Of a DNA stretch of 64,000 nucleotides, positions 1 to 64,000 are shown piece by piece. Each line of letters opens with the position of its first letter. Position 1 is the stretch's first letter. This DNA comes from Arthrobacter jiangjiafuii (lineage in GTDB: Bacteria > Actinomycetota > Actinomycetes > Actinomycetales > Micrococcaceae), in contig NZ_CP076022.1 in NCBI RefSeq assembly GCF_018622995.1, positions 434,001 through 498,000 of the forward strand. Reading direction: 5' to 3'. Below the pieces are notes generated by a model. The model was not told the DNA's origin. It saw only the letters and a list, made by a program, of their open reading frames with translations, and made no database searches. Made by a program: the position numbers and the translations under genes.

Positions 1-408
1 CTGGTGGACATCATCAACCGCGCCGACGCCGTCACCGAGCGCGCGCTCCTGGAAGCGCTGGAAGCCCGCGACCCGGAACTGGCCGAGGAAGTCCGCTCAC
101 GGATGCTCACCTTCGAAGACCTCGTCAAGCTGGAGCGCCGCGATGTTCAGCTGGTGCTGCGCGGCATCGACGTCACCATCCTGGCGCTGGCCATGAAGGG
201 CGCCTCGGAGACAGTCAACGACGCCATCCGGACCAACGTTTCCGAGCGCAACCGCGAAATGCTCGACGACGAAATCAATGCCGGCCGTCCGGCCCGCCTG
301 TCCCAGGTGGAGGAAGCGCGCGCCACCATCGTCCGCGTCATCCGCGACCTCGAAGGCCAGGGCATCATCACCGTCCACCACGCGGACGAGGACGAATATG
401 TCTACTGA
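1..408 (+). CDS. fliG: Flagellar motor switch protein FliG, C-terminal part (5' end outside window)
   Basis: The reading frame is open from base 1, so the start lies upstream and only about 135 C-terminal residues are seen. They match the FliG C-terminal torque domain: FEDLVKLERRDVQ, ALAMKGASE and the closing RLSQVEEARATIVRVIRDLE align with the enterobacterial protein. FliG forms the rotor ring under the MS ring and contacts MotA. The stop overlaps the start of fliH by 11 nt, so the two are probably translationally coupled. It is the first visible gene of a long flagellar operon. A FliG identity is nearly certain; the N-terminal and middle domains cannot be assessed. Confidence 0.95.
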   Translation: MVDIINRADAVTERALLEALEARDPELAEEVRSRMLTFEDLVKLERRDVQLVLRGIDVTILALAMKGASETVNDAIRTNVSERNREMLDDEINAGRPARLSQVEEARATIVRVIRDLEGQGIITVHHADEDEYVY

Positions 409-1012
409 GTCTGTCCAGGCATACTCCCGGCTCACGTACCCGGCGCTGGAAAATGTTGACCTGACCCGGGTCAACATCCACGAGCAGGCCCGCGGGCACG
501 CCACCGGCTACGCCGCAGGCCTGCGGGCAGCGGTCGCCGAAACCGAGCAGCTGCGCGCCCGCCTCCGCGCGGAGCACGAAGCTGCCCTCGAAGCCGGACG
601 CGCGGACATCCGCGCCACCCTGCAGGTCCTGAACCGGGCCGTCCGCAGCCTGGAACAGGCGGCCGTGCCAGTGGCTGAAGAAGTCCAGGATTCCCTCGCC
701 GCCGCCGCCATAGAGCTGGCCGAAGCCCTGCTGGGCCAGGAGCTCGACGACGCCGAAACCTCGGCCCGCGCGGCGCTGACCCGCGCGCTGCACGGCGTGT
801 CCCGCGAAGAAGTCCGCGCCGTCCGGCTGCACCCCGATGACCTGGCCGCCTTGGACCTGGAAACCATCTCCTCGGCCGACGTTCGGCTCAAGGCCGACCG
901 CAGCCTCAACCGCGGCGACGCCATGACCGATTTCGCCCACGGCTACCTAGACGCCACTCTGTCTTCGGCCCTGGAACGGGCCCGCACCGCCCTGCTGGGA
1001 CGCACCGCATGA
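398..1012 (+). CDS. fliH: Flagellar assembly protein FliH (export ATPase regulator)
   Basis: 204 residues, starting at the ATG that overlaps fliG. The longer open frame beginning at 278 would run through fliG and is not used. FliH binds FliI and the C-ring and controls the export ATPase. The middle (about residues 40-110) is rich in Glu, Arg and Ala and looks like the long helical region typical of FliH. The C-terminal half has a weak FliH/YscL-like pattern (VRLHPDDLAAL). The stop overlaps the fliI start by 4 nt (ATGA). The assignment rests mainly on position between fliG and fliI, length and helical composition, because FliH is poorly conserved. Confidence 0.85.
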   Translation: MSTESVQAYSRLTYPALENVDLTRVNIHEQARGHATGYAAGLRAAVAETEQLRARLRAEHEAALEAGRADIRATLQVLNRAVRSLEQAAVPVAEEVQDSLAAAAIELAEALLGQELDDAETSARAALTRALHGVSREEVRAVRLHPDDLAALDLETISSADVRLKADRSLNRGDAMTDFAHGYLDATLSSALERARTALLGRTA

Positions 1013-2373
1013 CCGCCGTCACTGACCGGCCCACGGCTTCCGGGCTCCGTCCCGGACACGGGCTGTCCCTCCGCTTCGAGGAAGCCAGGCGTGCCGCTGC
1101 GCCGATCCGCGTGGGATCGGTATCCTCCATCGTCGGACTGGGACTGGACATCGAAGGTCTGGAAGCCGGCGTCGGAGACGTGGTGACCATCGGCGAAGGC
1201 GACGGAATTGTCCACGCCGAAGTAGTGGCGGCCACCCGCGGGGGAATCCGCTGCATGCCGTACGGCCGGCTGGTGGGCCTGTCCGCCGGCACACCCGCCC
1301 GTTCGCTGGGCCGCCCCCTGCTTGTTCCCACCGGTCTGGGCCTGCTGGGACGCGTCGTGGACGGCCTGGGAAATCCGATCGACGGAAAGGGGCCGTTGCG
1401 CAGCGGGCCCATGGTGCCCCTGGCCAACGAGAGCCCGCACGCCATGCAGCGCGCCCGGATCGCCACGCCGCTGCAGCTGGGTGTCCGTGTCATGGACACG
1501 CTGACCACCGTCGGCAAGGGCCAGCGCATGGGACTGTTCGCCGGATCGGGCGTCGGAAAGTCCTCGCTGCTGTCCATGATTGCCCGCGGTACCGACGCCG
1601 AGGTTTCGGTGATCGCCTTGGTGGGGGAGCGCGGCCGTGAAGTCCGCGAGTTCCTGGAAGACGATCTGGGTCCCGAAGGCCTGGCCCGCTCCGTTGTAGT
1701 GGTCTCCACCTCCGACGACCCGGCCCTGATGCGCCTCCGGGCGGCTTTCCTCGCCACCCGCATCGCAGAGTCCTTCCGCGATGGCGGATCCGACGTCGTG
1801 CTCATGATGGACTCGCTGACCCGCGTGGCCATGGCCCAGCGCGAAATCGGCCTGTCCGCCGGCGAGCCGCCCGCCACCCGCGGCTATCCGCCCTCCACCT
1901 TCTCCGTCCTGGCCCAGCTGCTGGAACGCGCCGGCACCGGCGAGCACGGCTCGGTGACCGGGATCTATACCGTCCTGGTGGACGGCGACGACCACAACGA
2001 ACCCATTGCCGACGCAGCCCGCTCCATCCTCGACGGCCACGTGGTCCTGGACCGGAAGCTGGCGGTGTCCGGGCATTTCCCCTCCGTCGACGCGCTGGCT
2101 TCCATTTCCCGCGTCGCCTCGCGGGTCACGGCCCGGGAGAACAGCAGTGCTGCGGCCACCCTGCGGAAGGTCATGGCCGCCCGCCGCGCCGCCCAGGATC
2201 TCCTGGACGTGGGCGCCTACCAGCGGGGAACCAACCCGCTCGTGGACGCGGCAGTAGACCATCAGGGCGCCATCGATAGCTTCCTGCAGCAGCGGATGGA
2301 TGAGCAGACGCCGTCCGCCAACGCCTGGGTCCAGCTGCACCAGCTGATCCGCACCCTCGGGGTTGCCGGATGA
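1009..2373 (+). CDS. fliI: Flagellum-specific export ATPase FliI
   Basis: 454 residues, the normal length. FliI powers type III export of flagellar subunits and resembles the F1-ATPase beta subunit. A Walker A motif GSGVGKS lies at about residues 179-185 and a Walker B segment VVLMMDS ends near Asp268, followed by LTRVAMAQREIGLSAGEPP, which is diagnostic of this ATPase group. The RGYPPSTFSVL stretch is also characteristic. The N-terminal beta-barrel segment (about 30-95) is present. It overlaps fliH and fliJ by 4 nt each. All key residues are intact. Confidence 0.97.
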   Translation: MTAVTDRPTASGLRPGHGLSLRFEEARRAAAPIRVGSVSSIVGLGLDIEGLEAGVGDVVTIGEGDGIVHAEVVAATRGGIRCMPYGRLVGLSAGTPARSLGRPLLVPTGLGLLGRVVDGLGNPIDGKGPLRSGPMVPLANESPHAMQRARIATPLQLGVRVMDTLTTVGKGQRMGLFAGSGVGKSSLLSMIARGTDAEVSVIALVGERGREVREFLEDDLGPEGLARSVVVVSTSDDPALMRLRAAFLATRIAESFRDGGSDVVLMMDSLTRVAMAQREIGLSAGEPPATRGYPPSTFSVLAQLLERAGTGEHGSVTGIYTVLVDGDDHNEPIADAARSILDGHVVLDRKLAVSGHFPSVDALASISRVASRVTARENSSAAATLRKVMAARRAAQDLLDVGAYQRGTNPLVDAAVDHQGAIDSFLQQRMDEQTPSANAWVQLHQLIRTLGVAG

Positions 2374-2801
2374 GCCGGGCCTTCCCCCTCGCGGGGCTGC
2401 TGCGGCTGCGCCGGCTGCAGGAGGAATCTGCGGCAGGCAAACTGGCCGCGGCCAATGCCCGGGTCCGGGAAACCACTGCGGTGCAGGCCCAGGCGTACCA
2501 GGCCCTGCTGGACAGCCCGGCGGCAGTCATGGACGGCGCCACCCTTTCGGCCGTGGCTGCCGCCCGTGCCTCATCGCGGGCAATGCTGGCCGACCTGGCA
2601 GCCTTGGGCGCCTTGCGGGCAGAAGAAGCAGGTGCCGCCCGGAAGGAATTCCACGCGGCCCGCGCCGAATCGGTGGGACTGGAAAAGCTGGAAACGCGTC
2701 ACGCCGGCGAGGTAGCTGCCTCAGACCTGCGCATGGAACAGACCGTACTGGACGAACTTGCAGGAACCGCCTGGCAGCGCCGGCAGAAGGAATCGAACTA
2801 A
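2370..2801 (+). CDS. fliJ: FliJ-like flagellar export chaperone
   Basis: 143 residues, almost entirely Ala, Glu, Arg, Leu and Gln with no Pro-rich region, predicting a long antiparallel coiled coil as in FliJ. FliJ links the FliI hexamer to the FlhA export gate and escorts chaperones. The ATG overlaps the fliI stop by 4 nt and its TAA shares one base with the next start. Sequence similarity across FliJ proteins is low, so the call rests on position directly after fliI, size and composition. Confidence 0.8.
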   Translation: MSRAFPLAGLLRLRRLQEESAAGKLAAANARVRETTAVQAQAYQALLDSPAAVMDGATLSAVAAARASSRAMLADLAALGALRAEEAGAARKEFHAARAESVGLEKLETRHAGEVAASDLRMEQTVLDELAGTAWQRRQKESN

Positions 2802-3472
2802 TGGGCATGACCGATGCGATTGGGCGCGTGGCCGAAATCCGGACCACCCTCCAGCAGCTCTCCACCACACCGGCTGCAGCGGCGCCTGCTGCTACTTCCG
2901 GTTCTTCCGCTGCGGCCTCGGCCCTGGCCAGCGGCGGCGACTTTGCCTCCACCATGGCCGCGCTGACCGGAACCACGGCAGCGGGCGGCACAACTGCCAC
3001 GGCTTCCGGAAGCGGAACAGCGGACTCCGGCAAGGTGCTGGACGCGGTCCAGAAGTACCTCGGTCTGCCCTATGTCTGGGGCGGAAACGACCCGGCGGTT
3101 GGCCTGGACTGCTCCTCCTTTGTGCAGAACGTCTACAAGGACCTGGGCTATTCACTGCCCCGTGTGACCTGGGACCAGATGAACGCCGGTACCGAAGTGG
3201 CGTCAATGGCAGCCGCCCAGGCGGGTGACCTGCTGATCAGCCACGACGGCGGGCACGTGGCCATTTACCTGGGCAACGGCAAGGCCGTGGACGCGCCGCA
3301 GCCGGGGCAAACCATCCAGATCCGCGACGCCTGGGAAACCGACGCCAACCTGACCACCATCCGCCGCATCCTGCCGACCGAAACCGCCGGTGCCGCATCG
3401 CCCTCGGCCGTAACCGACATGGTGGCTTCGGCCCGTGCGGCACAGGCCTCCCTGCTGGGAGCGTCCGCATGA
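2801..3472 (+). CDS. NlpC/P60 peptidoglycan endopeptidase in the flagellar operon
   Basis: 223 residues from the ATG sharing one base with the fliJ stop. Residues 1-75 are a helical start followed by an Ala/Thr/Ser/Gly-rich linker. Residues 78-190 are a NlpC/P60 papain-like domain, with YVWGG, the nucleophile Cys104 in LDCSSF and the catalytic His152 in GGHVAIYLG. The family cuts D-glutamyl-diaminopimelate-type peptide bonds in peptidoglycan. There is no signal peptide, so if it acts in the wall it may travel through the flagellar export apparatus, by analogy with FlgJ or rod-associated lytic enzymes. It probably opens the thick wall for the rod (inference from position between fliJ and fliK). 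Confidence 0.9.
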   Translation: MGMTDAIGRVAEIRTTLQQLSTTPAAAAPAATSGSSAAASALASGGDFASTMAALTGTTAAGGTTATASGSGTADSGKVLDAVQKYLGLPYVWGGNDPAVGLDCSSFVQNVYKDLGYSLPRVTWDQMNAGTEVASMAAAQAGDLLISHDGGHVAIYLGNGKAVDAPQPGQTIQIRDAWETDANLTTIRRILPTETAGAASPSAVTDMVASARAAQASLLGASA

Positions 3473-4938
3473 ACCTGACCCTGGGGTCCCCGCTTCCCGC
3501 CGCCGGCACCGGCCGCAATGAGCGCGGCCGCAGTGAGTCGGCCGGCGGATCGGCGTCCAACGCCCTGGCTTTCGACGCCGCGGTACAGGACGCTGCCACC
3601 CGCGGTGCGGCTTCACAACGGGACACGACGACGGCGGCCGGCTCCGGCGCCTCTGCCTCCGTAGGACGGGAGGGCACTGCGGCGAATGCGGCCAGCGCCG
3701 AGGACGCACCCACACTGCCCGGTGTCAGCGTTACAGAGGCCAGCGGTACAGAAGCGAGCGGTACAGAAGAGGCGCCAGCCGAGCCGGCCGCTGCTCCCGC
3801 CGGATGGGCCCTGCCCTTCCCTGTGGCTGCCACCGCAACGCCGGTCTCGGCAGGCATGCCAGCCGGCGCCGCCGATTCCGCCGCAGCCCAGGCCGCCGAC
3901 CCGTCCGCCGCTGCCGGAGACGGAGAAGCACCGGCGCGGGCGGTTCCGCACGCTGCAGCAGCCACGACGGCGCCGATGGCTGACCCGGCCGGAACTGCTG
4001 CGGGCGTTGGTGCGCAGCAGCTTGGCGCCGCTGCGGCCGCCGTTACTCCCGGAGCCGTCGCAGCGTCGCCCGCACGGGGCACGTCCACCACCACAGCCAC
4101 CGCCACCTCCGCGGCCGCGTCGACGACCGCCGCTTCGGCAGCGAACAGTGGACAGGCCGCACCGGCTCCCACCGCCGTCGCGCCCGTCCTGCCAGAGACA
4201 GTGGTCGCCGTTCCCGCCGCCTCCGGGCAGGTCGCAGACGGTGCAGGGGACTGGATGGCTGCCAAGTTCGCCGGCACGGTACCGGTCAGCGTGAACCTGC
4301 CGGCAACGGGGGCATCTGCTGCAGTCGGCACCGCTGCGTCTGGCGTCGCCGCCCTGCCGGCCGCCGGAGAAACCGCGGCACCGGCACCGGGACCGGCCCA
4401 GCCACTGCCGCCCGTCGCCGCCCCGGCGCCGCTGACCGTGCCGGCAACGGCCGCTGCTGCGCCAGCCGCTGCGCCTGCCGCCCCTGCCAATGCGGGCCCG
4501 CTGCTGGGGCAGGTTTCCCAACCCCTGATCAACCTCACCGCAGCCGGGCCCGGTGAACACGTGATCACCCTCAAGGTGAATCCCGAGAACCTCGGACCGG
4601 TGACGGTTCGTGCGCAGATCAGCAGCGACGGGGTGCGGGTGGAGATGTTTGCCCCCAACGACAACGGCAGGGAGGCGCTGCGCGTGATCCTGGCCGATCT
4701 TCGCCGCGACCTTGCCGGCGGGGGTGCCGGCCCTGCCGCCACCCTGACGCTGTCCAACGAGAACCATCCGGGTGACGGCTCCGGACGCGACGCCGCCGAA
4801 GCCGGTGAGCGCAATGCCCGGCAGCGGGTCACCGCGGAGGAACCTGCAGAACCTGCAGGAGCAGCCCGCGGAACGCCCGGAACCGGGCACCGCCCCGGAT
4901 CACACCTAACCACCACCGCCCTGGACGTCATGGCATGA
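3469..4938 (+). CDS. fliK: Flagellar hook-length control protein FliK
   Basis: 489 residues. About residues 30-340 are a low-complexity Ala/Pro/Thr/Gly-rich stretch, as expected of the FliK ruler. Residues about 345-430 carry the conserved C-terminal hook-length domain: LTAAGPGEHVITLKVNPENL, then GPVTVRAQI, VRVEMFAPN and REALRVILADLRRDLA. FliK measures the hook and switches export from hook to filament substrates. It overlaps the NlpC/P60 gene by 4 nt (ATGA) and sits before the hook genes flgD and flgE. The low-complexity region makes long shadow frames on the other strand, which are not genes. Confidence 0.92.
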   Translation: MNLTLGSPLPAAGTGRNERGRSESAGGSASNALAFDAAVQDAATRGAASQRDTTTAAGSGASASVGREGTAANAASAEDAPTLPGVSVTEASGTEASGTEEAPAEPAAAPAGWALPFPVAATATPVSAGMPAGAADSAAAQAADPSAAAGDGEAPARAVPHAAAATTAPMADPAGTAAGVGAQQLGAAAAAVTPGAVAASPARGTSTTTATATSAAASTTAASAANSGQAAPAPTAVAPVLPETVVAVPAASGQVADGAGDWMAAKFAGTVPVSVNLPATGASAAVGTAASGVAALPAAGETAAPAPGPAQPLPPVAAPAPLTVPATAAAAPAAAPAAPANAGPLLGQVSQPLINLTAAGPGEHVITLKVNPENLGPVTVRAQISSDGVRVEMFAPNDNGREALRVILADLRRDLAGGGAGPAATLTLSNENHPGDGSGRDAAEAGERNARQRVTAEEPAEPAGAARGTPGTGHRPGSHLTTTALDVMA

Positions 4939-4959
4939 GCATGAAAAGGAGTACCACCT

Positions 4960-5490
4960 ATGCCCGTTGAGGCAGTTACACCATCCAGCGGCGTCCAGAC
5001 CGCTGCGGCCGCGCGTGAACCGAAACAGACCATGGACAGCGAGGTCTTCATGCATCTGCTGGTCACCCAGCTGCGGAACCAGGACCCCAGCTCGCCCATG
5101 GACACCAACCAGATGATTTCGCAGACCACGGAACTGGCGATGATGGAGCAGTTGACCACCATGGCCGGCCTGGACGAGGAGAACTTCTCCCTGCAGATGC
5201 GGACCTCGGCTGCCGCCCTGATCGGGCGGACCGTCTCCTACACCGGCACCGACGGCGTCTCAGTCACGGGGGTTGCCACCTCGGTTTCCTTCGTCAACGC
5301 GGTGCCCACCGTGACCGTCGGCGGCAAGGAAATCCAGCTCGACTGGATTTCCGGTGTCGTCGATACTCCGGCAGCCGTCCCCGAGCCCAATCCCGCACCC
5401 GTCATCCCGCCTGCCCCGGCGTCGGACTCTGTTGTGGAGACCACTCCCGCAGGCACCGGCTCCGCCTCGTCCACCCAACCCGTTAGCTGA
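4960..5490 (+). CDS. flgD: Flagellar hook assembly (cap) protein FlgD
   Basis: 176 residues with a good ribosome binding site (AAAAGGAG) before the ATG. The N-terminal half contains the FlgD signature FMHLLVTQLRNQDPSSPMD followed by TNQMISQTTELAMMEQL, which matches the hook-scaffold motif. FlgD caps the growing hook and is discarded when FlgK arrives. The C-terminal half has a short beta segment (VGGKEIQLDWISGVV) and a Pro/Ala/Ser/Thr-rich tail, and is smaller than the enterobacterial Ig/tudor-like part. It lies 21 nt after fliK and 12 nt before flgE. Confidence 0.95.
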   Translation: MPVEAVTPSSGVQTAAAAREPKQTMDSEVFMHLLVTQLRNQDPSSPMDTNQMISQTTELAMMEQLTTMAGLDEENFSLQMRTSAAALIGRTVSYTGTDGVSVTGVATSVSFVNAVPTVTVGGKEIQLDWISGVVDTPAAVPEPNPAPVIPPAPASDSVVETTPAGTGSASSTQPVS

Positions 5491-5502
5491 AAGGCGTTTC
5501 CC

Positions 5503-6672
5503 ATGCTCCGCTCCCTGTATTCCGGCATTTCCGGACTTCGTTCGCACCAGACCATGCTTGACGTCACCGGCAACAACATCGCCAACGTCAACACCGCCGG
5601 CTACAAAGCCTCAGCGGTCCAGTTCCAGGACACCCTGTCCCAGCTCACCCAGGGCGCCACGGCCCCGGCCGCCAACGCCGGCGGCCGCAACCCCGCCCAG
5701 GTGGGCCTCGGCGTGCAGGTCGCCGGAATCAGCACCAACTTCACGCAGGGCTCCGCCCAGGCCACCGGCCGCGGCACCGACATGATGATCAACGGCGAGG
5801 GCTTCTTCGTGACCCGCCAGGGCGCCCAGGTCCAGTACACCCGTGCCGGCGCCTTCGACATTGATGCCAGCGGCCGCCTGGTAACGTCCGACGGCGCGCT
5901 GGTCCAGGGCTGGAAGGCCACCGACGGCGTCATTGCCGACGGCGGAATCCCGATCGACCTCACCATCCCGACCGACGCCATTGTGCCCGCGGCCGCCACC
6001 AACCGTGCCACCATGGCGGGCAACCTGCCCAATGACGCAGCGACCGGCACCAAGCTGACCCGTGACCTGGAGATGTTCGACGCCGAGGGCGGGTCCACCA
6101 CGGTGCCCGTCACCTTCACCAAGACGGAGGCCGGCTGGGATGTTGCCGCAAACGGCGCTGAGACCGTCCTAGCGTTCGACGGCGGGAAGATGACGCCGGC
6201 CACCGCGGCCGGCGCGGTGCTTACCGTCGGTACGGCAACCGTGGATCTCTCGGCCATCACCGGCTTCGCCGAGGTCGACACCCTGGCGGTCACCGGTCAG
6301 GACGGCCGCAGCGCCGGCACGCTCCTGTCCTGGTCCATGGGAGGCGACGGCACGCTGGTGGGATCCTTCTCCAACGGCGCCAAGCAGTCGCTGGGCCGCA
6401 TTGTGCTGGCCAGCTTCACCAACCCCGGCGGCCTGGAGAAGGTCGGCGGCTCCTCCTATGTGGCAACGGCCAACTCCGGCGACGCCGTCATCGGTGGACC
6501 GGGCGTGGCGGGCAACGGCTCGGTAGTTGCCGGGTCAGTGGAAATGTCCAACGTGGACCTGTCCCAGGAATTCACCAACTTGATCGTCGCGCAGCGCGGC
6601 TTCCAGGCCAACGCTCGAATCATCACCACCTCGGATGAAGTGCTCCAGGAACTGACCAACCTCAAGCGCTAA
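5503..6672 (+). CDS. flgE: Flagellar hook protein FlgE
   Basis: 389 residues with both terminal signatures of rod/hook proteins. The N-terminus has LYSGISGLRSHQTMLDVTGN and then NIANVNTAGYK; the C-terminus has NVDLSQEFTNLIVAQRGFQ and NARIITTSDEVLQEL. These ends form the D0 coiled coil of the hook, while the middle (about 90-330) forms outer domains. It polymerises about 120-130 copies into the hook under FlgD. A clear hairpin terminator follows its stop. FlgG or FlgF are possible alternatives by family, but the position after flgD and the length fit FlgE. Confidence 0.95.
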   Translation: MLRSLYSGISGLRSHQTMLDVTGNNIANVNTAGYKASAVQFQDTLSQLTQGATAPAANAGGRNPAQVGLGVQVAGISTNFTQGSAQATGRGTDMMINGEGFFVTRQGAQVQYTRAGAFDIDASGRLVTSDGALVQGWKATDGVIADGGIPIDLTIPTDAIVPAAATNRATMAGNLPNDAATGTKLTRDLEMFDAEGGSTTVPVTFTKTEAGWDVAANGAETVLAFDGGKMTPATAAGAVLTVGTATVDLSAITGFAEVDTLAVTGQDGRSAGTLLSWSMGGDGTLVGSFSNGAKQSLGRIVLASFTNPGGLEKVGGSSYVATANSGDAVIGGPGVAGNGSVVAGSVEMSNVDLSQEFTNLIVAQRGFQANARIITTSDEVLQELTNLKR

Positions 6673-6700
6673 CCCCACACTCGCGCACTGCGTGAGTGAC

Positions 6701-6750
6701 AGGCCTCACCGGGCCGCCCGCAAATGCGGTCCGGTGAGGCCTTCTTGTTG
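6701..6750 (+). terminator. Rho-independent terminator inside the flagellar cluster (flgE/flbD)
   Basis: A perfect 12-bp inverted repeat, AGGCCTCACCGG at 6701-6712 and CCGGTGAGGCCT at 6731-6742, with extra G-C pairs inside the loop and a T-rich tail (TCTTGTTG) after it. It sits 28 nt after the flgE stop, so the upstream operon probably ends or is attenuated here and flbD-motA need readthrough or their own promoter. Confidence 0.85.
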
Positions 6751-6825
6751 CTAACGAACCGCCGCGGGAAGCCGAAAGTAGGTGTGATGGCTCTTGGAAG
6801 CCAGCCATACAACCGGGACGGGCTC

Positions 6826-7143
6826 ATGATTGTTCTTACGCGGCTGAATGATGCCCGGTTCGCCATCAATCCAGACCTCATTGAGCGCATCCACTCCACC
6901 CCCGACACCACGCTGGTCATGGTGGACGGCGCCAAGTACATCGTCACGGAAAGCCTGACCGAAGTCATCGAGCTGATAGCGGGTTACCGGGCCCAGGTCA
7001 TTTCCATGGCACGGGACCTGCCGGCGATGGAATTCCGCCCCGGACAGCCCCTTGGGCTGGTCCCCGACGTGCCCGCCGAGCCTCCCGCCGGCGGAAGTCC
7101 GGCCGCAGGCAAAACCGTGCCACTTCGCCCAAGGAACGTCTAA
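6826..7143 (+). CDS. flbD: FlbD family flagellar protein
   Basis: 105 residues from the ATG at 6826. Family members begin exactly with MI.LTRLN, seen here as MIVLTRLNDARFAINPDLIE, followed by TPDTTLVMVDGAKYIV. The open frame extends further upstream to 6724 but would run into the terminator, so the longer starts (including ATG 6787) are not favoured. This is the small (about 60-residue) FlbD/SwrD-type protein found beside motA in Gram-positives, where SwrD raises stator power; it is not the Caulobacter FlbD regulator. The last 45 residues are a Pro/Ala/Gly-rich tail. Its TAA shares a base with the motA ATG. Confidence 0.88.
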   Translation: MIVLTRLNDARFAINPDLIERIHSTPDTTLVMVDGAKYIVTESLTEVIELIAGYRAQVISMARDLPAMEFRPGQPLGLVPDVPAEPPAGGSPAAGKTVPLRPRNV

Positions 7144-7961
7144 TGGATCTCGCAACAATCATCGGGCTGGTACTGGCCTTCGGGTCGCTTTACGCGATGA
7201 TCACCCTCGAGGGATCCCACCTCTCGGCGATCCTGATCCCGGCCCCCATGATCCTGGTCTTCGGCGCCACCCTCGCGGTAGGGCTGGCCGGCGGGACGCT
7301 CAAGGACTTCATCCTGTCCATCAAGGCGCTGCCTCGGGCCTTCAAGGGCAAGACGCCGGATCCGCGGGAGACCATTGCCTCCGTGGTCCTGCTCGCCGAA
7401 AAGGCCCGCAGTGAAGGCCTCCTGGCGCTGGAAAAGGATGCCGGCGAGGCCGAAAACCCGTTCCTGCGCACCGCCCTGCAGAACATTGCCGACGGCACGG
7501 ACGGCGAAGAGCTGCGGGTGTTGCTCGAGGATGAGATCGCCACCAAGACCGCAACCGACAAGGTTCCGGTCAAGTTCTTCAACGCCCTCGGCGGCTACGC
7601 GCCCACCATCGGCATCATCGGTACCGTCGTGTCCCTGACCCACGTGCTGGAGAACCTGGACACCCCATCCACCCTCGGCCCGATGATCGCCACCGCGTTC
7701 GTCGCGACCCTATGGGGACTGCTCTCGGCAAACTTCCTGTGGCTTCCGATCAGCACCCGGCTCAAGCGGCTCGCTGACCTGGAAGCGGATGAACTGGTCC
7801 TCCTGATGGAAGGCGTCCTGGCGTTGCAGGCCGGCAGCCAGCCGCGGCTTCTTGGCGAGCGGCTGCGGGCCATGGTTCCCGCCCATGCCCTCGCCGACAC
7901 CAAGGAACCCAAAGAACCCAAGGCGCCGAAACAGCCCAAAGCTTCCAAAGAGGCGGCATGA
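7143..7961 (+). CDS. motA: Flagellar stator protein MotA
   Basis: 272 residues with four membrane segments at about 2-22, 28-50, 147-170 and 178-203. The conserved NALGGYAPTIGIIGTVVSL stretch contains the proline next to the ion channel, and a large cytoplasmic loop (about 52-145) carries the charged residues that face FliG. With MotB it forms the ion-conducting stator. The last 25 residues are an unusual Lys/Pro/Glu-rich tail (repeated KEPK/KAPK). It shares one base with flbD and overlaps motB by 4 nt (ATGA). Confidence 0.96.
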   Translation: MDLATIIGLVLAFGSLYAMITLEGSHLSAILIPAPMILVFGATLAVGLAGGTLKDFILSIKALPRAFKGKTPDPRETIASVVLLAEKARSEGLLALEKDAGEAENPFLRTALQNIADGTDGEELRVLLEDEIATKTATDKVPVKFFNALGGYAPTIGIIGTVVSLTHVLENLDTPSTLGPMIATAFVATLWGLLSANFLWLPISTRLKRLADLEADELVLLMEGVLALQAGSQPRLLGERLRAMVPAHALADTKEPKEPKAPKQPKASKEAA

Positions 7962-8836
7962 GCGCACCGAGGCGCCGCCGCACCCGCAAGGAAGAAGAAG
8001 AAAGCCATCCCGACGAACGCTGGATGGCTTCCTACATGGACATGGTCACCGTGCTGATGTGCATGTTCATTGTCCTGTTCGCCATGTCCACGGTCGACCA
8101 GAAAAAGTTCGAGGAGCTGCGGGAGTCCTTGGCCACGGGCTTCGGCCAAGTGGAATCCAATACCGTGGACACCGCCGTCGGCATCATTGCCTCTCCCGAC
8201 CAGGTGGATGGCACAGAAGCCCTTGAACCCGACGCCACTCTTCCCTCCCCGGGCGTAGCGGAGGTTGAGGTCCCGGACGTCGCCGATCCGGCCGCGCTGG
8301 CAGCCGCAGCCGCAGAGGTCCAGGACCTGACACTGCTCAAGGAACAGATCAGGACCGGCCTTCAGGAAAAGGGCCTGGCCGATACCGTTCGTTTTGAGAT
8401 CGATGACCGCGGGCTGACCATCCGCTTGGTGAGCTCGGAGATGTTCTTCGCCCCAGACGCCGCAGACCTCACCTCCCAGGCCGTGCAGGTCCTGCAGACC
8501 ATCGGCCCGATCGTCGCTCCGACCAGCTACCACGCCTCCGTGGAGGGGCATACCGCGCAGGTGCGCCAGATTACGGACAACGCCCTCGACTGGGAGCTGT
8601 CCTCCTCCCGGGCCGTGACCGTGCTGCGCTATCTGGTTGAGGAGTCCGGGATCGGCTATACCCGGGTCAAGGCCGTGGGCTTTGGCGAATCCCGGCCGCT
8701 GACGGCGGGAACTTCCCCTGCCGAGCTGGCGCAGAACCGCCGCGTGGACATTGTGGTGCTTTCCGGGCAGACCGAGGAGGTCCGGCAACTGATGCCGGGG
8801 ATCGTCGCAGGTCAGCCTGCCGCCGCCTCGCACTAG
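7958..8836 (+). CDS. motB: Flagellar stator protein MotB
   Basis: 292 residues. There is a basic, charged N-terminus and one membrane helix at about 25-45 with the proton-binding Asp28 in SYMDMVTVLMCMFIVLFAMS. A plug/linker region follows. Residues about 155-275 are an OmpA/MotB peptidoglycan-binding domain (EGHTAQ, NALDWELSSSRAVTVLRYL, GFGESRP, NRRVDIVVL). It anchors the MotA4/5MotB2 stator to the wall and conducts ions. Whether it uses H+ or Na+ cannot be told from the sequence alone. It is coupled to motA by a 4-nt overlap. Confidence 0.96.
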   Translation: MSAPRRRRTRKEEEESHPDERWMASYMDMVTVLMCMFIVLFAMSTVDQKKFEELRESLATGFGQVESNTVDTAVGIIASPDQVDGTEALEPDATLPSPGVAEVEVPDVADPAALAAAAAEVQDLTLLKEQIRTGLQEKGLADTVRFEIDDRGLTIRLVSSEMFFAPDAADLTSQAVQVLQTIGPIVAPTSYHASVEGHTAQVRQITDNALDWELSSSRAVTVLRYLVEESGIGYTRVKAVGFGESRPLTAGTSPAELAQNRRVDIVVLSGQTEEVRQLMPGIVAGQPAAASH

Positions 8837-8846
8837 CAGGGGTTAA

Positions 8847-8865
8847 AAGCCGTTCCGAACGGCTT
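8847..8865. repeat. Short palindrome between motB and fliM
   Basis: AAGCCGTTC (8847-8855) and GAACGGCTT (8857-8865) are perfect inverted repeats around one base. There is no T tract, so it is not a standard terminator. It could be an operator or an mRNA hairpin near the fliM start; function unknown. Confidence 0.5.
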
Positions 8866-8898
8866 ACGCCGCAGTCGCCGGTGCCGATAGTGGCACTC

Positions 8899-9804
8899 GT
8901 GACGGTCCATGAAACAACTGCCCTTGGCGTGCCCTCGAAAAACGCCTCCCCTGAGGCCTACGATTTCCGCCGTCCCACCACCCTCGCGCGCGAGCATGCG
9001 AGGGTCCTGGAAATGGCCTTTGATACCTTTGCCCGCCAGTGGGGCACCCAGCTGACCGCCAAGGTCCGGGTGCTCTCCCAGGTCACCAGCGAGCGGGTGG
9101 AAATCCTCAGCTACGACGAGTACGCCGCCGGCCTGCCGGCCGTGACCGGAATGGTCCTGTTCAACATCCCCCAGGTCGAGGCCAAGGCAGTCATCCAGTT
9201 CCCCACCGCCGCAGCCCTGTCCTGGGTAGGGCACATGCTCGGCGGCACGGGCCAGCGGGTTTCACCGGAACGTAAATTCACCCAGATCGAACAGGCGCTG
9301 CTGGGCCGGATCATGGACGACGCGCTGGATGACCTGCACTACTCCCTCGGCACGCTGCTGCGGGCGCCGATGACGCCGTCGTCGATCCAGTACAACTCCC
9401 AGTTCGCCCAGGCAGCGGCCTCCGCGGACCCCATGATCGTGGCGACATTCGAAATGGTTGTCGGCGAGACGGTTGCGCCCGCGACTGTCGCCATTCCATC
9501 CGAGGCGCTGCTGCCCCAGCTGGATCCGGTAGGAAGTTCCCCTTCCACCACGCCCCCGGCGGAACTGATCCGCGGCCAGCTTGCCCACGTACCGGTGAAA
9601 GTCCTGCTGCAGCTGGACGACATCACGGTCAAACCCGCAATGGTCCTGAACCTTGCCGTCGGCGATGTCCTGAACCTGGGCCACGCCCGCCACCGTCCCC
9701 TGAACGTCACCGTTGGAGGCCGCAGGCTGGCCCAAGCAGCGGCAGGGTCAAGCGGTTCACGCCTGGCCGGCGTCATTGTCAGTACCGAGGAGAATAACTT
9801 ATGA
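8899..9804 (+). CDS. fliM: Flagellar motor switch protein FliM
   Basis: 301 residues if GTG 8899 is used. In-frame GTGs at 8881 and 8890 are equally open, none has a good Shine-Dalgarno, and no in-frame start lies between 8881 and the motB stop. It has the FliM core: YDFRRPTTLAREHARVLEMA, the GGTG loop before FTQIEQALL, and a C-terminal SpoA/FliN-like domain (VPVKVLLQLDDITVKPAMVLNL through GDVLNLG). FliM links FliG to FliN in the C-ring. The N-terminus lacks the LSQ-EIDALL peptide that binds phosphorylated CheY in enterobacteria. It overlaps fliN by 4 nt. Confidence 0.93.
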   Translation: MTVHETTALGVPSKNASPEAYDFRRPTTLAREHARVLEMAFDTFARQWGTQLTAKVRVLSQVTSERVEILSYDEYAAGLPAVTGMVLFNIPQVEAKAVIQFPTAAALSWVGHMLGGTGQRVSPERKFTQIEQALLGRIMDDALDDLHYSLGTLLRAPMTPSSIQYNSQFAQAAASADPMIVATFEMVVGETVAPATVAIPSEALLPQLDPVGSSPSTTPPAELIRGQLAHVPVKVLLQLDDITVKPAMVLNLAVGDVLNLGHARHRPLNVTVGGRRLAQAAAGSSGSRLAGVIVSTEENNL

Positions 9805-10496
9805 GCATCCCCACATCCCTGCACACAGACGCCGCATCGGCCCTGGTCCGTCTGCTTCCGACCGCGATGGTCCTGGAACCGCTGCCGTACGCCGGTCCCG
9901 GAATGCCGCTGGAGGAAACAGCGGCGTCAGTCACCGCGTCCTTTGTCGGTTCCGAATCGGCAGACCTGGCCCTGGTCCTGAACAGCAACACCCCGCTGGC
10001 TGACGTGGCCGGGTCGGACTCGCCCCTGCTTTCCGAAGCCGACATCCTGCGCCCGGCGCTCGAAGCTGCCGGCTCCACCCTCGGCGTCGGAGTCCTGGGC
10101 GACGCCCGGGTCGAGGACGCGTCAGCGCTCTTCAGCCACCCGTCCACCGTCATCTTTGAGCTGCACGCACCCGAGGGCCGCGCGGGCTGGTTCGCGATCC
10201 GGCTGCGGGACACCGCGCACGGACTGGGCAGCGACTCCGCCATGGCAGGCAAGCTCAGCCGCATCAACAACGTCGAGATGGCCCTGACAGTGGCCATCGG
10301 GCATACCCGGATGGCGGTCCGCGACGTCCTGAACCTTGAGCCGGGCCGCGTGGTGGAGCTTGACCGTTCCGCAGGTGCGCCCGCCGACATCCTGCTGAAC
10401 GGCCGGTTGATCGCCAACGGCGAGGTAGTGGTCATCGACCAGGACTACGCCGTGCGCATCACGAAGATCCTGGACGTGGCCGAGGGGCTCAGCTAG
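9801..10496 (+). CDS. fliN: Flagellar motor switch protein FliN (extended N-terminus)
   Basis: 231 residues, against about 137 in E. coli. The last 85 are the SpoA/FliN domain: NNVEMALTVAIGHTRMAVRD, then VLNLEPGRVVELDRSAGAPA and DILLNGRLIANGEVVVIDQD. The first 140 residues form an extra domain with no motif that I can name with confidence; in other Gram-positives, FliY proteins carry a CheC phosphatase domain in this place, but the CheC catalytic pattern is not evident here. It has a GAGGAG ribosome binding site and a 4-nt overlap with fliM. FliN completes the C-ring and docks FliH. Confidence 0.92.
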   Translation: MSIPTSLHTDAASALVRLLPTAMVLEPLPYAGPGMPLEETAASVTASFVGSESADLALVLNSNTPLADVAGSDSPLLSEADILRPALEAAGSTLGVGVLGDARVEDASALFSHPSTVIFELHAPEGRAGWFAIRLRDTAHGLGSDSAMAGKLSRINNVEMALTVAIGHTRMAVRDVLNLEPGRVVELDRSAGAPADILLNGRLIANGEVVVIDQDYAVRITKILDVAEGLS

Positions 10497-11003
10497 GTGG
10501 AAACAGCCACACTTGCGCTGCGGGTCCTGGTTTCCCTCGGCGCCGTCCTGGCGTTGATCTGGTGGTTCCAGCGCCGGCTCACCCGGGATGCACGGAACTC
10601 CGGAGCCGAGCCGCTGGTGAAGGTAGTGACCCGGCAGGCCATCAGCCCCAAGGCGTCAGTGGTGGTGGTGGAAACCGGCGGCCAGCGCTTCCTCCTGGGT
10701 GTCACCGAGGCCTCCGTCAATGTGCTGCACACGTCCGAGGCGGAACAGCCGGCGGCGGCGTCCTTCGAGGACTACCTTGAAGCCGCCGGGGCCGGGAACA
10801 AGGACACCGGGCCCAAGGGCACCGTGGACACAACCCTGGGGGATCCTGCCAGCCTGCACGCTCCGCGGCGGCGCGCGGAAGGACCGGCGCATGCCCTGAA
10901 CGGGCAGCCGGCGCATTCCGAATCGCCCCTGGCCGGGTCCGTGCTCTCACCGTCCACCTGGCGCCAGGCCGCTGCCGCAGTACGCCGGGGCAGGAACGGG
11001 TGA
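10497..11003 (+). CDS. fliO: Flagellar biosynthesis protein FliO
   Basis: 168 residues from a GTG directly abutting the fliN stop. One N-terminal membrane helix (about 5-25, LALRVLVSLGAVLALIWWF) is followed by a small beta-rich FliO domain with VVTRQAISPKASVVVVETGG and QRFLLGVTEASVNVL. The C-terminal 80 residues are low-complexity and basic at the end. FliO helps FliP assemble into the export gate. It overlaps fliP by 4 nt (GTGA). Confidence 0.9.
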   Translation: METATLALRVLVSLGAVLALIWWFQRRLTRDARNSGAEPLVKVVTRQAISPKASVVVVETGGQRFLLGVTEASVNVLHTSEAEQPAAASFEDYLEAAGAGNKDTGPKGTVDTTLGDPASLHAPRRRAEGPAHALNGQPAHSESPLAGSVLSPSTWRQAAAAVRRGRNG

Positions 11004-11872
11004 GCGCCGCTCTTCGGCGTCCCCTGCCGGGCCGCGCCCCGGGAAGCCCCCTGCGGCTCCTGACGCTTGCGCTGCTGGCAGCCGGCCTGTTGCTGGCGGT
11101 CCTCCTGGTCACTGCGGGACCGTCCCATGCCGTCACCTTCGACCCCACGGCACCGGCTGACCCGACGGCGCCCACCGACCCCGCCGCCCCCGGCGACGGG
11201 GAAGGCCTGACCATCGACATCAACGGAGCCGACGGCGGTCCGTCCTCCGCCGTCGTGACCCTGATCGGGATCACGCTGCTCTCGGTGGCGCCGTCGCTGC
11301 TGCTGATGATGACGTCCTTCACCAAGATCTTCGTGGTGCTGGCCATGACGCGCAACGCGCTGTCGCTGCCCTCGATTCCGCCGAACCAGGTCCTGGCCGG
11401 CCTGGCCCTGTTCCTGTCGCTGTTCATCATGGCTCCGGTGCTGACGGAGATCAACACGATCGCCGTCCAGCCCTTCCTCAACGGCGAGTTGACGTTCGAC
11501 GGCGCCCTGAACACCGGAGGCGGGCCGCTGCAGCAGTTCATGCTGGCGCATACCCGCGAGGAGGACGTGGCGCTGATGACCCGCGCCGCGAACCGGGAAA
11601 ATCCGGAAAACCCGGAATCGGTGCCAATGCTGACACTGATTCCCGCGTTCATGATTTCCGAGCTGCGGGCCGCCTTCATCATCGGGTTCGTTATCTTCAT
11701 TCCGTTCCTGGTGATCGACCTGGTCGTCTCCGCGGCGCTGATGTCCATGGGCATGATGATGCTCCCGCCGGTGATGATCTCCCTGCCGTTCAAGATCCTG
11801 CTGTTCATCCTCGTGGACGGCTGGGGGCTGGTCATCACCTCCCTGATCAACAGTTATCAGGGCGGCACCTGA
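11000..11872 (+). CDS. fliP: Flagellar export gate protein FliP
   Basis: 290 residues. A cleavable-looking signal segment (about 20-48, LRLLTLALLAAGLLLAVLLV, then GPSHA) precedes the mature core. The core carries the FliP signature: LLMMTSFTKIFVVLAMTRNA, PPNQVLAGLALFLSLFIMAP, FMLAHTREEDVALM and IPAFMISELRAAFIIGFVIF. FliP pentamers form the export channel with FliQ and FliR in the basal body centre. The GTG overlaps fliO by 4 nt and the stop shares one base with fliQ. Confidence 0.97.
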   Translation: MSAALRRPLPGRAPGSPLRLLTLALLAAGLLLAVLLVTAGPSHAVTFDPTAPADPTAPTDPAAPGDGEGLTIDINGADGGPSSAVVTLIGITLLSVAPSLLLMMTSFTKIFVVLAMTRNALSLPSIPPNQVLAGLALFLSLFIMAPVLTEINTIAVQPFLNGELTFDGALNTGGGPLQQFMLAHTREEDVALMTRAANRENPENPESVPMLTLIPAFMISELRAAFIIGFVIFIPFLVIDLVVSAALMSMGMMMLPPVMISLPFKILLFILVDGWGLVITSLINSYQGGT

Positions 11873-12147
11873 TGGATACGAATTCAGTCCTGGACATTGG
11901 CCTGCAGGGATTATGGGTAGCCGCCAAGCTCTCCGCCCCGGTGCTGATCACCGCCCTGGTGGTCGGCTTTGCCGTGTCCCTGGTGCAGTCCATCACCCAG
12001 ATCCAGGAAGTGACCCTCTCCTTCGTGCCCAAGGCCATCGCCGTCGGGATCGCCCTGCTGGTGTGCGGGCACTGGATGATTTCCGAGATGGTGTCCTTCA
12101 CCAACGAGATGTTCGCGAGAATTCCGCAGCTGCTTGGCGGAGGCTGA
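11872..12147 (+). CDS. fliQ: Flagellar export gate protein FliQ
   Basis: 91 residues with two membrane helices (about 13-40 and 53-77) and the family pattern KLSAPVLITALVVGFAVSLV followed by QSITQIQEVTLSFVPK. FliQ is a small export-gate subunit found in all flagellar type III systems. The length is normal. It shares one base with fliP (TGATG). Confidence 0.96.
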   Translation: MDTNSVLDIGLQGLWVAAKLSAPVLITALVVGFAVSLVQSITQIQEVTLSFVPKAIAVGIALLVCGHWMISEMVSFTNEMFARIPQLLGGG

Positions 12148-12148
12148 G

Positions 12149-12907
12149 GTGGGAATCAGCGTCAACCAGGAATGGCTGGAGGCGGTGATGCTGGCAGGTG
12201 CACGGATGGTCGCGTTCCTGGTGGTCGCGCCCCCTTTTTCCTATAACGCGATTCCCGCCCGGGTGAAGGCGATGCTCGGCATCGGACTCGCCCTGGCTGT
12301 GGCGCCGGTCGCCAGCGAGGGCTACACGTCGCTGGGCACCGCAGACTACTTCACCGCTCTGGTGCTGGAACTCTTTGTGGGTTTTGTGCTGGGGTTCCTG
12401 GTGCTGGTGATCTTCTCCGCGCTGCAGTCCGCGGGCAACCTGATCGACCTCTTCGGCGGATTCAGCCTGGCCCAGGGCTTTGATCCGCAGTCCATGGTCA
12501 ACGGCGCCCAGTTCACGCGGCTCTTCCAGATGACGGCGCTGGCGCTGCTGTTCGCGTCCGACGGCTACCAGCTGATCATCGGCGGGCTGATGCGCAGCTT
12601 CTCCGCGCTTCCGCTGGGCGGAGGACTGGACCTTGCCGATCCCGTGTCCACCATGGTTTCCGCCGTGACCCAGATGTTCGTGGCAGCAGTGCAGATTGCC
12701 GGACCGCTGCTGGTGGTGCTGTTCCTCGCCGACGCCGGCCTGGGCCTGCTGACCCGCGTGGCCCCTGCGCTGAACGCCTTTGCGCTCGGCTTCCCGTTGA
12801 AGATCCTGATGACGCTGACTTTGGGCTCAGTGGTCTTCGTGGCCCTGCCGCGCATTGTGGCGGCCGTGACCCAGGACATCGTCCGGGCCCTGTCGGGAGT
12901 GGGCTAG
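12149..12907 (+). CDS. fliR: Flagellar export gate protein FliR
   Basis: 252 residues from GTG 12149, which has GGAGG 5 nt upstream and follows the fliQ stop by one base. A TTG at 12134 is possible but overlaps fliQ. At least six hydrophobic segments are present, with the family motifs ARMVAFLVVAPPFSYNAIPA, ELFVGFVLGFLV, DLFGGFSLAQGFDPQ and LGLLTRVAPALNAFALGFPL. FliR joins FliP and FliQ in the export gate and contacts FlhB. The stop (TAG) abuts the flhB ATG. Confidence 0.96.
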   Translation: MGISVNQEWLEAVMLAGARMVAFLVVAPPFSYNAIPARVKAMLGIGLALAVAPVASEGYTSLGTADYFTALVLELFVGFVLGFLVLVIFSALQSAGNLIDLFGGFSLAQGFDPQSMVNGAQFTRLFQMTALALLFASDGYQLIIGGLMRSFSALPLGGGLDLADPVSTMVSAVTQMFVAAVQIAGPLLVVLFLADAGLGLLTRVAPALNAFALGFPLKILMTLTLGSVVFVALPRIVAAVTQDIVRALSGVG

Positions 12908-14038
12908 ATGGCTGAGGCGGATTCCGGCGAAAAGACCGAACAGGCGACACCCAAGCGGATGAAGGAGGTCCGCGAAAAGGGCCAACTCTCCCGCTCCGAG
13001 GACCTCACCGCCTGGGTCGGCGTTGGTGCGGCCGGTGCCATGATGCCCATGACACTCAGCCGCGGCGCGCAGGCTGGATCCGAGGGGCTCCTGGGCGTGG
13101 ACGTGATTGCCCAGAACCCGGACCCGCTGCTGGCGCTGACCATTCTCGACGACGGGCTGGCAGCCCTGGGCTTCATCATGGGCCCGCTGCTGGGTGTCGT
13201 GGCGGGCGCCGTGCTGCTGACCGCGGCACTCCAGGGCGGGATCCACGTCAAAAAGTTCAAGGGCAAGTACGAACAGTTCAACCTGATCTCCGGAGTGAAG
13301 CGGGTGTTCGGCACGCAGGCGCTCTGGAACGGGGTGAAGGCCCTGCTGAAAACCGCCGTGGTGGGCCTGGTCCTGTACATCGTGATCCAGGGCCTGATGC
13401 CGGTCCTCACCACCGCCGGCGGGCTTCCCGTGGCAGCTGTGCTGGAGGCTGCAGGCGGGGGCGTGGCCTCACTGCTGCAGGCAGCGGTGGCTGCCGGACT
13501 GGCCCTTGCCGTTGCGGATATCTTCGTGGTGCAGAAGCGGAACCGGAAACGGACCCGGATGACGCTCAAGGAGGTCCGGGACGAGAACAAGAACACCGAA
13601 GGTGATCCGCTCATCAAGTCCCAGCGCCGTTCGCGGCAGCTGGCGATGAGCCGCAACCGGATGATGGCCGCCGTCGGGGACGCCGACGTCGTCCTGGTGA
13701 ACCCCACGCACGTGGCCGTCGCGCTGAAATACGAACCCGGGAAGTCCGCGCCGCGCGTCACTGCCAAGGGTTCGGGCACCATCGCCACCCGCATCCGCGA
13801 GGAAGCGGAAACCAAGAAGGTGCCCATGGTCCGCGACATTCCGCTGGCCCGGGCACTGCACGCATCGTGCGAGCTGGGACAGGAAATCCCACCAGACCTC
13901 TATAACGCCGTAGCGAGGATCCTGGCATTCGTGATGGCCCTCAAGACCCGCGGCTCCGCATCGGGCGTCCACACCATGGCCCCGGTCCAGGGCCTCCCCG
14001 TTACCTCAACTCCCTCCCACCGTAAGGCGGCGACGTGA
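12908..14038 (+). CDS. flhB: Flagellar export switch protein FlhB
   Basis: 376 residues. The N-terminus GEKTEQATPKRMKEVREKGQ is the FlhB signature. Four membrane helices lie between about 30 and 210, and a cytoplasmic domain follows. The autocleavage motif NPTH is intact at residues 265-268 in VVLVNPTHVAVAL, so specificity switching from hook to filament export should work together with FliK. The C-terminal about 30 residues are a variable tail. It starts right after fliR and overlaps flhA by 4 nt. Confidence 0.97.
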   Translation: MAEADSGEKTEQATPKRMKEVREKGQLSRSEDLTAWVGVGAAGAMMPMTLSRGAQAGSEGLLGVDVIAQNPDPLLALTILDDGLAALGFIMGPLLGVVAGAVLLTAALQGGIHVKKFKGKYEQFNLISGVKRVFGTQALWNGVKALLKTAVVGLVLYIVIQGLMPVLTTAGGLPVAAVLEAAGGGVASLLQAAVAAGLALAVADIFVVQKRNRKRTRMTLKEVRDENKNTEGDPLIKSQRRSRQLAMSRNRMMAAVGDADVVLVNPTHVAVALKYEPGKSAPRVTAKGSGTIATRIREEAETKKVPMVRDIPLARALHASCELGQEIPPDLYNAVARILAFVMALKTRGSASGVHTMAPVQGLPVTSTPSHRKAAT

Positions 14039-16080
14039 AAAACATCGTCAAAATGGCAGTTCCCGTAGGCGTCATCGGCATTATCCTGCTGCTGGTCGTT
14101 CCGATCCCGGCCGTCCTCCTGGACATCCTGATCATCATCAACATCCTGCTGGCCCTGGTGATCCTGCTGACCACGATGTTTGTGCGCAAGCCGCTGGACT
14201 TCTCGGTGTTCCCGTCGCTGCTGCTGGTGGCCACCCTGTTCCGGCTGGGCCTGAACGTCGCGTCCACCCGGCTGGTGCTGGGGGAGGGCTACGCCGGGCA
14301 GGTCATCGAGGCATTCGGCCATGTCGCGGTGGGCGGCTCCCTGATCATCGGCGCCGTCATCTTCCTGATCCTGGTGGTCATCCAGTTCGTGGTGGTCACC
14401 AAGGGTGCCGAGCGTGTTGCCGAAGTGGGTGCCCGCTTCACCCTGGATGCCATGCCGGGCAAGCAGATGGCGATCGACGCGGACCTGAACGCCGGCCTGA
14501 TCACCGATACCCAGGCCCGGGAACGCCGGGCCGAGGTGTCCGCCGAGGCTGACTTCTACGGTGCCATGGACGGCGCCTCGAAGTTCGTCAAGGGCGACGC
14601 GATCGCCGGGTTGATCATCATCATCATCAACCTCGTCGGCGGCATCGCGATTGGCATGCTGCAGCGGGGGATGGACATCGGCGAAGCCGTGAACACCTAC
14701 AGCCTGCTGACCATCGGCGACGGCCTGGTTACCCAGATCCCGGCACTGCTGATGGCAGTTTCCACCGGCATGATCGTCACCCGGTCCAACGCCGAGGCCG
14801 ACATGGGTTCCACGGCCTCGAACCAGCTCAGCCAGTCCCGCAACGCCCTGATGATCGCCGGCGGGGCCGCCATCGTGATGGCCCTGATCCCGGGGATGCC
14901 GAAGCTGCCGTTCATCGTGATCGGCGCACTGCTGATCTTCGCCTCCCAGCGGGTCAAGGCCCGGGATGCCGCCGAGGAAACAAGCAAGGAAACCGAACTG
15001 GCCCAGCTCAATGAGCCGGCGTCGGAAACCACCGAGGACCTGATCGAGCAGATGCGGGTGCATGCGCTGGAGATCATGCTGGCTCCGGACCTGGTGTCCA
15101 TCGTGACCGGCGGCTCGGACGACCTGCTGGCCCGGGTCCGGTCCCTGCGCCGGAAGATCGCCATGGAGCTGGGGATCGTGGTTCCACCGGTGCGCACCCG
15201 GGACAGCGTGGACCTGCCCTCCTCCACCTACGTCATCCGCATCGCCGGCGTCGAATCGGGGCGCGGCGAAGCTCCTGCCGGGAAGGTCCTGGCGCTCGGC
15301 GACCATCTGGAGGGGCTGCCGGGGACGGCAACCGTGGAGCCGGTGTTCGGGCTGGCCGGCAAATGGGTGCCCAACGAAATGCGGCATGCCGCGGAAATGT
15401 CGGGAGCAACCGTCATTGACCGGGTCTCCGTGCTGGTCACCCATCTTTCGGCCGTGATCACGGCCAACGCCGCCCGGCTGCTCTCCCGCGAGGACGTGCG
15501 CGTGCTGACCGAGGGCGTGAAGCAGGTCAGCCCGTCCGCCGTGGACGAACTCATCCCCGCCGTCTTGTCGCTGGCCGAAGTGCAGCGGGTGCTGCAGGGG
15601 CTGCTGGCCGAACAGATTCCCATCAACGACCTGCCGCGTATCTACGAGTCCCTGCTGCTGCGTGCCAAGGTCTCGCCCGATCCCGAACAGCTGGTGGAGG
15701 CTGCCAGGCAGGCCCTCGGACCGGCGCTGGCCAGCCAGTACATCGACCGGAACGTCCTGCGCGTGATCATGATTGATCCGGCCCTGGAGCAGACCATGCT
15801 GGAGGCGCTGCGTCCCTCGGACCAGGGCAGCCAGATACTCTTGGATCCGGCGCGCATCGACGCGGTCATGGCGTCGCTGAAGAGCGCGGTTGCGGCAGCG
15901 GAAAACGCCGGCTTCGCGGCGGTGCTGGTCTGCGCGCCGGCGCTGCGGCCGGCGATCCGACGGCTCGTCGCACCGCAGACCGGTGGACTCCCTGTACTTT
16001 CATATTCAGAGGTCACGGCAGCAAACGTCAGCATTGAAACAGTAGGAGTGGTTCGTGGAACCGAGACGATTTCAGCTTGA
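14035..16080 (+). CDS. flhA: Flagellar export gate protein FlhA
   Basis: 681 residues, starting at a GTG overlapping the flhB stop. The N-terminal half has about eight membrane helices and the cytoplasmic FHIPEP-type region, here FTLDAMPGKQMAIDADLNAG followed by AEVSAEADFYGAMDGASKFV and KGDAIAGLI. The C-terminal half (about 330-681) is the docking platform for chaperone-substrate complexes. FlhA converts ion flow to protein export. The downstream FlhF-like gene starts inside the last 26 nt. Confidence 0.97.
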   Translation: MKNIVKMAVPVGVIGIILLLVVPIPAVLLDILIIINILLALVILLTTMFVRKPLDFSVFPSLLLVATLFRLGLNVASTRLVLGEGYAGQVIEAFGHVAVGGSLIIGAVIFLILVVIQFVVVTKGAERVAEVGARFTLDAMPGKQMAIDADLNAGLITDTQARERRAEVSAEADFYGAMDGASKFVKGDAIAGLIIIIINLVGGIAIGMLQRGMDIGEAVNTYSLLTIGDGLVTQIPALLMAVSTGMIVTRSNAEADMGSTASNQLSQSRNALMIAGGAAIVMALIPGMPKLPFIVIGALLIFASQRVKARDAAEETSKETELAQLNEPASETTEDLIEQMRVHALEIMLAPDLVSIVTGGSDDLLARVRSLRRKIAMELGIVVPPVRTRDSVDLPSSTYVIRIAGVESGRGEAPAGKVLALGDHLEGLPGTATVEPVFGLAGKWVPNEMRHAAEMSGATVIDRVSVLVTHLSAVITANAARLLSREDVRVLTEGVKQVSPSAVDELIPAVLSLAEVQRVLQGLLAEQIPINDLPRIYESLLLRAKVSPDPEQLVEAARQALGPALASQYIDRNVLRVIMIDPALEQTMLEALRPSDQGSQILLDPARIDAVMASLKSAVAAAENAGFAAVLVCAPALRPAIRRLVAPQTGGLPVLSYSEVTAANVSIETVGVVRGTETISA

Positions 16081-17062
16081 GGGGCCGTCCATGGACGACC
16101 TCAAGGCGCGGGTACTGGCCGAACACGGCCCCCGCGCACGGATCATCGCTGCCGAAAAAGTCACTGTAGGAGGAATCGGCGGGTTCCTGGCCCGACACCA
16201 CTACGAGGTCACGGTGGAGCTTCCCGCACGCGGCCGGCGCCGGGCCCCGGGGGAGCCCGATGCCCGGCGGGAAGCCGCGGGCATCGCAGCGCTGCTGGAC
16301 CGCGCGGAACAGGCCGAGGGCCTGCTGCAGGTTCCGGTTTCCGCCGGCACTGCCCGCCCCGCTGCGCTCCCTGCCAGCACCGCCAGAGCCGCGCTGCCCA
16401 CCGGCCAGGCTGCGGTCCCCGCCCGGGCCGCCGTCTCCACCGGGTCGCCGGCCTTCGCGGAACTAATGGACACACTGACCTTCAGCACGGAAACCCCGGA
16501 CGCCCCGCTGCCGGAACCGGCGGGGTTCCTTCCTCCTCCGGAGCCGCTGCCCCGCGTTCCGGTGGCCCCGAAGCCGCTGCACGGTGCGGGAGACCTCGTG
16601 ATCGTTGTCGGCCTGGGGACCGACCCGCTGGAAGTCTGCCGGTCCATGTCCCGGGCCGCCGGTGCCGGCGCCTCCGGCGTGCGGGCCGCGGGCCTGCTGG
16701 CGCCTGACGACGTCGTCCGGGCCGGCGACCGCCGCGCCGTGGCTGCGGCGCGGGCAGCAGGGGTGATGGGCGGCTATGGCATTTTCCTCGCCTACGGGCT
16801 GGGCCGGGGCGTCACGGAGCTCGCCCGGCACACCACACTGCTGGCTGCCCTGGCCGCTGATCAACTCTGGGTGGCGGTGGACGCCGGCCGCAAGGAGGAG
16901 GACACCGCAGCCTGGGTCGGTGCCGTCAGGGCCGCCGCCGTCGTCGAGGCGCTGGCCGTGGAGGGGCTGGAAGCCACCGCCACGCCGCAGACGGTTAATT
17001 CGCTGCGCCTGCCGATCGGCTGGCTCGACGGCAGCCCGGCACCTGCACCGGTGCTGGCATGA
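16055..17062 (+). CDS. FlhF-like protein without a nucleotide-binding P-loop
   Basis: 335 residues from GTG 16055, which has TAGGAG upstream and overlaps flhA by 26 nt. Residues 1-50 (RRFQLEGPSMDDLKARVLAE followed by RARIIAAEKV and GFLARHHYEVTV) match the FlhF N-terminal/Jag-like pattern. Residues about 60-165 are an Ala/Pro-rich linker. Residues about 170-330 look like a Rossmann-type SRP-GTPase remnant (DLVIVVGLGTDPLEVCRSMS, then LWVAVDAGRKEEDTA), but GLGTDPLE stands where GxxGxGKT should be. FlhF sets flagellar position and number; this copy is unlikely to bind GTP by the usual P-loop. Position between flhA and csrA supports the call. Confidence 0.7.
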   Translation: MEPRRFQLEGPSMDDLKARVLAEHGPRARIIAAEKVTVGGIGGFLARHHYEVTVELPARGRRRAPGEPDARREAAGIAALLDRAEQAEGLLQVPVSAGTARPAALPASTARAALPTGQAAVPARAAVSTGSPAFAELMDTLTFSTETPDAPLPEPAGFLPPPEPLPRVPVAPKPLHGAGDLVIVVGLGTDPLEVCRSMSRAAGAGASGVRAAGLLAPDDVVRAGDRRAVAAARAAGVMGGYGIFLAYGLGRGVTELARHTTLLAALAADQLWVAVDAGRKEEDTAAWVGAVRAAAVVEALAVEGLEATATPQTVNSLRLPIGWLDGSPAPAPVLA

Positions 17063-17096
17063 CGCACGTCCAGCGGGGGTGCCCGGAGACGTGGGA

Positions 17097-17102
17097 TAGA
17101 GT
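17097..17102 (+). promoter_or_regulatory. -10 box of csrA (leaderless)
   Basis: TAGAGT, 6 nt before ATG 17109. There is no Shine-Dalgarno at the usual distance, so transcription would start at or next to the start codon. Confidence 0.55.
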
Positions 17103-17108
17103 GGGAAA

Positions 17109-17378
17109 ATGCTGGTCCTAACACGTAAATCAGGAGAACAGATCCTGATCGGAGACGACATCGTCATCACCGTCCTTGAGGGGCGGGGCGACGGCGTGCG
17201 CATCGGCATCGATGCTCCGCGCGGGGTGAAGATCCAGCGCCAGGAAGTCCTGCGAGCTGTGGAAGAGGCCAACGTTGCCGCGGCGGATGCAGCCCCGGAG
17301 GCAGAACAGCGGATCAAGGCCATGCTGGCTGCCCGCCGGCCCCCCGCGGCGCCTGTGGCACCGCCCCCCGAATCCTAA
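17109..17378 (+). CDS. csrA: Carbon storage regulator CsrA (translational repressor)
   Basis: 89 residues: a full CsrA core at 1-60 beginning [20 protein letters not shown], with the RNA-contact residues Leu4 and Arg44 ([11 protein letters not shown]), plus a 28-residue Ala/Pro-rich C-terminal extension. CsrA dimers bind GGA hairpins in mRNA leaders. In Gram-positives the main target is flagellin mRNA, with FliW as antagonist; no fliW is in this window. It lies 46 nt after the FlhF-like gene with its own -10 box, so it may also be transcribed apart from the operon. Confidence 0.95.
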
Positions 17379-17570
17379 GGCTCCGGTGCCAGTGAGCCCT
17401 TGCCGCGCTAGCCTTAAGCCGTGCAGCCGGGCCTGAAACGGCAGGGAACAACCCGGGCCACCGCGCTGGCCGTGTTGGGCGCGTGTCTGGATCCGCAGTC
17501 ATACCAGTGGCCCAGGTGGCCGGCTGCACTCAGCTTGCAACCCCGGGACTCTGGAACCCGGACAAAACAA

Positions 17571-17607
17571 AAAACCCCCGGAAATCAGCGATTTCCAGGG
17601 GTTTTTC
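17571..17607 (-). terminator. Bidirectional terminator downstream of tRNA-Thr
   Basis: CCCCCGGAAATC (17575-17586) pairs with GATTTCCAGGGG near 17590-17601. There are A-runs on the left and T-runs on the right, so it can stop transcription on both strands: the tRNA from the right and any csrA readthrough from the left. The remaining sequence from 17379 to here shows no convincing gene. Confidence 0.75.
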
Positions 17608-17612
17608 TGTGG

Positions 17613-17685
17613 AGCCTCCTGCCAGAATCGAACTGGCGACCTTCTCATTACGAGTGAGACGCTCTACCAACTGAGCTAAGGAGGC
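17613..17685 (-). tRNA. tRNA-Thr (anticodon CGU)
   Basis: 73 nt without an encoded CCA. The reverse strand folds as a full cloverleaf: acceptor GCCTCCT/AGGAGGC, D-stem GCTC/GAGC, anticodon stem TCTCA/TGAGA with loop CTCGTAA (anticodon CGT, reading ACG), variable loop AGGTC, and T-stem GCCAG/CTGGC with loop TTCGATT. The discriminator is T. It stands alone, with its terminator immediately downstream. Confidence 0.96.
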
Positions 17686-17783
17686 GGGCTTCACCTGTCC
17701 GGTAACGGCCAGAATCCACAAGGAACTACTTTATATGCCGCGGCCCTGCTGGTCAAAACGGGCCGGCGGAGGGCCCCAGAAGC

Positions 17784-19355
17784 CTAGGGGCAGACAGTGT
17801 CCTCGGATGGGACCGTTCCGTTGATGAAGTACTCATCCACGGTGTCAGCGATGCACTGGTCGCCGCGGCCGTAGGCGGTGTGGCCTTCGCCTTCCCAGGT
17901 CACCAGGGTTGCCGATTCCAGCTGCCCGGCCAGGGCCACCGACCACTCGTAGGGTGTGGCAGGGTCTCCGGTGGTGCCGATGACCAGCATGTCTGCGGCA
18001 CCGGAGGCGTGGATCTCGTGCGGTTCGTTGACCGGCCCCGCAGGCCAGGACTCACAGGTCACGCCGCCGTAGCCGAGGTACTTCCCGATGGTGGGGGAAG
18101 CCGCCTCGAGCTCCTTGGCATCCAGGCGCATCTGCTCGTCGTCGGCGGTCATCGGGTAGTCCAGGCAGTTGACTGCGCTGAAGGCTACCGTGCTGTTGGA
18201 GCCATAGGTGCCGTCCGGCTGGCGGTCGGCGCTAAGATCGGCGAGCTGGAGCATGTAGGACGGATTGCCCCGCAGCGCATCGCCCAGCGCCTGGGTCAGG
18301 GCAGGCCAGTTTTCGTCGTTGTACAGCGGCAGGATGAAGCCGCTGACGAAGGTGGAGACTGTGACAACCCGTCCGTCGGACGCTGTCATCGGGCTTGCCT
18401 CGATCGAGGCAAACAACGCCTGGATCGTTTCGATTGCCTGCTCGGGGGTGCCGGACAGCGGGCAGTTGCTGGCGGACAGGCAGTCCTCAACGTAGGCGCG
18501 GATGGCCTTCTCGAAGCCCTGCGCCTGGCCGAGGGTGACTTCCTCGTTGCTGGCCGCCGGGTCGATGCCGCCGTCCAGGACCATCCGGCCCACGTTCTCC
18601 GGGAACAGTTCGGCGTAGGTGGCGCCCAGGAAGGTCCCGTAGGAGAAGCCCAGATAGTTCAGCTTGGCATCGCCGGCCACGGCCCGCAGGATGTCCATGT
18701 CCCGGGCGGCACTGACGGTGTCGACGAAACCCAGCAGGTCACCGGACTTCTCGGCACACTTGGCCGCCAGTTCCCGGGCGCTGGCCCGGGCGGCTTCCAG
18801 CCCGGCCGGTGTGGAGGCGTCCAGGTACTCCGACCGCTCCGCGTCCATCTCGGCGTCGGTGAGGCACTGGACGGGAGTGGAGCGGCCCACTCCGCGGGGA
18901 TCGAAGCCGAGGACGTTGAAGTCCTCGCGCAGCCGGTCTGTGGTCACGAACTCCAGCGACTCGCTCACCATGTCGTAGCCCGAACCTCCGGGTCCGCCGG
19001 GATTGAGCAGGATGGTGCCCTGCGGATCGCCCTCGGCCCCGGCCAGGATGGCGGAGAGCTCGATGGCCTTCCCATCCGGATCCGCGTAGTCCATCGGCAC
19101 CTCGACGGTGGCGCAGAGGAGTCCGTCCTCGCATGGCTCCCACACGACGGCCTGGCTGTAGAAGGGCGCCAGGTCTGCCGGGACGTCGCCGATGACGTCC
19201 GGCCCGGCCGTAACAGTGCCCGCCGAGGGCTGCGCAGGCCCGGCGGCCTCCCTCCCTGAGTCCTCTCCGGTACAGGACACCAGCCCGGACAGGAGGACGA
19301 CGGCGGAGGCCGCAGCCAGCGCGAGCGGGGCAAATCGGCGGCGGGCTGGGGTCAT
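17784..19355 (-). CDS. Secreted alpha/beta-hydrolase lipoprotein (TAP/tripeptidyl aminopeptidase type)
   Basis: 523 residues from the ATG at 19353-19355, which has AGGAG at good distance; a longer upstream frame is not used. Residues 1-31 are a lipoprotein signal with lipobox LVSC. The catalytic triad of an alpha/beta-hydrolase is visible: nucleophile Ser in GFSYGTFLG after the oxyanion segment LLNPGGPGGSG, Asp in IGTTGDPATPY and His in GEGHTAYG. The TAP-like C-terminal domain is present. Such enzymes remove short N-terminal peptides or act as esterases outside the cell. It is transcribed in the same direction as holB, 63 nt downstream. Confidence 0.9.
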   Translation of the reverse strand: MTPARRRFAPLALAAASAVVLLSGLVSCTGEDSGREAAGPAQPSAGTVTAGPDVIGDVPADLAPFYSQAVVWEPCEDGLLCATVEVPMDYADPDGKAIELSAILAGAEGDPQGTILLNPGGPGGSGYDMVSESLEFVTTDRLREDFNVLGFDPRGVGRSTPVQCLTDAEMDAERSEYLDASTPAGLEAARASARELAAKCAEKSGDLLGFVDTVSAARDMDILRAVAGDAKLNYLGFSYGTFLGATYAELFPENVGRMVLDGGIDPAASNEEVTLGQAQGFEKAIRAYVEDCLSASNCPLSGTPEQAIETIQALFASIEASPMTASDGRVVTVSTFVSGFILPLYNDENWPALTQALGDALRGNPSYMLQLADLSADRQPDGTYGSNSTVAFSAVNCLDYPMTADDEQMRLDAKELEAASPTIGKYLGYGGVTCESWPAGPVNEPHEIHASGAADMLVIGTTGDPATPYEWSVALAGQLESATLVTWEGEGHTAYGRGDQCIADTVDEYFINGTVPSEDTVCP

Positions 19356-19418
19356 TTCTGCTCCTGGTGCGGTTGCTGGGGTGCGGGAGTGCGGAAGGTG
19401 CGAGCACCCCCGCACCGG

Positions 19419-20561
19419 TTATAACAGGCTAACGGCCATTGCCTCGATGGCCAGCAGCGGTGCCACGTTTGTGGATACCAGCCGTCGGCGGACCACGTTG
19501 ATTTCCTCCATGCGCAGCAGGGTCTGCTCCGGTGAGCCATGCGAGGCGTACTCGGTCAGCTCCCGGCGGAGCGATTCGTTGACCAGGGTTTCTCCGCTGC
19601 CGACCTGGAGCATCAGGACGTCCCGGTAAAAGGAGAGCAGATCGGTGAGGGCCCGGTCGAAGTAATCGTTCTTGGACCGCTTGGCCCGGCGGACCTGGTC
19701 TTCCTCCAGCCGCTTTACCTGGCTGCGGATCGACGGCGGCAGCGTGCCACCGTCCCCCGCGCCAAGCGAGGCCAGCAGCGACTGCTTCTCGGCGGCGTCG
19801 CGCTGTTCAAAGGAACTGGTGGCTTCGGCCTCCGCCAGGGCCACCAAGTCGGCGGCGGCCTTCATCGCCCCGGACACATTGCGCAGCGACAGTGGCAGCT
19901 TCACGATCGCCTCGCGCCGGCTGCGGGCGCCCTCATCGGTTGCCAGCCGCTTCGCGATGCCGATGTGGCTTTGCGCGGCGCGGGCAGCATCCCGGGCGAT
20001 GGCAGGGTCAATGCCGTCCCGGCGGATCAGGAGCTCGGCGACGTCCTCCACCGGAGGCAGGCGCAGGCTCACTGCACGGCAGCGCGAGCGGATGGTCACC
20101 AGGACATCGCCCGGGCTGGGGGCGCACAGCAGCCAGATGGTGCGCGGCGGCGGCTCTTCGATGGCCTTGAGCAGAACGTTGGTGCTGCGTTCCTGCATGC
20201 GGTCGGCGTCCTCGACGATGATCACGCGCCACCGGCCGGTGGAGGGCTTGTCCTGGGCCTTGCGGACCAGGTCCCGGGCCTCATCGATGCTGATCGTCAC
20301 CTTCTCCGTGGTGACGGAAGTGACGTCGGCATGGGACCCGGCCAGGGCGGTGCGGCATGCCTTGCACTCGCCGCAGCCGCGCAGCGCCGGGTCCGGCTGG
20401 TCGCAGAGCAGGGCCGCGGCGAAGGCGCGGGCGGCGTTGGACCGGCCGGAGCCGGGCGGGCCGGTGAACAGCCAGGCGTGGTTGGGGGTGGCCTGGGCGG
20501 CGCCGCGGCGCAGCTGGTCGACTACCGGTGCCTGGCCCTGCAGATCATCCCAGACACTCAC
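19419..20561 (-). CDS. holB: DNA polymerase III delta' subunit
   Basis: 380 residues. An AAA+ fold is evident: GPPGSGRS in the Walker A position (Arg in place of the usual Lys, as often in delta'), a zinc-finger-like CGECKAC, IIVEDADRMQERSTNVLLKA as Walker B region and a sensor stretch ending TIRSRC (SRC motif). Delta' is the stator of the clamp loader that places the beta clamp on DNA. The GTG start overlaps the tmk stop by 4 nt (GTGA), a pairing seen in many actinobacteria. Confidence 0.95.
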   Translation of the reverse strand: MSVWDDLQGQAPVVDQLRRGAAQATPNHAWLFTGPPGSGRSNAARAFAAALLCDQPDPALRGCGECKACRTALAGSHADVTSVTTEKVTISIDEARDLVRKAQDKPSTGRWRVIIVEDADRMQERSTNVLLKAIEEPPPRTIWLLCAPSPGDVLVTIRSRCRAVSLRLPPVEDVAELLIRRDGIDPAIARDAARAAQSHIGIAKRLATDEGARSRREAIVKLPLSLRNVSGAMKAAADLVALAEAEATSSFEQRDAAEKQSLLASLGAGDGGTLPPSIRSQVKRLEEDQVRRAKRSKNDYFDRALTDLLSFYRDVLMLQVGSGETLVNESLRRELTEYASHGSPEQTLLRMEEINVVRRRLVSTNVAPLLAIEAMAVSLL

Positions 20562-21208
20562 GGCAGCAGTTCCAGTACCCGGGCCAGGACGGCGCCGGCC
20601 AGCTCATCCACAGGGCGTGCGGCGTCGAGCACCAGATAATGTCCCGGATCCGTCGTGGCCTGTTCCAGGAAAGTCCGGCGGATGCGCAGATGGAAGGCAT
20701 CCGGCTCGGACTCCATCCGGTCCTCGGGGGCGTCACCGGCGGTGCGCCGTAACCTTCCCTGTTCCGGATCCACATCCAGCAGCACGGTCAGGTCCGGGGT
20801 GAAGCCCTCGGTGGCCCAGATGTTCAGCTGCCGCACCTCCTCGGTGCCCAGGGACCGGCCCGAGCCCTGATAGGCCACTGAACTGTCGATGTAGCGGTCG
20901 CAGACCACCACCGAGCCGCGTTCCACCGCCGGCCGGATCACCTGGGCCACGTGAGCTGCCCGGGAAGCGGCGAAGATCAGGGCCTCGGTGCGGGCATCGA
21001 TCTCGCCGTTGCCGTGTTCCAGCACCAGGGAGCGCAGCTGCTCGCCCACCGGGGTTCCGCCGGGCTCCCGGGTGCGGACCACGGTACGGCCGGCCTCCTG
21101 CAGGGCTGCGGTCAGGCGCTGGGCCTGCGTCGATTTGCCGGCGCCGTCGCCGCCTTCGAATGCGATGAACAGGCCTGCGGTGCCGGCGGGGGAATCAGTT
21201 GTACTCAC
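20558..21208 (-). CDS. tmk: Thymidylate kinase
   Basis: 216 residues. The P-loop FEGGDGAGKST lies near residue 18, followed by REPGGTPVGE, the DRYIDSSVAYQGSGRSLG active-site segment and a LID-type region. It phosphorylates dTMP to dTDP in the cytoplasm. The GTG start is supported by a TAGGCT box 7 nt upstream (leaderless). It forms an operon with holB, overlapping by 4 nt. Confidence 0.97.
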   Translation of the reverse strand: MSTTDSPAGTAGLFIAFEGGDGAGKSTQAQRLTAALQEAGRTVVRTREPGGTPVGEQLRSLVLEHGNGEIDARTEALIFAASRAAHVAQVIRPAVERGSVVVCDRYIDSSVAYQGSGRSLGTEEVRQLNIWATEGFTPDLTVLLDVDPEQGRLRRTAGDAPEDRMESEPDAFHLRIRRTFLEQATTDPGHYLVLDAARPVDELAGAVLARVLELLP

Positions 21209-21215
21209 CCTCCCT

Positions 21216-21221
21216 AGCCTA
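21216..21221 (-). promoter_or_regulatory. -10 box of tmk-holB (leaderless)
   Basis: TAGGCT on the minus strand, 7 nt before the GTG start at 21208. Confidence 0.6.
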
Positions 21222-21222
21222 C

Positions 21223-22332
21223 CTAGTCAGGCTGGGAGGCCGGTGCCAGGGAGGACTGCTCCCGGGGCGTTGCCAGGAGTCCGAGCAAATCCGCCAACGC
21301 GGCGCCGCGCCGGGCCGCCATCCGCTCAAATGCGGCAGCCACCGATGTCAGGGAGGACCCCAGGACCTTGCCCAGCTCGGACGCATTGACCCCCACATGC
21401 AGGCCCTGCCGGGTCCCGTAGCTGCCCACCGCTATCGTTTCCCCGTCAACGTCCAGGAACCGGATGTCCAGTCCGTTGATGTGGATGGTGCCGCCGTCGT
21501 ACACCGTTTCCGTTTCATGGCTCCAATGGCGTTCGACGCCGTGGGGCGGCTCGAGCCCCGCCAGGGACCCGACATCCGCCAGCGCAAAGCTCCCGTACAC
21601 CCCGGAATCCAGATCAGCTTCGACGGCGCCCAGATCCTGCGCGGGCTCCCCGGCTGCACCCAGCCGCACCCGTACCCGGACGCGGACCGGCGACCGGTTG
21701 GTCACCTCAATAGCAGTGTCGGTCAGCACCGCCAGCACCGTATCGGCGGCACTGAGGGCGTATGCCGGTTCCGCAGCCGGCTCCTGAACCTGTTCCGGGT
21801 ACGGCACGGCTGCGGAAATGAAGAGGCAATCCGCGGCGCCGGCTTCCAACACGTCCGCTGCTTCCCCGGAGCCTGCGGAGGTGTCGGCATGCAGCGCGGC
21901 CACGGTGCTGAACGCCGCGCCCAGCGGCCCGGTCCACGACTGCGCCGCCGGCGTCAAGGCTGTCACCCCGGCCGAGCCGGTGTGCCCGGCGGCCGGAACA
22001 TGGACCACCAAGCCGTTTCGCTGAATTCCGTCTGCCGCAGCAGCCAGCGCGGTGAGCCACCCCTGGGGGTCCAGCGGCGTGCCGGTCACCAGCACTGCGG
22101 CGCGGGAGGCAGCAAGTTCCGCGGCAGGGCCAATGCCCGCGTCGCCGGGGGCCTGTTCGCGCACCGGCACGCCGAAGCCGCCCAGCAGCCCGGTCAGGGC
22201 AGGCCCGCGTAGGCCGCCCACCAGATGGGCCTCGGAAGCGTAGCGGGCCACCCGCTCAAGTCCGTTCCGGGTCAGGGAACCGTCGTCGAAAACCACTACG
22301 GGCACCCGATGGGATTTGGTCCTCGCATTCAT
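21223..22332 (-). CDS. Unrecognised protein, upstream of tmk
   Basis: 369 residues; I do not recognise the family. Residues about 1-130 have an alternating beta/alpha look with VPVVVFDDGSL and RAAVLVTGTPLDPQGWLTAL. Residues about 180-260 are beta-rich with VRVRVRVRLG, and the C-terminus (about 290-369) is helical. There is no signal peptide or membrane helix. Ala/Gly-rich composition fits neighbouring genes, so it is not obviously foreign. It starts at an ATG with TAGGCT 7 nt upstream. Its stop lies just 14 nt before the tmk start, so the tmk -10 box falls immediately after this gene. Confidence 0.75.
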   Translation of the reverse strand: MNARTKSHRVPVVVFDDGSLTRNGLERVARYASEAHLVGGLRGPALTGLLGGFGVPVREQAPGDAGIGPAAELAASRAAVLVTGTPLDPQGWLTALAAAADGIQRNGLVVHVPAAGHTGSAGVTALTPAAQSWTGPLGAAFSTVAALHADTSAGSGEAADVLEAGAADCLFISAAVPYPEQVQEPAAEPAYALSAADTVLAVLTDTAIEVTNRSPVRVRVRVRLGAAGEPAQDLGAVEADLDSGVYGSFALADVGSLAGLEPPHGVERHWSHETETVYDGGTIHINGLDIRFLDVDGETIAVGSYGTRQGLHVGVNASELGKVLGSSLTSVAAAFERMAARRGAALADLLGLLATPREQSSLAPASQPD

Positions 22333-22339
22333 CCGTCAA

Positions 22340-22345
22340 AGCCTA
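22340..22345 (-). promoter_or_regulatory. -10 box of the gene at 21223-22332 (leaderless)
   Basis: TAGGCT on the minus strand, 7 nt before the ATG at 22332. Confidence 0.6.
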
Positions 22346-22404
22346 GGTCTTTGCCACCCCACCGGCGATGCATACGATGAATTTTCTATCGCTGGGAGGC
22401 TGTT

Positions 22405-23751
22405 ATGGCGCGAGCGAAGGACAGCGGCGGTGCCAATGCCCCGGGGAACCTGCTGGTGCTCGGCGTTGCTGCCATCCTGGCAGGTGCCGGAACCGGATTT
22501 GTCGGTGGTGCGTTCCGCTGGGTGCTGCACGAACTGGACCGGTTGCGGAGCGGTCTGTCGGGCTGGGCCCAGGACATCCCCGGGGGCATCCTTGCGCCGG
22601 TCCTCGTCTGCGCTGCTGCCGCCGCGCTCGCCGTCGCCCTCGTGCGGTTCTCGCCGCGATCGGCGGGCAGCGGGATCGGGCAGGTGGAAGCTGTCTACCG
22701 CAACCAGATGATGCCGCCGCCGCTGAGCGTGATCCCGGTGCGTTTCGCGGGCGGTTCGCTGGCCATCGGTGCCGGGCTGGTGCTGGGCCGGGAAGGGCCG
22801 ACCATCCATATGGGCTCGGCGATCGGGCTGGCGGTGGCCCGTACCGCGCGGATGGGCCGGGACGACGTGGCGGCCATGCAGATCGCCCTTTCCGGTGCGG
22901 GCCTGGCGGTGGCGTTCAACGCCCCGGTGGGCGGATCCCTGTTCGTTTTCGAGGAAGTGACCAAGTCCTTCCGCTGGCGCATGGTCGTCCCCACCCTGCT
23001 GGGCGTGGCCGTGGCCGTCGGATGCGCCCGGCTGATCATTGGCGACCAGCCGGATTTTTCCGTTTCCGCGGTCAGCAATCCACCACTGTTCCTGCTGCCC
23101 CTCTTTGCTGTCTTCGGCGCACTGCTGGGGCTGCTGGGGGCCGGCTACAACGTGGTGCTAATACGCCTGCTGGCTGTCGCGGATGGGTTGCACCGCCTGC
23201 CGGGAACAGTGCGCGGGGGTGTAATCGGTGCCGCGGTCGGTGCCGTGGTCTTTGTGGATCCCCTTGCCGTTGGCGGCGGTGACGCACTGACCCAGCTGCT
23301 GCTGGCCGGACAAGCCTTCACCGTCCCGGCGCTGCTGGCCTATCTCGCCATCCGGTTCCTGGCAGGACCGCTTTCCTACGCCGCAGCGGCTCCCGGCGGA
23401 CTGTTTGCACCGCTGCTGGCTCTGGGAGCCCTCGCCGGGGTGCTGTTTGGAGAAGCCTGTCGGTGGGTGTTTCCGCAGCTTGGTGATCAGTTCGGAACAG
23501 CGATGGCCATCGTCGGCATGTCGACCATGTTCGCGGCTGTGGTGCGGGCGCCATTCACCGGGATCGTGCTGATCATCGAGATGACGGCCATCACCACGGT
23601 AACTGTTCCGATGCTGGTGGCGGCCGGAGCGGCAGTATTGGCAGCGATGGCGGTGAGATCGGCTCCGGTCTATGATTCGCTGCGCGAACGGTCCCTCCGC
23701 ATCAACCCGGAGTGGAAGGCGGAGCCGTTCCCGCCGTCCCCGGGGACCTAA
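22405..23751 (+). CDS. CLC-family chloride channel/antiporter
   Basis: 448 residues with about ten or more hydrophobic helices. The CLC selectivity motifs are present: AGSGIGQVEAVYR (GSGIP-type; Ile-Gly replaces Ile-Pro), GREGPTIHMGS with the gating glutamate, and PGGLFAPLLALGALAG (GxFxP). CLC proteins move Cl- through the membrane, often exchanging 2 Cl- for 1 H+, and can serve acid resistance. The ATG has GGGAGG upstream. It is divergent from the unrecognised gene at 21223-22332. A proximity link to the oxalate decarboxylase in acid tolerance is possible but only inferred. Confidence 0.93.
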   Translation: MARAKDSGGANAPGNLLVLGVAAILAGAGTGFVGGAFRWVLHELDRLRSGLSGWAQDIPGGILAPVLVCAAAAALAVALVRFSPRSAGSGIGQVEAVYRNQMMPPPLSVIPVRFAGGSLAIGAGLVLGREGPTIHMGSAIGLAVARTARMGRDDVAAMQIALSGAGLAVAFNAPVGGSLFVFEEVTKSFRWRMVVPTLLGVAVAVGCARLIIGDQPDFSVSAVSNPPLFLLPLFAVFGALLGLLGAGYNVVLIRLLAVADGLHRLPGTVRGGVIGAAVGAVVFVDPLAVGGGDALTQLLLAGQAFTVPALLAYLAIRFLAGPLSYAAAAPGGLFAPLLALGALAGVLFGEACRWVFPQLGDQFGTAMAIVGMSTMFAAVVRAPFTGIVLIIEMTAITTVTVPMLVAAGAAVLAAMAVRSAPVYDSLRERSLRINPEWKAEPFPPSPGT

Positions 23752-23754
23752 GTC

Positions 23755-24204
23755 CTAGGGTTTATCCACACGCAGCCGGATCTTGACGAGTGCGGTGTAA
23801 ATGCTCGCGTGCTGCTTAAGGTACGCGGAGATGGTCTCCGCGTCCTGGTCGTCCATCAGCGGCTCGGTGCCCAGGACGAAGACCACATACCGGCGCCCGA
23901 TGGCATTGCCGGTCCAGTCGTCCGTGACAGGGTGGCGGGCCCAGATCTCATCACGGATGCAGAATTCCACCTGCTGGGCCCGCAGCGAGACATACATGAT
24001 GTTGGTGCCCAGGGGCAGGATGTCCCGGTCTTCATCGAGGCGCCGCAGCCCAAGTTCCGCGGCCGTCTGCGCCAAGCCGGTGCCGGCGTCGGACGTATAC
24101 GGATGGATGAGGGCGTAGGAAGTCGGTTCGTCAAAGGGATTGGGTGCAGTCCACATGGTCAGGCCGAAGTCTGTGCCGGGGAGGAGCCGGGAGGCAGATT
24201 CCAT
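23755..24204 (-). CDS. Small conserved-looking hypothetical protein
   Basis: 149 residues from ATG 24204, a start supported by a TACCCT box 6 nt upstream; the frame could begin as far up as 24294 but then lacks any signal. There are no membrane helices and no signal peptide. It is a mixed alpha/beta protein with WTAPNPFDEP, a central IMYVSLRAQQVEFCIRDEIW and a C-terminal VVFVLGTEPLMDDQDAE. I do not recognise the family. It converges with the CLC gene, whose stop is 3 bases away. Confidence 0.7.
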   Translation of the reverse strand: MESASRLLPGTDFGLTMWTAPNPFDEPTSYALIHPYTSDAGTGLAQTAAELGLRRLDEDRDILPLGTNIMYVSLRAQQVEFCIRDEIWARHPVTDDWTGNAIGRRYVVFVLGTEPLMDDQDAETISAYLKQHASIYTALVKIRLRVDKP

Positions 24205-24210
24205 GTCGCG

Positions 24211-24216
24211 AGGGTA
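24211..24216 (-). promoter_or_regulatory. -10 box of the gene at 23755-24204 (leaderless)
   Basis: TACCCT on the minus strand, 6 nt before ATG 24204. Confidence 0.5.
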
Positions 24217-24385
24217 GCCCACGCCGGGCGGCAAGAGAACAGCTCCCACGTTTTCACTGCCGCTGCGTGCCAAAAGGACGACGCAGGTATACACCCTTTT
24301 TGGCCCGTCCTACCGTTTAAAGGTGACCCGCCGGAGCCGCGGAGACTCCGCCAGGCGGCAGCCGCATCGAGTGAAGGATCATCTC

Positions 24386-25615
24386 ATGACGGATACCACA
24401 AGAGTCGAGCCCTCGACGGGCGCAGGAACCGACAGCGTCCAGACGGACAACCTTCCCCAGCCTTTCCGTGAGGCAGACGGGAAGGGCTGGATCGATCTGG
24501 GCCCCCGGGATATTTGGCGGGACAAGGAAAATCCCGACATGCTTGTCCCGCCGCCCCGGGACGGCGGTGTCCTTCCCAACTGTAGGTTCAGCTTTTCCGA
24601 CGCCCATCAGCGCCTGCAGCCGGGCGGATGGACGCGAGAAGTGACCAACCGGGAACTGCCCATTTCCACCGATTTGGCCGGCGTGAACATGTGTCTGCAG
24701 CCTGGCGCATATCGGGAACTGCACTGGCACAAGGAAGCGGAATGGGGCTTCATGATCACGGGCAACGCCCGGGTCACCGCCATCGACGAAAAGGGGCGGT
24801 ACTTCATCGACGATGTTGTTGCCGGTGACCTTTGGAATTTCGAGGCCGGCCTGCCGCACAGCATCCAGGGACTGGACCAGGGCTGTGAATTCCTCCTTGT
24901 CTTTAGCGACGGGGACTTTTCGGAGTACAACACCTTCCTGCTCAGCGACTGGTTCGCCCATGTTCCGCGGGATGTGCTGGCAGCCAACCTGAAAAGGGAC
25001 GTCGCAGATATTTCGTCCTTCCCGCAGGACGAGAAATACATCTTTAAGGCCGAAGTCCCCGGGCCCATCTCGGAGGTCCAGCGGCCGACACCGGAGGGGA
25101 GGGTGCCGGACATGTTCAGCTTCCACATGGAAACCGCCACCCCCATCGTTTCGGAGGCCGGAACCGTACGGATCGTGGACGAAAACGTCTTCCCGGCGGC
25201 CAAGACCATCTCCGCGGCGTTCGTCGAGATTGAACCGGGCGGCATGCGTGAGCTGCACTGGCACCCGAGCGGTTCCGAGTGGCAGTACTGGGTGCAGGGC
25301 CGCGGGAAGATGACGATTTTCGATTCCGGCGGAATTGCCCGGACCTTCAACTACCAAGCCGGCGACGTCGGTGTGGTTCCACGGGTCGCCGGACACTATG
25401 TGCAGAACATCGGCGACGAGAGAATCGTCTACCTGGAGGTCTTCAAGAACCCGCAGTACAGCGAGGTTTCGGCGAACAAGTGGCTGGCGTCCAACCCTGC
25501 CTACATCGTTGCAGACCACCTGAATGTTTCCACGGACTTCGTTGAGTCCATGCCGATGAATGAAAAGCCGTCACCAGTCATCTGGTACGACCAGTCGAAG
25601 GTCCGGAAGGGCTGA
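24386..25615 (+). CDS. oxdC: Oxalate decarboxylase (bicupin, Mn-dependent)
   Basis: 409 residues with two cupin domains. Metal ligands by spacing to Bacillus OxdC: domain 1 His113, His115, Glu119, His158; domain 2 His291, His293, Glu298, His337. The arginines before each site (Arg110, Arg288) and Glu351 are kept. The lid loop reads SEYNT at 179-183, with the Glu (180) that favours decarboxylase over oxidase chemistry. It would convert oxalate to formate and CO2, consuming a proton. No signal peptide, so cytoplasmic. ATG 24386 has GAAGGA upstream. A flavoprotein gene follows 3 nt later and is probably co-transcribed. Confidence 0.95.
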   Translation: MTDTTRVEPSTGAGTDSVQTDNLPQPFREADGKGWIDLGPRDIWRDKENPDMLVPPPRDGGVLPNCRFSFSDAHQRLQPGGWTREVTNRELPISTDLAGVNMCLQPGAYRELHWHKEAEWGFMITGNARVTAIDEKGRYFIDDVVAGDLWNFEAGLPHSIQGLDQGCEFLLVFSDGDFSEYNTFLLSDWFAHVPRDVLAANLKRDVADISSFPQDEKYIFKAEVPGPISEVQRPTPEGRVPDMFSFHMETATPIVSEAGTVRIVDENVFPAAKTISAAFVEIEPGGMRELHWHPSGSEWQYWVQGRGKMTIFDSGGIARTFNYQAGDVGVVPRVAGHYVQNIGDERIVYLEVFKNPQYSEVSANKWLASNPAYIVADHLNVSTDFVESMPMNEKPSPVIWYDQSKVRKG

Positions 25616-25618
25616 CCG

Positions 25619-26581
25619 GTGGCCCGTATCCTGGTTGTCTCTTCCAGCCTGTTCGGTGCCAATGCGGACCTCGCCGCACTGATCCGGCCCGTGCTTGCCG
25701 GCCTCGGGGCGGAATACCGGTTGCGGGGAGTGAAGCAGCTGGTTCTGGCAGGCCAGATGGCACCCGGGGCGAGGGCCATCATGGCCAGGGGTGACGATCT
25801 GGCCTGGGCGGACGGCTTCATCTTCAGTTCACCGGCACATACCGGGCTGTTGTCTGCCGCAATGAAAGCCTTCATTGACGAGCATCACGATGCCGCCGAG
25901 ACCGGGGCTTTCATTGACAAGACCTTCACGGCGATGGCTACCGGCGCCTATCTGCACGCAGGCCAGGAGCATGTGGTGGCTGAGCTGAATGCCGTGGCGG
26001 CGATATGGGGCTGCGTGCTCGTACCGCCCTCCGGCGCCGACGCCGTCATCAACCACCTCAACGGGAACCCGTGGGGGCTCAGCTTTACGCTGCACCACGG
26101 CAGGGTGGACAACCGCGCGGCGGCCGAACAGGCGGTGCGCTCGCATCTGACCCGGTTCGTGGCCGTCACCGATGCCCTGGCTGCCACGCGCAGAGCCCAT
26201 CCGCCGGGCAGGGAACCCGCCACATCCGGCGGCAAAAACCGAAAGGAGAGGAAGGCCGTGCCCAGTGCAACCCATCCGCTGCGGGCCACCGATGTCTTCG
26301 TCGGTCCGCATGAGACCCCGCGGACGCCATCGAGGTCCTCCGGCTCAGCAAGGTCCTCAGGCTCATCCGGCCCATCCAGCCCGCCGGGCGGGCATTCGCC
26401 CACCAATCCCTTGCGGGCCGCCGACGTCTTCCGGGGTCCGCAGGATTCCGGGGCCGGCTCCGGTGTATCCGGCGGCGGCAGCGGGGCAGGCGGTGGCTCC
26501 AGCCCAGGCTCGGGCCATTCGCCGACCAATCCACTGCGGGCAACAGATGTGTTCCGGGGCCCGTACCAGAGCCGGCACTAA
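25619..26581 (+). CDS. Flavodoxin-fold NAD(P)H reductase with a C-terminal triple-repeat tail
   Basis: 320 residues from GTG 25619. Residues 1-195 resemble the WrbA/NADPH-FMN reductase flavodoxin fold: RILVVSSSLFGANADLAALI, and DGFIFSSPAHTGLLSAAMKA followed by FIDE as flavin-binding loops. Residues 196-218 are basic. Residues 219-320 are disordered Ser/Gly/Pro sequence with three copies of a 12-14-residue motif, (N/H)PLRA(T/A)DVF(R/V)GP, at 219, 263 and 304. A strong ribosome binding site sits before an in-frame GTG at 26258, so the tail may also be made alone as a 107-residue protein. It follows oxdC by 3 nt. The reductase call is good; the tail's role is unknown. Confidence 0.8.
   Translation: MARILVVSSSLFGANADLAALIRPVLAGLGAEYRLRGVKQLVLAGQMAPGARAIMARGDDLAWADGFIFSSPAHTGLLSAAMKAFIDEHHDAAETGAFIDKTFTAMATGAYLHAGQEHVVAELNAVAAIWGCVLVPPSGADAVINHLNGNPWGLSFTLHHGRVDNRAAAEQAVRSHLTRFVAVTDALAATRRAHPPGREPATSGGKNRKERKAVPSATHPLRATDVFVGPHETPRTPSRSSGSARSSGSSGPSSPPGGHSPTNPLRAADVFRGPQDSGAGSGVSGGGSGAGGGSSPGSGHSPTNPLRATDVFRGPYQSRH
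26242..26260 (+). promoter_or_regulatory. Strong internal ribosome binding site before an in-frame GTG
   Basis: AAAGGAG (26242-26248) is a perfect match to the 16S 3' end, 9 nt before GTG 26258. Initiation there would give a separate 107-residue protein (residues 214-320 of the flavoprotein frame) that consists only of the triple-repeat tail. Confidence 0.6.
26273..26569 (+). repeat. Three-copy peptide repeat (N/H)PLRA(T/A)DVF(R/V)GP
   Basis: Copies at 26273-26314, 26405-26446 and 26528-26569, spaced by 44 and 41 codons of Ser/Gly/Pro linker. Copies 2 and 3 share a longer unit, GHSPTNPLRA(A/T)DVFRGP. Within those 17 codons there are eight synonymous codon differences and only one amino-acid change, so the repeat is kept at the protein level rather than being a recent DNA duplication. 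Confidence 0.85.
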
Positions 26582-26594
26582 GGTCCGGCCGCGG

Positions 26595-26622
26595 GCGGAG
26601 GAGCATAGCGTTGCTCCTCCGC
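26595..26622. repeat. Perfect hairpin after the flavoprotein gene
   Basis: GCGGAGGAGCA (26595-26605) and TGCTCCTCCGC (26612-26622) with a 6-nt loop. No T tract follows, so it may be a Rho-assisted or mRNA-stabilising stem at the end of the oxdC operon. Confidence 0.6.
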
Positions 26623-26662
26623 GCGTGGCCGTGCCATCAGTCCACTGGAAGGAAGCGAGCCC

Positions 26663-27424
26663 ATGAGTGCTCCCGCCACGCCTCCATCGGATGTGCAGTA
26701 CGTTCACAAACATCCGGAAGTCATCCGTTTCCCGTTGATGGAACAGCCGTTCATCGGCTTCCTCCTGGCATTCGTCGCCGGTCTGCTCAACGCCTGGACC
26801 CTTGCCCACGCCGATACCTTCGCCACCGTCCAGTCCGGCAACGTGGTGTCCAGCGGCTTTTACCTGGTGGACGGTGACTGGGCTAAATTCACGCCCGCCA
26901 TCGTGTCGGTGCTGTGCTTTGGGGTGGGCTCGGCGCTGTCCGGGGTGCTAATGACTGCCTTCCTGCGCAGCGGCAGATCATTCACGCCAGGAATGCTGTT
27001 CGCGTTGTTCGCACTGCTGGTCATCGGCACCCTGCTTGCGGCGCTAACCGACATGGACCCGCGCTACATCGCCTTCGGGGTGAGCTTTGTTGCGGGGGGC
27101 CTTGGCAATTCCTTCCACAAGAACCACGGCATGCTCTACGGGGCAGTGGCCGTGACGTTCGTAGTGCAGATGGCGTTCAATTTCCTGATGCAGTCCGCCT
27201 TCTCCAAAAAGGGAGTCAACGGCGAACCGAACATCTACTGGTCAGGGGTCTTTTTCCTCGTGCTGCTGGGGTTCGCCGGGGGAGGAGCCATCGGCTTCCT
27301 GGCGGACACCTGGTTCAACGGGGCATCCATCGCCTTCGCCGCGCTGCTTTGCGCCATCCTGGGGATTATGTCGCTCCGCCAGCCCCGCGACCCCGATCCC
27401 ACCCCCGGCGGGCGCTTCGTCTAG
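26663..27424 (+). CDS. DUF1275 (YoaK family) membrane protein
   Basis: 253 residues with GGAAGG before the ATG. Six or seven hydrophobic segments span about 30-240. The family signature of a transmembrane start with an Asp/Asn-containing segment and an S/TGN turn is present: GFLLAFVAGLLNAWTL, then FATVQSGNVVSSGFYL, and later GGLGNSFHKNHG. The function of the family is unknown. It is preceded by the hairpin at 26595 and follows the oxalate/flavoprotein pair in the same direction. Confidence 0.9.
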   Translation: MSAPATPPSDVQYVHKHPEVIRFPLMEQPFIGFLLAFVAGLLNAWTLAHADTFATVQSGNVVSSGFYLVDGDWAKFTPAIVSVLCFGVGSALSGVLMTAFLRSGRSFTPGMLFALFALLVIGTLLAALTDMDPRYIAFGVSFVAGGLGNSFHKNHGMLYGAVAVTFVVQMAFNFLMQSAFSKKGVNGEPNIYWSGVFFLVLLGFAGGGAIGFLADTWFNGASIAFAALLCAILGIMSLRQPRDPDPTPGGRFV

Positions 27425-27439
27425 GGAGCAGGCGCCCAC

Positions 27440-27445
27440 TACGCT
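27440..27445 (+). promoter_or_regulatory. -10 box of the PLP enzyme gene (leaderless)
   Basis: TACGCT, 6 nt before ATG 27452. Confidence 0.55.
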
Positions 27446-27451
27446 GTAGCC

Positions 27452-28675
27452 ATGAGTCCCGCGCCTTCAGAGAGCCCAGTACCGCACGGTCATTCCAGCG
27501 GGAAGCTGTCCCCGGACACGGTGGTGGTATCCGCCGGCCGTCCGCCCCGTGAGCCGGACGCCCCGGTCAACCCGCCGATAGTGCTTTCCTCCACCTTCCA
27601 CGGCACCGGCACGCCTGCGCCGGGCGAGCGCGTGTACGGCCGCTACTCCAACCCCACCTGGGACCCGTTCGAGGCTGCGCTCGCCGAACTCGAAGGGGCT
27701 GCCCTTCCGGCGTTGGTCTACTCCTCAGGTCTGGCAGCTGTGGCGGCGGCGCTCTCTCTGGTTCCCGCCGGCGGAATCCTGGTGATGCCCCGGCACAGCT
27801 ATCAGGGCTCACTGCTTCTGGCCGCCGGGGAGGCAGCCAACGGGCGGTTCACCATCCGGACCGTGGACATCGCCAATACCGCCGAGGTCCTCGCCGCCCT
27901 GCACGGAACGGCCTCCGGAACAGATTCCTCAACAGGCGACGCCGCAGCGGCTGCCGCCCCGGCGGACATGCTGTGGATTGAAAGCCCAACCAACCCCATG
28001 CTCGAAGTGGCAGAGATCGAGGTCCTGGCCGCCGCAGCCCGCGACGTCGGGGCGCTGGTTGTCGCGGACAACACCTTCTCCACGCCGCTGGTGACGCGGC
28101 CCTTGGAACTGGGAGCCGACGTCGTGCTCCATTCCGTGACCAAGTACCTTGCCGGGCACTCGGATGTGGTGCTTGGTGCGCTGGCCACCTCGGACGGGGA
28201 GCTGCACGCACGCCTGCACCAGTACCGCTCGCTGCACGGCGCTGTGGGCGGCCCCTTCGAGGTGTGGCTGGCCCTGCGCGGCCTGCGGACCCTGGCCCTG
28301 CGGATCGAGCGCTCGCAGGCAAGCGCCGGTACCCTGGCGCAGCGGCTGCTGGCCCATCCGCAGGTTGAAGCGGTCCGCTATCCGGGCCTGCCCGACGACG
28401 CCGGCCATGAGCGGGCGGCCAAGCAGATGGACGGGTTCGGGTCGATTCTCTGCATTGAAGTGGCCGGCGGAGCCGCGGCAGCGCAGGCCGTGGCGGAAAA
28501 GGTGCGACTCTGGCTGCCGGCCACGTCGCTGGGTGGAGTGGAATCGCTGATCGAGCGCCGCCGGCGCCAGCCGGGGGAGCCGCTGACCGTGCCGGAGAAC
28601 CTGCTGCGGCTTTCCGTCGGGATTGAAAATGTCGAAGACCTCTGGGCCGACCTGTCCCAGGCACTGGCGCGGTAG
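27452..28675 (+). CDS. Cys/Met-metabolism PLP-dependent enzyme (cystathionine gamma-synthase/lyase type)
   Basis: 407 residues. Typical family landmarks: PPIVLSSTFH near residue 48, RYSNPTWDPFEAALAELEGA, YSSGLAAVAA, ESPTNPMLEV, VADNTFSTP and the PLP-binding Lys231 in HSVTKYLAGHSD. The C-terminus with SLGGVESLIERR and LRLSVGIENVEDL matches trans-sulfuration enzymes. The exact substrate (synthase, lyase or sulfhydrylase) cannot be fixed from the sequence. The start is supported by TACGCT 6 nt upstream. The TAG stop lies inside the -10 box of the next gene. Confidence 0.93.
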   Translation: MSPAPSESPVPHGHSSGKLSPDTVVVSAGRPPREPDAPVNPPIVLSSTFHGTGTPAPGERVYGRYSNPTWDPFEAALAELEGAALPALVYSSGLAAVAAALSLVPAGGILVMPRHSYQGSLLLAAGEAANGRFTIRTVDIANTAEVLAALHGTASGTDSSTGDAAAAAAPADMLWIESPTNPMLEVAEIEVLAAAARDVGALVVADNTFSTPLVTRPLELGADVVLHSVTKYLAGHSDVVLGALATSDGELHARLHQYRSLHGAVGGPFEVWLALRGLRTLALRIERSQASAGTLAQRLLAHPQVEAVRYPGLPDDAGHERAAKQMDGFGSILCIEVAGGAAAAQAVAEKVRLWLPATSLGGVESLIERRRRQPGEPLTVPENLLRLSVGIENVEDLWADLSQALAR

Positions 28676-28678
28676 GCT
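28673..28678 (+). promoter_or_regulatory. -10 box of the DUF2516 gene, overlapping the upstream stop codon
   Basis: TAGGCT, 6 nt before GTG 28685. Its first three bases are the TAG stop of the preceding PLP-enzyme gene. Confidence 0.55.
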
Positions 28679-28684
28679 GAAGCG

Positions 28685-29002
28685 GTGATCTACGTCTTGC
28701 TCCTCGAGCCTCTCCTGTACCGGGCCCTCGGCCTGGCCACGCTGCTGATTGCCCTCTGGGCGTTCCAGGATGCGCTGCGCCGGAAAGCTCCGGTCTTCGA
28801 AGCCGCTGACAAGCGCACCAAGGGCTTCTGGCTGGGGATGACCGGAGGCTCGGTGGCGGTGGGGCTGCTGAGCACGCTCGCCGCCGGGTCGCTGCTGCCC
28901 TTCACCCTGGTGGCGCTCGTGGCTGCCAGCGTCTATCTGGCAGATGTGAAGCCGTCCGTCAGCGGCTCCGGCCGCGGCTCGGGACCGTACGGACGCTGGT
29001 AG
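28685..29002 (+). CDS. DUF2516 family small membrane protein
   Basis: 105 residues with two or three membrane helices (about 8-27, 48-66 and 70-86). FQDALRR, ADKRTKGFWLGM and VYLADVKPSV are the recognisable conserved elements of the actinobacterial DUF2516 family. The function is unknown. GTG start with a -10 box 6 nt upstream, so leaderless. It converges with the methyltransferase gene 27 nt away. Confidence 0.85.
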   Translation: MIYVLLLEPLLYRALGLATLLIALWAFQDALRRKAPVFEAADKRTKGFWLGMTGGSVAVGLLSTLAAGSLLPFTLVALVAASVYLADVKPSVSGSGRGSGPYGRW

Positions 29003-29029
29003 CGCCCGTTTCCCTGAAAGGGGCAGGCA

Positions 29030-29821
29030 TCAGCCGGGCGCGACGGCGTCCCAGGCAACAGTGATTTCGCCCAGCCGCCAGCGGGCCGGGCCGTTCAGCA
29101 GCGGCCAGCCCGAAGCGCGCAGCGCGGTGCACATGGCCAGCCACCGCTGCCGGTTGCCGTAGGAGGCCTGCGGTGCAGCCTGGATCCATGCGGTGTCCAT
29201 CGCCTGCAGCAGGGCGTGGACTTTCTCGCCCGGCACATTGCGGTGGATCAGCGCCTTCGGCAGGCGCTCGGCCACATCCGACGGCAGGGTGAACGCGCCG
29301 AACCGCAGCGAGATGCTCAGCGACAGCGGCCCATGGGGATCCAGCTCCACCCACGTGGCCCGGCGCCCGATTTCATCGCAGGTGCCGTCCACAAAAATGC
29401 CGCCAACGGCCAGCCGGGACCGGACCATGTCCCAGTGCGCCTCGTACTCGTCCTCGGAATACTGGCGCAGCACGTTGAAGGCGCGGACCATGACCGGGCG
29501 GCGGCCTTCCACCGGAAGCTCGAAGCCGCCCTGCCGGAACGACAGTCCCTCACGCTCCAGCGGCTTGGCGGAGCGCACCCTGGCCGGATCGATTTCGATA
29601 CCGACGACGTCGACGTCGCGGCGTACCCGACCGAGCCTGGCATGCAGTTCGACGGCGGTTGTCGGGGCCGCGCCGTAACCCAGGTCAATGATGAGCGGAT
29701 CCGCCGCCCGCCGCAGCCGCCAGCCCTGCGGCCCGGCCAACCAACGATCCACCCGCCGCAGTCTGTTCGGGTTTGTAGTGCCCCTGGTCACATTTCCTAC
29801 GGGTTTCTGCGGTTTTTGCAC
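29030..29821 (-). CDS. Class I SAM-dependent methyltransferase
   Basis: 263 residues. SAM motif I is seen as [12 protein letters not shown] near residue 44, and a motif II acid in [11 protein letters not shown] near residue 75; RQGGFELP fits the following loop. [13 protein letters not shown] and [14 protein letters not shown] fit motifs IV-V. The substrate is unknown. The GTG start has TAACAT 6 nt upstream. It is divergent from gpmA. Confidence 0.85.
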
Positions 29822-29827
29822 GAAACA

Positions 29828-29833
29828 ATGTTA
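29828..29833 (-). promoter_or_regulatory. -10 box of the methyltransferase gene (leaderless)
   Basis: TAACAT on the minus strand, 6 nt before GTG 29821. Confidence 0.5.
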
Positions 29834-29936
29834 CGCGGCGGGGCGCGCTGCTCCTGACGGCGGCCGCGGCCGGACATCCGTGCGTAAACAGGGCCGGGAG
29901 GAGTGACTTCCCTGCCGCCGTCCGCGGGTCCTCCGT

Positions 29937-29942
29937 TACCAT
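29937..29942 (+). promoter_or_regulatory. -10 box of gpmA (leaderless)
   Basis: TACCAT, 7 nt before ATG 29950. It includes the first bases of an alternative ATG at 29941, which argues for the 29950 start. Confidence 0.5.
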
Positions 29943-29949
29943 GAGTGGT

Positions 29950-30699
29950 ATGACTTACAAACTGATCCTTCTGCGCCACGGCCAGAGCGAATGGAATGAA
30001 AAGAACCTGTTCACCGGCTGGGTGGACGTGGATCTGACGGACCTTGGCCGGGCCGAAGCCCTGCGGGGCGGCGAGCTGCTGGTGGAGAATGATCTCCTGC
30101 CGGACATCCTCTACACCTCCCGCCTGCAGCGGGCCATCAACACCGCCAACATTGCCCTGGGTGCGGCAGACCGCATCTGGATTGATGTCAAGCGCAGCTG
30201 GCGCCTGAACGAGCGCCACTACGGAGCCCTGCAGGGCAAGGACAAGGCGCAGACCCTCGCGGAATACGGCGAAGAGCAGTTCATGCTCTGGCGCCGTTCC
30301 TACGACACCCCGCCGCCGCCCCTGCCCGATGACAGTGACTTCTCGCAGGCGCACGATCCGCGGTATGCCGACCTGGCCCAGGACGAGCTGCCCCGCACGG
30401 AATGCCTCAAGGACGTCCTCGAGCGGTTCCTGCCGTACTGGGAATCGGACATCTCCGCTGACATCAAGACCGGCAAGACCGTCATGATCGCCGCTCACGG
30501 CAACTCGCTGCGCGCCCTGGTCAAGCACCTGGACGGGATCAGCGACGCCGATATCGCCGCCGTCAACATCCCCACCGGCATCCCGCTCGTGTACGAGCTG
30601 GATGAGGACCTCAAGCCCGTCAAGGCCGGCGGCACGTACCTGGATCCGGAAGCCGCTGCGGCCTCGATCAAGGCAGTGGCCAACCAGGGCAAGAAGTAG
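29950..30699 (+). CDS. gpmA: 2,3-bisphosphoglycerate-dependent phosphoglycerate mutase
   Basis: 249 residues from ATG 29950 (252 if 29941 is used). The phosphohistidine motif [20 protein letters not shown] is near the N-terminus, [15 protein letters not shown] follows, and the second catalytic His lies in [14 protein letters not shown]. It interconverts 3- and 2-phosphoglycerate in glycolysis and gluconeogenesis. The start is chosen because family members begin [11 protein letters not shown] and a -10-like TACCAT sits 7 nt before it. A strong terminator follows. Confidence 0.96.
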
Positions 30700-30726
30700 C
30701 ACTGGTTCTTTCAAGTTCCGGATGAA

Positions 30727-30762
30727 CAGGTAAGGGCGGCCCCGCGGGGCCGCCCTTACCTG
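30727..30762. terminator. Terminator between convergent gpmA and phoU
   Basis: Arms CAGGTAAGGGCGGCCCC (30727-30743) and GGGGCCGCCCTTACCTG (30746-30762) are perfectly complementary. A short T-rich stretch follows on the + side. It can serve both genes. Confidence 0.85.
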
Positions 30763-30800
30763 TATCTAGCAGCTTTTGATCACCGGATTCTTGCTGCCGG

Positions 30801-31463
30801 CTACCGGCTGGATTCGGAGAGCGGCTGCCATTCGCCGGTCACCAGGTAGTTGACCTTCCGGGTCACTGACACACCGTGATCGGCGAACCGTTCGAAGTAC
30901 CGGCTCGCCAGGGTCAGGTCCACCGTGCTGACGGCGGAGATATTCCAGTCCGGCGAGGCAATGGCCTTGAAGACGCTGGCGTGCAACTCGTTGATCCGGG
31001 TGTTGCAGGCGTAAATGTCGTTGCTCAGATCCAGGTTGCGGGTCTCCAGCAGCTCCGTCAGCAGCTGGGAAATCTGGAGGTCAAGGCGGGCCATTTCGCT
31101 GAAGGTGGCCACCATGGGTTCGGGGACCACATGCTCGGGGTACCGCAGCCGGGCCAGCTGGGCAATGTGCCGGGCCAGATCACCCATCCGCTCCAGCGAC
31201 GCGCTCATCCGCAGGGATCCCACGATCATCCGCAGGTCGCTCGCTACCGGACCCTGCAGGGCCAGGACGTCAATCGCGCGCTCGTCGAGGTCATTCTGCA
31301 GGAAATCGATCCGGGCATCGGCGGCAATGACATCCTGCGCCAGCTCGGTGTCGGCACCTTCGAAGGCGAGGGTGGCTTTCTGCATCGCTTCGGTGACCAG
31401 CTCGGAAATCTGGGTCAGCTCTTCGCCAATCTGATGAAGCTCGGCTTGGAAAACCTTACGCAC
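30801..31463 (-). CDS. phoU: Phosphate signalling complex protein PhoU
   Basis: 220 residues from GTG 31463, which has AAAGGA upstream; family members begin (M/V)RKVFQAEL. It is all-helical with two PhoU repeats. Metal-site-like stretches LRMIVGSLRMSASLERMGDL and ASRYFERFADHGVSV are clear. PhoU couples the Pst transporter to the sensor kinase and keeps the Pho regulon off when phosphate is high. It is divergent from senX3-regX3, the matching two-component system. Confidence 0.95.
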   Translation of the reverse strand: MRKVFQAELHQIGEELTQISELVTEAMQKATLAFEGADTELAQDVIAADARIDFLQNDLDERAIDVLALQGPVASDLRMIVGSLRMSASLERMGDLARHIAQLARLRYPEHVVPEPMVATFSEMARLDLQISQLLTELLETRNLDLSNDIYACNTRINELHASVFKAIASPDWNISAVSTVDLTLASRYFERFADHGVSVTRKVNYLVTGEWQPLSESSR

Positions 31464-31569
31464 TTCGGAGTCCTTTCGGTTGGGGCGGTTCACGGCAAAC
31501 AATCCGCGGCTGTTCGTTACAGCCTTGAGGACAGGATTTCAGCCGGGTGTTAACCGTTGGGCTACTTAA

Positions 31570-31587
31570 GATGAACGTTAGTTTAAC
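31570..31587. promoter_or_regulatory. Pho-box-like direct repeat between phoU and senX3
   Basis: GATGAAC-GTTA-GTTTAAC on the + strand, read on the minus strand as GTTAAAC-TAAC-GTTCATC. These are two 7-mers at an 11-bp period, similar to the GTTCAYC direct repeats bound by actinobacterial RegX3/PhoP. It lies in the divergent intergenic region and could control both phoU and senX3-regX3. Confidence 0.5.
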
Positions 31588-31635
31588 GCTTGGACATATG
31601 CCACCGGGGGTCCTGCCGCATCGTCCGCCTCAGCC

Positions 31636-31641
31636 TAAGCT
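31636..31641 (+). promoter_or_regulatory. -10 box of senX3 (leaderless)
   Basis: TAAGCT, 6 nt before GTG 31648. Confidence 0.55.
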
Positions 31642-31647
31642 AGGAGA

Positions 31648-32820
31648 GTGAATCCTGTATTGCTGGGCCTGATAGCCGGGATCCTCGGCCTGGCCGTGGG
31701 GGTCTTCGGCGTACTCGCGTTTGCGGCGAGCCAACGCCAGCGGAAGGAAATGGCAGCCAGCGACGACCCGGCCATCCCCGACGGGGCAGCCGAAGTGCTG
31801 GCTGCAATCGGCCGGGCCTACATTGTGGTGGACGCGATCGACGGCGTCGTCCGCGCCAGTCCCGGCTCCTACGCCTTCGGCCTGGTCCGCGGCCACACGC
31901 TGGTTCCGCCCGAACTGCTGGAGATGACAGCGCGCGTCCGGCGCGACGGCGTCATCGAGGAACGGCAACTGGAACTGCAGCGCGGACCGCTGGGCCAGGG
32001 AAGCACAATCCTGCACGTCCGGGTGGCCATCGTGGGGGAGGAGTACATCCTCATCCTGGCGGACGACCGCACTGAAATCGCACGGACCGAAGAAGTGCGC
32101 AATGACTTCGTCGCCAACGTTTCGCACGAACTCAAGACGCCGGTGGGCGCCATCTCCCTGTTGTCCGAGGCGCTGGACGACGCCGCGGGAGACGAAGAGG
32201 CAGTGCGGCGGTTCGCTGCCCGGATGAGCAAGGAATCCACCCGGCTCACCGCCCTGGTGCAGGACATTATTGAACTGAGCCGCCTGCAGAGCACCGACAT
32301 GGTGGACCGCGCCCGGGAAGTGGACATCAATTCCCTCGTCAACGATGCAGTCGAAGCCACCCGGCTGCCGGCAGAGACCCGGAACACCACCGTCGTGGTT
32401 GGCGGTTCGGTTCAGGGGCTGGTGTACGGGGACGCGAAAATGCTGACCACTGCCTTCCGCAACCTGATTGACAACGCGATCCGGTACTCGCCGGCGGGCA
32501 GCCGGGTGGGTGTTGGGCTGCGGTCCAGGGACGGCATGGCCCAGGTGTCCGTCACGGACCAGGGCCCGGGAATCGACGCCGAGGAGCAGGAGCGCATCTT
32601 TGAACGGTTTTACCGGATCGACAGTGCCCGGTCCCGCCATACCGGTGGAACCGGGCTGGGGCTGAGCATCGTCAAGCACGTTGTGGCCAACCACGGAGGC
32701 GAAGTCAACGTGTGGTCCCAGCCGGGCCAGGGCTCCACCTTCACTGTCCGGCTGCCCGAAATGGAAACCTCCGACACCACCGCCGGCGACGGCAACCGCG
32801 AACAAGGAGTCAGTGCTTGA
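31648..32820 (+). CDS. senX3: Sensor histidine kinase SenX3 (phosphate response)
   Basis: 390 residues. One N-terminal membrane anchor (about 3-26), a PAS-like region (about 45-145), then the dimerisation/phosphoacceptor helix with His160 in VSHELKTPVGA. The HATPase domain has N-box FRNLIDNAIRYSP, DQGPGI, the F-box region ERFYRIDSARSRHTGGTGLG and G2 motif. It phosphorylates RegX3 when phosphate is scarce. The stop overlaps the regX3 TTG start by 4 nt. Confidence 0.95.
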   Translation: MNPVLLGLIAGILGLAVGVFGVLAFAASQRQRKEMAASDDPAIPDGAAEVLAAIGRAYIVVDAIDGVVRASPGSYAFGLVRGHTLVPPELLEMTARVRRDGVIEERQLELQRGPLGQGSTILHVRVAIVGEEYILILADDRTEIARTEEVRNDFVANVSHELKTPVGAISLLSEALDDAAGDEEAVRRFAARMSKESTRLTALVQDIIELSRLQSTDMVDRAREVDINSLVNDAVEATRLPAETRNTTVVVGGSVQGLVYGDAKMLTTAFRNLIDNAIRYSPAGSRVGVGLRSRDGMAQVSVTDQGPGIDAEEQERIFERFYRIDSARSRHTGGTGLGLSIVKHVVANHGGEVNVWSQPGQGSTFTVRLPEMETSDTTAGDGNREQGVSA

Positions 32821-33497
32821 GCAGGATCCTGCTGGTCGAAGACGAGGAGTCCTTCAGCGACCCCCTTTCCTATCTGCTGGGACGGGAAGGATTCGAGGTC
32901 AGCGTCGTGGACAACGGGTACGACGCCGTGACCGAGTTTGACCGGTTCGGGGCTGACCTGGTGCTGCTGGACCTGATGCTGCCGGGCCAGTCCGGCACAG
33001 AGGTCTGCCGGCAGATCCGCCAGCGCTCGGACGTTCCGGTAATCATGCTGACCGCCCGCGACGGGGAAATCGACAAGGTGGTGGGCCTGGAGATCGGGGC
33101 CGATGACTACGTCACCAAGCCCTACAGCTCCCGCGAGCTGCTGGCACGGATCCGTGCCGTGCTGCGCCGCCGGAACGACGGCGGGGAGCTGGCCGGGCCC
33201 GCGGTGGAAGCCGGTCCGGTGCGGATGGATGTGGACCGGCACGTGGTCAGCGTCAATGGGACAGCGGTCCCCATGCCCCTGAAGGAGTTTGAGCTGCTGG
33301 AACTGCTGCTGCGCAATTCCGGCCGGGTCCTGACCCGGGGGCAGCTCATTGAACGGGTCTGGGGAGCCGACTATGTGGGAGACACCAAGACCCTGGACGT
33401 GCACGTCAAACGGCTGCGCGGGAAAATCGAACCGGACCCGTCGCTGCCCCGCCATCTGGTGACCGTCCGAGGGTTGGGCTACAAGTTTGAAGCCTGA
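32817..33497 (+). CDS. regX3: Response regulator RegX3 (OmpR family)
   Basis: 226 residues from TTG 32817, preceded by AAGGAG. The receiver domain starts SRILLVEDEESFSD, with phosphoacceptor Asp52 (LVLLDLMLPG) and Lys in DDYVTKPY. The C-terminal winged helix shows LKEFELLELLLRNSGRVLTR and VGDTKTLDVHVKRLRGKIE. It activates phosphate-uptake genes with SenX3. A terminator directly follows. Confidence 0.95.
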   Translation: MSRILLVEDEESFSDPLSYLLGREGFEVSVVDNGYDAVTEFDRFGADLVLLDLMLPGQSGTEVCRQIRQRSDVPVIMLTARDGEIDKVVGLEIGADDYVTKPYSSRELLARIRAVLRRRNDGGELAGPAVEAGPVRMDVDRHVVSVNGTAVPMPLKEFELLELLLRNSGRVLTRGQLIERVWGADYVGDTKTLDVHVKRLRGKIEPDPSLPRHLVTVRGLGYKFEA

Positions 33498-33528
33498 CCG
33501 CGGTACGCGGTAGGGGAAGCCTTAACAG

Positions 33529-33560
33529 AAAAGGGACGCCGCTTCAGCGGCGTCCCTTTT
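33529..33560 (+). terminator. Rho-independent terminator of senX3-regX3
   Basis: AAAAGGGACGCCGC (33529-33542), loop TTCA, GCGGCGTCCCTTTT (33547-33560). The stem is perfect and ends in A/T runs on both sides, so it also serves the convergent lipoprotein gene. Confidence 0.93.
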
Positions 33561-33580
33561 CAGCAGTGCTGAGGTTTTTG

Positions 33581-34153
33581 TTACTGCGATTCAGCGGACT
33601 CCGTGGGAGCAACGCCGGTTTCGGTGGCCATGTCCGAGGGGACCATGGTGGCAGTATCCGAGGGTGTGGGGGACGGCGTGGGCAGGTATGCCCGGTAGTC
33701 CTCCAGCGTGCCGTCAACCACTGGCACGTTCAGGGTGGCGGTTTCCGAGCCGGTGCTGGCGTCGGCGCTGATTCCGGTGCCGGGGAGGACATCGACGCTG
33801 GCCACCGTGACCTCGGCGACGTCGGTGACGTCTTCGAAGACCACCTTGTCGCCGGAGGCGATGGTCCAGGAGAGGTTGGAGCCGCCGAGGTCCAGCGTGA
33901 AGTCCATGCTCGCATCGGAGGTGTTGATAACCGTGCCGAGCAGCCGGCCGGCTTCGCCGCCGCCGTTGCTGACTACCAGGAGGTTGCGCAGTTCCGCGTC
34001 GCCCACGTTCTCGACGATGCCGTCCGAGGGGGAGTATTCACGCACCGTTGCCTGCTCGTTCACTACGCTGCAGCTGGAGACTCCCAGTACGGCCAGCGCA
34101 ATTACACCGGCGGCAGCTGCTCGCTGCGCCCGGTTCTTCGGTGTGAATCTCAC
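33581..34153 (-). CDS. Small secreted lipoprotein of unknown function
   Basis: 190 residues from GTG 34153, with AGGAG 8 nt upstream; a longer frame reaches 34285 but puts the signal peptide in the middle. Residues 2-28 are a signal ending in lipobox GVSSC. The mature part is a beta-rich domain (about 30-150; NLLVVSNGGGEAGRLLGTVI, then GDKVVFEDV), followed by a Pro/Thr/Ser-rich tail. It resembles the actinobacterial lipoproteins commonly found divergent from carD, whose role is unknown. No catalytic motif is visible. Confidence 0.8.
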   Translation of the reverse strand: MRFTPKNRAQRAAAAGVIALAVLGVSSCSVVNEQATVREYSPSDGIVENVGDAELRNLLVVSNGGGEAGRLLGTVINTSDASMDFTLDLGGSNLSWTIASGDKVVFEDVTDVAEVTVASVDVLPGTGISADASTGSETATLNVPVVDGTLEDYRAYLPTPSPTPSDTATMVPSDMATETGVAPTESAESQ

Positions 34154-34387
34154 AGCACAAACTCCTGGGGTATGACGGTCTTGCGACCTGTGGCTATCTT
34201 TTGTGCCTAGCCTATCGGCAAACCCCTCAAATGTTGGATTTTTACCCTTCCGCGGGGCTTGGGAAAGACGCGTTCGCGCAGGCATCGCCGCAGGTCCGGC
34301 TCGGGAAGAGGGTGCGAATACTACCTAGGCGCATCACGATCAGGTACCTGACCTGCGAAAACTCTTCTCGGCGTGTGGCACGCATGG

Positions 34388-34393
34388 TAAACT
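34388..34393 (+). promoter_or_regulatory. -10 box of carD
   Basis: TAAACT, 26 nt before ATG 34420. The resulting leader holds a G-rich Shine-Dalgarno (GGGAAAGGGG), so carD, unlike many neighbours, would be led. Confidence 0.5.
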
Positions 34394-34419
34394 AGCGGTT
34401 GGGAAAGGGGATAGTCCAC

Positions 34420-34902
34420 ATGGTTTTTGAGGTTGGCGAAACAGTTGTTTACCCTCACCACGGTGCCGCGAAGATCGAAGAGATCAAGATGCGGACCATC
34501 AAAGGCGAAGAGAAGATGTATCTCAAGCTGAAGGTGGCACAGGGTGATCTGACCATAGAAGTACCGGCTGAAAACGTCGACCTCGTTGGGGTTCGGGACG
34601 TAGTAGGCAAAGAGGGACTGGAGCATGTCTTTGATGTGCTTCGTGCCGAGCTTACTGAAGAACCCACCAACTGGTCGCGGCGTTATAAGGCGAACCTGGA
34701 GAAGCTTGCGTCGGGTGACGTGGTGAAGGTTGCAGAGGTTGTTCGCGACCTCTGGCGCCGCGACCACGACCGCGGCCTTTCTGCAGGCGAAAAGCGGATG
34801 CTCGCGAAAGCCCGCCAGATTCTGATTTCAGAATTGGCACTGGCTGAAAAGACAGACGAGGACCAGGCCGCAGTTGTCTTGGACAAGGTTCTGGCGAGCT
34901 AA
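34420..34902 (+). CDS. carD: RNA-polymerase-binding transcription factor CarD
   Basis: 160 residues from ATG 34420 ([20 protein letters not shown] is the standard start; the upstream ATG/GTG-like frame to 34399 is ignored). The N-terminal Tudor-like domain binds the RNAP beta subunit, and the helical C-terminal domain has the promoter-contact segment [20 protein letters not shown] with its conserved Trp, then [18 protein letters not shown]. CarD stabilises open complexes, notably at rRNA promoters such as those at the end of this window. It is followed by a terminator. Confidence 0.97.
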
Positions 34903-34957
34903 GCAGACAGCGTTGCAGTAAAACGGTGTTCCACTAGCTACACGTATTACGGCACGC

Positions 34958-34991
34958 TGCCGGTCCCGGTTGGGGCCGGCATTTTGTCTTT
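34958..34991 (+). terminator. Rho-independent terminator of carD
   Basis: TGCCGGTCCC (34958-34967), loop GGTT, GGGGCCGGCA (34972-34981; one G-U pair), then ATTTTGTCTTT. Confidence 0.88.
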
Positions 34992-35073
34992 AAGCACCGC
35001 CCACGCGCAGCCTGCCTTCGCCCCTCGCGGCTCTGTCCGGAGGCCCGCCAGTGGTGCCCCGCCGCCGGGGCAC

Positions 35074-35079
35074 TAGGCT
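35074..35079 (+). promoter_or_regulatory. -10 box of ispD-ispF (leaderless)
   Basis: TAGGCT, 6 nt before GTG 35086. Confidence 0.55.
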
Positions 35080-35085
35080 GAAGGG

Positions 35086-35850
35086 GTGTCTTCAACAGTT
35101 TCCCGCGAACAGCGCATCGGTATCATCCTCGTAGCCGGCGGCTCCGGCCAGCGGCTGGGATACGGCATACCCAAGGCGCAGGTCCCGCTGGCCGGCGCTC
35201 CGCTGCTCTCCCACGCCCTGCGCGGGATAGCCGCTTCCGGTATTGCCTCGGCCGTCAGCGTTGCCGTTCCCGCCGGCGACACGGTGATGCGCGGCCTGTG
35301 CGGGGAAGCAGGTCTCACGGTCCCCCTTACAGTGGTCGACGGCGGCTCCACCCGGGCCGATTCCGTCCGCGCCGCGCTGGACGTCCTGCCCGCAGACCTC
35401 GACGCGATCCTGGTCCACGACGCAGCCCGGGCGTTGGCTCCGCCGCAGGTCTTCCGGCGGGTGGCTGATGCCCTGGCCGCCGGAGCCGGCGCGGTCATTC
35501 CCGCCGTCGCCGTCACGGATACAGTCAAAACCACTGCCGGGACCGAACCAGCCGAGGGCGGAATCGCAGCGCTGCGGGTCACCGGGACTCCGGACCGTTC
35601 CTCCCTGCGGGCCGTGCAGACGCCCCAGGGCTTTGACGCCGCGCTGTTGCGCCGCGCACATGAAGCAGCCCGCGGTTTTGATCCGGAGCGGGCCGCCGCA
35701 GTCACCGACGATGCCATGCTGGCCGAATCCCTCGGCGAGACCGTATATGTCGTGGATGGCTCCGAACTCTCATTGAAGATCACCACGCCGTTGGACCTGC
35801 TGCTTGCCGAAGCGGTGCTCGCCCGCGAATCCCACCTCCAGGAGAACTGA
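35086..35850 (+). CDS. ispD: 2-C-methyl-D-erythritol 4-phosphate cytidylyltransferase
   Basis: 254 residues. The CTP-binding loop ILVAGGSGQRLGYGIPKAQV is followed by VVDGGSTRADSV, VHDAARALAPP and TPQGFDAALL, the IspD signatures. It makes CDP-ME in the MEP isoprenoid pathway. The next gene, ispF, starts 4 bases after the stop and encodes the enzyme two steps later. GTG start with -10 box 6 nt before it. Confidence 0.96.
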   Translation: MSSTVSREQRIGIILVAGGSGQRLGYGIPKAQVPLAGAPLLSHALRGIAASGIASAVSVAVPAGDTVMRGLCGEAGLTVPLTVVDGGSTRADSVRAALDVLPADLDAILVHDAARALAPPQVFRRVADALAAGAGAVIPAVAVTDTVKTTAGTEPAEGGIAALRVTGTPDRSSLRAVQTPQGFDAALLRRAHEAARGFDPERAAAVTDDAMLAESLGETVYVVDGSELSLKITTPLDLLLAEAVLARESHLQEN

Positions 35851-35853
35851 CCC

Positions 35854-36363
35854 ATGCCAGCAGTGAATCTTCCCCGTACCGGCATCGGCGTCGATGTGCA
35901 CGCCTTTGCCTCCGACGACGCTCCCCGCCCGCTGTGGGTCGCCGGGATGCTGTGGGAGGGTGAACGCGGCCTGGCCGGCCACTCCGACGGTGATCCGGTG
36001 GCACACGCCGCCGCCGACGCCCTGTTCTCCGCCGCCGGCCTGGGCGACCTGGGTGCGCACTTCGGCACTGACCGGCCCGAATATGCCGGCGCCTCAGGCA
36101 CCACCCTGCTGACAGAAGCGGCGAGGATCGTCCGCGCCGCCGGATTCGAGATCGGCAACGTGGCAGTACAGCTCATCGGCAACCGGCCCAAGTTCGCTCC
36201 CCGCCGCACCGAAGCCGAAGCCATCCTCAGCGGGGCCGCCGGAGCCCCGGTCAGTGTCTCGGCCACCACCACCGACGCCCTGGGCTTCACCGGCCGCGGC
36301 GAGGGAATCGCCGCGGTGGCAACCGCCGTCGTCGTGCAGGTCGAGGGCACCCTGCGTCCGTAG
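35854..36363 (+). CDS. ispF: 2-C-methyl-D-erythritol 2,4-cyclodiphosphate synthase
   Basis: 169 residues. Metal ligands lie in IGVDVHAF (Asp-x-His), the substrate segments are [16 protein letters not shown] and [11 protein letters not shown], and the C-terminal [17 protein letters not shown] is typical. It cyclises CDP-ME 2-phosphate to MEcPP as a homotrimer. It has GGAG close to the ATG and is in an operon with ispD. Confidence 0.97.
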
Positions 36364-36391
36364 AAGGCCCGGCATGGTCCGGAAGGCGCGG

Positions 36392-36397
36392 TAGCCT
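36392..36397 (+). promoter_or_regulatory. -10 box of cysS (leaderless)
   Basis: TAGCCT, 6 nt before GTG 36404. Confidence 0.55.
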
Positions 36398-36403
36398 AGA
36401 GCG

Positions 36404-37861
36404 GTGAGCTTGAGATTCTATGACACCGCAACTGCGCAGGTCCGCGATTTCGTCCCCCTCAAGGAGGGCGAGGTGAGCCTGTACTACTGCGGCGCCACCG
36501 TGCAGGGCGCACCGCACGTGGGCCATATCCGGTCCGCCATCGCCTTCGACCAGCTCACCCGCTGGCTGCAGTTCCGCGGCTTCCGCGTCACCACGGTCCG
36601 CAACGTCACCGACATCGACGACAAGATCCTGGCGAAGTCAGCTGACTCCATGGGGGCCGCAGCGTCGGTCGACGTCGTCCCGGACGAACCCTGGTGGGCA
36701 CTGGCGTACCGCTTCGAGCAGGAATTCGCCAAGGCCTATGACACGCTCGGCGTCCAGCGGCCCACCTACGAACCCCGCGCTACCGGCCACATCCCGGAAA
36801 TGCACGCGCTCATCGGCCGCCTGATCGACGCCGGCCATGCCTACCCCGCCCTGGACGACTCAGGCGACGTCTACTTCGACGTCCGGTCCTGGAACAAGTA
36901 CGGATCGCTGACCCGGCAGAACATCGACGACATGCAGGCAGCGCCCGACGCCGGTCCCCGCGGCAAGCGCGATCCGCGCGACTTCGCGCTGTGGAAGGGC
37001 CACAAGGCCGGCGAGCCCGAAACCGCCGCCTGGGACAGCCCCTGGGGCAAGGGCCGGCCCGGCTGGCACCTGGAGTGCTCGGCCATGGTCACCAAATACC
37101 TCGGCCCGCAGTTCGACATCCACGGCGGCGGCCTGGACCTTCGCTTCCCGCACCACGAAAACGAAATGGCCCAGTCACAGGCGGCCGGAGACGGTTTCGC
37201 CAACTTCTGGATGCACAACGGCATGGTCACCTTCGAAGGCGAGAAGATGTCCAAGTCGATCGGCAACACGGTGAGCCCCGCTCAGATGCTGGCCGAGGCG
37301 TCGCCGCGGGTGGTGCGCTATTACCTGGGGCAGGCCCACTACCGCTCGGTCCTGGACTACCGCCCGACGTCGCTGCAGGAAGCGGCGGCCGCCGTCGAGC
37401 GGATCGACACGTTCATCGAGAAGGCGCAGGGGAAGCTCTACGGCAACGGCCAGCGCGGACTTGCCGTGGCGCCAACCCTGTTCATGCCCGAGGCCTTCGG
37501 CGAAGCGATGGATGATGACCTGAACGTACCGCAGGCCCTCGCGGTGCTGCATGAAACCGTCCGCGCCGGCAACACCGCGCTGGCCGCGGGCAACGAAAAG
37601 GGAGCCCGGGAGGCCTTGGAAGCTGTGCTGGCCATGACCGGTGTCCTGGGCCTCGATGCCGTGCAGCAGCCGGCACGCAGCGGCGGACCGGAACACCAGG
37701 CGCTGGACAGCCTGATTCAGGACCAACTGCAGCAGCGTCTCGACGCCCGCGCCGCCAAGGACTGGGCGCGCGCAGACGCCATCCGGGACGCCCTGGCGGC
37801 GGCCGGTATTGCCGTGGAAGACACTCCGGAGGGGGCCCGCTGGAGCCTGGTCCAGGGCTGA
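36404..37861 (+). CDS. cysS: Cysteinyl-tRNA synthetase
   Basis: 485 residues. Cys29 starts the zinc site in [15 protein letters not shown], which also holds the HIGH-like HVGH at 38-41. [14 protein letters not shown] and [10 protein letters not shown] supply the other zinc ligands, and KMSKSIGN is the second ATP-binding motif. The full length with a C-terminal helical tRNA-binding part separates it from the shorter mycothiol ligase MshC. It charges tRNA-Cys. Leaderless GTG start. Confidence 0.97.
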
Positions 37862-37952
37862 ACCGTCCGCCGGGACGAACCAGGGGATCGTCCGGATTTT
37901 AGCTTTGGGAGTACACTCCCGGACGTGTAACGCGGTGGCCCGCGAGCCTGCG

Positions 37953-37958
37953 TAAACT
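37953..37958 (+). promoter_or_regulatory. -10 box upstream of rlmB
   Basis: TAAACT, 7 nt before ATG 37966 of a tiny ORF and 37 nt before the rlmB ATG. Confidence 0.55.
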
Positions 37959-37965
37959 AGAAGTA

Positions 37966-37992
37966 ATGCTTTCTTCTAGGTTTAAGGTGTAA
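37966..37992 (+). CDS. 8-codon leaderless upstream ORF before rlmB
   Basis: ATG 37966 opens MLSSRFKV and stops with TAA at 37990-37992, three bases before the rlmB ATG. The ATG sits 7 nt after TAAACT, the same geometry as the leaderless genes nearby. It could couple translation to rlmB. There is no amino-acid run suggesting attenuation. Coding is uncertain. Confidence 0.4.
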   Translation: MLSSRFKV

Positions 37993-37995
37993 TCG

Positions 37996-38991
37996 ATGGC
38001 CAACAACGGACGTCCCGGCGCAATGCGTAAAGCCAAAAAGGGCCCCAGCGGGGGCACCGGTGGATTGGGCCGCAAGGCTCTTGAGGGCAAGGGACCCACG
38101 CCCAAAGCCGCAGACCGCCCCTACCACAAGGCGTATAAGAACAAGCAGCTGGCCGAGCGTTCGGCCGCCAAGCGCGGCGGCGACACCCGCGCCGCCGGCG
38201 GCCGCAGCGGTACCAACGTCCGCGGCAAGGTGGCTGAGGAAGTCGTCACCGGCCGCAACTCGGTGGTTGAGGCGCTGCGCGCCGGCATCCCCGCCAAGGC
38301 CCTGCACATCGCGGTCCGCATCGACATGGATGACCGTGTCCGTGAATCCCTGAAGATGGCTGCGGACCGCGGCCTTCCGGTCATGGAGACGCACAAGCCC
38401 GAGCTGGACCGCATGACCAACGAGGCCGTGCACCAGGGCCTGGTCCTGCAGATCCCGCCGTACGAATACGCGGACCCCATGGACCTCGCACAGGAAACCA
38501 TCGAAGCCTGGAAAAAGGGCCACATCCGCAACGCCCCGCTGTTCGTGGCGCTGGATGGCATCACCGACCCCCGCAACCTGGGTGCGATCATCCGCTCCGC
38601 TTCCGCGTTCAGCGCGCACGGCGTCATCGTGCCGGAACGCCGCGCCGTCGGCATGACCGCCTCGGCCTGGAAAACCAGCGCCGGAGCAGCTGTCCGCGTG
38701 CCGGTTGCCCGCGCCGGCAACCTGAACAGTGCGTTGAAGGCCTTCAAGAAGATGGGCATCTTCGTTCTCGGCCTGGACGGCGACGGCGATGTGTCGCTGC
38801 CGGACATCGTCCTGGCCAAGGACCCGGTCTGCATCGTCGTCGGTTCCGAGGGCAAGGGCCTGTCCCGCCTCGTCCGTGAAAACTGCGACCAGATCGTCTC
38901 CATCCCGATTGACTCGGCCATGGAATCCCTGAACGCCTCCATGGCGGTAGGCATCAGCCTGTACGAGATTTCACGGCAGCGTTCCGCCTGA
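37996..38991 (+). CDS. rlmB: 23S rRNA (guanosine-2'-O-)-methyltransferase RlmB-type (SpoU family)
   Basis: 331 residues. The first 75 are a basic Lys/Arg/Gly-rich extension, then an L30e-like substrate domain (VVTGRNSVVEALRAGIPAKA) and a SpoU knot domain with the three motifs: DPRNLGAIIRSASAFSAHGV, IVVGSEGKGLSRLVRENCDQ and IPIDSAMESLNASMAVGISL. It methylates a ribose in rRNA or tRNA; the RlmB site is the family's usual target, though a TrmH-type tRNA specificity cannot be excluded. Weak Shine-Dalgarno (AAGGTG), which is part of the uORF. Confidence 0.93.
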   Translation: MANNGRPGAMRKAKKGPSGGTGGLGRKALEGKGPTPKAADRPYHKAYKNKQLAERSAAKRGGDTRAAGGRSGTNVRGKVAEEVVTGRNSVVEALRAGIPAKALHIAVRIDMDDRVRESLKMAADRGLPVMETHKPELDRMTNEAVHQGLVLQIPPYEYADPMDLAQETIEAWKKGHIRNAPLFVALDGITDPRNLGAIIRSASAFSAHGVIVPERRAVGMTASAWKTSAGAAVRVPVARAGNLNSALKAFKKMGIFVLGLDGDGDVSLPDIVLAKDPVCIVVGSEGKGLSRLVRENCDQIVSIPIDSAMESLNASMAVGISLYEISRQRSA

Positions 38992-39019
38992 CCCCAGGCG
39001 GAGTGATCCGAGAGGCAGC

Positions 39020-41134
39020 ATGGCAGACCTGAATAGCATTGCGCAGGGCCAGGCCGCCGCACGGCGGGTGTCCCGGCCCTTCCCCCTGGGCGTCTGGAAT
39101 TCCATTCCGGGCGTTCCTGAAGTGCCGGGAACCGCCAACGTATCGGTCGACGCCCCGGGGCTGTCCGGAGTGGAAATCCACTTCGAAACCGCCCCGGGTG
39201 TCTGGGCTTCGGAACCCCTCAGCGAGTCCGCAGCAGGGATCCACCATGGGCGGGTGTCCGGACTGGGCTACGGCAGCCGGTACGGCTTCTGGCCTCTCGG
39301 GAAGGAACTGCCGGGGGAGCCGGGCAGCTTTCAGCTGCTGCTGGATCCCTACGGGCGGGGCATCGACGAGGCGCCCGGCGCCGACGGCGGGGCGCCGCTT
39401 TTCTTCTCCGTGCACGTTGACCCGAGCTATGACTGGGGACAGTCGCGGCGGCCGCGCATCCCCTGGCGGGATACGGTCATCTACGAGGCCCACGTCCGCG
39501 GACAGACACTGCTCCACCCCGGCATCCCCGAAGAACTGCGCGGAACGTACGCCGGCATGGCTCATCCGGTCATGGTGGAGTACCTTCAGGACCTGGGCAT
39601 CACCTCCGTGGAGCTGCTCCCGGTGCAGTTCCACGCCGACGAAGAGCACCTCCGGCAACTGGGCCTGACCAACTACTGGGGCTACAACACCCTCGGTTTC
39701 TTCGCCCCGCAGGTCTCCTACGCCACCAAGGAAGCGCAGGCCGCCGGGCCGAAGGCCGTTCAGGACGAGTTCAAGGACATGGTCCGCTCCCTGCACGATG
39801 CCGGCCTCGAGGTTCTCCTGGACGTGGTCTACAACCACACCGCCGAAGGCACCAAGGACCGGCCGGCGCTGTGCTGGCGGGGCCTGGGCGAGGAACAGTA
39901 CTACCGCCACGACGGCGAAGGCCGCTATCTGGACACCACAGGCTGCGGCAACACCCTCGATTTCAGCCAGCCCCGGGTCATCCAGATGGCCGTGGACTCC
40001 CTGCGCTACTGGGTCTCCGAATACCACGTGGACGGTTTCAGGTTCGATCTGGCTCCGGCCCTCTGCCGCGGCGCCGACGGGCATTTCGACAGCCGGCACC
40101 CCTTCCTGATGGCAGTGGCCGGAGATCCGGTGCTGGCCGGCAGCAAACTTATCGCCGAACCATGGGACATTGGCCCCGGCGGCTGGCAGACCGGGAACTT
40201 CCCGCCGGGCTGGGCGGACTGGAATGACCGGTTCAGGGACACCGTGCGGGATTTCTGGCTGCGGGACCAGGCAGCCCTCGCGGCGGGAGGCACCGGAGGT
40301 TCCGTTGCCCGGCTCGCCGCGTCACTGGCAGGCTCCGCAGACCTCTTCGCCGGCTCCGGCCGCACGTCGCTGGCCTCCATCAACCTGGTCACGGCGCACG
40401 ACGGCTTTACCCTCGCAGACCTCACGGCCTATGACCACAAGCACAACGAGGCCAACGCGGAGGACAACCGGGACGGCAGCAATGAAAACCGCAGCTACAA
40501 CCACGGCGTGGAAGGCCCCACCGCAGACGAACAGGTAGCTGCCCGACGGGCACAGAGCGCCCGCAACCTGATGACTACACTGCTGATGTCGCTGGGCGTG
40601 CCAATGATCACCGCTGGAGATGAGCTGGGGCGGACCCAGCACGGAAACAACAACGCCTACTGCCAGGACACACCCCTTGCCTGGCTCGACTGGCATCTGG
40701 ATGCCGACGGGCTTCGGATGCTCGAGACCACCCGGACGCTGCTGCGGCTGCGCCGCGATTTTCTCGCTTCCCAGCCGTACCGGTATCCGGCCGAGCCGCG
40801 GGAAGCGTCGCTCCTGTGGTTCGACGCCGAGGGCCAGCCCATGACCCCGGAGAAGTGGGAGGACCCGGGCTGCCGCGTATTGCAGCTGCTGGCCGGCTCC
40901 TCCTTCAGCGGCCTGAAAGGACTGCTGGTCCTTAACGGAACCCTTGAGGACACCGAGGTGAAGCTGCCTGATGCGCAGACACTGCGTGCCTCCGGCATGG
41001 ATGGCGAGCACCACCAGGTGTACCAACTGATGCTGAGCACCGCCGCTGAGCCGGCTGAGCGGACCGGTAGCAGGACCCGCGGCGGGGAGAAGGACATTCT
41101 CCCCGCCAACTCGATCAGCCTGTACCGCGCCTAG
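39020..41134 (+). CDS. glgX: Glycogen debranching enzyme GlgX (isoamylase type)
   Basis: 704 residues. An N-terminal CBM48-like domain (about 20-125) is followed by a GH13 barrel. Catalytic residues: nucleophile Asp343 in VDGFRFDLA, acid/base Glu380 in IAEPWDIGPGGWQ and Asp461 in TAHDGFTLADLTAYD. NRDGSNENRSYNHGVEG fits GlgX/TreX. It cuts alpha-1,6 branches left by phosphorylase. The TAG stop shares the palindrome CTAG with the stop of glgP on the other strand. It starts 28 nt after rlmB. Confidence 0.95.
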   Translation: MADLNSIAQGQAAARRVSRPFPLGVWNSIPGVPEVPGTANVSVDAPGLSGVEIHFETAPGVWASEPLSESAAGIHHGRVSGLGYGSRYGFWPLGKELPGEPGSFQLLLDPYGRGIDEAPGADGGAPLFFSVHVDPSYDWGQSRRPRIPWRDTVIYEAHVRGQTLLHPGIPEELRGTYAGMAHPVMVEYLQDLGITSVELLPVQFHADEEHLRQLGLTNYWGYNTLGFFAPQVSYATKEAQAAGPKAVQDEFKDMVRSLHDAGLEVLLDVVYNHTAEGTKDRPALCWRGLGEEQYYRHDGEGRYLDTTGCGNTLDFSQPRVIQMAVDSLRYWVSEYHVDGFRFDLAPALCRGADGHFDSRHPFLMAVAGDPVLAGSKLIAEPWDIGPGGWQTGNFPPGWADWNDRFRDTVRDFWLRDQAALAAGGTGGSVARLAASLAGSADLFAGSGRTSLASINLVTAHDGFTLADLTAYDHKHNEANAEDNRDGSNENRSYNHGVEGPTADEQVAARRAQSARNLMTTLLMSLGVPMITAGDELGRTQHGNNNAYCQDTPLAWLDWHLDADGLRMLETTRTLLRLRRDFLASQPYRYPAEPREASLLWFDAEGQPMTPEKWEDPGCRVLQLLAGSSFSGLKGLLVLNGTLEDTEVKLPDAQTLRASGMDGEHHQVYQLMLSTAAEPAERTGSRTRGGEKDILPANSISLYRA

Positions 41135-43755
41135 GCGTTGGCCACCAGGCCGAGTTCGGCCTTGGACGCCAGCCCGGAGTGCACCGGAATGACACGCACC
41201 GTGTAGCCAAACGGCCCGGCGTTCTCTATGCCGATGGTGCCGGAGAACAGGTGCCGCCCCGACCCGAGGTCCTCCACATGGGCGAGGCCGGCCGTCCGGG
41301 GATCGCGGAGCTGGTCGTTTTCCATCGCCTTGCCGTAGGCCACTTCCACGCTGACGTCCTCGGGCCGCAGAGAGCCCAGGGATACGTAGGCCTGCACGGT
41401 GAGCTCGTCGCCGATCTGCGGATCATCCGTGATGCCGATCGAATCGACGTGTTCCACTGAAACAGCGGAGAATCCATCGCGGATCCGCGTGATCCACGCG
41501 GCCAAATCCCTCGCTGCCGCATAGCCGTCAGCGGAGGCCGCCCGGCCGGACTCGCCGGCGGGCCGGTAAAGCCGGTTCACGTACTCGCGCAGCATCCGGT
41601 TCGCGGAGACCGCCGGACCCAGGTCGGCCAGCGTGTGCTTCACCATTTCCAGCCATTCATGGGGCAGGGAATGAGCAGGCACGTCCGAGGGGCCGGCAGC
41701 ACCGGCCTCGGCCGGAGGTTCCTTCCCGTAGAACAGGGGAGCGACCGACTTTTCCAACAGGTCGTACAGGGCAGCGGCTTCCAGGTCATCGCGCTGGTCG
41801 GGGTTGAAAACCTCCCGGGTGTGGGCGCCCTGGCTCGGGTTGGCGGAGGGGATGGCCCAGCCGTTGTCGCCGTCGTACATTTCATCCCACCAGCCGTCGA
41901 GGACGGACAGGTTCAGCCCGCCGTTGATAGCCGACTTCATGCCGGACGTGCCGGACGCTTCCAGCGGCCGCAGCGGGTTGTTCAGCCACACGTCGCAGCC
42001 CGGGAACAGGGTCCGGGCCATGGCGATGTCGTAGTTGGGCAGGAACACGATCCGGTGCCGCACTGCGGGGTCGTCGGTGAACCGGACCAGGTCCTGGATC
42101 AGTTTCTTGCCCTGCTCATCGGCCGGATGGGATTTTCCAGCCACCACCACCTGGATGGGATGGGTGGGGTGCAGCAGCAGGGCTTTCAACCGGGCCGGAT
42201 CCCGCAGCATCAGGGTCAGCCGCTTGTAGGTAGGGACCCGGCGGGCAAAACCGATGGTCAGGATGTCCGGATCCAGCACGTTGTCGGTCCAGGCCAACTC
42301 GGGGTCCGTGGCGCCGCGCTTGCGCCAGGCAGAGCGCACCCGGCGGCGGACGTCGACAATCAGGTTCGAGCGCAGGCGGCGGCGGAGATCCCAGAGGTCC
42401 TGGTCGGCGATCTCATACGCACGGCCCCAGTCGCGGTCATGCACCGTCTCGACGCCGAACTTCTCCCTGGCCAGCTTGGTGAGTTCCGGATCCACCCAGG
42501 TCGGAACGTGCACCCCGTTGGTCACCGAGGTGATCGGAATTTCGGAGACATCGAACCCCGGCCACAGGCCCGAGAACATTTGACGCGAGACTTCGCCGTG
42601 AAGTTTGGCCACGCCGTTGGCACGCTGCGCCAGGCGCAGTCCCATCACGGCCATGTTGAACTTGCCGGGGTCGCCGCCGTCGTACGTTTCGGCGCCCAGC
42701 CCGAGGACCTTGTCCGTGGGCACGGACTGCGCGAGCCCGGCGCTTAAAAAGTGCCGGATCTGTGACTGGTCAAAGCGGTCGATGCCGGCGGGCACCGGGG
42801 TATGGGTGGTGAACACGGTGTTGGAGCGGGTGGCTGCCAGCGCTTCTTCCCACCCCATGCCGGTGTCCATCAGCTCCCGGATGCGCTCGATGCCCTGGAA
42901 CCCGGCATGGCCTTCATTGGTATGGAAGACCTCGGGGCCGGCGGCACCGGTGAGCCGCTCGTACACGCGCAGTGCCTTGACCCCGCCCATGCCCAGCAGC
43001 AGCTCCTGCTGCAGACGGTGGTCTCCGCCGCCGCCATACAGCCGGTCGGTGATGCCGCGGGCGGCGTCGTCGTTACCGGTGACATCGGAGTCCAGCAGCA
43101 ACAGCGGAACGCGTCCGACGTCGGCGCGCCAGATCTGCGCCAGCAGGCGCCTGTTGTTCGGCAGCGGGAGGCTGACCCGCGCCGGCGTCCCGTCCTGCTC
43201 ACGCAGCAGGGTCAGCGGCAGGCCGTTGGGATCCAGGACCGGATACGTTTCCAGTTGCCAGCCGTCCCGGGAGAGGGCCTGCTTGAAGTAGCCGGCCTGG
43301 TACAGGAGCCCCACGGCCACCAGCGGGACACCCAGATCCGATGCCGCCTTGAGATGGTCGCCGGCCAGGATCCCCAGGCCGCCGGAGTACTGCGGCAGCA
43401 CGGCACTGATGCCGTATTCGGGGGAGAAATAGGCCACGGACCGCGGCGCGTCCTCCCCCAGGGACTGATACCAGCGGGGGCCGGCGAGGTAGTCCTCAAG
43501 ATCGGCGCCAAGCGCACCAATCCGCTCCACGAGCCCGGTGTCCTGCGCCATGCGCTCCAAACTGGCGCGGCTGACGGAGCCAAGGAACTTCACCGGGTCA
43601 TGGCCGCTGGCCTGCCACGCGGCAGGATCAAGGTCTGCGAACAACCGCGTGGTTGGCTCATGCCAGGACCACCGCAGGTTGGAAGCGAGTTTGCTCAACG
43701 GGGCAATACTCTCGGGGAGGACTGTTCGGACGGTAAACCTTCGAATTGCCTTCAC
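41131..43755 (-). CDS. glgP: Alpha-glucan (glycogen) phosphorylase, short GlgP type
   Basis: 874 residues from GTG 43755 (VKAIRRFTVRTVLP), chosen because TAGCGT lies 7 nt upstream; the frame can be read further to 43890. Features of the DUF3417-type short phosphorylases: an N-terminal helical domain with LRWSWHEPTTRLF, AYFSPEYGISAVLPQYSGGL, the THTPVPAG segment, and the PLP region EASGTSGMKSAINGGLN with Lys607. It releases glucose-1-phosphate from glucans, or works on maltose-1-phosphate-derived glucan in the GlgE context. It is divergent from glgE and convergent with glgX. Confidence 0.95.
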   Translation of the reverse strand: MKAIRRFTVRTVLPESIAPLSKLASNLRWSWHEPTTRLFADLDPAAWQASGHDPVKFLGSVSRASLERMAQDTGLVERIGALGADLEDYLAGPRWYQSLGEDAPRSVAYFSPEYGISAVLPQYSGGLGILAGDHLKAASDLGVPLVAVGLLYQAGYFKQALSRDGWQLETYPVLDPNGLPLTLLREQDGTPARVSLPLPNNRRLLAQIWRADVGRVPLLLLDSDVTGNDDAARGITDRLYGGGGDHRLQQELLLGMGGVKALRVYERLTGAAGPEVFHTNEGHAGFQGIERIRELMDTGMGWEEALAATRSNTVFTTHTPVPAGIDRFDQSQIRHFLSAGLAQSVPTDKVLGLGAETYDGGDPGKFNMAVMGLRLAQRANGVAKLHGEVSRQMFSGLWPGFDVSEIPITSVTNGVHVPTWVDPELTKLAREKFGVETVHDRDWGRAYEIADQDLWDLRRRLRSNLIVDVRRRVRSAWRKRGATDPELAWTDNVLDPDILTIGFARRVPTYKRLTLMLRDPARLKALLLHPTHPIQVVVAGKSHPADEQGKKLIQDLVRFTDDPAVRHRIVFLPNYDIAMARTLFPGCDVWLNNPLRPLEASGTSGMKSAINGGLNLSVLDGWWDEMYDGDNGWAIPSANPSQGAHTREVFNPDQRDDLEAAALYDLLEKSVAPLFYGKEPPAEAGAAGPSDVPAHSLPHEWLEMVKHTLADLGPAVSANRMLREYVNRLYRPAGESGRAASADGYAAARDLAAWITRIRDGFSAVSVEHVDSIGITDDPQIGDELTVQAYVSLGSLRPEDVSVEVAYGKAMENDQLRDPRTAGLAHVEDLGSGRHLFSGTIGIENAGPFGYTVRVIPVHSGLASKAELGLVANA

Positions 43756-43762
43756 CCCGGTT

Positions 43763-43768
43763 ACGCTA
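43763..43768 (-). promoter_or_regulatory. -10 box of glgP (leaderless)
   Basis: TAGCGT on the minus strand, 7 nt before GTG 43755. Confidence 0.5.
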
Positions 43769-43933
43769 GCGCAAAGCCCGTCCATATTGTGCTGCATGAA
43801 CCAAAGAATCCACGAAATGCCACGAACTCTTGCGCACCGTCGCCGAGCTCGCGGAAATGGACGAAAACCGGACCCGGCCTGCATAAACAAACAGGGAAAG
43901 TACGTTGCCTTAGCATTCTGCCCCGATTGTCGC

Positions 43934-43939
43934 TAACGT
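43934..43939 (+). promoter_or_regulatory. -10 box of the glgE-treS-glgB operon (leaderless)
   Basis: TAACGT, 7 nt before GTG 43947, with TTAGCA as a -35-like hexamer 18 nt further up. The 191-bp gap to glgP holds this promoter and the divergent one, and no gene. Confidence 0.55.
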
Positions 43940-43946
43940 CTAGTAC

Positions 43947-46016
43947 GTGACCAGTTCCAGTGCGACGCCATCTAATGACCTGCCCGCCGCCGGACTCCGG
44001 TTCGGCCGGATTCCCATCACCAATGTGACCCCTGTCGTGGAATGCGGCCGGATCCCGGCCAAAGCCATCCCGGGCGAAGACATCGTGGTCGGAGCCACCG
44101 TTTTCCGCGAGGGACACGACCTCGTGGGAGTCAGCGCTGTCCTCTATGACCCGGAAGGGCGTGAGGCCCAGCGGATCCGCATGCACCCCGTCGGGATCGG
44201 GCTGGACCGCTGGGGAGGGGCGCTGCGGCCCGAAAGCACCGGAAACTGGAGCTTCGCCGTCGAAGGCTGGGCTGACGTATACGGCACCTGGCACCACAAC
44301 GCCGAGGTCAAGATCGGCGCCGGCGTGGACGTGGAGCTGATGCTCGCCGAAGGTGCGGCACTCTTTACCGCAGCGGCAGAGCAGCGCAGCGCGGACCAGG
44401 GACCCAATGCCGGCGACGCCGCGGTGTTCACCGCGGCGGCCAAGGTGCTCGCCGATACCGGCCTGCCCGTAGACGAGCGGCTGGCGGCGGCAGGATCCGA
44501 CGCCGTCCTCGCCGCCGTCGGCCGGGAACCGCTCCGCGACCTGGTGACCAGCAGCCCGCGCTACCCGATCCATGTCGAACGCGTCCTGGCCGGACGCGGC
44601 GCCTGGTACGAATTCTTCCCACGCTCCGAAGGCGCCATCCAAGACCCCGCCACCCTCGAATGGACGTCCGGAACGTTCCGGACCGCAGCGCGCAGCCTGG
44701 AGCGGGTTGCCGGCATGGGTTTCGATGTCATCTACCTGCCGCCGGTCCATCCCATCGGCACCACGCACCGCAAGGGACCGAACAACACCCTGGTCGCCGG
44801 CCCGCAGGATCCCGGCTCGCCCTGGGCCATTGGATCCGCGGAGGGCGGACACGACGCGATCCACCCTGACCTGGGCACCTTCGAGGACTTCGATGCCTTT
44901 GTGCACGCTGCCCGCGACCTTGACCTTGAAGTAGCCATCGACCTGGCGCTGCAGGCCTCACCGGACCACCCCTGGGTGAAGAGCCACCCGGAATGGTTCA
45001 CCACCCGGGTGGACGGGTCCATTGCCTACGCCGAGAACCCGCCGAAGAAATACCAGGACATCTACCCGCTGAATTTCGACAACGACTTCAAGGGACTCTC
45101 CGAAGAGGTCCTGCGGATCGTGCTGATGTGGGTGAGCCACGGGGTGAAGATCTTCCGCGTGGACAACCCGCATACCAAGCCCCTGATGTTCTGGGAATGG
45201 CTGATCCGGACGGTCAACGCCCGGCACCCCGAGGTCATCTTCCTGGCCGAGGCGTTCACCCGGCCGCCCATGATGCATGCCTTGGGGATGGCCGGCTTCC
45301 AGCAGTCCTACACCTACTTCACCTGGCGCAACACCCGGAAGGAACTGGAGGAGTACTTCACCGAGGTCTCCGCCGAGACGGCGGCCTTCTTCCGCCCGAA
45401 CTTCTTCGTGAACACACCGGATATCCTCACCGAGTTCCTGCAGTACGGCGGCCCCGGAGCGTTCAAGATCCGTGCCGTGCTGGCCTCCACCGCCAGCCCG
45501 CTGTGGGGAATGTACGCCGGCTATGAGCTCTTCGAACACGTGGCCCGACCCGGTGCCGAGGAGTACATCGACAATGAGAAGTTCGAGTACAAGCAGCGGG
45601 ATTTCGCCGGCGCCATAGCCGAGGGCCGCAGCCTGGTTCCCTTTATTACCCGGCTGAACGATATCCGCCGGTTCCATCCGGCGCTCGGGGAGCTGCAGAA
45701 CCTGACCGTGCATTCCAGCACCGACGAGGCCACCGTGGTCTACTCCAAGCACAAGCAGGTTGATCCGGGGGACCCGTCGAGTAAGGACACGCTGATCATC
45801 GTGGTCAACACCGACCCGCACAGCGCCCGGGAATGCACTGTCTCCCTGGACCTGGCCGCCCTGCACCTGAACCCCGAGGACTTCAACGAGGACGGCACGT
45901 TCTGGGTGGATGACCTCATCAGCGGCCAGAGCTGGCGCTGGGGTGCCCACAACTACGTCCGGCTTGACGCCCATTTTGAGCCTGCCCACATTCTGTCAAT
46001 CCGGAGGAACTCCTAG
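43947..46016 (+). CDS. glgE: Alpha-1,4-glucan:maltose-1-phosphate maltosyltransferase
   Basis: 689 residues. An N-terminal DUF3416 domain (about 15-200) precedes a GH13_3 barrel; the nucleophile is Asp406 in KIFRVDNPHTKPLMFWEW and the acid/base Glu435 in FLAEAFTRPPMM. PPVHPIGTTHRKGPNN and ENPPKKYQDIYPLNFD are GlgE hallmarks. It adds maltosyl units from maltose-1-phosphate to linear glucan. It shares one base with treS and is first of the operon. In mycobacteria this enzyme is essential because its substrate is toxic when it accumulates. Confidence 0.97.
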   Translation: MTSSSATPSNDLPAAGLRFGRIPITNVTPVVECGRIPAKAIPGEDIVVGATVFREGHDLVGVSAVLYDPEGREAQRIRMHPVGIGLDRWGGALRPESTGNWSFAVEGWADVYGTWHHNAEVKIGAGVDVELMLAEGAALFTAAAEQRSADQGPNAGDAAVFTAAAKVLADTGLPVDERLAAAGSDAVLAAVGREPLRDLVTSSPRYPIHVERVLAGRGAWYEFFPRSEGAIQDPATLEWTSGTFRTAARSLERVAGMGFDVIYLPPVHPIGTTHRKGPNNTLVAGPQDPGSPWAIGSAEGGHDAIHPDLGTFEDFDAFVHAARDLDLEVAIDLALQASPDHPWVKSHPEWFTTRVDGSIAYAENPPKKYQDIYPLNFDNDFKGLSEEVLRIVLMWVSHGVKIFRVDNPHTKPLMFWEWLIRTVNARHPEVIFLAEAFTRPPMMHALGMAGFQQSYTYFTWRNTRKELEEYFTEVSAETAAFFRPNFFVNTPDILTEFLQYGGPGAFKIRAVLASTASPLWGMYAGYELFEHVARPGAEEYIDNEKFEYKQRDFAGAIAEGRSLVPFITRLNDIRRFHPALGELQNLTVHSSTDEATVVYSKHKQVDPGDPSSKDTLIIVVNTDPHSARECTVSLDLAALHLNPEDFNEDGTFWVDDLISGQSWRWGAHNYVRLDAHFEPAHILSIRRNS

Positions 46017-47785
46017 TGCCCAACCCGTTTCAGCTGCACGCACCCGGTCTCACCAATGACCCGCACTGGTACCGCAAGGCCGTGTTCTACGAAGTGCTGG
46101 TCCGCGGCTTTTCGGACGCCAACGGGGACGGCTCCGGCGACTTCACAGGCCTGATCGACAAGCTCGACTACCTGCAGTGGCTCGGTGTCGACTGCCTCTG
46201 GCTGCCGCCGTTCTTCAAGTCTCCGCTGCGCGACGGCGGCTACGACATCTCCGACTACTACGACGTCCTGGACGAGTTCGGCACCATCAGCGACTTCAAG
46301 CGGCTGGTGGCCGAGGCGCACGCCCGCGGGGTCCGCGTCATCATCGACCTGCCGCTGAACCACACCTCCGACAAGCACCCGTGGTTTGAGGAATCCCGCA
46401 GCGATCCGGACGGGCCCTACGGCGACTTTTACGTCTGGTCCGATACGGACCAGAAGTACGAAGACGCCCGGATCATCTTCGTGGACACCGAAGAATCCAA
46501 CTGGGCCTTCGACCCGGTGCGGCGCCAGTTCTACTGGCACCGGTTCTTCAGCCACCAGCCCGACCTGAACTTCGAGAACCCCAAGGTCGTCGAGGCCATT
46601 TTCGACGTCGTCCGCTTCTGGCTGGACCAGGGCATCGACGGCTTCCGCGCCGACGCCATCCCGTACCTGTTCGAAGAAGACGGCACAAACTGCGAAAACC
46701 TGCCCTCGACGCACCGGTTCCTCAAGGACCTGCGCACCATGGTGGACGAGAACTATCCCGGCCGCGTGATCGTGGCCGAGGCGAACCAGATGCCGCATGA
46801 AGTCGTGGAGTACTTCGGCGACGAAACGGGAGCGGAATGCCATATGGCGTTCCATTTCCCGATCATGCCCCGCCTGTTCTACGCCCTGCGCGACCAGAAG
46901 GCCGCCCCCATCGTGCAGACGATGGAGGAGACACCCGCGATTCCCGCCGGCGCCCAATGGGGCACCTTCCTGCGCAACCATGACGAGCTGACGCTGGAAA
47001 TGGTGACAAACGAGGAACGCCAGGCGATGCTCGGCTGGTACGCACCTGATTCGCGGATGCGGGCCAACATCGGCATCCGCCGCCGGCTGGCGCCGCTGCT
47101 GGACAATTCCCGGTCCGAGATCGAGCTCATCCACGCGCTCCTGCTCTCGCTGCCGGGCAGTCCGTTCCTGTACTACGGCGACGAACTGGGCATGGGGGAC
47201 AACATCTGGCTCGAGGACCGCGATTCCTCCCGAACCCCCATGCAGTGGAACCCGGACCGCAACGCCGGCTTCTCCACCGCGGACCCGGGCAAGCTCTACC
47301 TGCCCGTCGTCCAGTCGCTGGTCTACCACTACAACCACGTGAACGTGGAGGCGCAGCTGGCCAGCTCCAGCTCGCTGCTGCACTGGATCCGGCAGATGAT
47401 CATGGTCCGCCGTGCCCACCCCTCGTTTGGGTTGGGCGGGTACCGGAATGTTCCCACTGAGGCCGAATCGGTCCTGGCCTTCCTGCGGGAGCTGCCGGCG
47501 GACAACCCCGAAGGCGAGGTCGGGGAGACCATGTTCTGCATCTTCAACCTGTCCCAGCACCCGGTCTCGGCCACCGTCAGCCTGCCGGAGTTCGCTGGCC
47601 GCGGACTGCGGGACACCTTCGGCGGAACCCCCTTCCCGGCCTTCGCCGCTGACGGCACCCTAACCCTCACCCTAGGCAGCCACGACTTTTACTGGCTGCG
47701 GTTGCGGTCAGCGAAATCCAATATGGCCTCGCCCCTGACCGAGGCAATCCCTGTGATCCCGATCTCGGAGGCCGCGAAGAAATGA
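46016..47785 (+). CDS. treS: Trehalose synthase (maltose/trehalose isomerase)
   Basis: 589 residues, GTG start overlapping the glgE stop by one base. GH13_16 signatures: [34 protein letters not shown], nucleophile Asp213 in [16 protein letters not shown], Glu255 in VAEANQMP and Asp323 in [13 protein letters not shown]. It interconverts trehalose and maltose by intramolecular transfer. TreS feeds maltose to the maltokinase, here fused to the next product. It overlaps that gene by 4 nt (ATGA). Confidence 0.97.
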
Positions 47786-50700
47786 CCCTGCTGACGCCGT
47801 CCCTGCCCGAACTCCTGACCGCCTGGCTGCCGCAGCAGCGGTGGTTCCCTGCCAAGGGCCGTGACATCACGCTGGACCGGGTGGGCGGCGTCCGGCTGTC
47901 GGACCCGTCGGGCCTGGCGGAGCTGGAGGTCCACCTCATTGCGGTGGCTTCCGGCCAGCGCACCGACATCATCAGCGTGCCGGTCAGCTACCACGGTGCT
48001 GAAGTCCCCGAACTGGGTGCGGCGCTGCTGGGCAGGGTCCAGCACGAGGAGCTGGGTGAGCGCTGGCTGTACGACGGCGCCGCGGACCCGGTGTTCGTGA
48101 CGGCCTGGCTGGAGATGATGCGCACATCGTCCTCGTCCCTTGACGGCCATACCCATGGTGTCGCCGTCGGCGGTTTTGACCAGTGGCCGCCCTTCGGTGC
48201 GACAGTTCCGGCGAAGCTGATGAAGGGGGAGCAGTCCAACACCTCGGTGGTGGTGCCCGTTGAGCCCAGCCAGCTGATCGTGAAGTTCTACCGGGTCCTG
48301 GCCGCGGGGGAAAGCCCCGACGTGCAGGTCAGCGCCAGCCTTACCGCTGCCGGATCCCGCGATGTGCCCGCCACCCTCGGCTGGGTCACCGGCAGCTGGC
48401 GGGATCCGGAGGCCGACGGCGATGGCAACGGCTGGGTGTCCGGACACCTGAGCGTGCTGCGGGAATTCATCCCCAACAGTGAAGACGCCTGGCGCACCGC
48501 CTCCGCGGCGGCGCTGGAAAACCGCGACTTTGCCGGCGAGGCCGAGGAACTGGGTGCAGTCACTGGCCGGATCCACCGGCAGCTTGAACAGGCCTTCGGC
48601 AGCCAGCCGCCCACTGCGGCGGAACGCGCCGAGTTCCTTGAGACGCTGGGCAACCGGATCCGCTGGGCATGGAAGGAAGCCCGCAGCTATGTCGGGGAGT
48701 TCGACGAGCCGCTGGAATACCTGCTGCGGCAAATCAGCAACCTGCAGACGCTGCCCGCCCTTCAACGCATCCATGCCGACTACCATCTGGGCCAGGTCCT
48801 GAAATCCGGAACCCACGGCTGGATGGTGCTGGACTTTGAAGGTGAGCCGCTGCGTCCGGCCGCCGAGCGCAGCGTCCCCGACGCTCCGCTGCGCGATGTG
48901 GTAGGCATGCTCCGCTCCATTGACTACGCGGCCGGTGTTGCGCTGGTGGAAGGCGGCGGCGACGCCGGCGAAGCAGCGCGCGCCTCCAAGGAACAGCAGC
49001 GCCGCAGCCTCGATGCCGCCCGGTGGGCGGCCTCGGCCTCGGAAGCATTCCTTCGGGGCTACGAGAAGGAAACCGGAACCCAGATCAACCGGAATGATCC
49101 GTTGTACCTGGCGTTGTGGCTCGACAAGGCCCTCTATGAAGTCGTTTACGAAATCCGCAACCGTCCCGAGTGGATCCGTGTACCCGTTGCCGCCGTTCGC
49201 CAGATCCTGGAACAGGCACGCAACCAGGAACACGGGACGAGCAGCCAGGAAGAGAACCCAGTGAACAAGACCCCCAAGCCCGAAACCGACGTGTCCAAGG
49301 GCTCCTCGCCGGAGCCGGCACTGCCCGCGGAGCCCCAGGGGGCTGCCACACCGGAAGCCGCGCTCCCCGCCCAGGCCTCTGCCGCCGTCGTGCCCGACGC
49401 CGGTGATATGGCGCCGGCGCCCGCCCACCGCGATCCGCTGCCCGTGTCCACCGACGTGCTGCAGGCCGTCTCGGAGGGCCGGTACCATCAGCCGCACGCC
49501 ATCCTCGGCGCGCATGTTGACGACCAAGGCCTGGTCACCATCCGCACCCTGCGCCCGCTGGCCCAATCAGTGGTTGCGGTAACCCCTGCCGGACGGGTGG
49601 AGCTGGAGCACGAGTTCAACGGGATCTGGGTGGGCACCGTGCCCGCGGAACGTCCCGGGCAGGTGCCTGACTACCGGCTTGAAGTGACCTATGACGGAGC
49701 AGAGCCGCAGCTTTTTGATGATCCGTACCGGTTCCTGCCGTCACTGGGAGAAATCGACCTGCACCTGATTGGGGAAGGCCGGCACGAAAAGCTGTGGACC
49801 GTTCTGGGCGCCAACGTGCACCATTACAAGTCCATCCTCGGCGACGTCGACGGTGTCAGCTTTGCCGTCTGGGCTCCCAACGCGCAGGCCCTGCGGGTGA
49901 TGGGTGACTTCAACGGCTGGAACGGCGCGCTCAACGCAATGCGTTCCCTGGGCGGCTCCGGCGTCTGGGAATTGTTCATCCCCGATGTGCAGCCCGGCGC
50001 CCGCTACAAATACCAGATTCTCGGCCGTGACGGGATCTGGCGGGACAAGGCCGACCCGTTGGCCCAGGGCACCGAGGTGCCGCCGCTGACCGGTTCCCGC
50101 GTCGTGGAGTCCACGTATTCCTTCCAGGACTCGGAGTGGATGGAAGCCCGCGCAGCCCGCGATCCGCACAATGCACCGATGAGTGTCTATGAAGTCCATC
50201 TGGGGTCCTGGCGGCTGGGGCTGGACTACCGTCAGCTGGCCGACCAGCTGACGGAATACGTGACTTGGCAGGGATTCACCCACGTGGAATTCATGCCGGT
50301 GGCCGAGCATCCCTTCGGCGGGTCCTGGGGCTACCAGATCACCTCCTACTTTGCGCCGACCTCCCGCTTCGGGCACCCGGATGATTTCCGCTACCTGGTC
50401 GATAAGCTGCACCAGGCCGGCATCGGAGTGATCCTGGACTGGGTTCCCGGACACTTCCCGAAGGATGAGTGGGCGCTGGCCAAGTTCGACGGCGAGAGCC
50501 TCTACGAGCACGGGGACCCGCTCCGCGGCGAGCAGCCCGACTGGGGCACCCTGATTTTTGACTACGGCCGCCGGGAAGTGCGCAATTTCCTGGTCGCCAA
50601 CGCCATCTACTGGCTGGAGGAGTTCCACATCGACGGGCTCCGCGTGGACGCCGTGGCATCGATGCTCTACCTGGACTATTCACGGCCCGCTGACCAGTGG

Positions 50701-51615
50701 CGCCCGAATGTCTACGGCGGCCGCGAAAACCTGGAGGCCATTTCCTTCCTGCAGGAAGTCAACGCAACCGCCTACCGGCGCGTGCCCGGCATCGTGATGA
50801 TCGCAGAGGAATCCACTGCGTTCCCCGGGGTCACCCAACCCACCAGCAGCGGCGGCCTCGGATTCGGCCTGAAGTGGAACATGGGCTGGATGCACGACAC
50901 CCTCGAGTACATGGCCGAGGACCCGATCAACCGGATGTACCACCATGCCAAGCTCACGTTCTCCTTGGTCTACGCCTATACGGAGAATTTCCTGCTTCCG
51001 ATCAGCCATGACGAGGTTGTGCACGGGAAGGGCTCCCTGCTGCGCAAGATGCCCGGGGACCGCTGGAAGCAGCTGGCCAACCTGCGCGCCTATCTGGCCT
51101 TCCAATGGGCCCACCCGGGCAAGCAGCTGATCTTCATGGGCACCGAGTTCGGCCAGGAAGCGGAATGGTCCGAGCAGTATGGCCTGGACTGGTACCTGAC
51201 GGACACCCCGCAGCATAAGGGAGTGCAGCTGCTGGTCCGGCAGCTCAACGAGATCTACCGGAACACCCCGGCTCTCTTCGACCGGGACAACGAGCCGGCG
51301 GGATTCCAGTGGATCAACGAGAACGACGGCGCCCACAACACCCTGTCCTTTATCCGGTACGACCATCAGGGCAACCCGCTGGTCTGCATCGCCAATTTTG
51401 CCGGGACCCCACATGAGAACTTCCGGCTCGGTCTGCCGTGGGCGGGGGAGTGGATGGAAGCACTGAACACAGACGCTGCCGAGTTTGGCGGCTCCGGGGT
51501 CGGCAACCTGGGTGTGGTGACCGCTTCCGAAGGAGCCTGCAATGGACAGCCGGCGTTCGCCACGCTGACCGTTCCGCCACTGGGCGTGCTGTACCTGACG
51601 CCGAAGACGGCGTAG
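47782..51615 (+). CDS. glgB: Maltokinase fused to 1,4-alpha-glucan branching enzyme (Mak::GlgB)
   Basis: 1277 residues. Residues 1-480 are maltokinase: an N-cap ([18 protein letters not shown]), the catalytic loop HADYHLGQ (331-338, Asp333) and metal loop DFEGEP (Asp351). Residues about 485-550 are an Ala/Pro linker. Residues about 555-1277 are GlgB: CBM48 regions, then a GH13_9 barrel with Asp956 ([14 protein letters not shown]), Glu1009 ([13 protein letters not shown]) and Asp1077 ([10 protein letters not shown]). The two steps phosphorylate maltose and branch the glucan made by GlgE. An in-frame GTG at 49261 after AGGAAGAG could also give GlgB alone. No frameshift is visible at the junction. 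Confidence 0.95.
49247..49263 (+). promoter_or_regulatory. Possible internal start for a separate GlgB
   Basis: AGGAAGAG (49247-49254) lies 6 nt before an in-frame GTG at 49261 (residue 494), right in the linker between the kinase and branching domains. It could yield a free 784-residue GlgB beside the fusion. Confidence 0.45.
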
Positions 51616-51683
51616 GCCGGACGTCCTCCCCGGCCCGATCCTTGCGGTTCCGGGCCGGGTCGGCGCGACCCTAAAAACCGTGC

Positions 51684-51689
51684 TAGAGT
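51684..51689 (+). promoter_or_regulatory. Possible extended -10 promoter upstream of rRNA operon 1
   Basis: TGC-TAGAGT gives an extended -10 (TGN-TANNNT) but no -35 is seen at 16-18 nt. It may be a second, weaker rrn promoter. The stretch 51616-51780 otherwise has only a GC-rich inverted repeat (CCGGCCCG/CGGGCCGG) after glgB, and no gene. Confidence 0.35.
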
Positions 51690-51778
51690 TAATACCCGCG
51701 CTGATCGAGGCAACGAGAACAGCTGAGCGTCACGAGGCCTAGGCTTCAACCGGTTCGCCGGATGGACGAGCAGCCGTT

Positions 51779-51807
51779 TTGACAGTCTCTGATCGGAGCG
51801 GTAAGAT
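51779..51807 (+). promoter_or_regulatory. Main promoter of rRNA operon 1
   Basis: TTGACA (51779-51784), 17-nt spacer, TAAGAT (51802-51807). This is a near-consensus sigma70-type promoter about 250 nt before 16S. Confidence 0.8.
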
Positions 51808-52054
51808 TGAAAAGTTGCTCCGGAGCGACGCAGAGCGGAAGATCCCTTGGATCTGAGCCTGCCGGTGCCGGAAGCAGTCTGTTGTTTGAGAACTCAATAG
51901 TGTGCCAAGTTTATTGATACCAATTTATTTTAATTGGTTGAACTGGTTCTTCCGCCCACCCCGTGGGTGGGAAGGACTTTTTTAGCTGGTTTCGAATTTA
52001 GTGCAGGACCGTGCAGCCAATTTTCCTTGGCTCCGGTGCTGTGTCTGTAACACA
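51808..52054 (+). other. Leader of rRNA operon 1 (boxA-like element and 16S processing stem)
   Basis: GTTGTTTGAGAACTCAATAG (51881-51900) is the actinobacterial boxA-like antitermination sequence. CTCAATAGTGTGCCAA (51893-51908) pairs with TTGGCACACTGTTGGG in the spacer after 16S (53798-53813, with G-U pairs), forming the RNase III-type stem around pre-16S. From 51878 on, this leader is identical to that of operon 2. Confidence 0.75.
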
Positions 52055-57240
<5,186 letters not shown>

Positions 57241-57515
57241 ACAACCTCACCTGGACGGACACGACTTCAAACGGTCCGTCAAAGTATAAAGGGTGTTGTT
57301 AGATCATGTGCTGCTTGCGTCCACTATGTGGTTCCCGGATAACAAACCCGTGTGGTTTGTCACCGTGGAACCGGTATCAATCGTCTCTTAACCGGGACGT
57401 GCGTGCCGTATAATTACAGTTATATATTGCATCGAAACACTACGCGTGTTTTTGTTGTGACCATTGATTTCCCCTCACCCTGGGGTTTGTTTGCCGGGGT
57501 GGTGTGGGTGGAAGG
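57241..57515 (+). other. 23S-5S spacer with pre-23S processing stem
   Basis: TGCTTGCGTCCACTATGTGG at 57312-57331 pairs with the box before 23S (53961-53982; two G-U pairs), closing the processing stem around pre-23S. I see no tRNA or ORF in the rest. Confidence 0.7.
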
Positions 57516-57634
57516 GTTACGGCGGTCATAGCGTGGGGGAAACGCCCGGTCCCATTCCGAACCCGGAAGCTAAGACCCACAGCGCCGATGGTACTGCATC
57601 CGGGAGGATGTGGGAGAGTAGGTCACCGCCGGAC
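57516..57634 (+). rRNA. 5S ribosomal RNA, operon 1
   Basis: About 119 nt. GTTACGGCGGTC at the 5' end pairs with the 3' GTCACCGCCGGAC. The interior has the conserved CCCATTCCGAACCCGGAAGC and GATGGTACTGC. Ends approximate. Confidence 0.95.
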
Positions 57635-57652
57635 ATATTTTATGTTCAGAGG

Positions 57653-57690
57653 CTGAGGTCCGTACCAGTGATGGTACGGACCTCAGCTGT
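57653..57690 (+). terminator. First terminator after rRNA operon 1
   Basis: CTGAGGTCCGTACCA (57653-57667), loop GTGA, TGGTACGGACCTCAG (57672-57686), then CTGTTT. A perfect 15-bp stem. Confidence 0.9.
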
Positions 57691-58031
57691 TTAACGGCGC
57701 AAGTCCAGTTCGCCGAGACGGCAGAAGGTGCTGTTCCCGGGGCGGGGAAGAGTCTCGCGCCGGCGGTGGGCGCTGCTCGGCGGATCTTTGTTGGTCCTGG
57801 GATCAACGCGCCGGCCGACGGAAAGACCCCGTACCAGTGTTGGTACGGGGTCTTCCTGTTTAACCAGGGAATGTCAATAGCTAATTTGGTCTCTGCCCGG
57901 CTTCTACGAATATGGAGGTTTCGCCTACCTCCGGCCTCGGATTCCACATACTGTGCCTAGAACACAGGCCGAACTTGTTTCGGCATGGTCACTCGCGAGT
58001 CATCCTTAGGGATAGAAGCAGGAAGACCCTT
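57687..58031 (+). other. Gap after rRNA operon 1 including a second terminator
   Basis: A second hairpin, AAGACCCCGTACCA (57823-57836), loop GTGT, TGGTACGGGGTCTT (57841-57854) followed by CCTGTTT, has the same inner GTACCAGTG.TGGTAC core as the first but different outer arms. The rest up to the adhesin start shows no gene. Confidence 0.8.
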
Positions 58032-59861
58032 ATGAGCCATTATTACTTTCCTTCCGGCCCTCGGCGTCGGCCGGGGCCCGAGCGCCGGCTACGAAGGTCT
58101 CTTTTAGGCATGGCGGCCGCTGCAGCGCTGCTACTGGCACCGTTCGCGGCACCCGCGAATGCCTGGTGGGCGGATACGGACGCCCAAGCGGTAGCCGGCA
58201 CCAATGCGGAAGTCGTGACTACCGAGCTTGGGCCCGCTCAAAGGGTACAGGCGTTCGTGGCTGATAATCCCACCCCTCCGGATCCCTTGACTCCGTATCC
58301 GGAGGAAAACCCAGTGGGAGTGCCAGTGACCGGCCGGTTCGCGGGCATCATTCTGACTGAGGATGCCGGTGGCGGGATCGGGCAGATGTACTGCATCGAC
58401 ACAGCGGTGGAAACCATGGTCGGCGTCGGCTACGTTCAGGGGGCCTGGGAGGAATCCAACGTAGCCAACCTCGGCTACGTGAATTACGTCCTAAACAATT
58501 ACTATCCTGCGAATCCCGCAATGCCTGCGGACCTAAGCGCTAATCAGCAGGCTGCGGCGGTGCAGGGTGCGATCTGGTACTTTACCGACGGATACCTGGT
58601 CAATACTTCGGAGACGGTCATCAGAGACGCGGTCGAGGCGATCGTCGCCGACGCACAGGCCAACGGGCCCCTGGTAGAACCGCCCCCACCGAGTATCACT
58701 GTTACCCCACCGGTTGCTGCGGGTCCGGCGGGAGGCGTGGCGGGCCCGTTCACGGTCATGGCGGAAGGAGCCGCGGAGGTTACGCTTTCGGTGCCGACCG
58801 GATACACCATGTTTGCGGATGCTGCCGGGACCGTCCCTATCACGAACGGGAGCCCAGTCCCTACGGGGACCCAGATCTGGGTGGGCAGTCCGCCGGGATC
58901 AACGGCTCCGGGAGTCCTTAGCGCCCGGGCTACCGTCCCCGTCCAAACCGGCAACGTCTACGTCTACGACGGCGGCAATCCGGGCATGGAGAATGCGCAA
59001 CCCCTCATCCTCGCCGCGAGCACGGTGTTGGAAGCTACTGCCGAGGCGACCGCGGAGTTCTTCGTGCCGGGAGACCTCGTGGTGAACAAAACCTTTGCCG
59101 GCGGAGCGGTTGGTAGTCAGGGTGCCACTACCCTCGTAGTCGACTGCGGCCCGGCGGGCGCCTTTGTTATCGAGATCCCTGCGGGGACAGCAACGCAGTT
59201 CAGTCAGACCGTGACCGATTTGCCGGTAGGAACGGTGTGCTCGGTAACGGAGGAAGGCACCGGGTCGACGGCGGAGGTAACCGTAACGCCCGTCCTCCCG
59301 GCCCCGGTGACGATCACTGAAGGGGAGAACATCCTGGAAATCAGGAACACGGTGGAATTCAACCCGGGCAGCCTTCTGGTAACCAAAACCATCAGCGGCT
59401 CCGGTGCCGGCCTTCAGGAAGAAATTGCGCTGCACATCCAGTGCGGTGATGGAATCATCGATGAGATCTTCGTGATCCCCGAGGGAGCCACTGCGGATAC
59501 CTTTACCCAGCGGTACGAAGGTATTCCGGCTGGAGTGCTGTGTCGGGTCTCGGAGCCTGTGTCCGGAGCCAGCGAGGACGTGACTGTGGAAACCTCAGGA
59601 ACTGGTGAAGTAACCATCATGCCGGGACAATCGCAGACCGTCGAGGTGGTCAACGTGTATGCACCTGTGCCGCCGCCGGAGGAGCCGCAGCCGCAGCCGC
59701 CCGCCGATCGGCAGCCGCCCGCCGACCGGCAGCCGTCCGCTGGGCAGCTGCCGAAGACCGGTGCCGGCTCCGCCACATACGGCCTCGCTATCGCGGGCGG
59801 CGGCGCATTGCTCGCCGGCTCGTCACTGGTCCTGGGGTCAACCCGCCGACGCCATGGCTAG
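58032..59861 (+). CDS. Sortase-anchored thioester-domain surface adhesin (LPKTG)
   Basis: 609 residues from ATG 58032 (CAGGAAG upstream). Signal peptide about 20-43 (LRRSLLGMAAAAALLLAPFA, then APANA). A thioester (TQXA-type) domain spans about 95-215, with Cys121 in QMYCID and Gln178 in AVQGAIWYF; these would form an internal Cys-Gln thioester that binds host or surface amines. The threonine usual in TQXA is Val here. Two DUF5979-like beta repeats follow (about 352-450 and 455-560, LVVNKTF and LLVTKTIS). A Pro/Gln-rich spacer, LPKTG at 573-577, a membrane helix and RRRHG tail are last. It lies alone between two rRNA operons. Confidence 0.9.
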   Translation: MSHYYFPSGPRRRPGPERRLRRSLLGMAAAAALLLAPFAAPANAWWADTDAQAVAGTNAEVVTTELGPAQRVQAFVADNPTPPDPLTPYPEENPVGVPVTGRFAGIILTEDAGGGIGQMYCIDTAVETMVGVGYVQGAWEESNVANLGYVNYVLNNYYPANPAMPADLSANQQAAAVQGAIWYFTDGYLVNTSETVIRDAVEAIVADAQANGPLVEPPPPSITVTPPVAAGPAGGVAGPFTVMAEGAAEVTLSVPTGYTMFADAAGTVPITNGSPVPTGTQIWVGSPPGSTAPGVLSARATVPVQTGNVYVYDGGNPGMENAQPLILAASTVLEATAEATAEFFVPGDLVVNKTFAGGAVGSQGATTLVVDCGPAGAFVIEIPAGTATQFSQTVTDLPVGTVCSVTEEGTGSTAEVTVTPVLPAPVTITEGENILEIRNTVEFNPGSLLVTKTISGSGAGLQEEIALHIQCGDGIIDEIFVIPEGATADTFTQRYEGIPAGVLCRVSEPVSGASEDVTVETSGTGEVTIMPGQSQTVEVVNVYAPVPPPEEPQPQPPADRQPPADRQPSAGQLPKTGAGSATYGLAIAGGGALLAGSSLVLGSTRRRHG

Positions 59862-59885
59862 GGTTTGATCAGCGGCGCTATATTG

Positions 59886-59925
59886 CCGGAGCCGGGCCTT
59901 CAAAGAGGTCCGGCTCCGGTACTTT
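59886..59925 (+). terminator. Terminator of the adhesin gene
   Basis: CCGGAGCCGGGCC (59886-59898) pairs with GGTCCGGCTCCGG (59907-59919; one G-U), followed by TACTTTC. Confidence 0.75.
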
Positions 59926-59934
59926 CGGGGCGAT

Positions 59935-59963
59935 TTGCGGCTGGGTCCAAACCTGTGTAAAGT
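59935..59963 (+). promoter_or_regulatory. Upstream promoter of rRNA operon 2
   Basis: TTGCGG (59935-59940), 17-nt spacer, TAAAGT (59958-59963). The sequence is unrelated to operon 1's promoter. Confidence 0.65.
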
Positions 59964-60118
59964 CTTCTAAGTCGCCGCGGCCGGGAGTTGAGAAACTCCT
60001 GAGAGCATGGCGGCCAAACCCCACCAAAAACATCCTGGTGATCCACCCTGCGCCTCACGGCCCGGGAGCGGAAAGCCGGGGATTTTGCGTGGGATTATCC
60101 GGACAAAATGAAGCAGAC

Positions 60119-60135
60119 TTCGGGAATATCCCGAA
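60119..60135. repeat. Palindrome abutting the second rRNA operon 2 promoter
   Basis: TTCGGGA-ATA-TCCCGAA is a perfect inverted repeat ending one base before the -35 box at 60136. It has the layout of an operator or activator site. Confidence 0.5.
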
Positions 60136-60165
60136 TTGCCAAATACGGTCCGGATGGAATAGAAT
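60136..60165 (+). promoter_or_regulatory. Second promoter of rRNA operon 2
   Basis: TTGCCA (60136-60141), 18-nt spacer, TAGAAT (60160-60165), about 245 nt before 16S. Confidence 0.55.
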
Positions 60166-60408
60166 AAAGAAACACTGCAGCGAAGAGAAAAGAAAAACAA
60201 GTAATTGTTTTCTCCGAGTATTTCGTATGCATCTGTTGTTTGAGAACTCAATAGTGTGCCAAGTTTATTGATACCAATTTATTTTAATTGGTTGAACTGG
60301 TTCTTCCGCCCACCCCGTGGGTGGGAAGGACTTTTTTAGCTGGTTTCGAATTTAGTGCAGGACCGTGCAGCCAATTTTCCTTGGCTCCGGTGCTGTGTCT
60401 GTAACACA
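60166..60408 (+). other. Leader of rRNA operon 2
   Basis: An A-rich stretch of unique sequence to 60231, then from 60232 it is identical to operon 1 (boxA-like GTTGTTTGAGAACTCAATAG and the pre-16S stem half). The stretch 59964-60118 between the two promoters holds only a small hairpin (GGAGTT/AACTCC) and no gene. Confidence 0.75.

Positions 60409-64000
<3,592 letters not shown>

Follow-up and report, generated by a model that had tools for sequence, protein, structure and literature searches.

The gene at positions 25619 to 26581 of the window (the whole 64,000-nucleotide stretch of Arthrobacter jiangjiafuii DNA that was analyzed) joins a flavin-type domain to a tail rich in Ser, Gly and Pro that holds a short motif in three copies, of which the peptide and not the DNA has been kept. 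We tentatively read this C-terminal extension, with a probability somewhat short of even, as a flexible multivalent docking tail on the flavoprotein, for which the oxalate decarboxylase encoded immediately upstream would be the likeliest partner and of which a tail-only form may also be made. The features concerned, all on the forward strand of the window, are as follows.

24386 to 25615, forward strand: oxdC, oxalate decarboxylase family bicupin of 409 residues (TIGR03404), with the ATG at 24386 chosen by us as the start.
25619 to 26581, forward strand: flavoprotein-tail gene, GTG start, 320 residues in a single open frame.
25619 to 26194, forward strand: FMN_red/WrbA-like flavodoxin domain, approximately residues 1 to 192, placed by PF03358, PDB 1ydg and the extent of relatives' alignments.
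26195 to 26578, forward strand: Ser/Gly/Pro-rich tail with three motif copies, probably disordered judging from its composition.
26242 to 26248, forward strand: AAAGGAG, candidate internal ribosome-binding site, part of GAAAGGAG, duplex energy -12.9, rank 2 of 847.
26258 to 26581, forward strand: candidate stand-alone tail open reading frame, GTG start, 107 residues, proposed from sequence only.
26276 to 26308, forward strand: motif copy 1, PLRATDVFVGP, from repeat mapping.
26390 to 26440, forward strand: motif copy 2, GHSPTNPLRAADVFRGP, from repeat mapping.
26513 to 26563, forward strand: motif copy 3, GHSPTNPLRATDVFRGP, from repeat mapping.
26663 to 27424, forward strand: DUF1275 protein, the downstream neighbor (PF06912, 73.3 bits with a cut-off of 25.4).

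An earlier note on this DNA had described the open reading frame as a flavoprotein with a triple-repeat Ser/Gly/Pro-rich tail, and the Pfam scan together with motif mapping bears this out. PF03358 (FMN_red) matched residues 3 to 137 with 43.7 bits against a gathering cut-off of 24, and the nearest solved structure in a PDB sequence search was 1ydg, a WrbA (E 4.6e-18). The product is probably a WrbA-like oxidoreductase that would bind FMN. By sequence it has the FMN_red/flavodoxin-like family in common with WrbA. It differs from WrbA in missing the equivalog cut-off of TIGR01755 (WrbA, NAD(P)H:quinone oxidoreductase type IV; 33.1 bits against 132.5), in that the relatives listed from its class are at most 39% identical, and in the tail, which was found at none of 25 loci of flavoprotein relatives. 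The alignments of most relatives with the flavin domain run no further than about residue 192, with a weak alignment reaching residues 208 to 228 in some plasmid relatives, and the tail that follows the domain is approximately 127 residues long. A single-sequence AlphaFold2 prediction of the whole protein showed the tail as coil, in a model whose quality is too low for use (mean pLDDT 39, pTM 0.24).

Within the tail, the pattern PLRA[TA]DVF.GP is found at residues 220-230, 264-274 and 305-315 (window 26276-26308, 26408-26440 and 26531-26563), and copies 2 and 3 have the longer stretch GHSPTNPLRA[A/T]DVFRGP in common. In the best 17-residue match of the tail to itself, 16 residues agree, compared with a maximum of 9 in 500 shuffles. 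Hydrophobic residues account for 11 of the 52 residues in the motif stretches (4, 3 and 4 in stretches of 16, 18 and 18 residues) and for 1 of 49 in the two linkers between the copies, where Ser and Gly together make up 34 of the 49. Since the hydrophobic residues are concentrated in the motif stretches and nearly absent from the linkers, the layout of the tail is that of stickers and spacers. No Pfam domain was detected in the tail even at E<=10, the motif peptide had no match in the PDB, and no description of the motif was found among the papers searched. Together with the NCBIfam and PHROGs searches, which gave one weak PHROG match (E 0.0067), these results agree with the earlier statement that no described family carries the motif.

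The codon-level comparison of copies 2 and 3 given previously (17 residues in common apart from one replacement, with eight codons differing silently) proved exact. Counted by the Nei-Gojobori method over 18 codons, these copies show 9 silent changes at 15.3 silent sites and 3 replacement changes at 38.7 sites (pS 0.59, pN 0.08, Fisher p 1.4e-4). Copies 1 and 3 differ by 6 silent and 3 replacement changes (p 0.014). Copies 1 and 2, with 4 changes of each kind, alone show no significant silent excess (p 0.21), which counts against the docking reading. Because repeat boundaries set by amino-acid likeness favor low replacement counts, neutral change was also simulated; out of 20000 runs for each site difference, those with at least 16 of 17 identical residues numbered 64 at 0.2, 1 at 0.3 and none at 0.4, 0.5 and 0.59. 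The silent change far exceeds the replacement change between copies 2 and 3, so the conservation is at the level of the peptide and not of the DNA. Selection on the motif peptide, which the earlier note had claimed, is well supported within this gene by the Fisher test on copies 2 and 3 and by the simulation. Silent divergence of such size normally indicates an old duplication. Alternatively, codon scrambling that counters recombination between the repeats could inflate the apparent age, in which case the peptide would still matter.

The presence of AAAGGAG 9 nt 5' of the GTG at 26258 (residue 214), with 107 residues left to the stop codon, was confirmed exactly as first reported. This GTG had been placed at the exact start of the tail; it does lie inside the tail, but some 20 residues in and six codons before motif 1, as most relatives' flavin-domain alignments end by about residue 192. 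Duplex energies were computed with an assumed anti-Shine-Dalgarno sequence. Among 847 internal in-frame starts of 43 window open reading frames, two had an energy as low or lower, this site included, and its energy was below that of all 43 starts of the frames themselves, which were selected by script and are mostly longest-frame rather than annotated starts, as are the 37 used for match lengths. Matches of at least 6 nt were counted at 13 of the 796 internal starts compared and at 4 of the 37 gene starts. An 8-nt match was found at two of the 796 internal starts, of which only the site at 26258 contains GGAG, the other being AGGTGATC. A Lys-Glu dipeptide by itself gave AAGGAG in 6211 of 20000 resamplings of the gene's own codons, and the full strength of the site was reached in 305 of 20000 recodings of the same residues under own-gene codon usage and in 101 of 20000 under window usage. 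The strength of the internal site is therefore exceptional by within-window statistics, in support of the earlier note, which had called the AAAGGAG perfect. However, the lowest internal duplex energy (-15.4) belongs to an in-frame ATG at 25112 inside oxdC, presumably by chance, showing that such sites can arise without obvious role, and the predicted local fold partly pairs the tail's site (3 of 7 AAAGGAG bases, 2 of 3 GTG bases). We put a real tail-only product from GTG 26258 at about one in three. Its mode of expression would be that of bacterial N-terminal proteoforms, which arise from in-frame internal starts and have been mapped by ribosome profiling (PMC11005335); here the start is a candidate recognized in the sequence alone.

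If the tail is a docking tail, it would present three sticker motifs of 12 to 17 residues each on Ser/Gly/Pro spacers. Flavoproteins of WrbA-like fold are usually dimers or tetramers, so with three motifs per chain one particle would display 6 to 12 motifs, and even binding that is weak for each motif would keep the enzyme attached to a partner or gather it into clusters. Oxalate decarboxylase is a multi-subunit enzyme, and OxdC, encoded 3 nt upstream, would be the first candidate for this partner. The tail-only form could then serve as a free cross-linker or as a competitor for the same sites. Multivalent docking is plausible on these features. A more specific proposal, which we regard as improbable, is a two-form scaffold for oxalate breakdown, in which the full flavoprotein and a stickers-only chain would gather oxalate decarboxylase into clusters or condensates and would independently reinvent the M58/M35 design of CcmM, using peptide stickers where CcmM has folded repeats.

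The likeness to CcmM, the beta-carboxysome scaffold, would be one of design only: three repeats joined by linkers, flexible here to judge from composition, follow an N-terminal domain. Whereas each CcmM repeat is a folded module with homology to the Rubisco small subunit, those of the flavoprotein are 12- to 17-residue peptides; no Pfam match of the tail at E<=10 marks them as small-subunit-like, there is no homology to CcmM, and both the partner and the internal start are candidates proposed from the sequence. CsoS2, the alpha-carboxysome linker, is a dedicated scaffold whose chain is disordered and whose motifs are short; unlike the flavoprotein, it has no enzyme domain, and its motif is unrelated to the one described here. 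Its multivalent repeats bind an enzyme (PMC10902431). A tail that docks or clusters an enzyme would amount to a simple and compact scaffold distinct from those of carboxysomes and encapsulins, and its sticker peptide would be short enough for transfer to other proteins; if the internal start is real, client and cross-linker would come from one gene. Even with a partner other than oxalate decarboxylase, a peptide that has been conserved despite so many silent changes, in a gene known from a single sampled genome, points to a binding motif for which no description was found in the literature searched.

The upstream neighbor had been named as oxalate decarboxylase, and TIGR03404 confirms this with 531.4 bits against a cut-off of 254.2. 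OxdC is 55% identical to its nearest match in the class search, and two His/His/Glu/His column sets, which we take to be the metal ligands, are invariant in 9 sequences. Its stop codon (TGA, 25613-25615) is separated by 3 nt from the flavoprotein start at 25619 in the same frame, a spacing that suggests coupled translation. As only TGA CCG parts the two genes (window 25613-25621), read-through would fuse both products. A scan of 24200-27500 showed no promoter-like site, and terminator-like sites were at chance level. A BLASTP comparison of the tail with OxdC gave nothing of note (best E 0.36).

With a threshold of E 1e-60, the own genome was the only one of 29 in the genus to give an oxdC match, and a strong match was present in 5 of 296 class genomes, own included. 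The flavoprotein was near none of 8 other oxdC loci (four in class genomes and four on plasmids, from 80 plasmid records with an oxdC match), and none of 25 loci holding a flavoprotein relative had oxdC within flanks of 1.5 kb, nor did any of 6 for which wider flanks were used. The link between the two genes thus appears not to be conserved, which counts against the docking reading with OxdC as partner. DUF1275 was near oxdC in two of the four other class genomes (about 0.3 kb away and divergent in one, 3.7 kb away in the other) and, by the same test, at none of the four plasmid loci.

L051, 6315 to 8305: DUF1275 near oxdC in another class genome.
L050, 6614 to 12009: DUF1275 near oxdC in another class genome.

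An oxalate-gene region of Acetobacter aceti contains uctB-oxc-uctC-duf1275 (PMC3720670). As DUF1275 lies near oxdC elsewhere while the flavoprotein does so at none of the eight loci, oxdC and DUF1275 may be the older association, which the flavoprotein gene would have entered later. As a guess, DUF1275 may transport oxalate or formate. Further upstream, a ClC channel gene (22405-23751) was likewise found at E 1e-60 in 1 of 29 genus genomes, the own genome only, and a 179-residue open reading frame near it (23755-24294, reverse strand) has no Pfam match; window 22405-24294 is perhaps part of a species-specific stretch. Codon usage is somewhat unusual across the whole flavoprotein gene (z -2.84 for the domain, -2.08 for the tail). 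Given this and the restriction of oxdC and the ClC gene to one of the 29 genus genomes, the oxdC-flavoprotein stretch looks acquired, or kept by its own species only.

All three motif matches in the own genome at E<=10 fall inside the flavoprotein open reading frame, and the apparent absence of the motif from its other proteins speaks against a tag common to several enzymes. A motif search of 295 family genomes, own included, returned one other match, which is false (genome G022, E 0.048), falling in a different frame of a gene for a protein kinase. With the whole protein as query, matches came from 5 of 59 relatives and from 7 of 295 family genomes, each count including the own genome; the remaining ones cover the flavin domain at 27-33% identity, in some cases in frames that are short or broken by stops, or reach into the low-complexity part with internal stops. 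The domain matched at E 1e-12 in 33 of 197 class genomes including its own. Among plasmid records, 95 had a match to the whole protein, which in no case extended over 80% of its length or reached 60% identity, and neither tail nor motif was found in plasmids and phages. Five GTDB contigs matched the scanned pattern, which fixes PLRA.D[VI]F.GP, and were rejected, each holding a single copy in a frame of 48 to 409 residues, none terminal or in a repeated tail; this pattern had no match in viral contigs. A related-locus search with the whole protein, based on exact 8-residue patterns and so reaching close relatives only, found none among 302 and 35 candidate stretches. The search for the motif in other actinobacterial genomes that the earlier note had suggested was thus negative over 294 other family genomes, GTDB contigs, plasmids, phages and viral contigs, in genome sets that may leave out very near genomes; this is the first of the two outcomes that the note had named as refuting its reading. 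At the sensitivity reached, the tail appears to be an orphan seen in one genome, so that cross-species conservation, the customary proof of such a motif, is missing, which weighs against the docking reading.

The same distribution would suit a tail without specific binding role, a solubility or linker extension grown by internal duplication, which we consider rather unlikely. Disordered tails are often dispensable, and the stretch carries genes absent from congeners. However, silent divergence in which the peptide is preserved requires that the peptide be selected, a point against such an extension. We give a distinctly lower probability to a gene-fusion remnant, in which a flavoprotein gene that lost its stop codon ran into a small downstream gene equipped with a ribosome-binding site, so that the tail may still work alone and the flavin domain would be incidental. 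The strong internal site some 20 residues past the domain homology fits such an event, as does the absence of the tail from all 25 relatives' loci, where 24 of the proteins end 0 to 41 residues past the aligned part and one (L038) 304 residues past it. Yet the linker does not look like former non-coding sequence (285 of 2017 21-codon windows are as unusual or more in codon usage), the flavin domain is no less atypical than the tail, which fits one origin for both, and no stand-alone tail gene was found in the family genomes, GTDB contigs, plasmids or phages. A fusion with a formerly separate gene was accordingly not supported by the codon-usage test.

Two further explanations are less probable still. 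FMN_red is, to our knowledge, not the flavoprotein family known for peptide modification, and this speaks against a multi-core peptide precursor, whose repeats would be excised and modified and whose flavin domain would be the modifying enzyme or a carrier. Linker-separated repeats and a conserved peptide are what such a precursor would have, but no peptidase or peptide-modifying enzyme was detected among the Pfam-scanned neighbors, of which three real-looking ones had no match, and we find this explanation scarcely probable. Loading of cargo into a protein shell, an encapsulin or microcompartment, is also very unlikely. It has a precedent in the SrpI-encapsulin cysteine desulfurase, which is loaded via a disordered N-terminal domain with two short conserved motifs (PMC8049743). 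Like that domain, the flavoprotein tail is an extension of an enzyme with short conserved motifs and probably disordered; it differs in being C-terminal, in its motifs and in that no shell gene was detected. The family-1 encapsulin model PF04454 was negative in the own genome (0 of 1) and its control positive in 3 of 14 genomes, which weakens the earlier suggestion of cargo loading and, as no shell gene was detected, makes loading into a family-1 encapsulin unlikely. For the family-2 shell (PF19307) there was no match in the own genome, with a control that was also positive in none.

The weak PHROG match mentioned above is phrog_12097, which aligned to copy 3 (window 26513-26578) with the tail as query. 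It fell to E 0.16 with copy 3 alone and 0.1 with the whole protein, was not returned for copies 1 and 2, and its name was found in no paper among the literature searched. Pattern matches in viral sequences comprised ten distinct loci. Those at L062, L063 and L069 belong to one large protein and those at L064-L066 to another, single protein, L067 and L070 are short frames, and L071 is an antisense frame of a 1302-residue gene; these were rejected. The remaining locus, L068 (1383-1577 of a viral contig, reverse strand), is a 64-residue frame whose best phage match has E 4 and whose sole PHROG match has E 0.21. In this frame NPLRSPDVFSGPY, which resembles motif copy 3, precedes a membrane-type segment; the likeness is possibly due to chance, and we note it as a lead.
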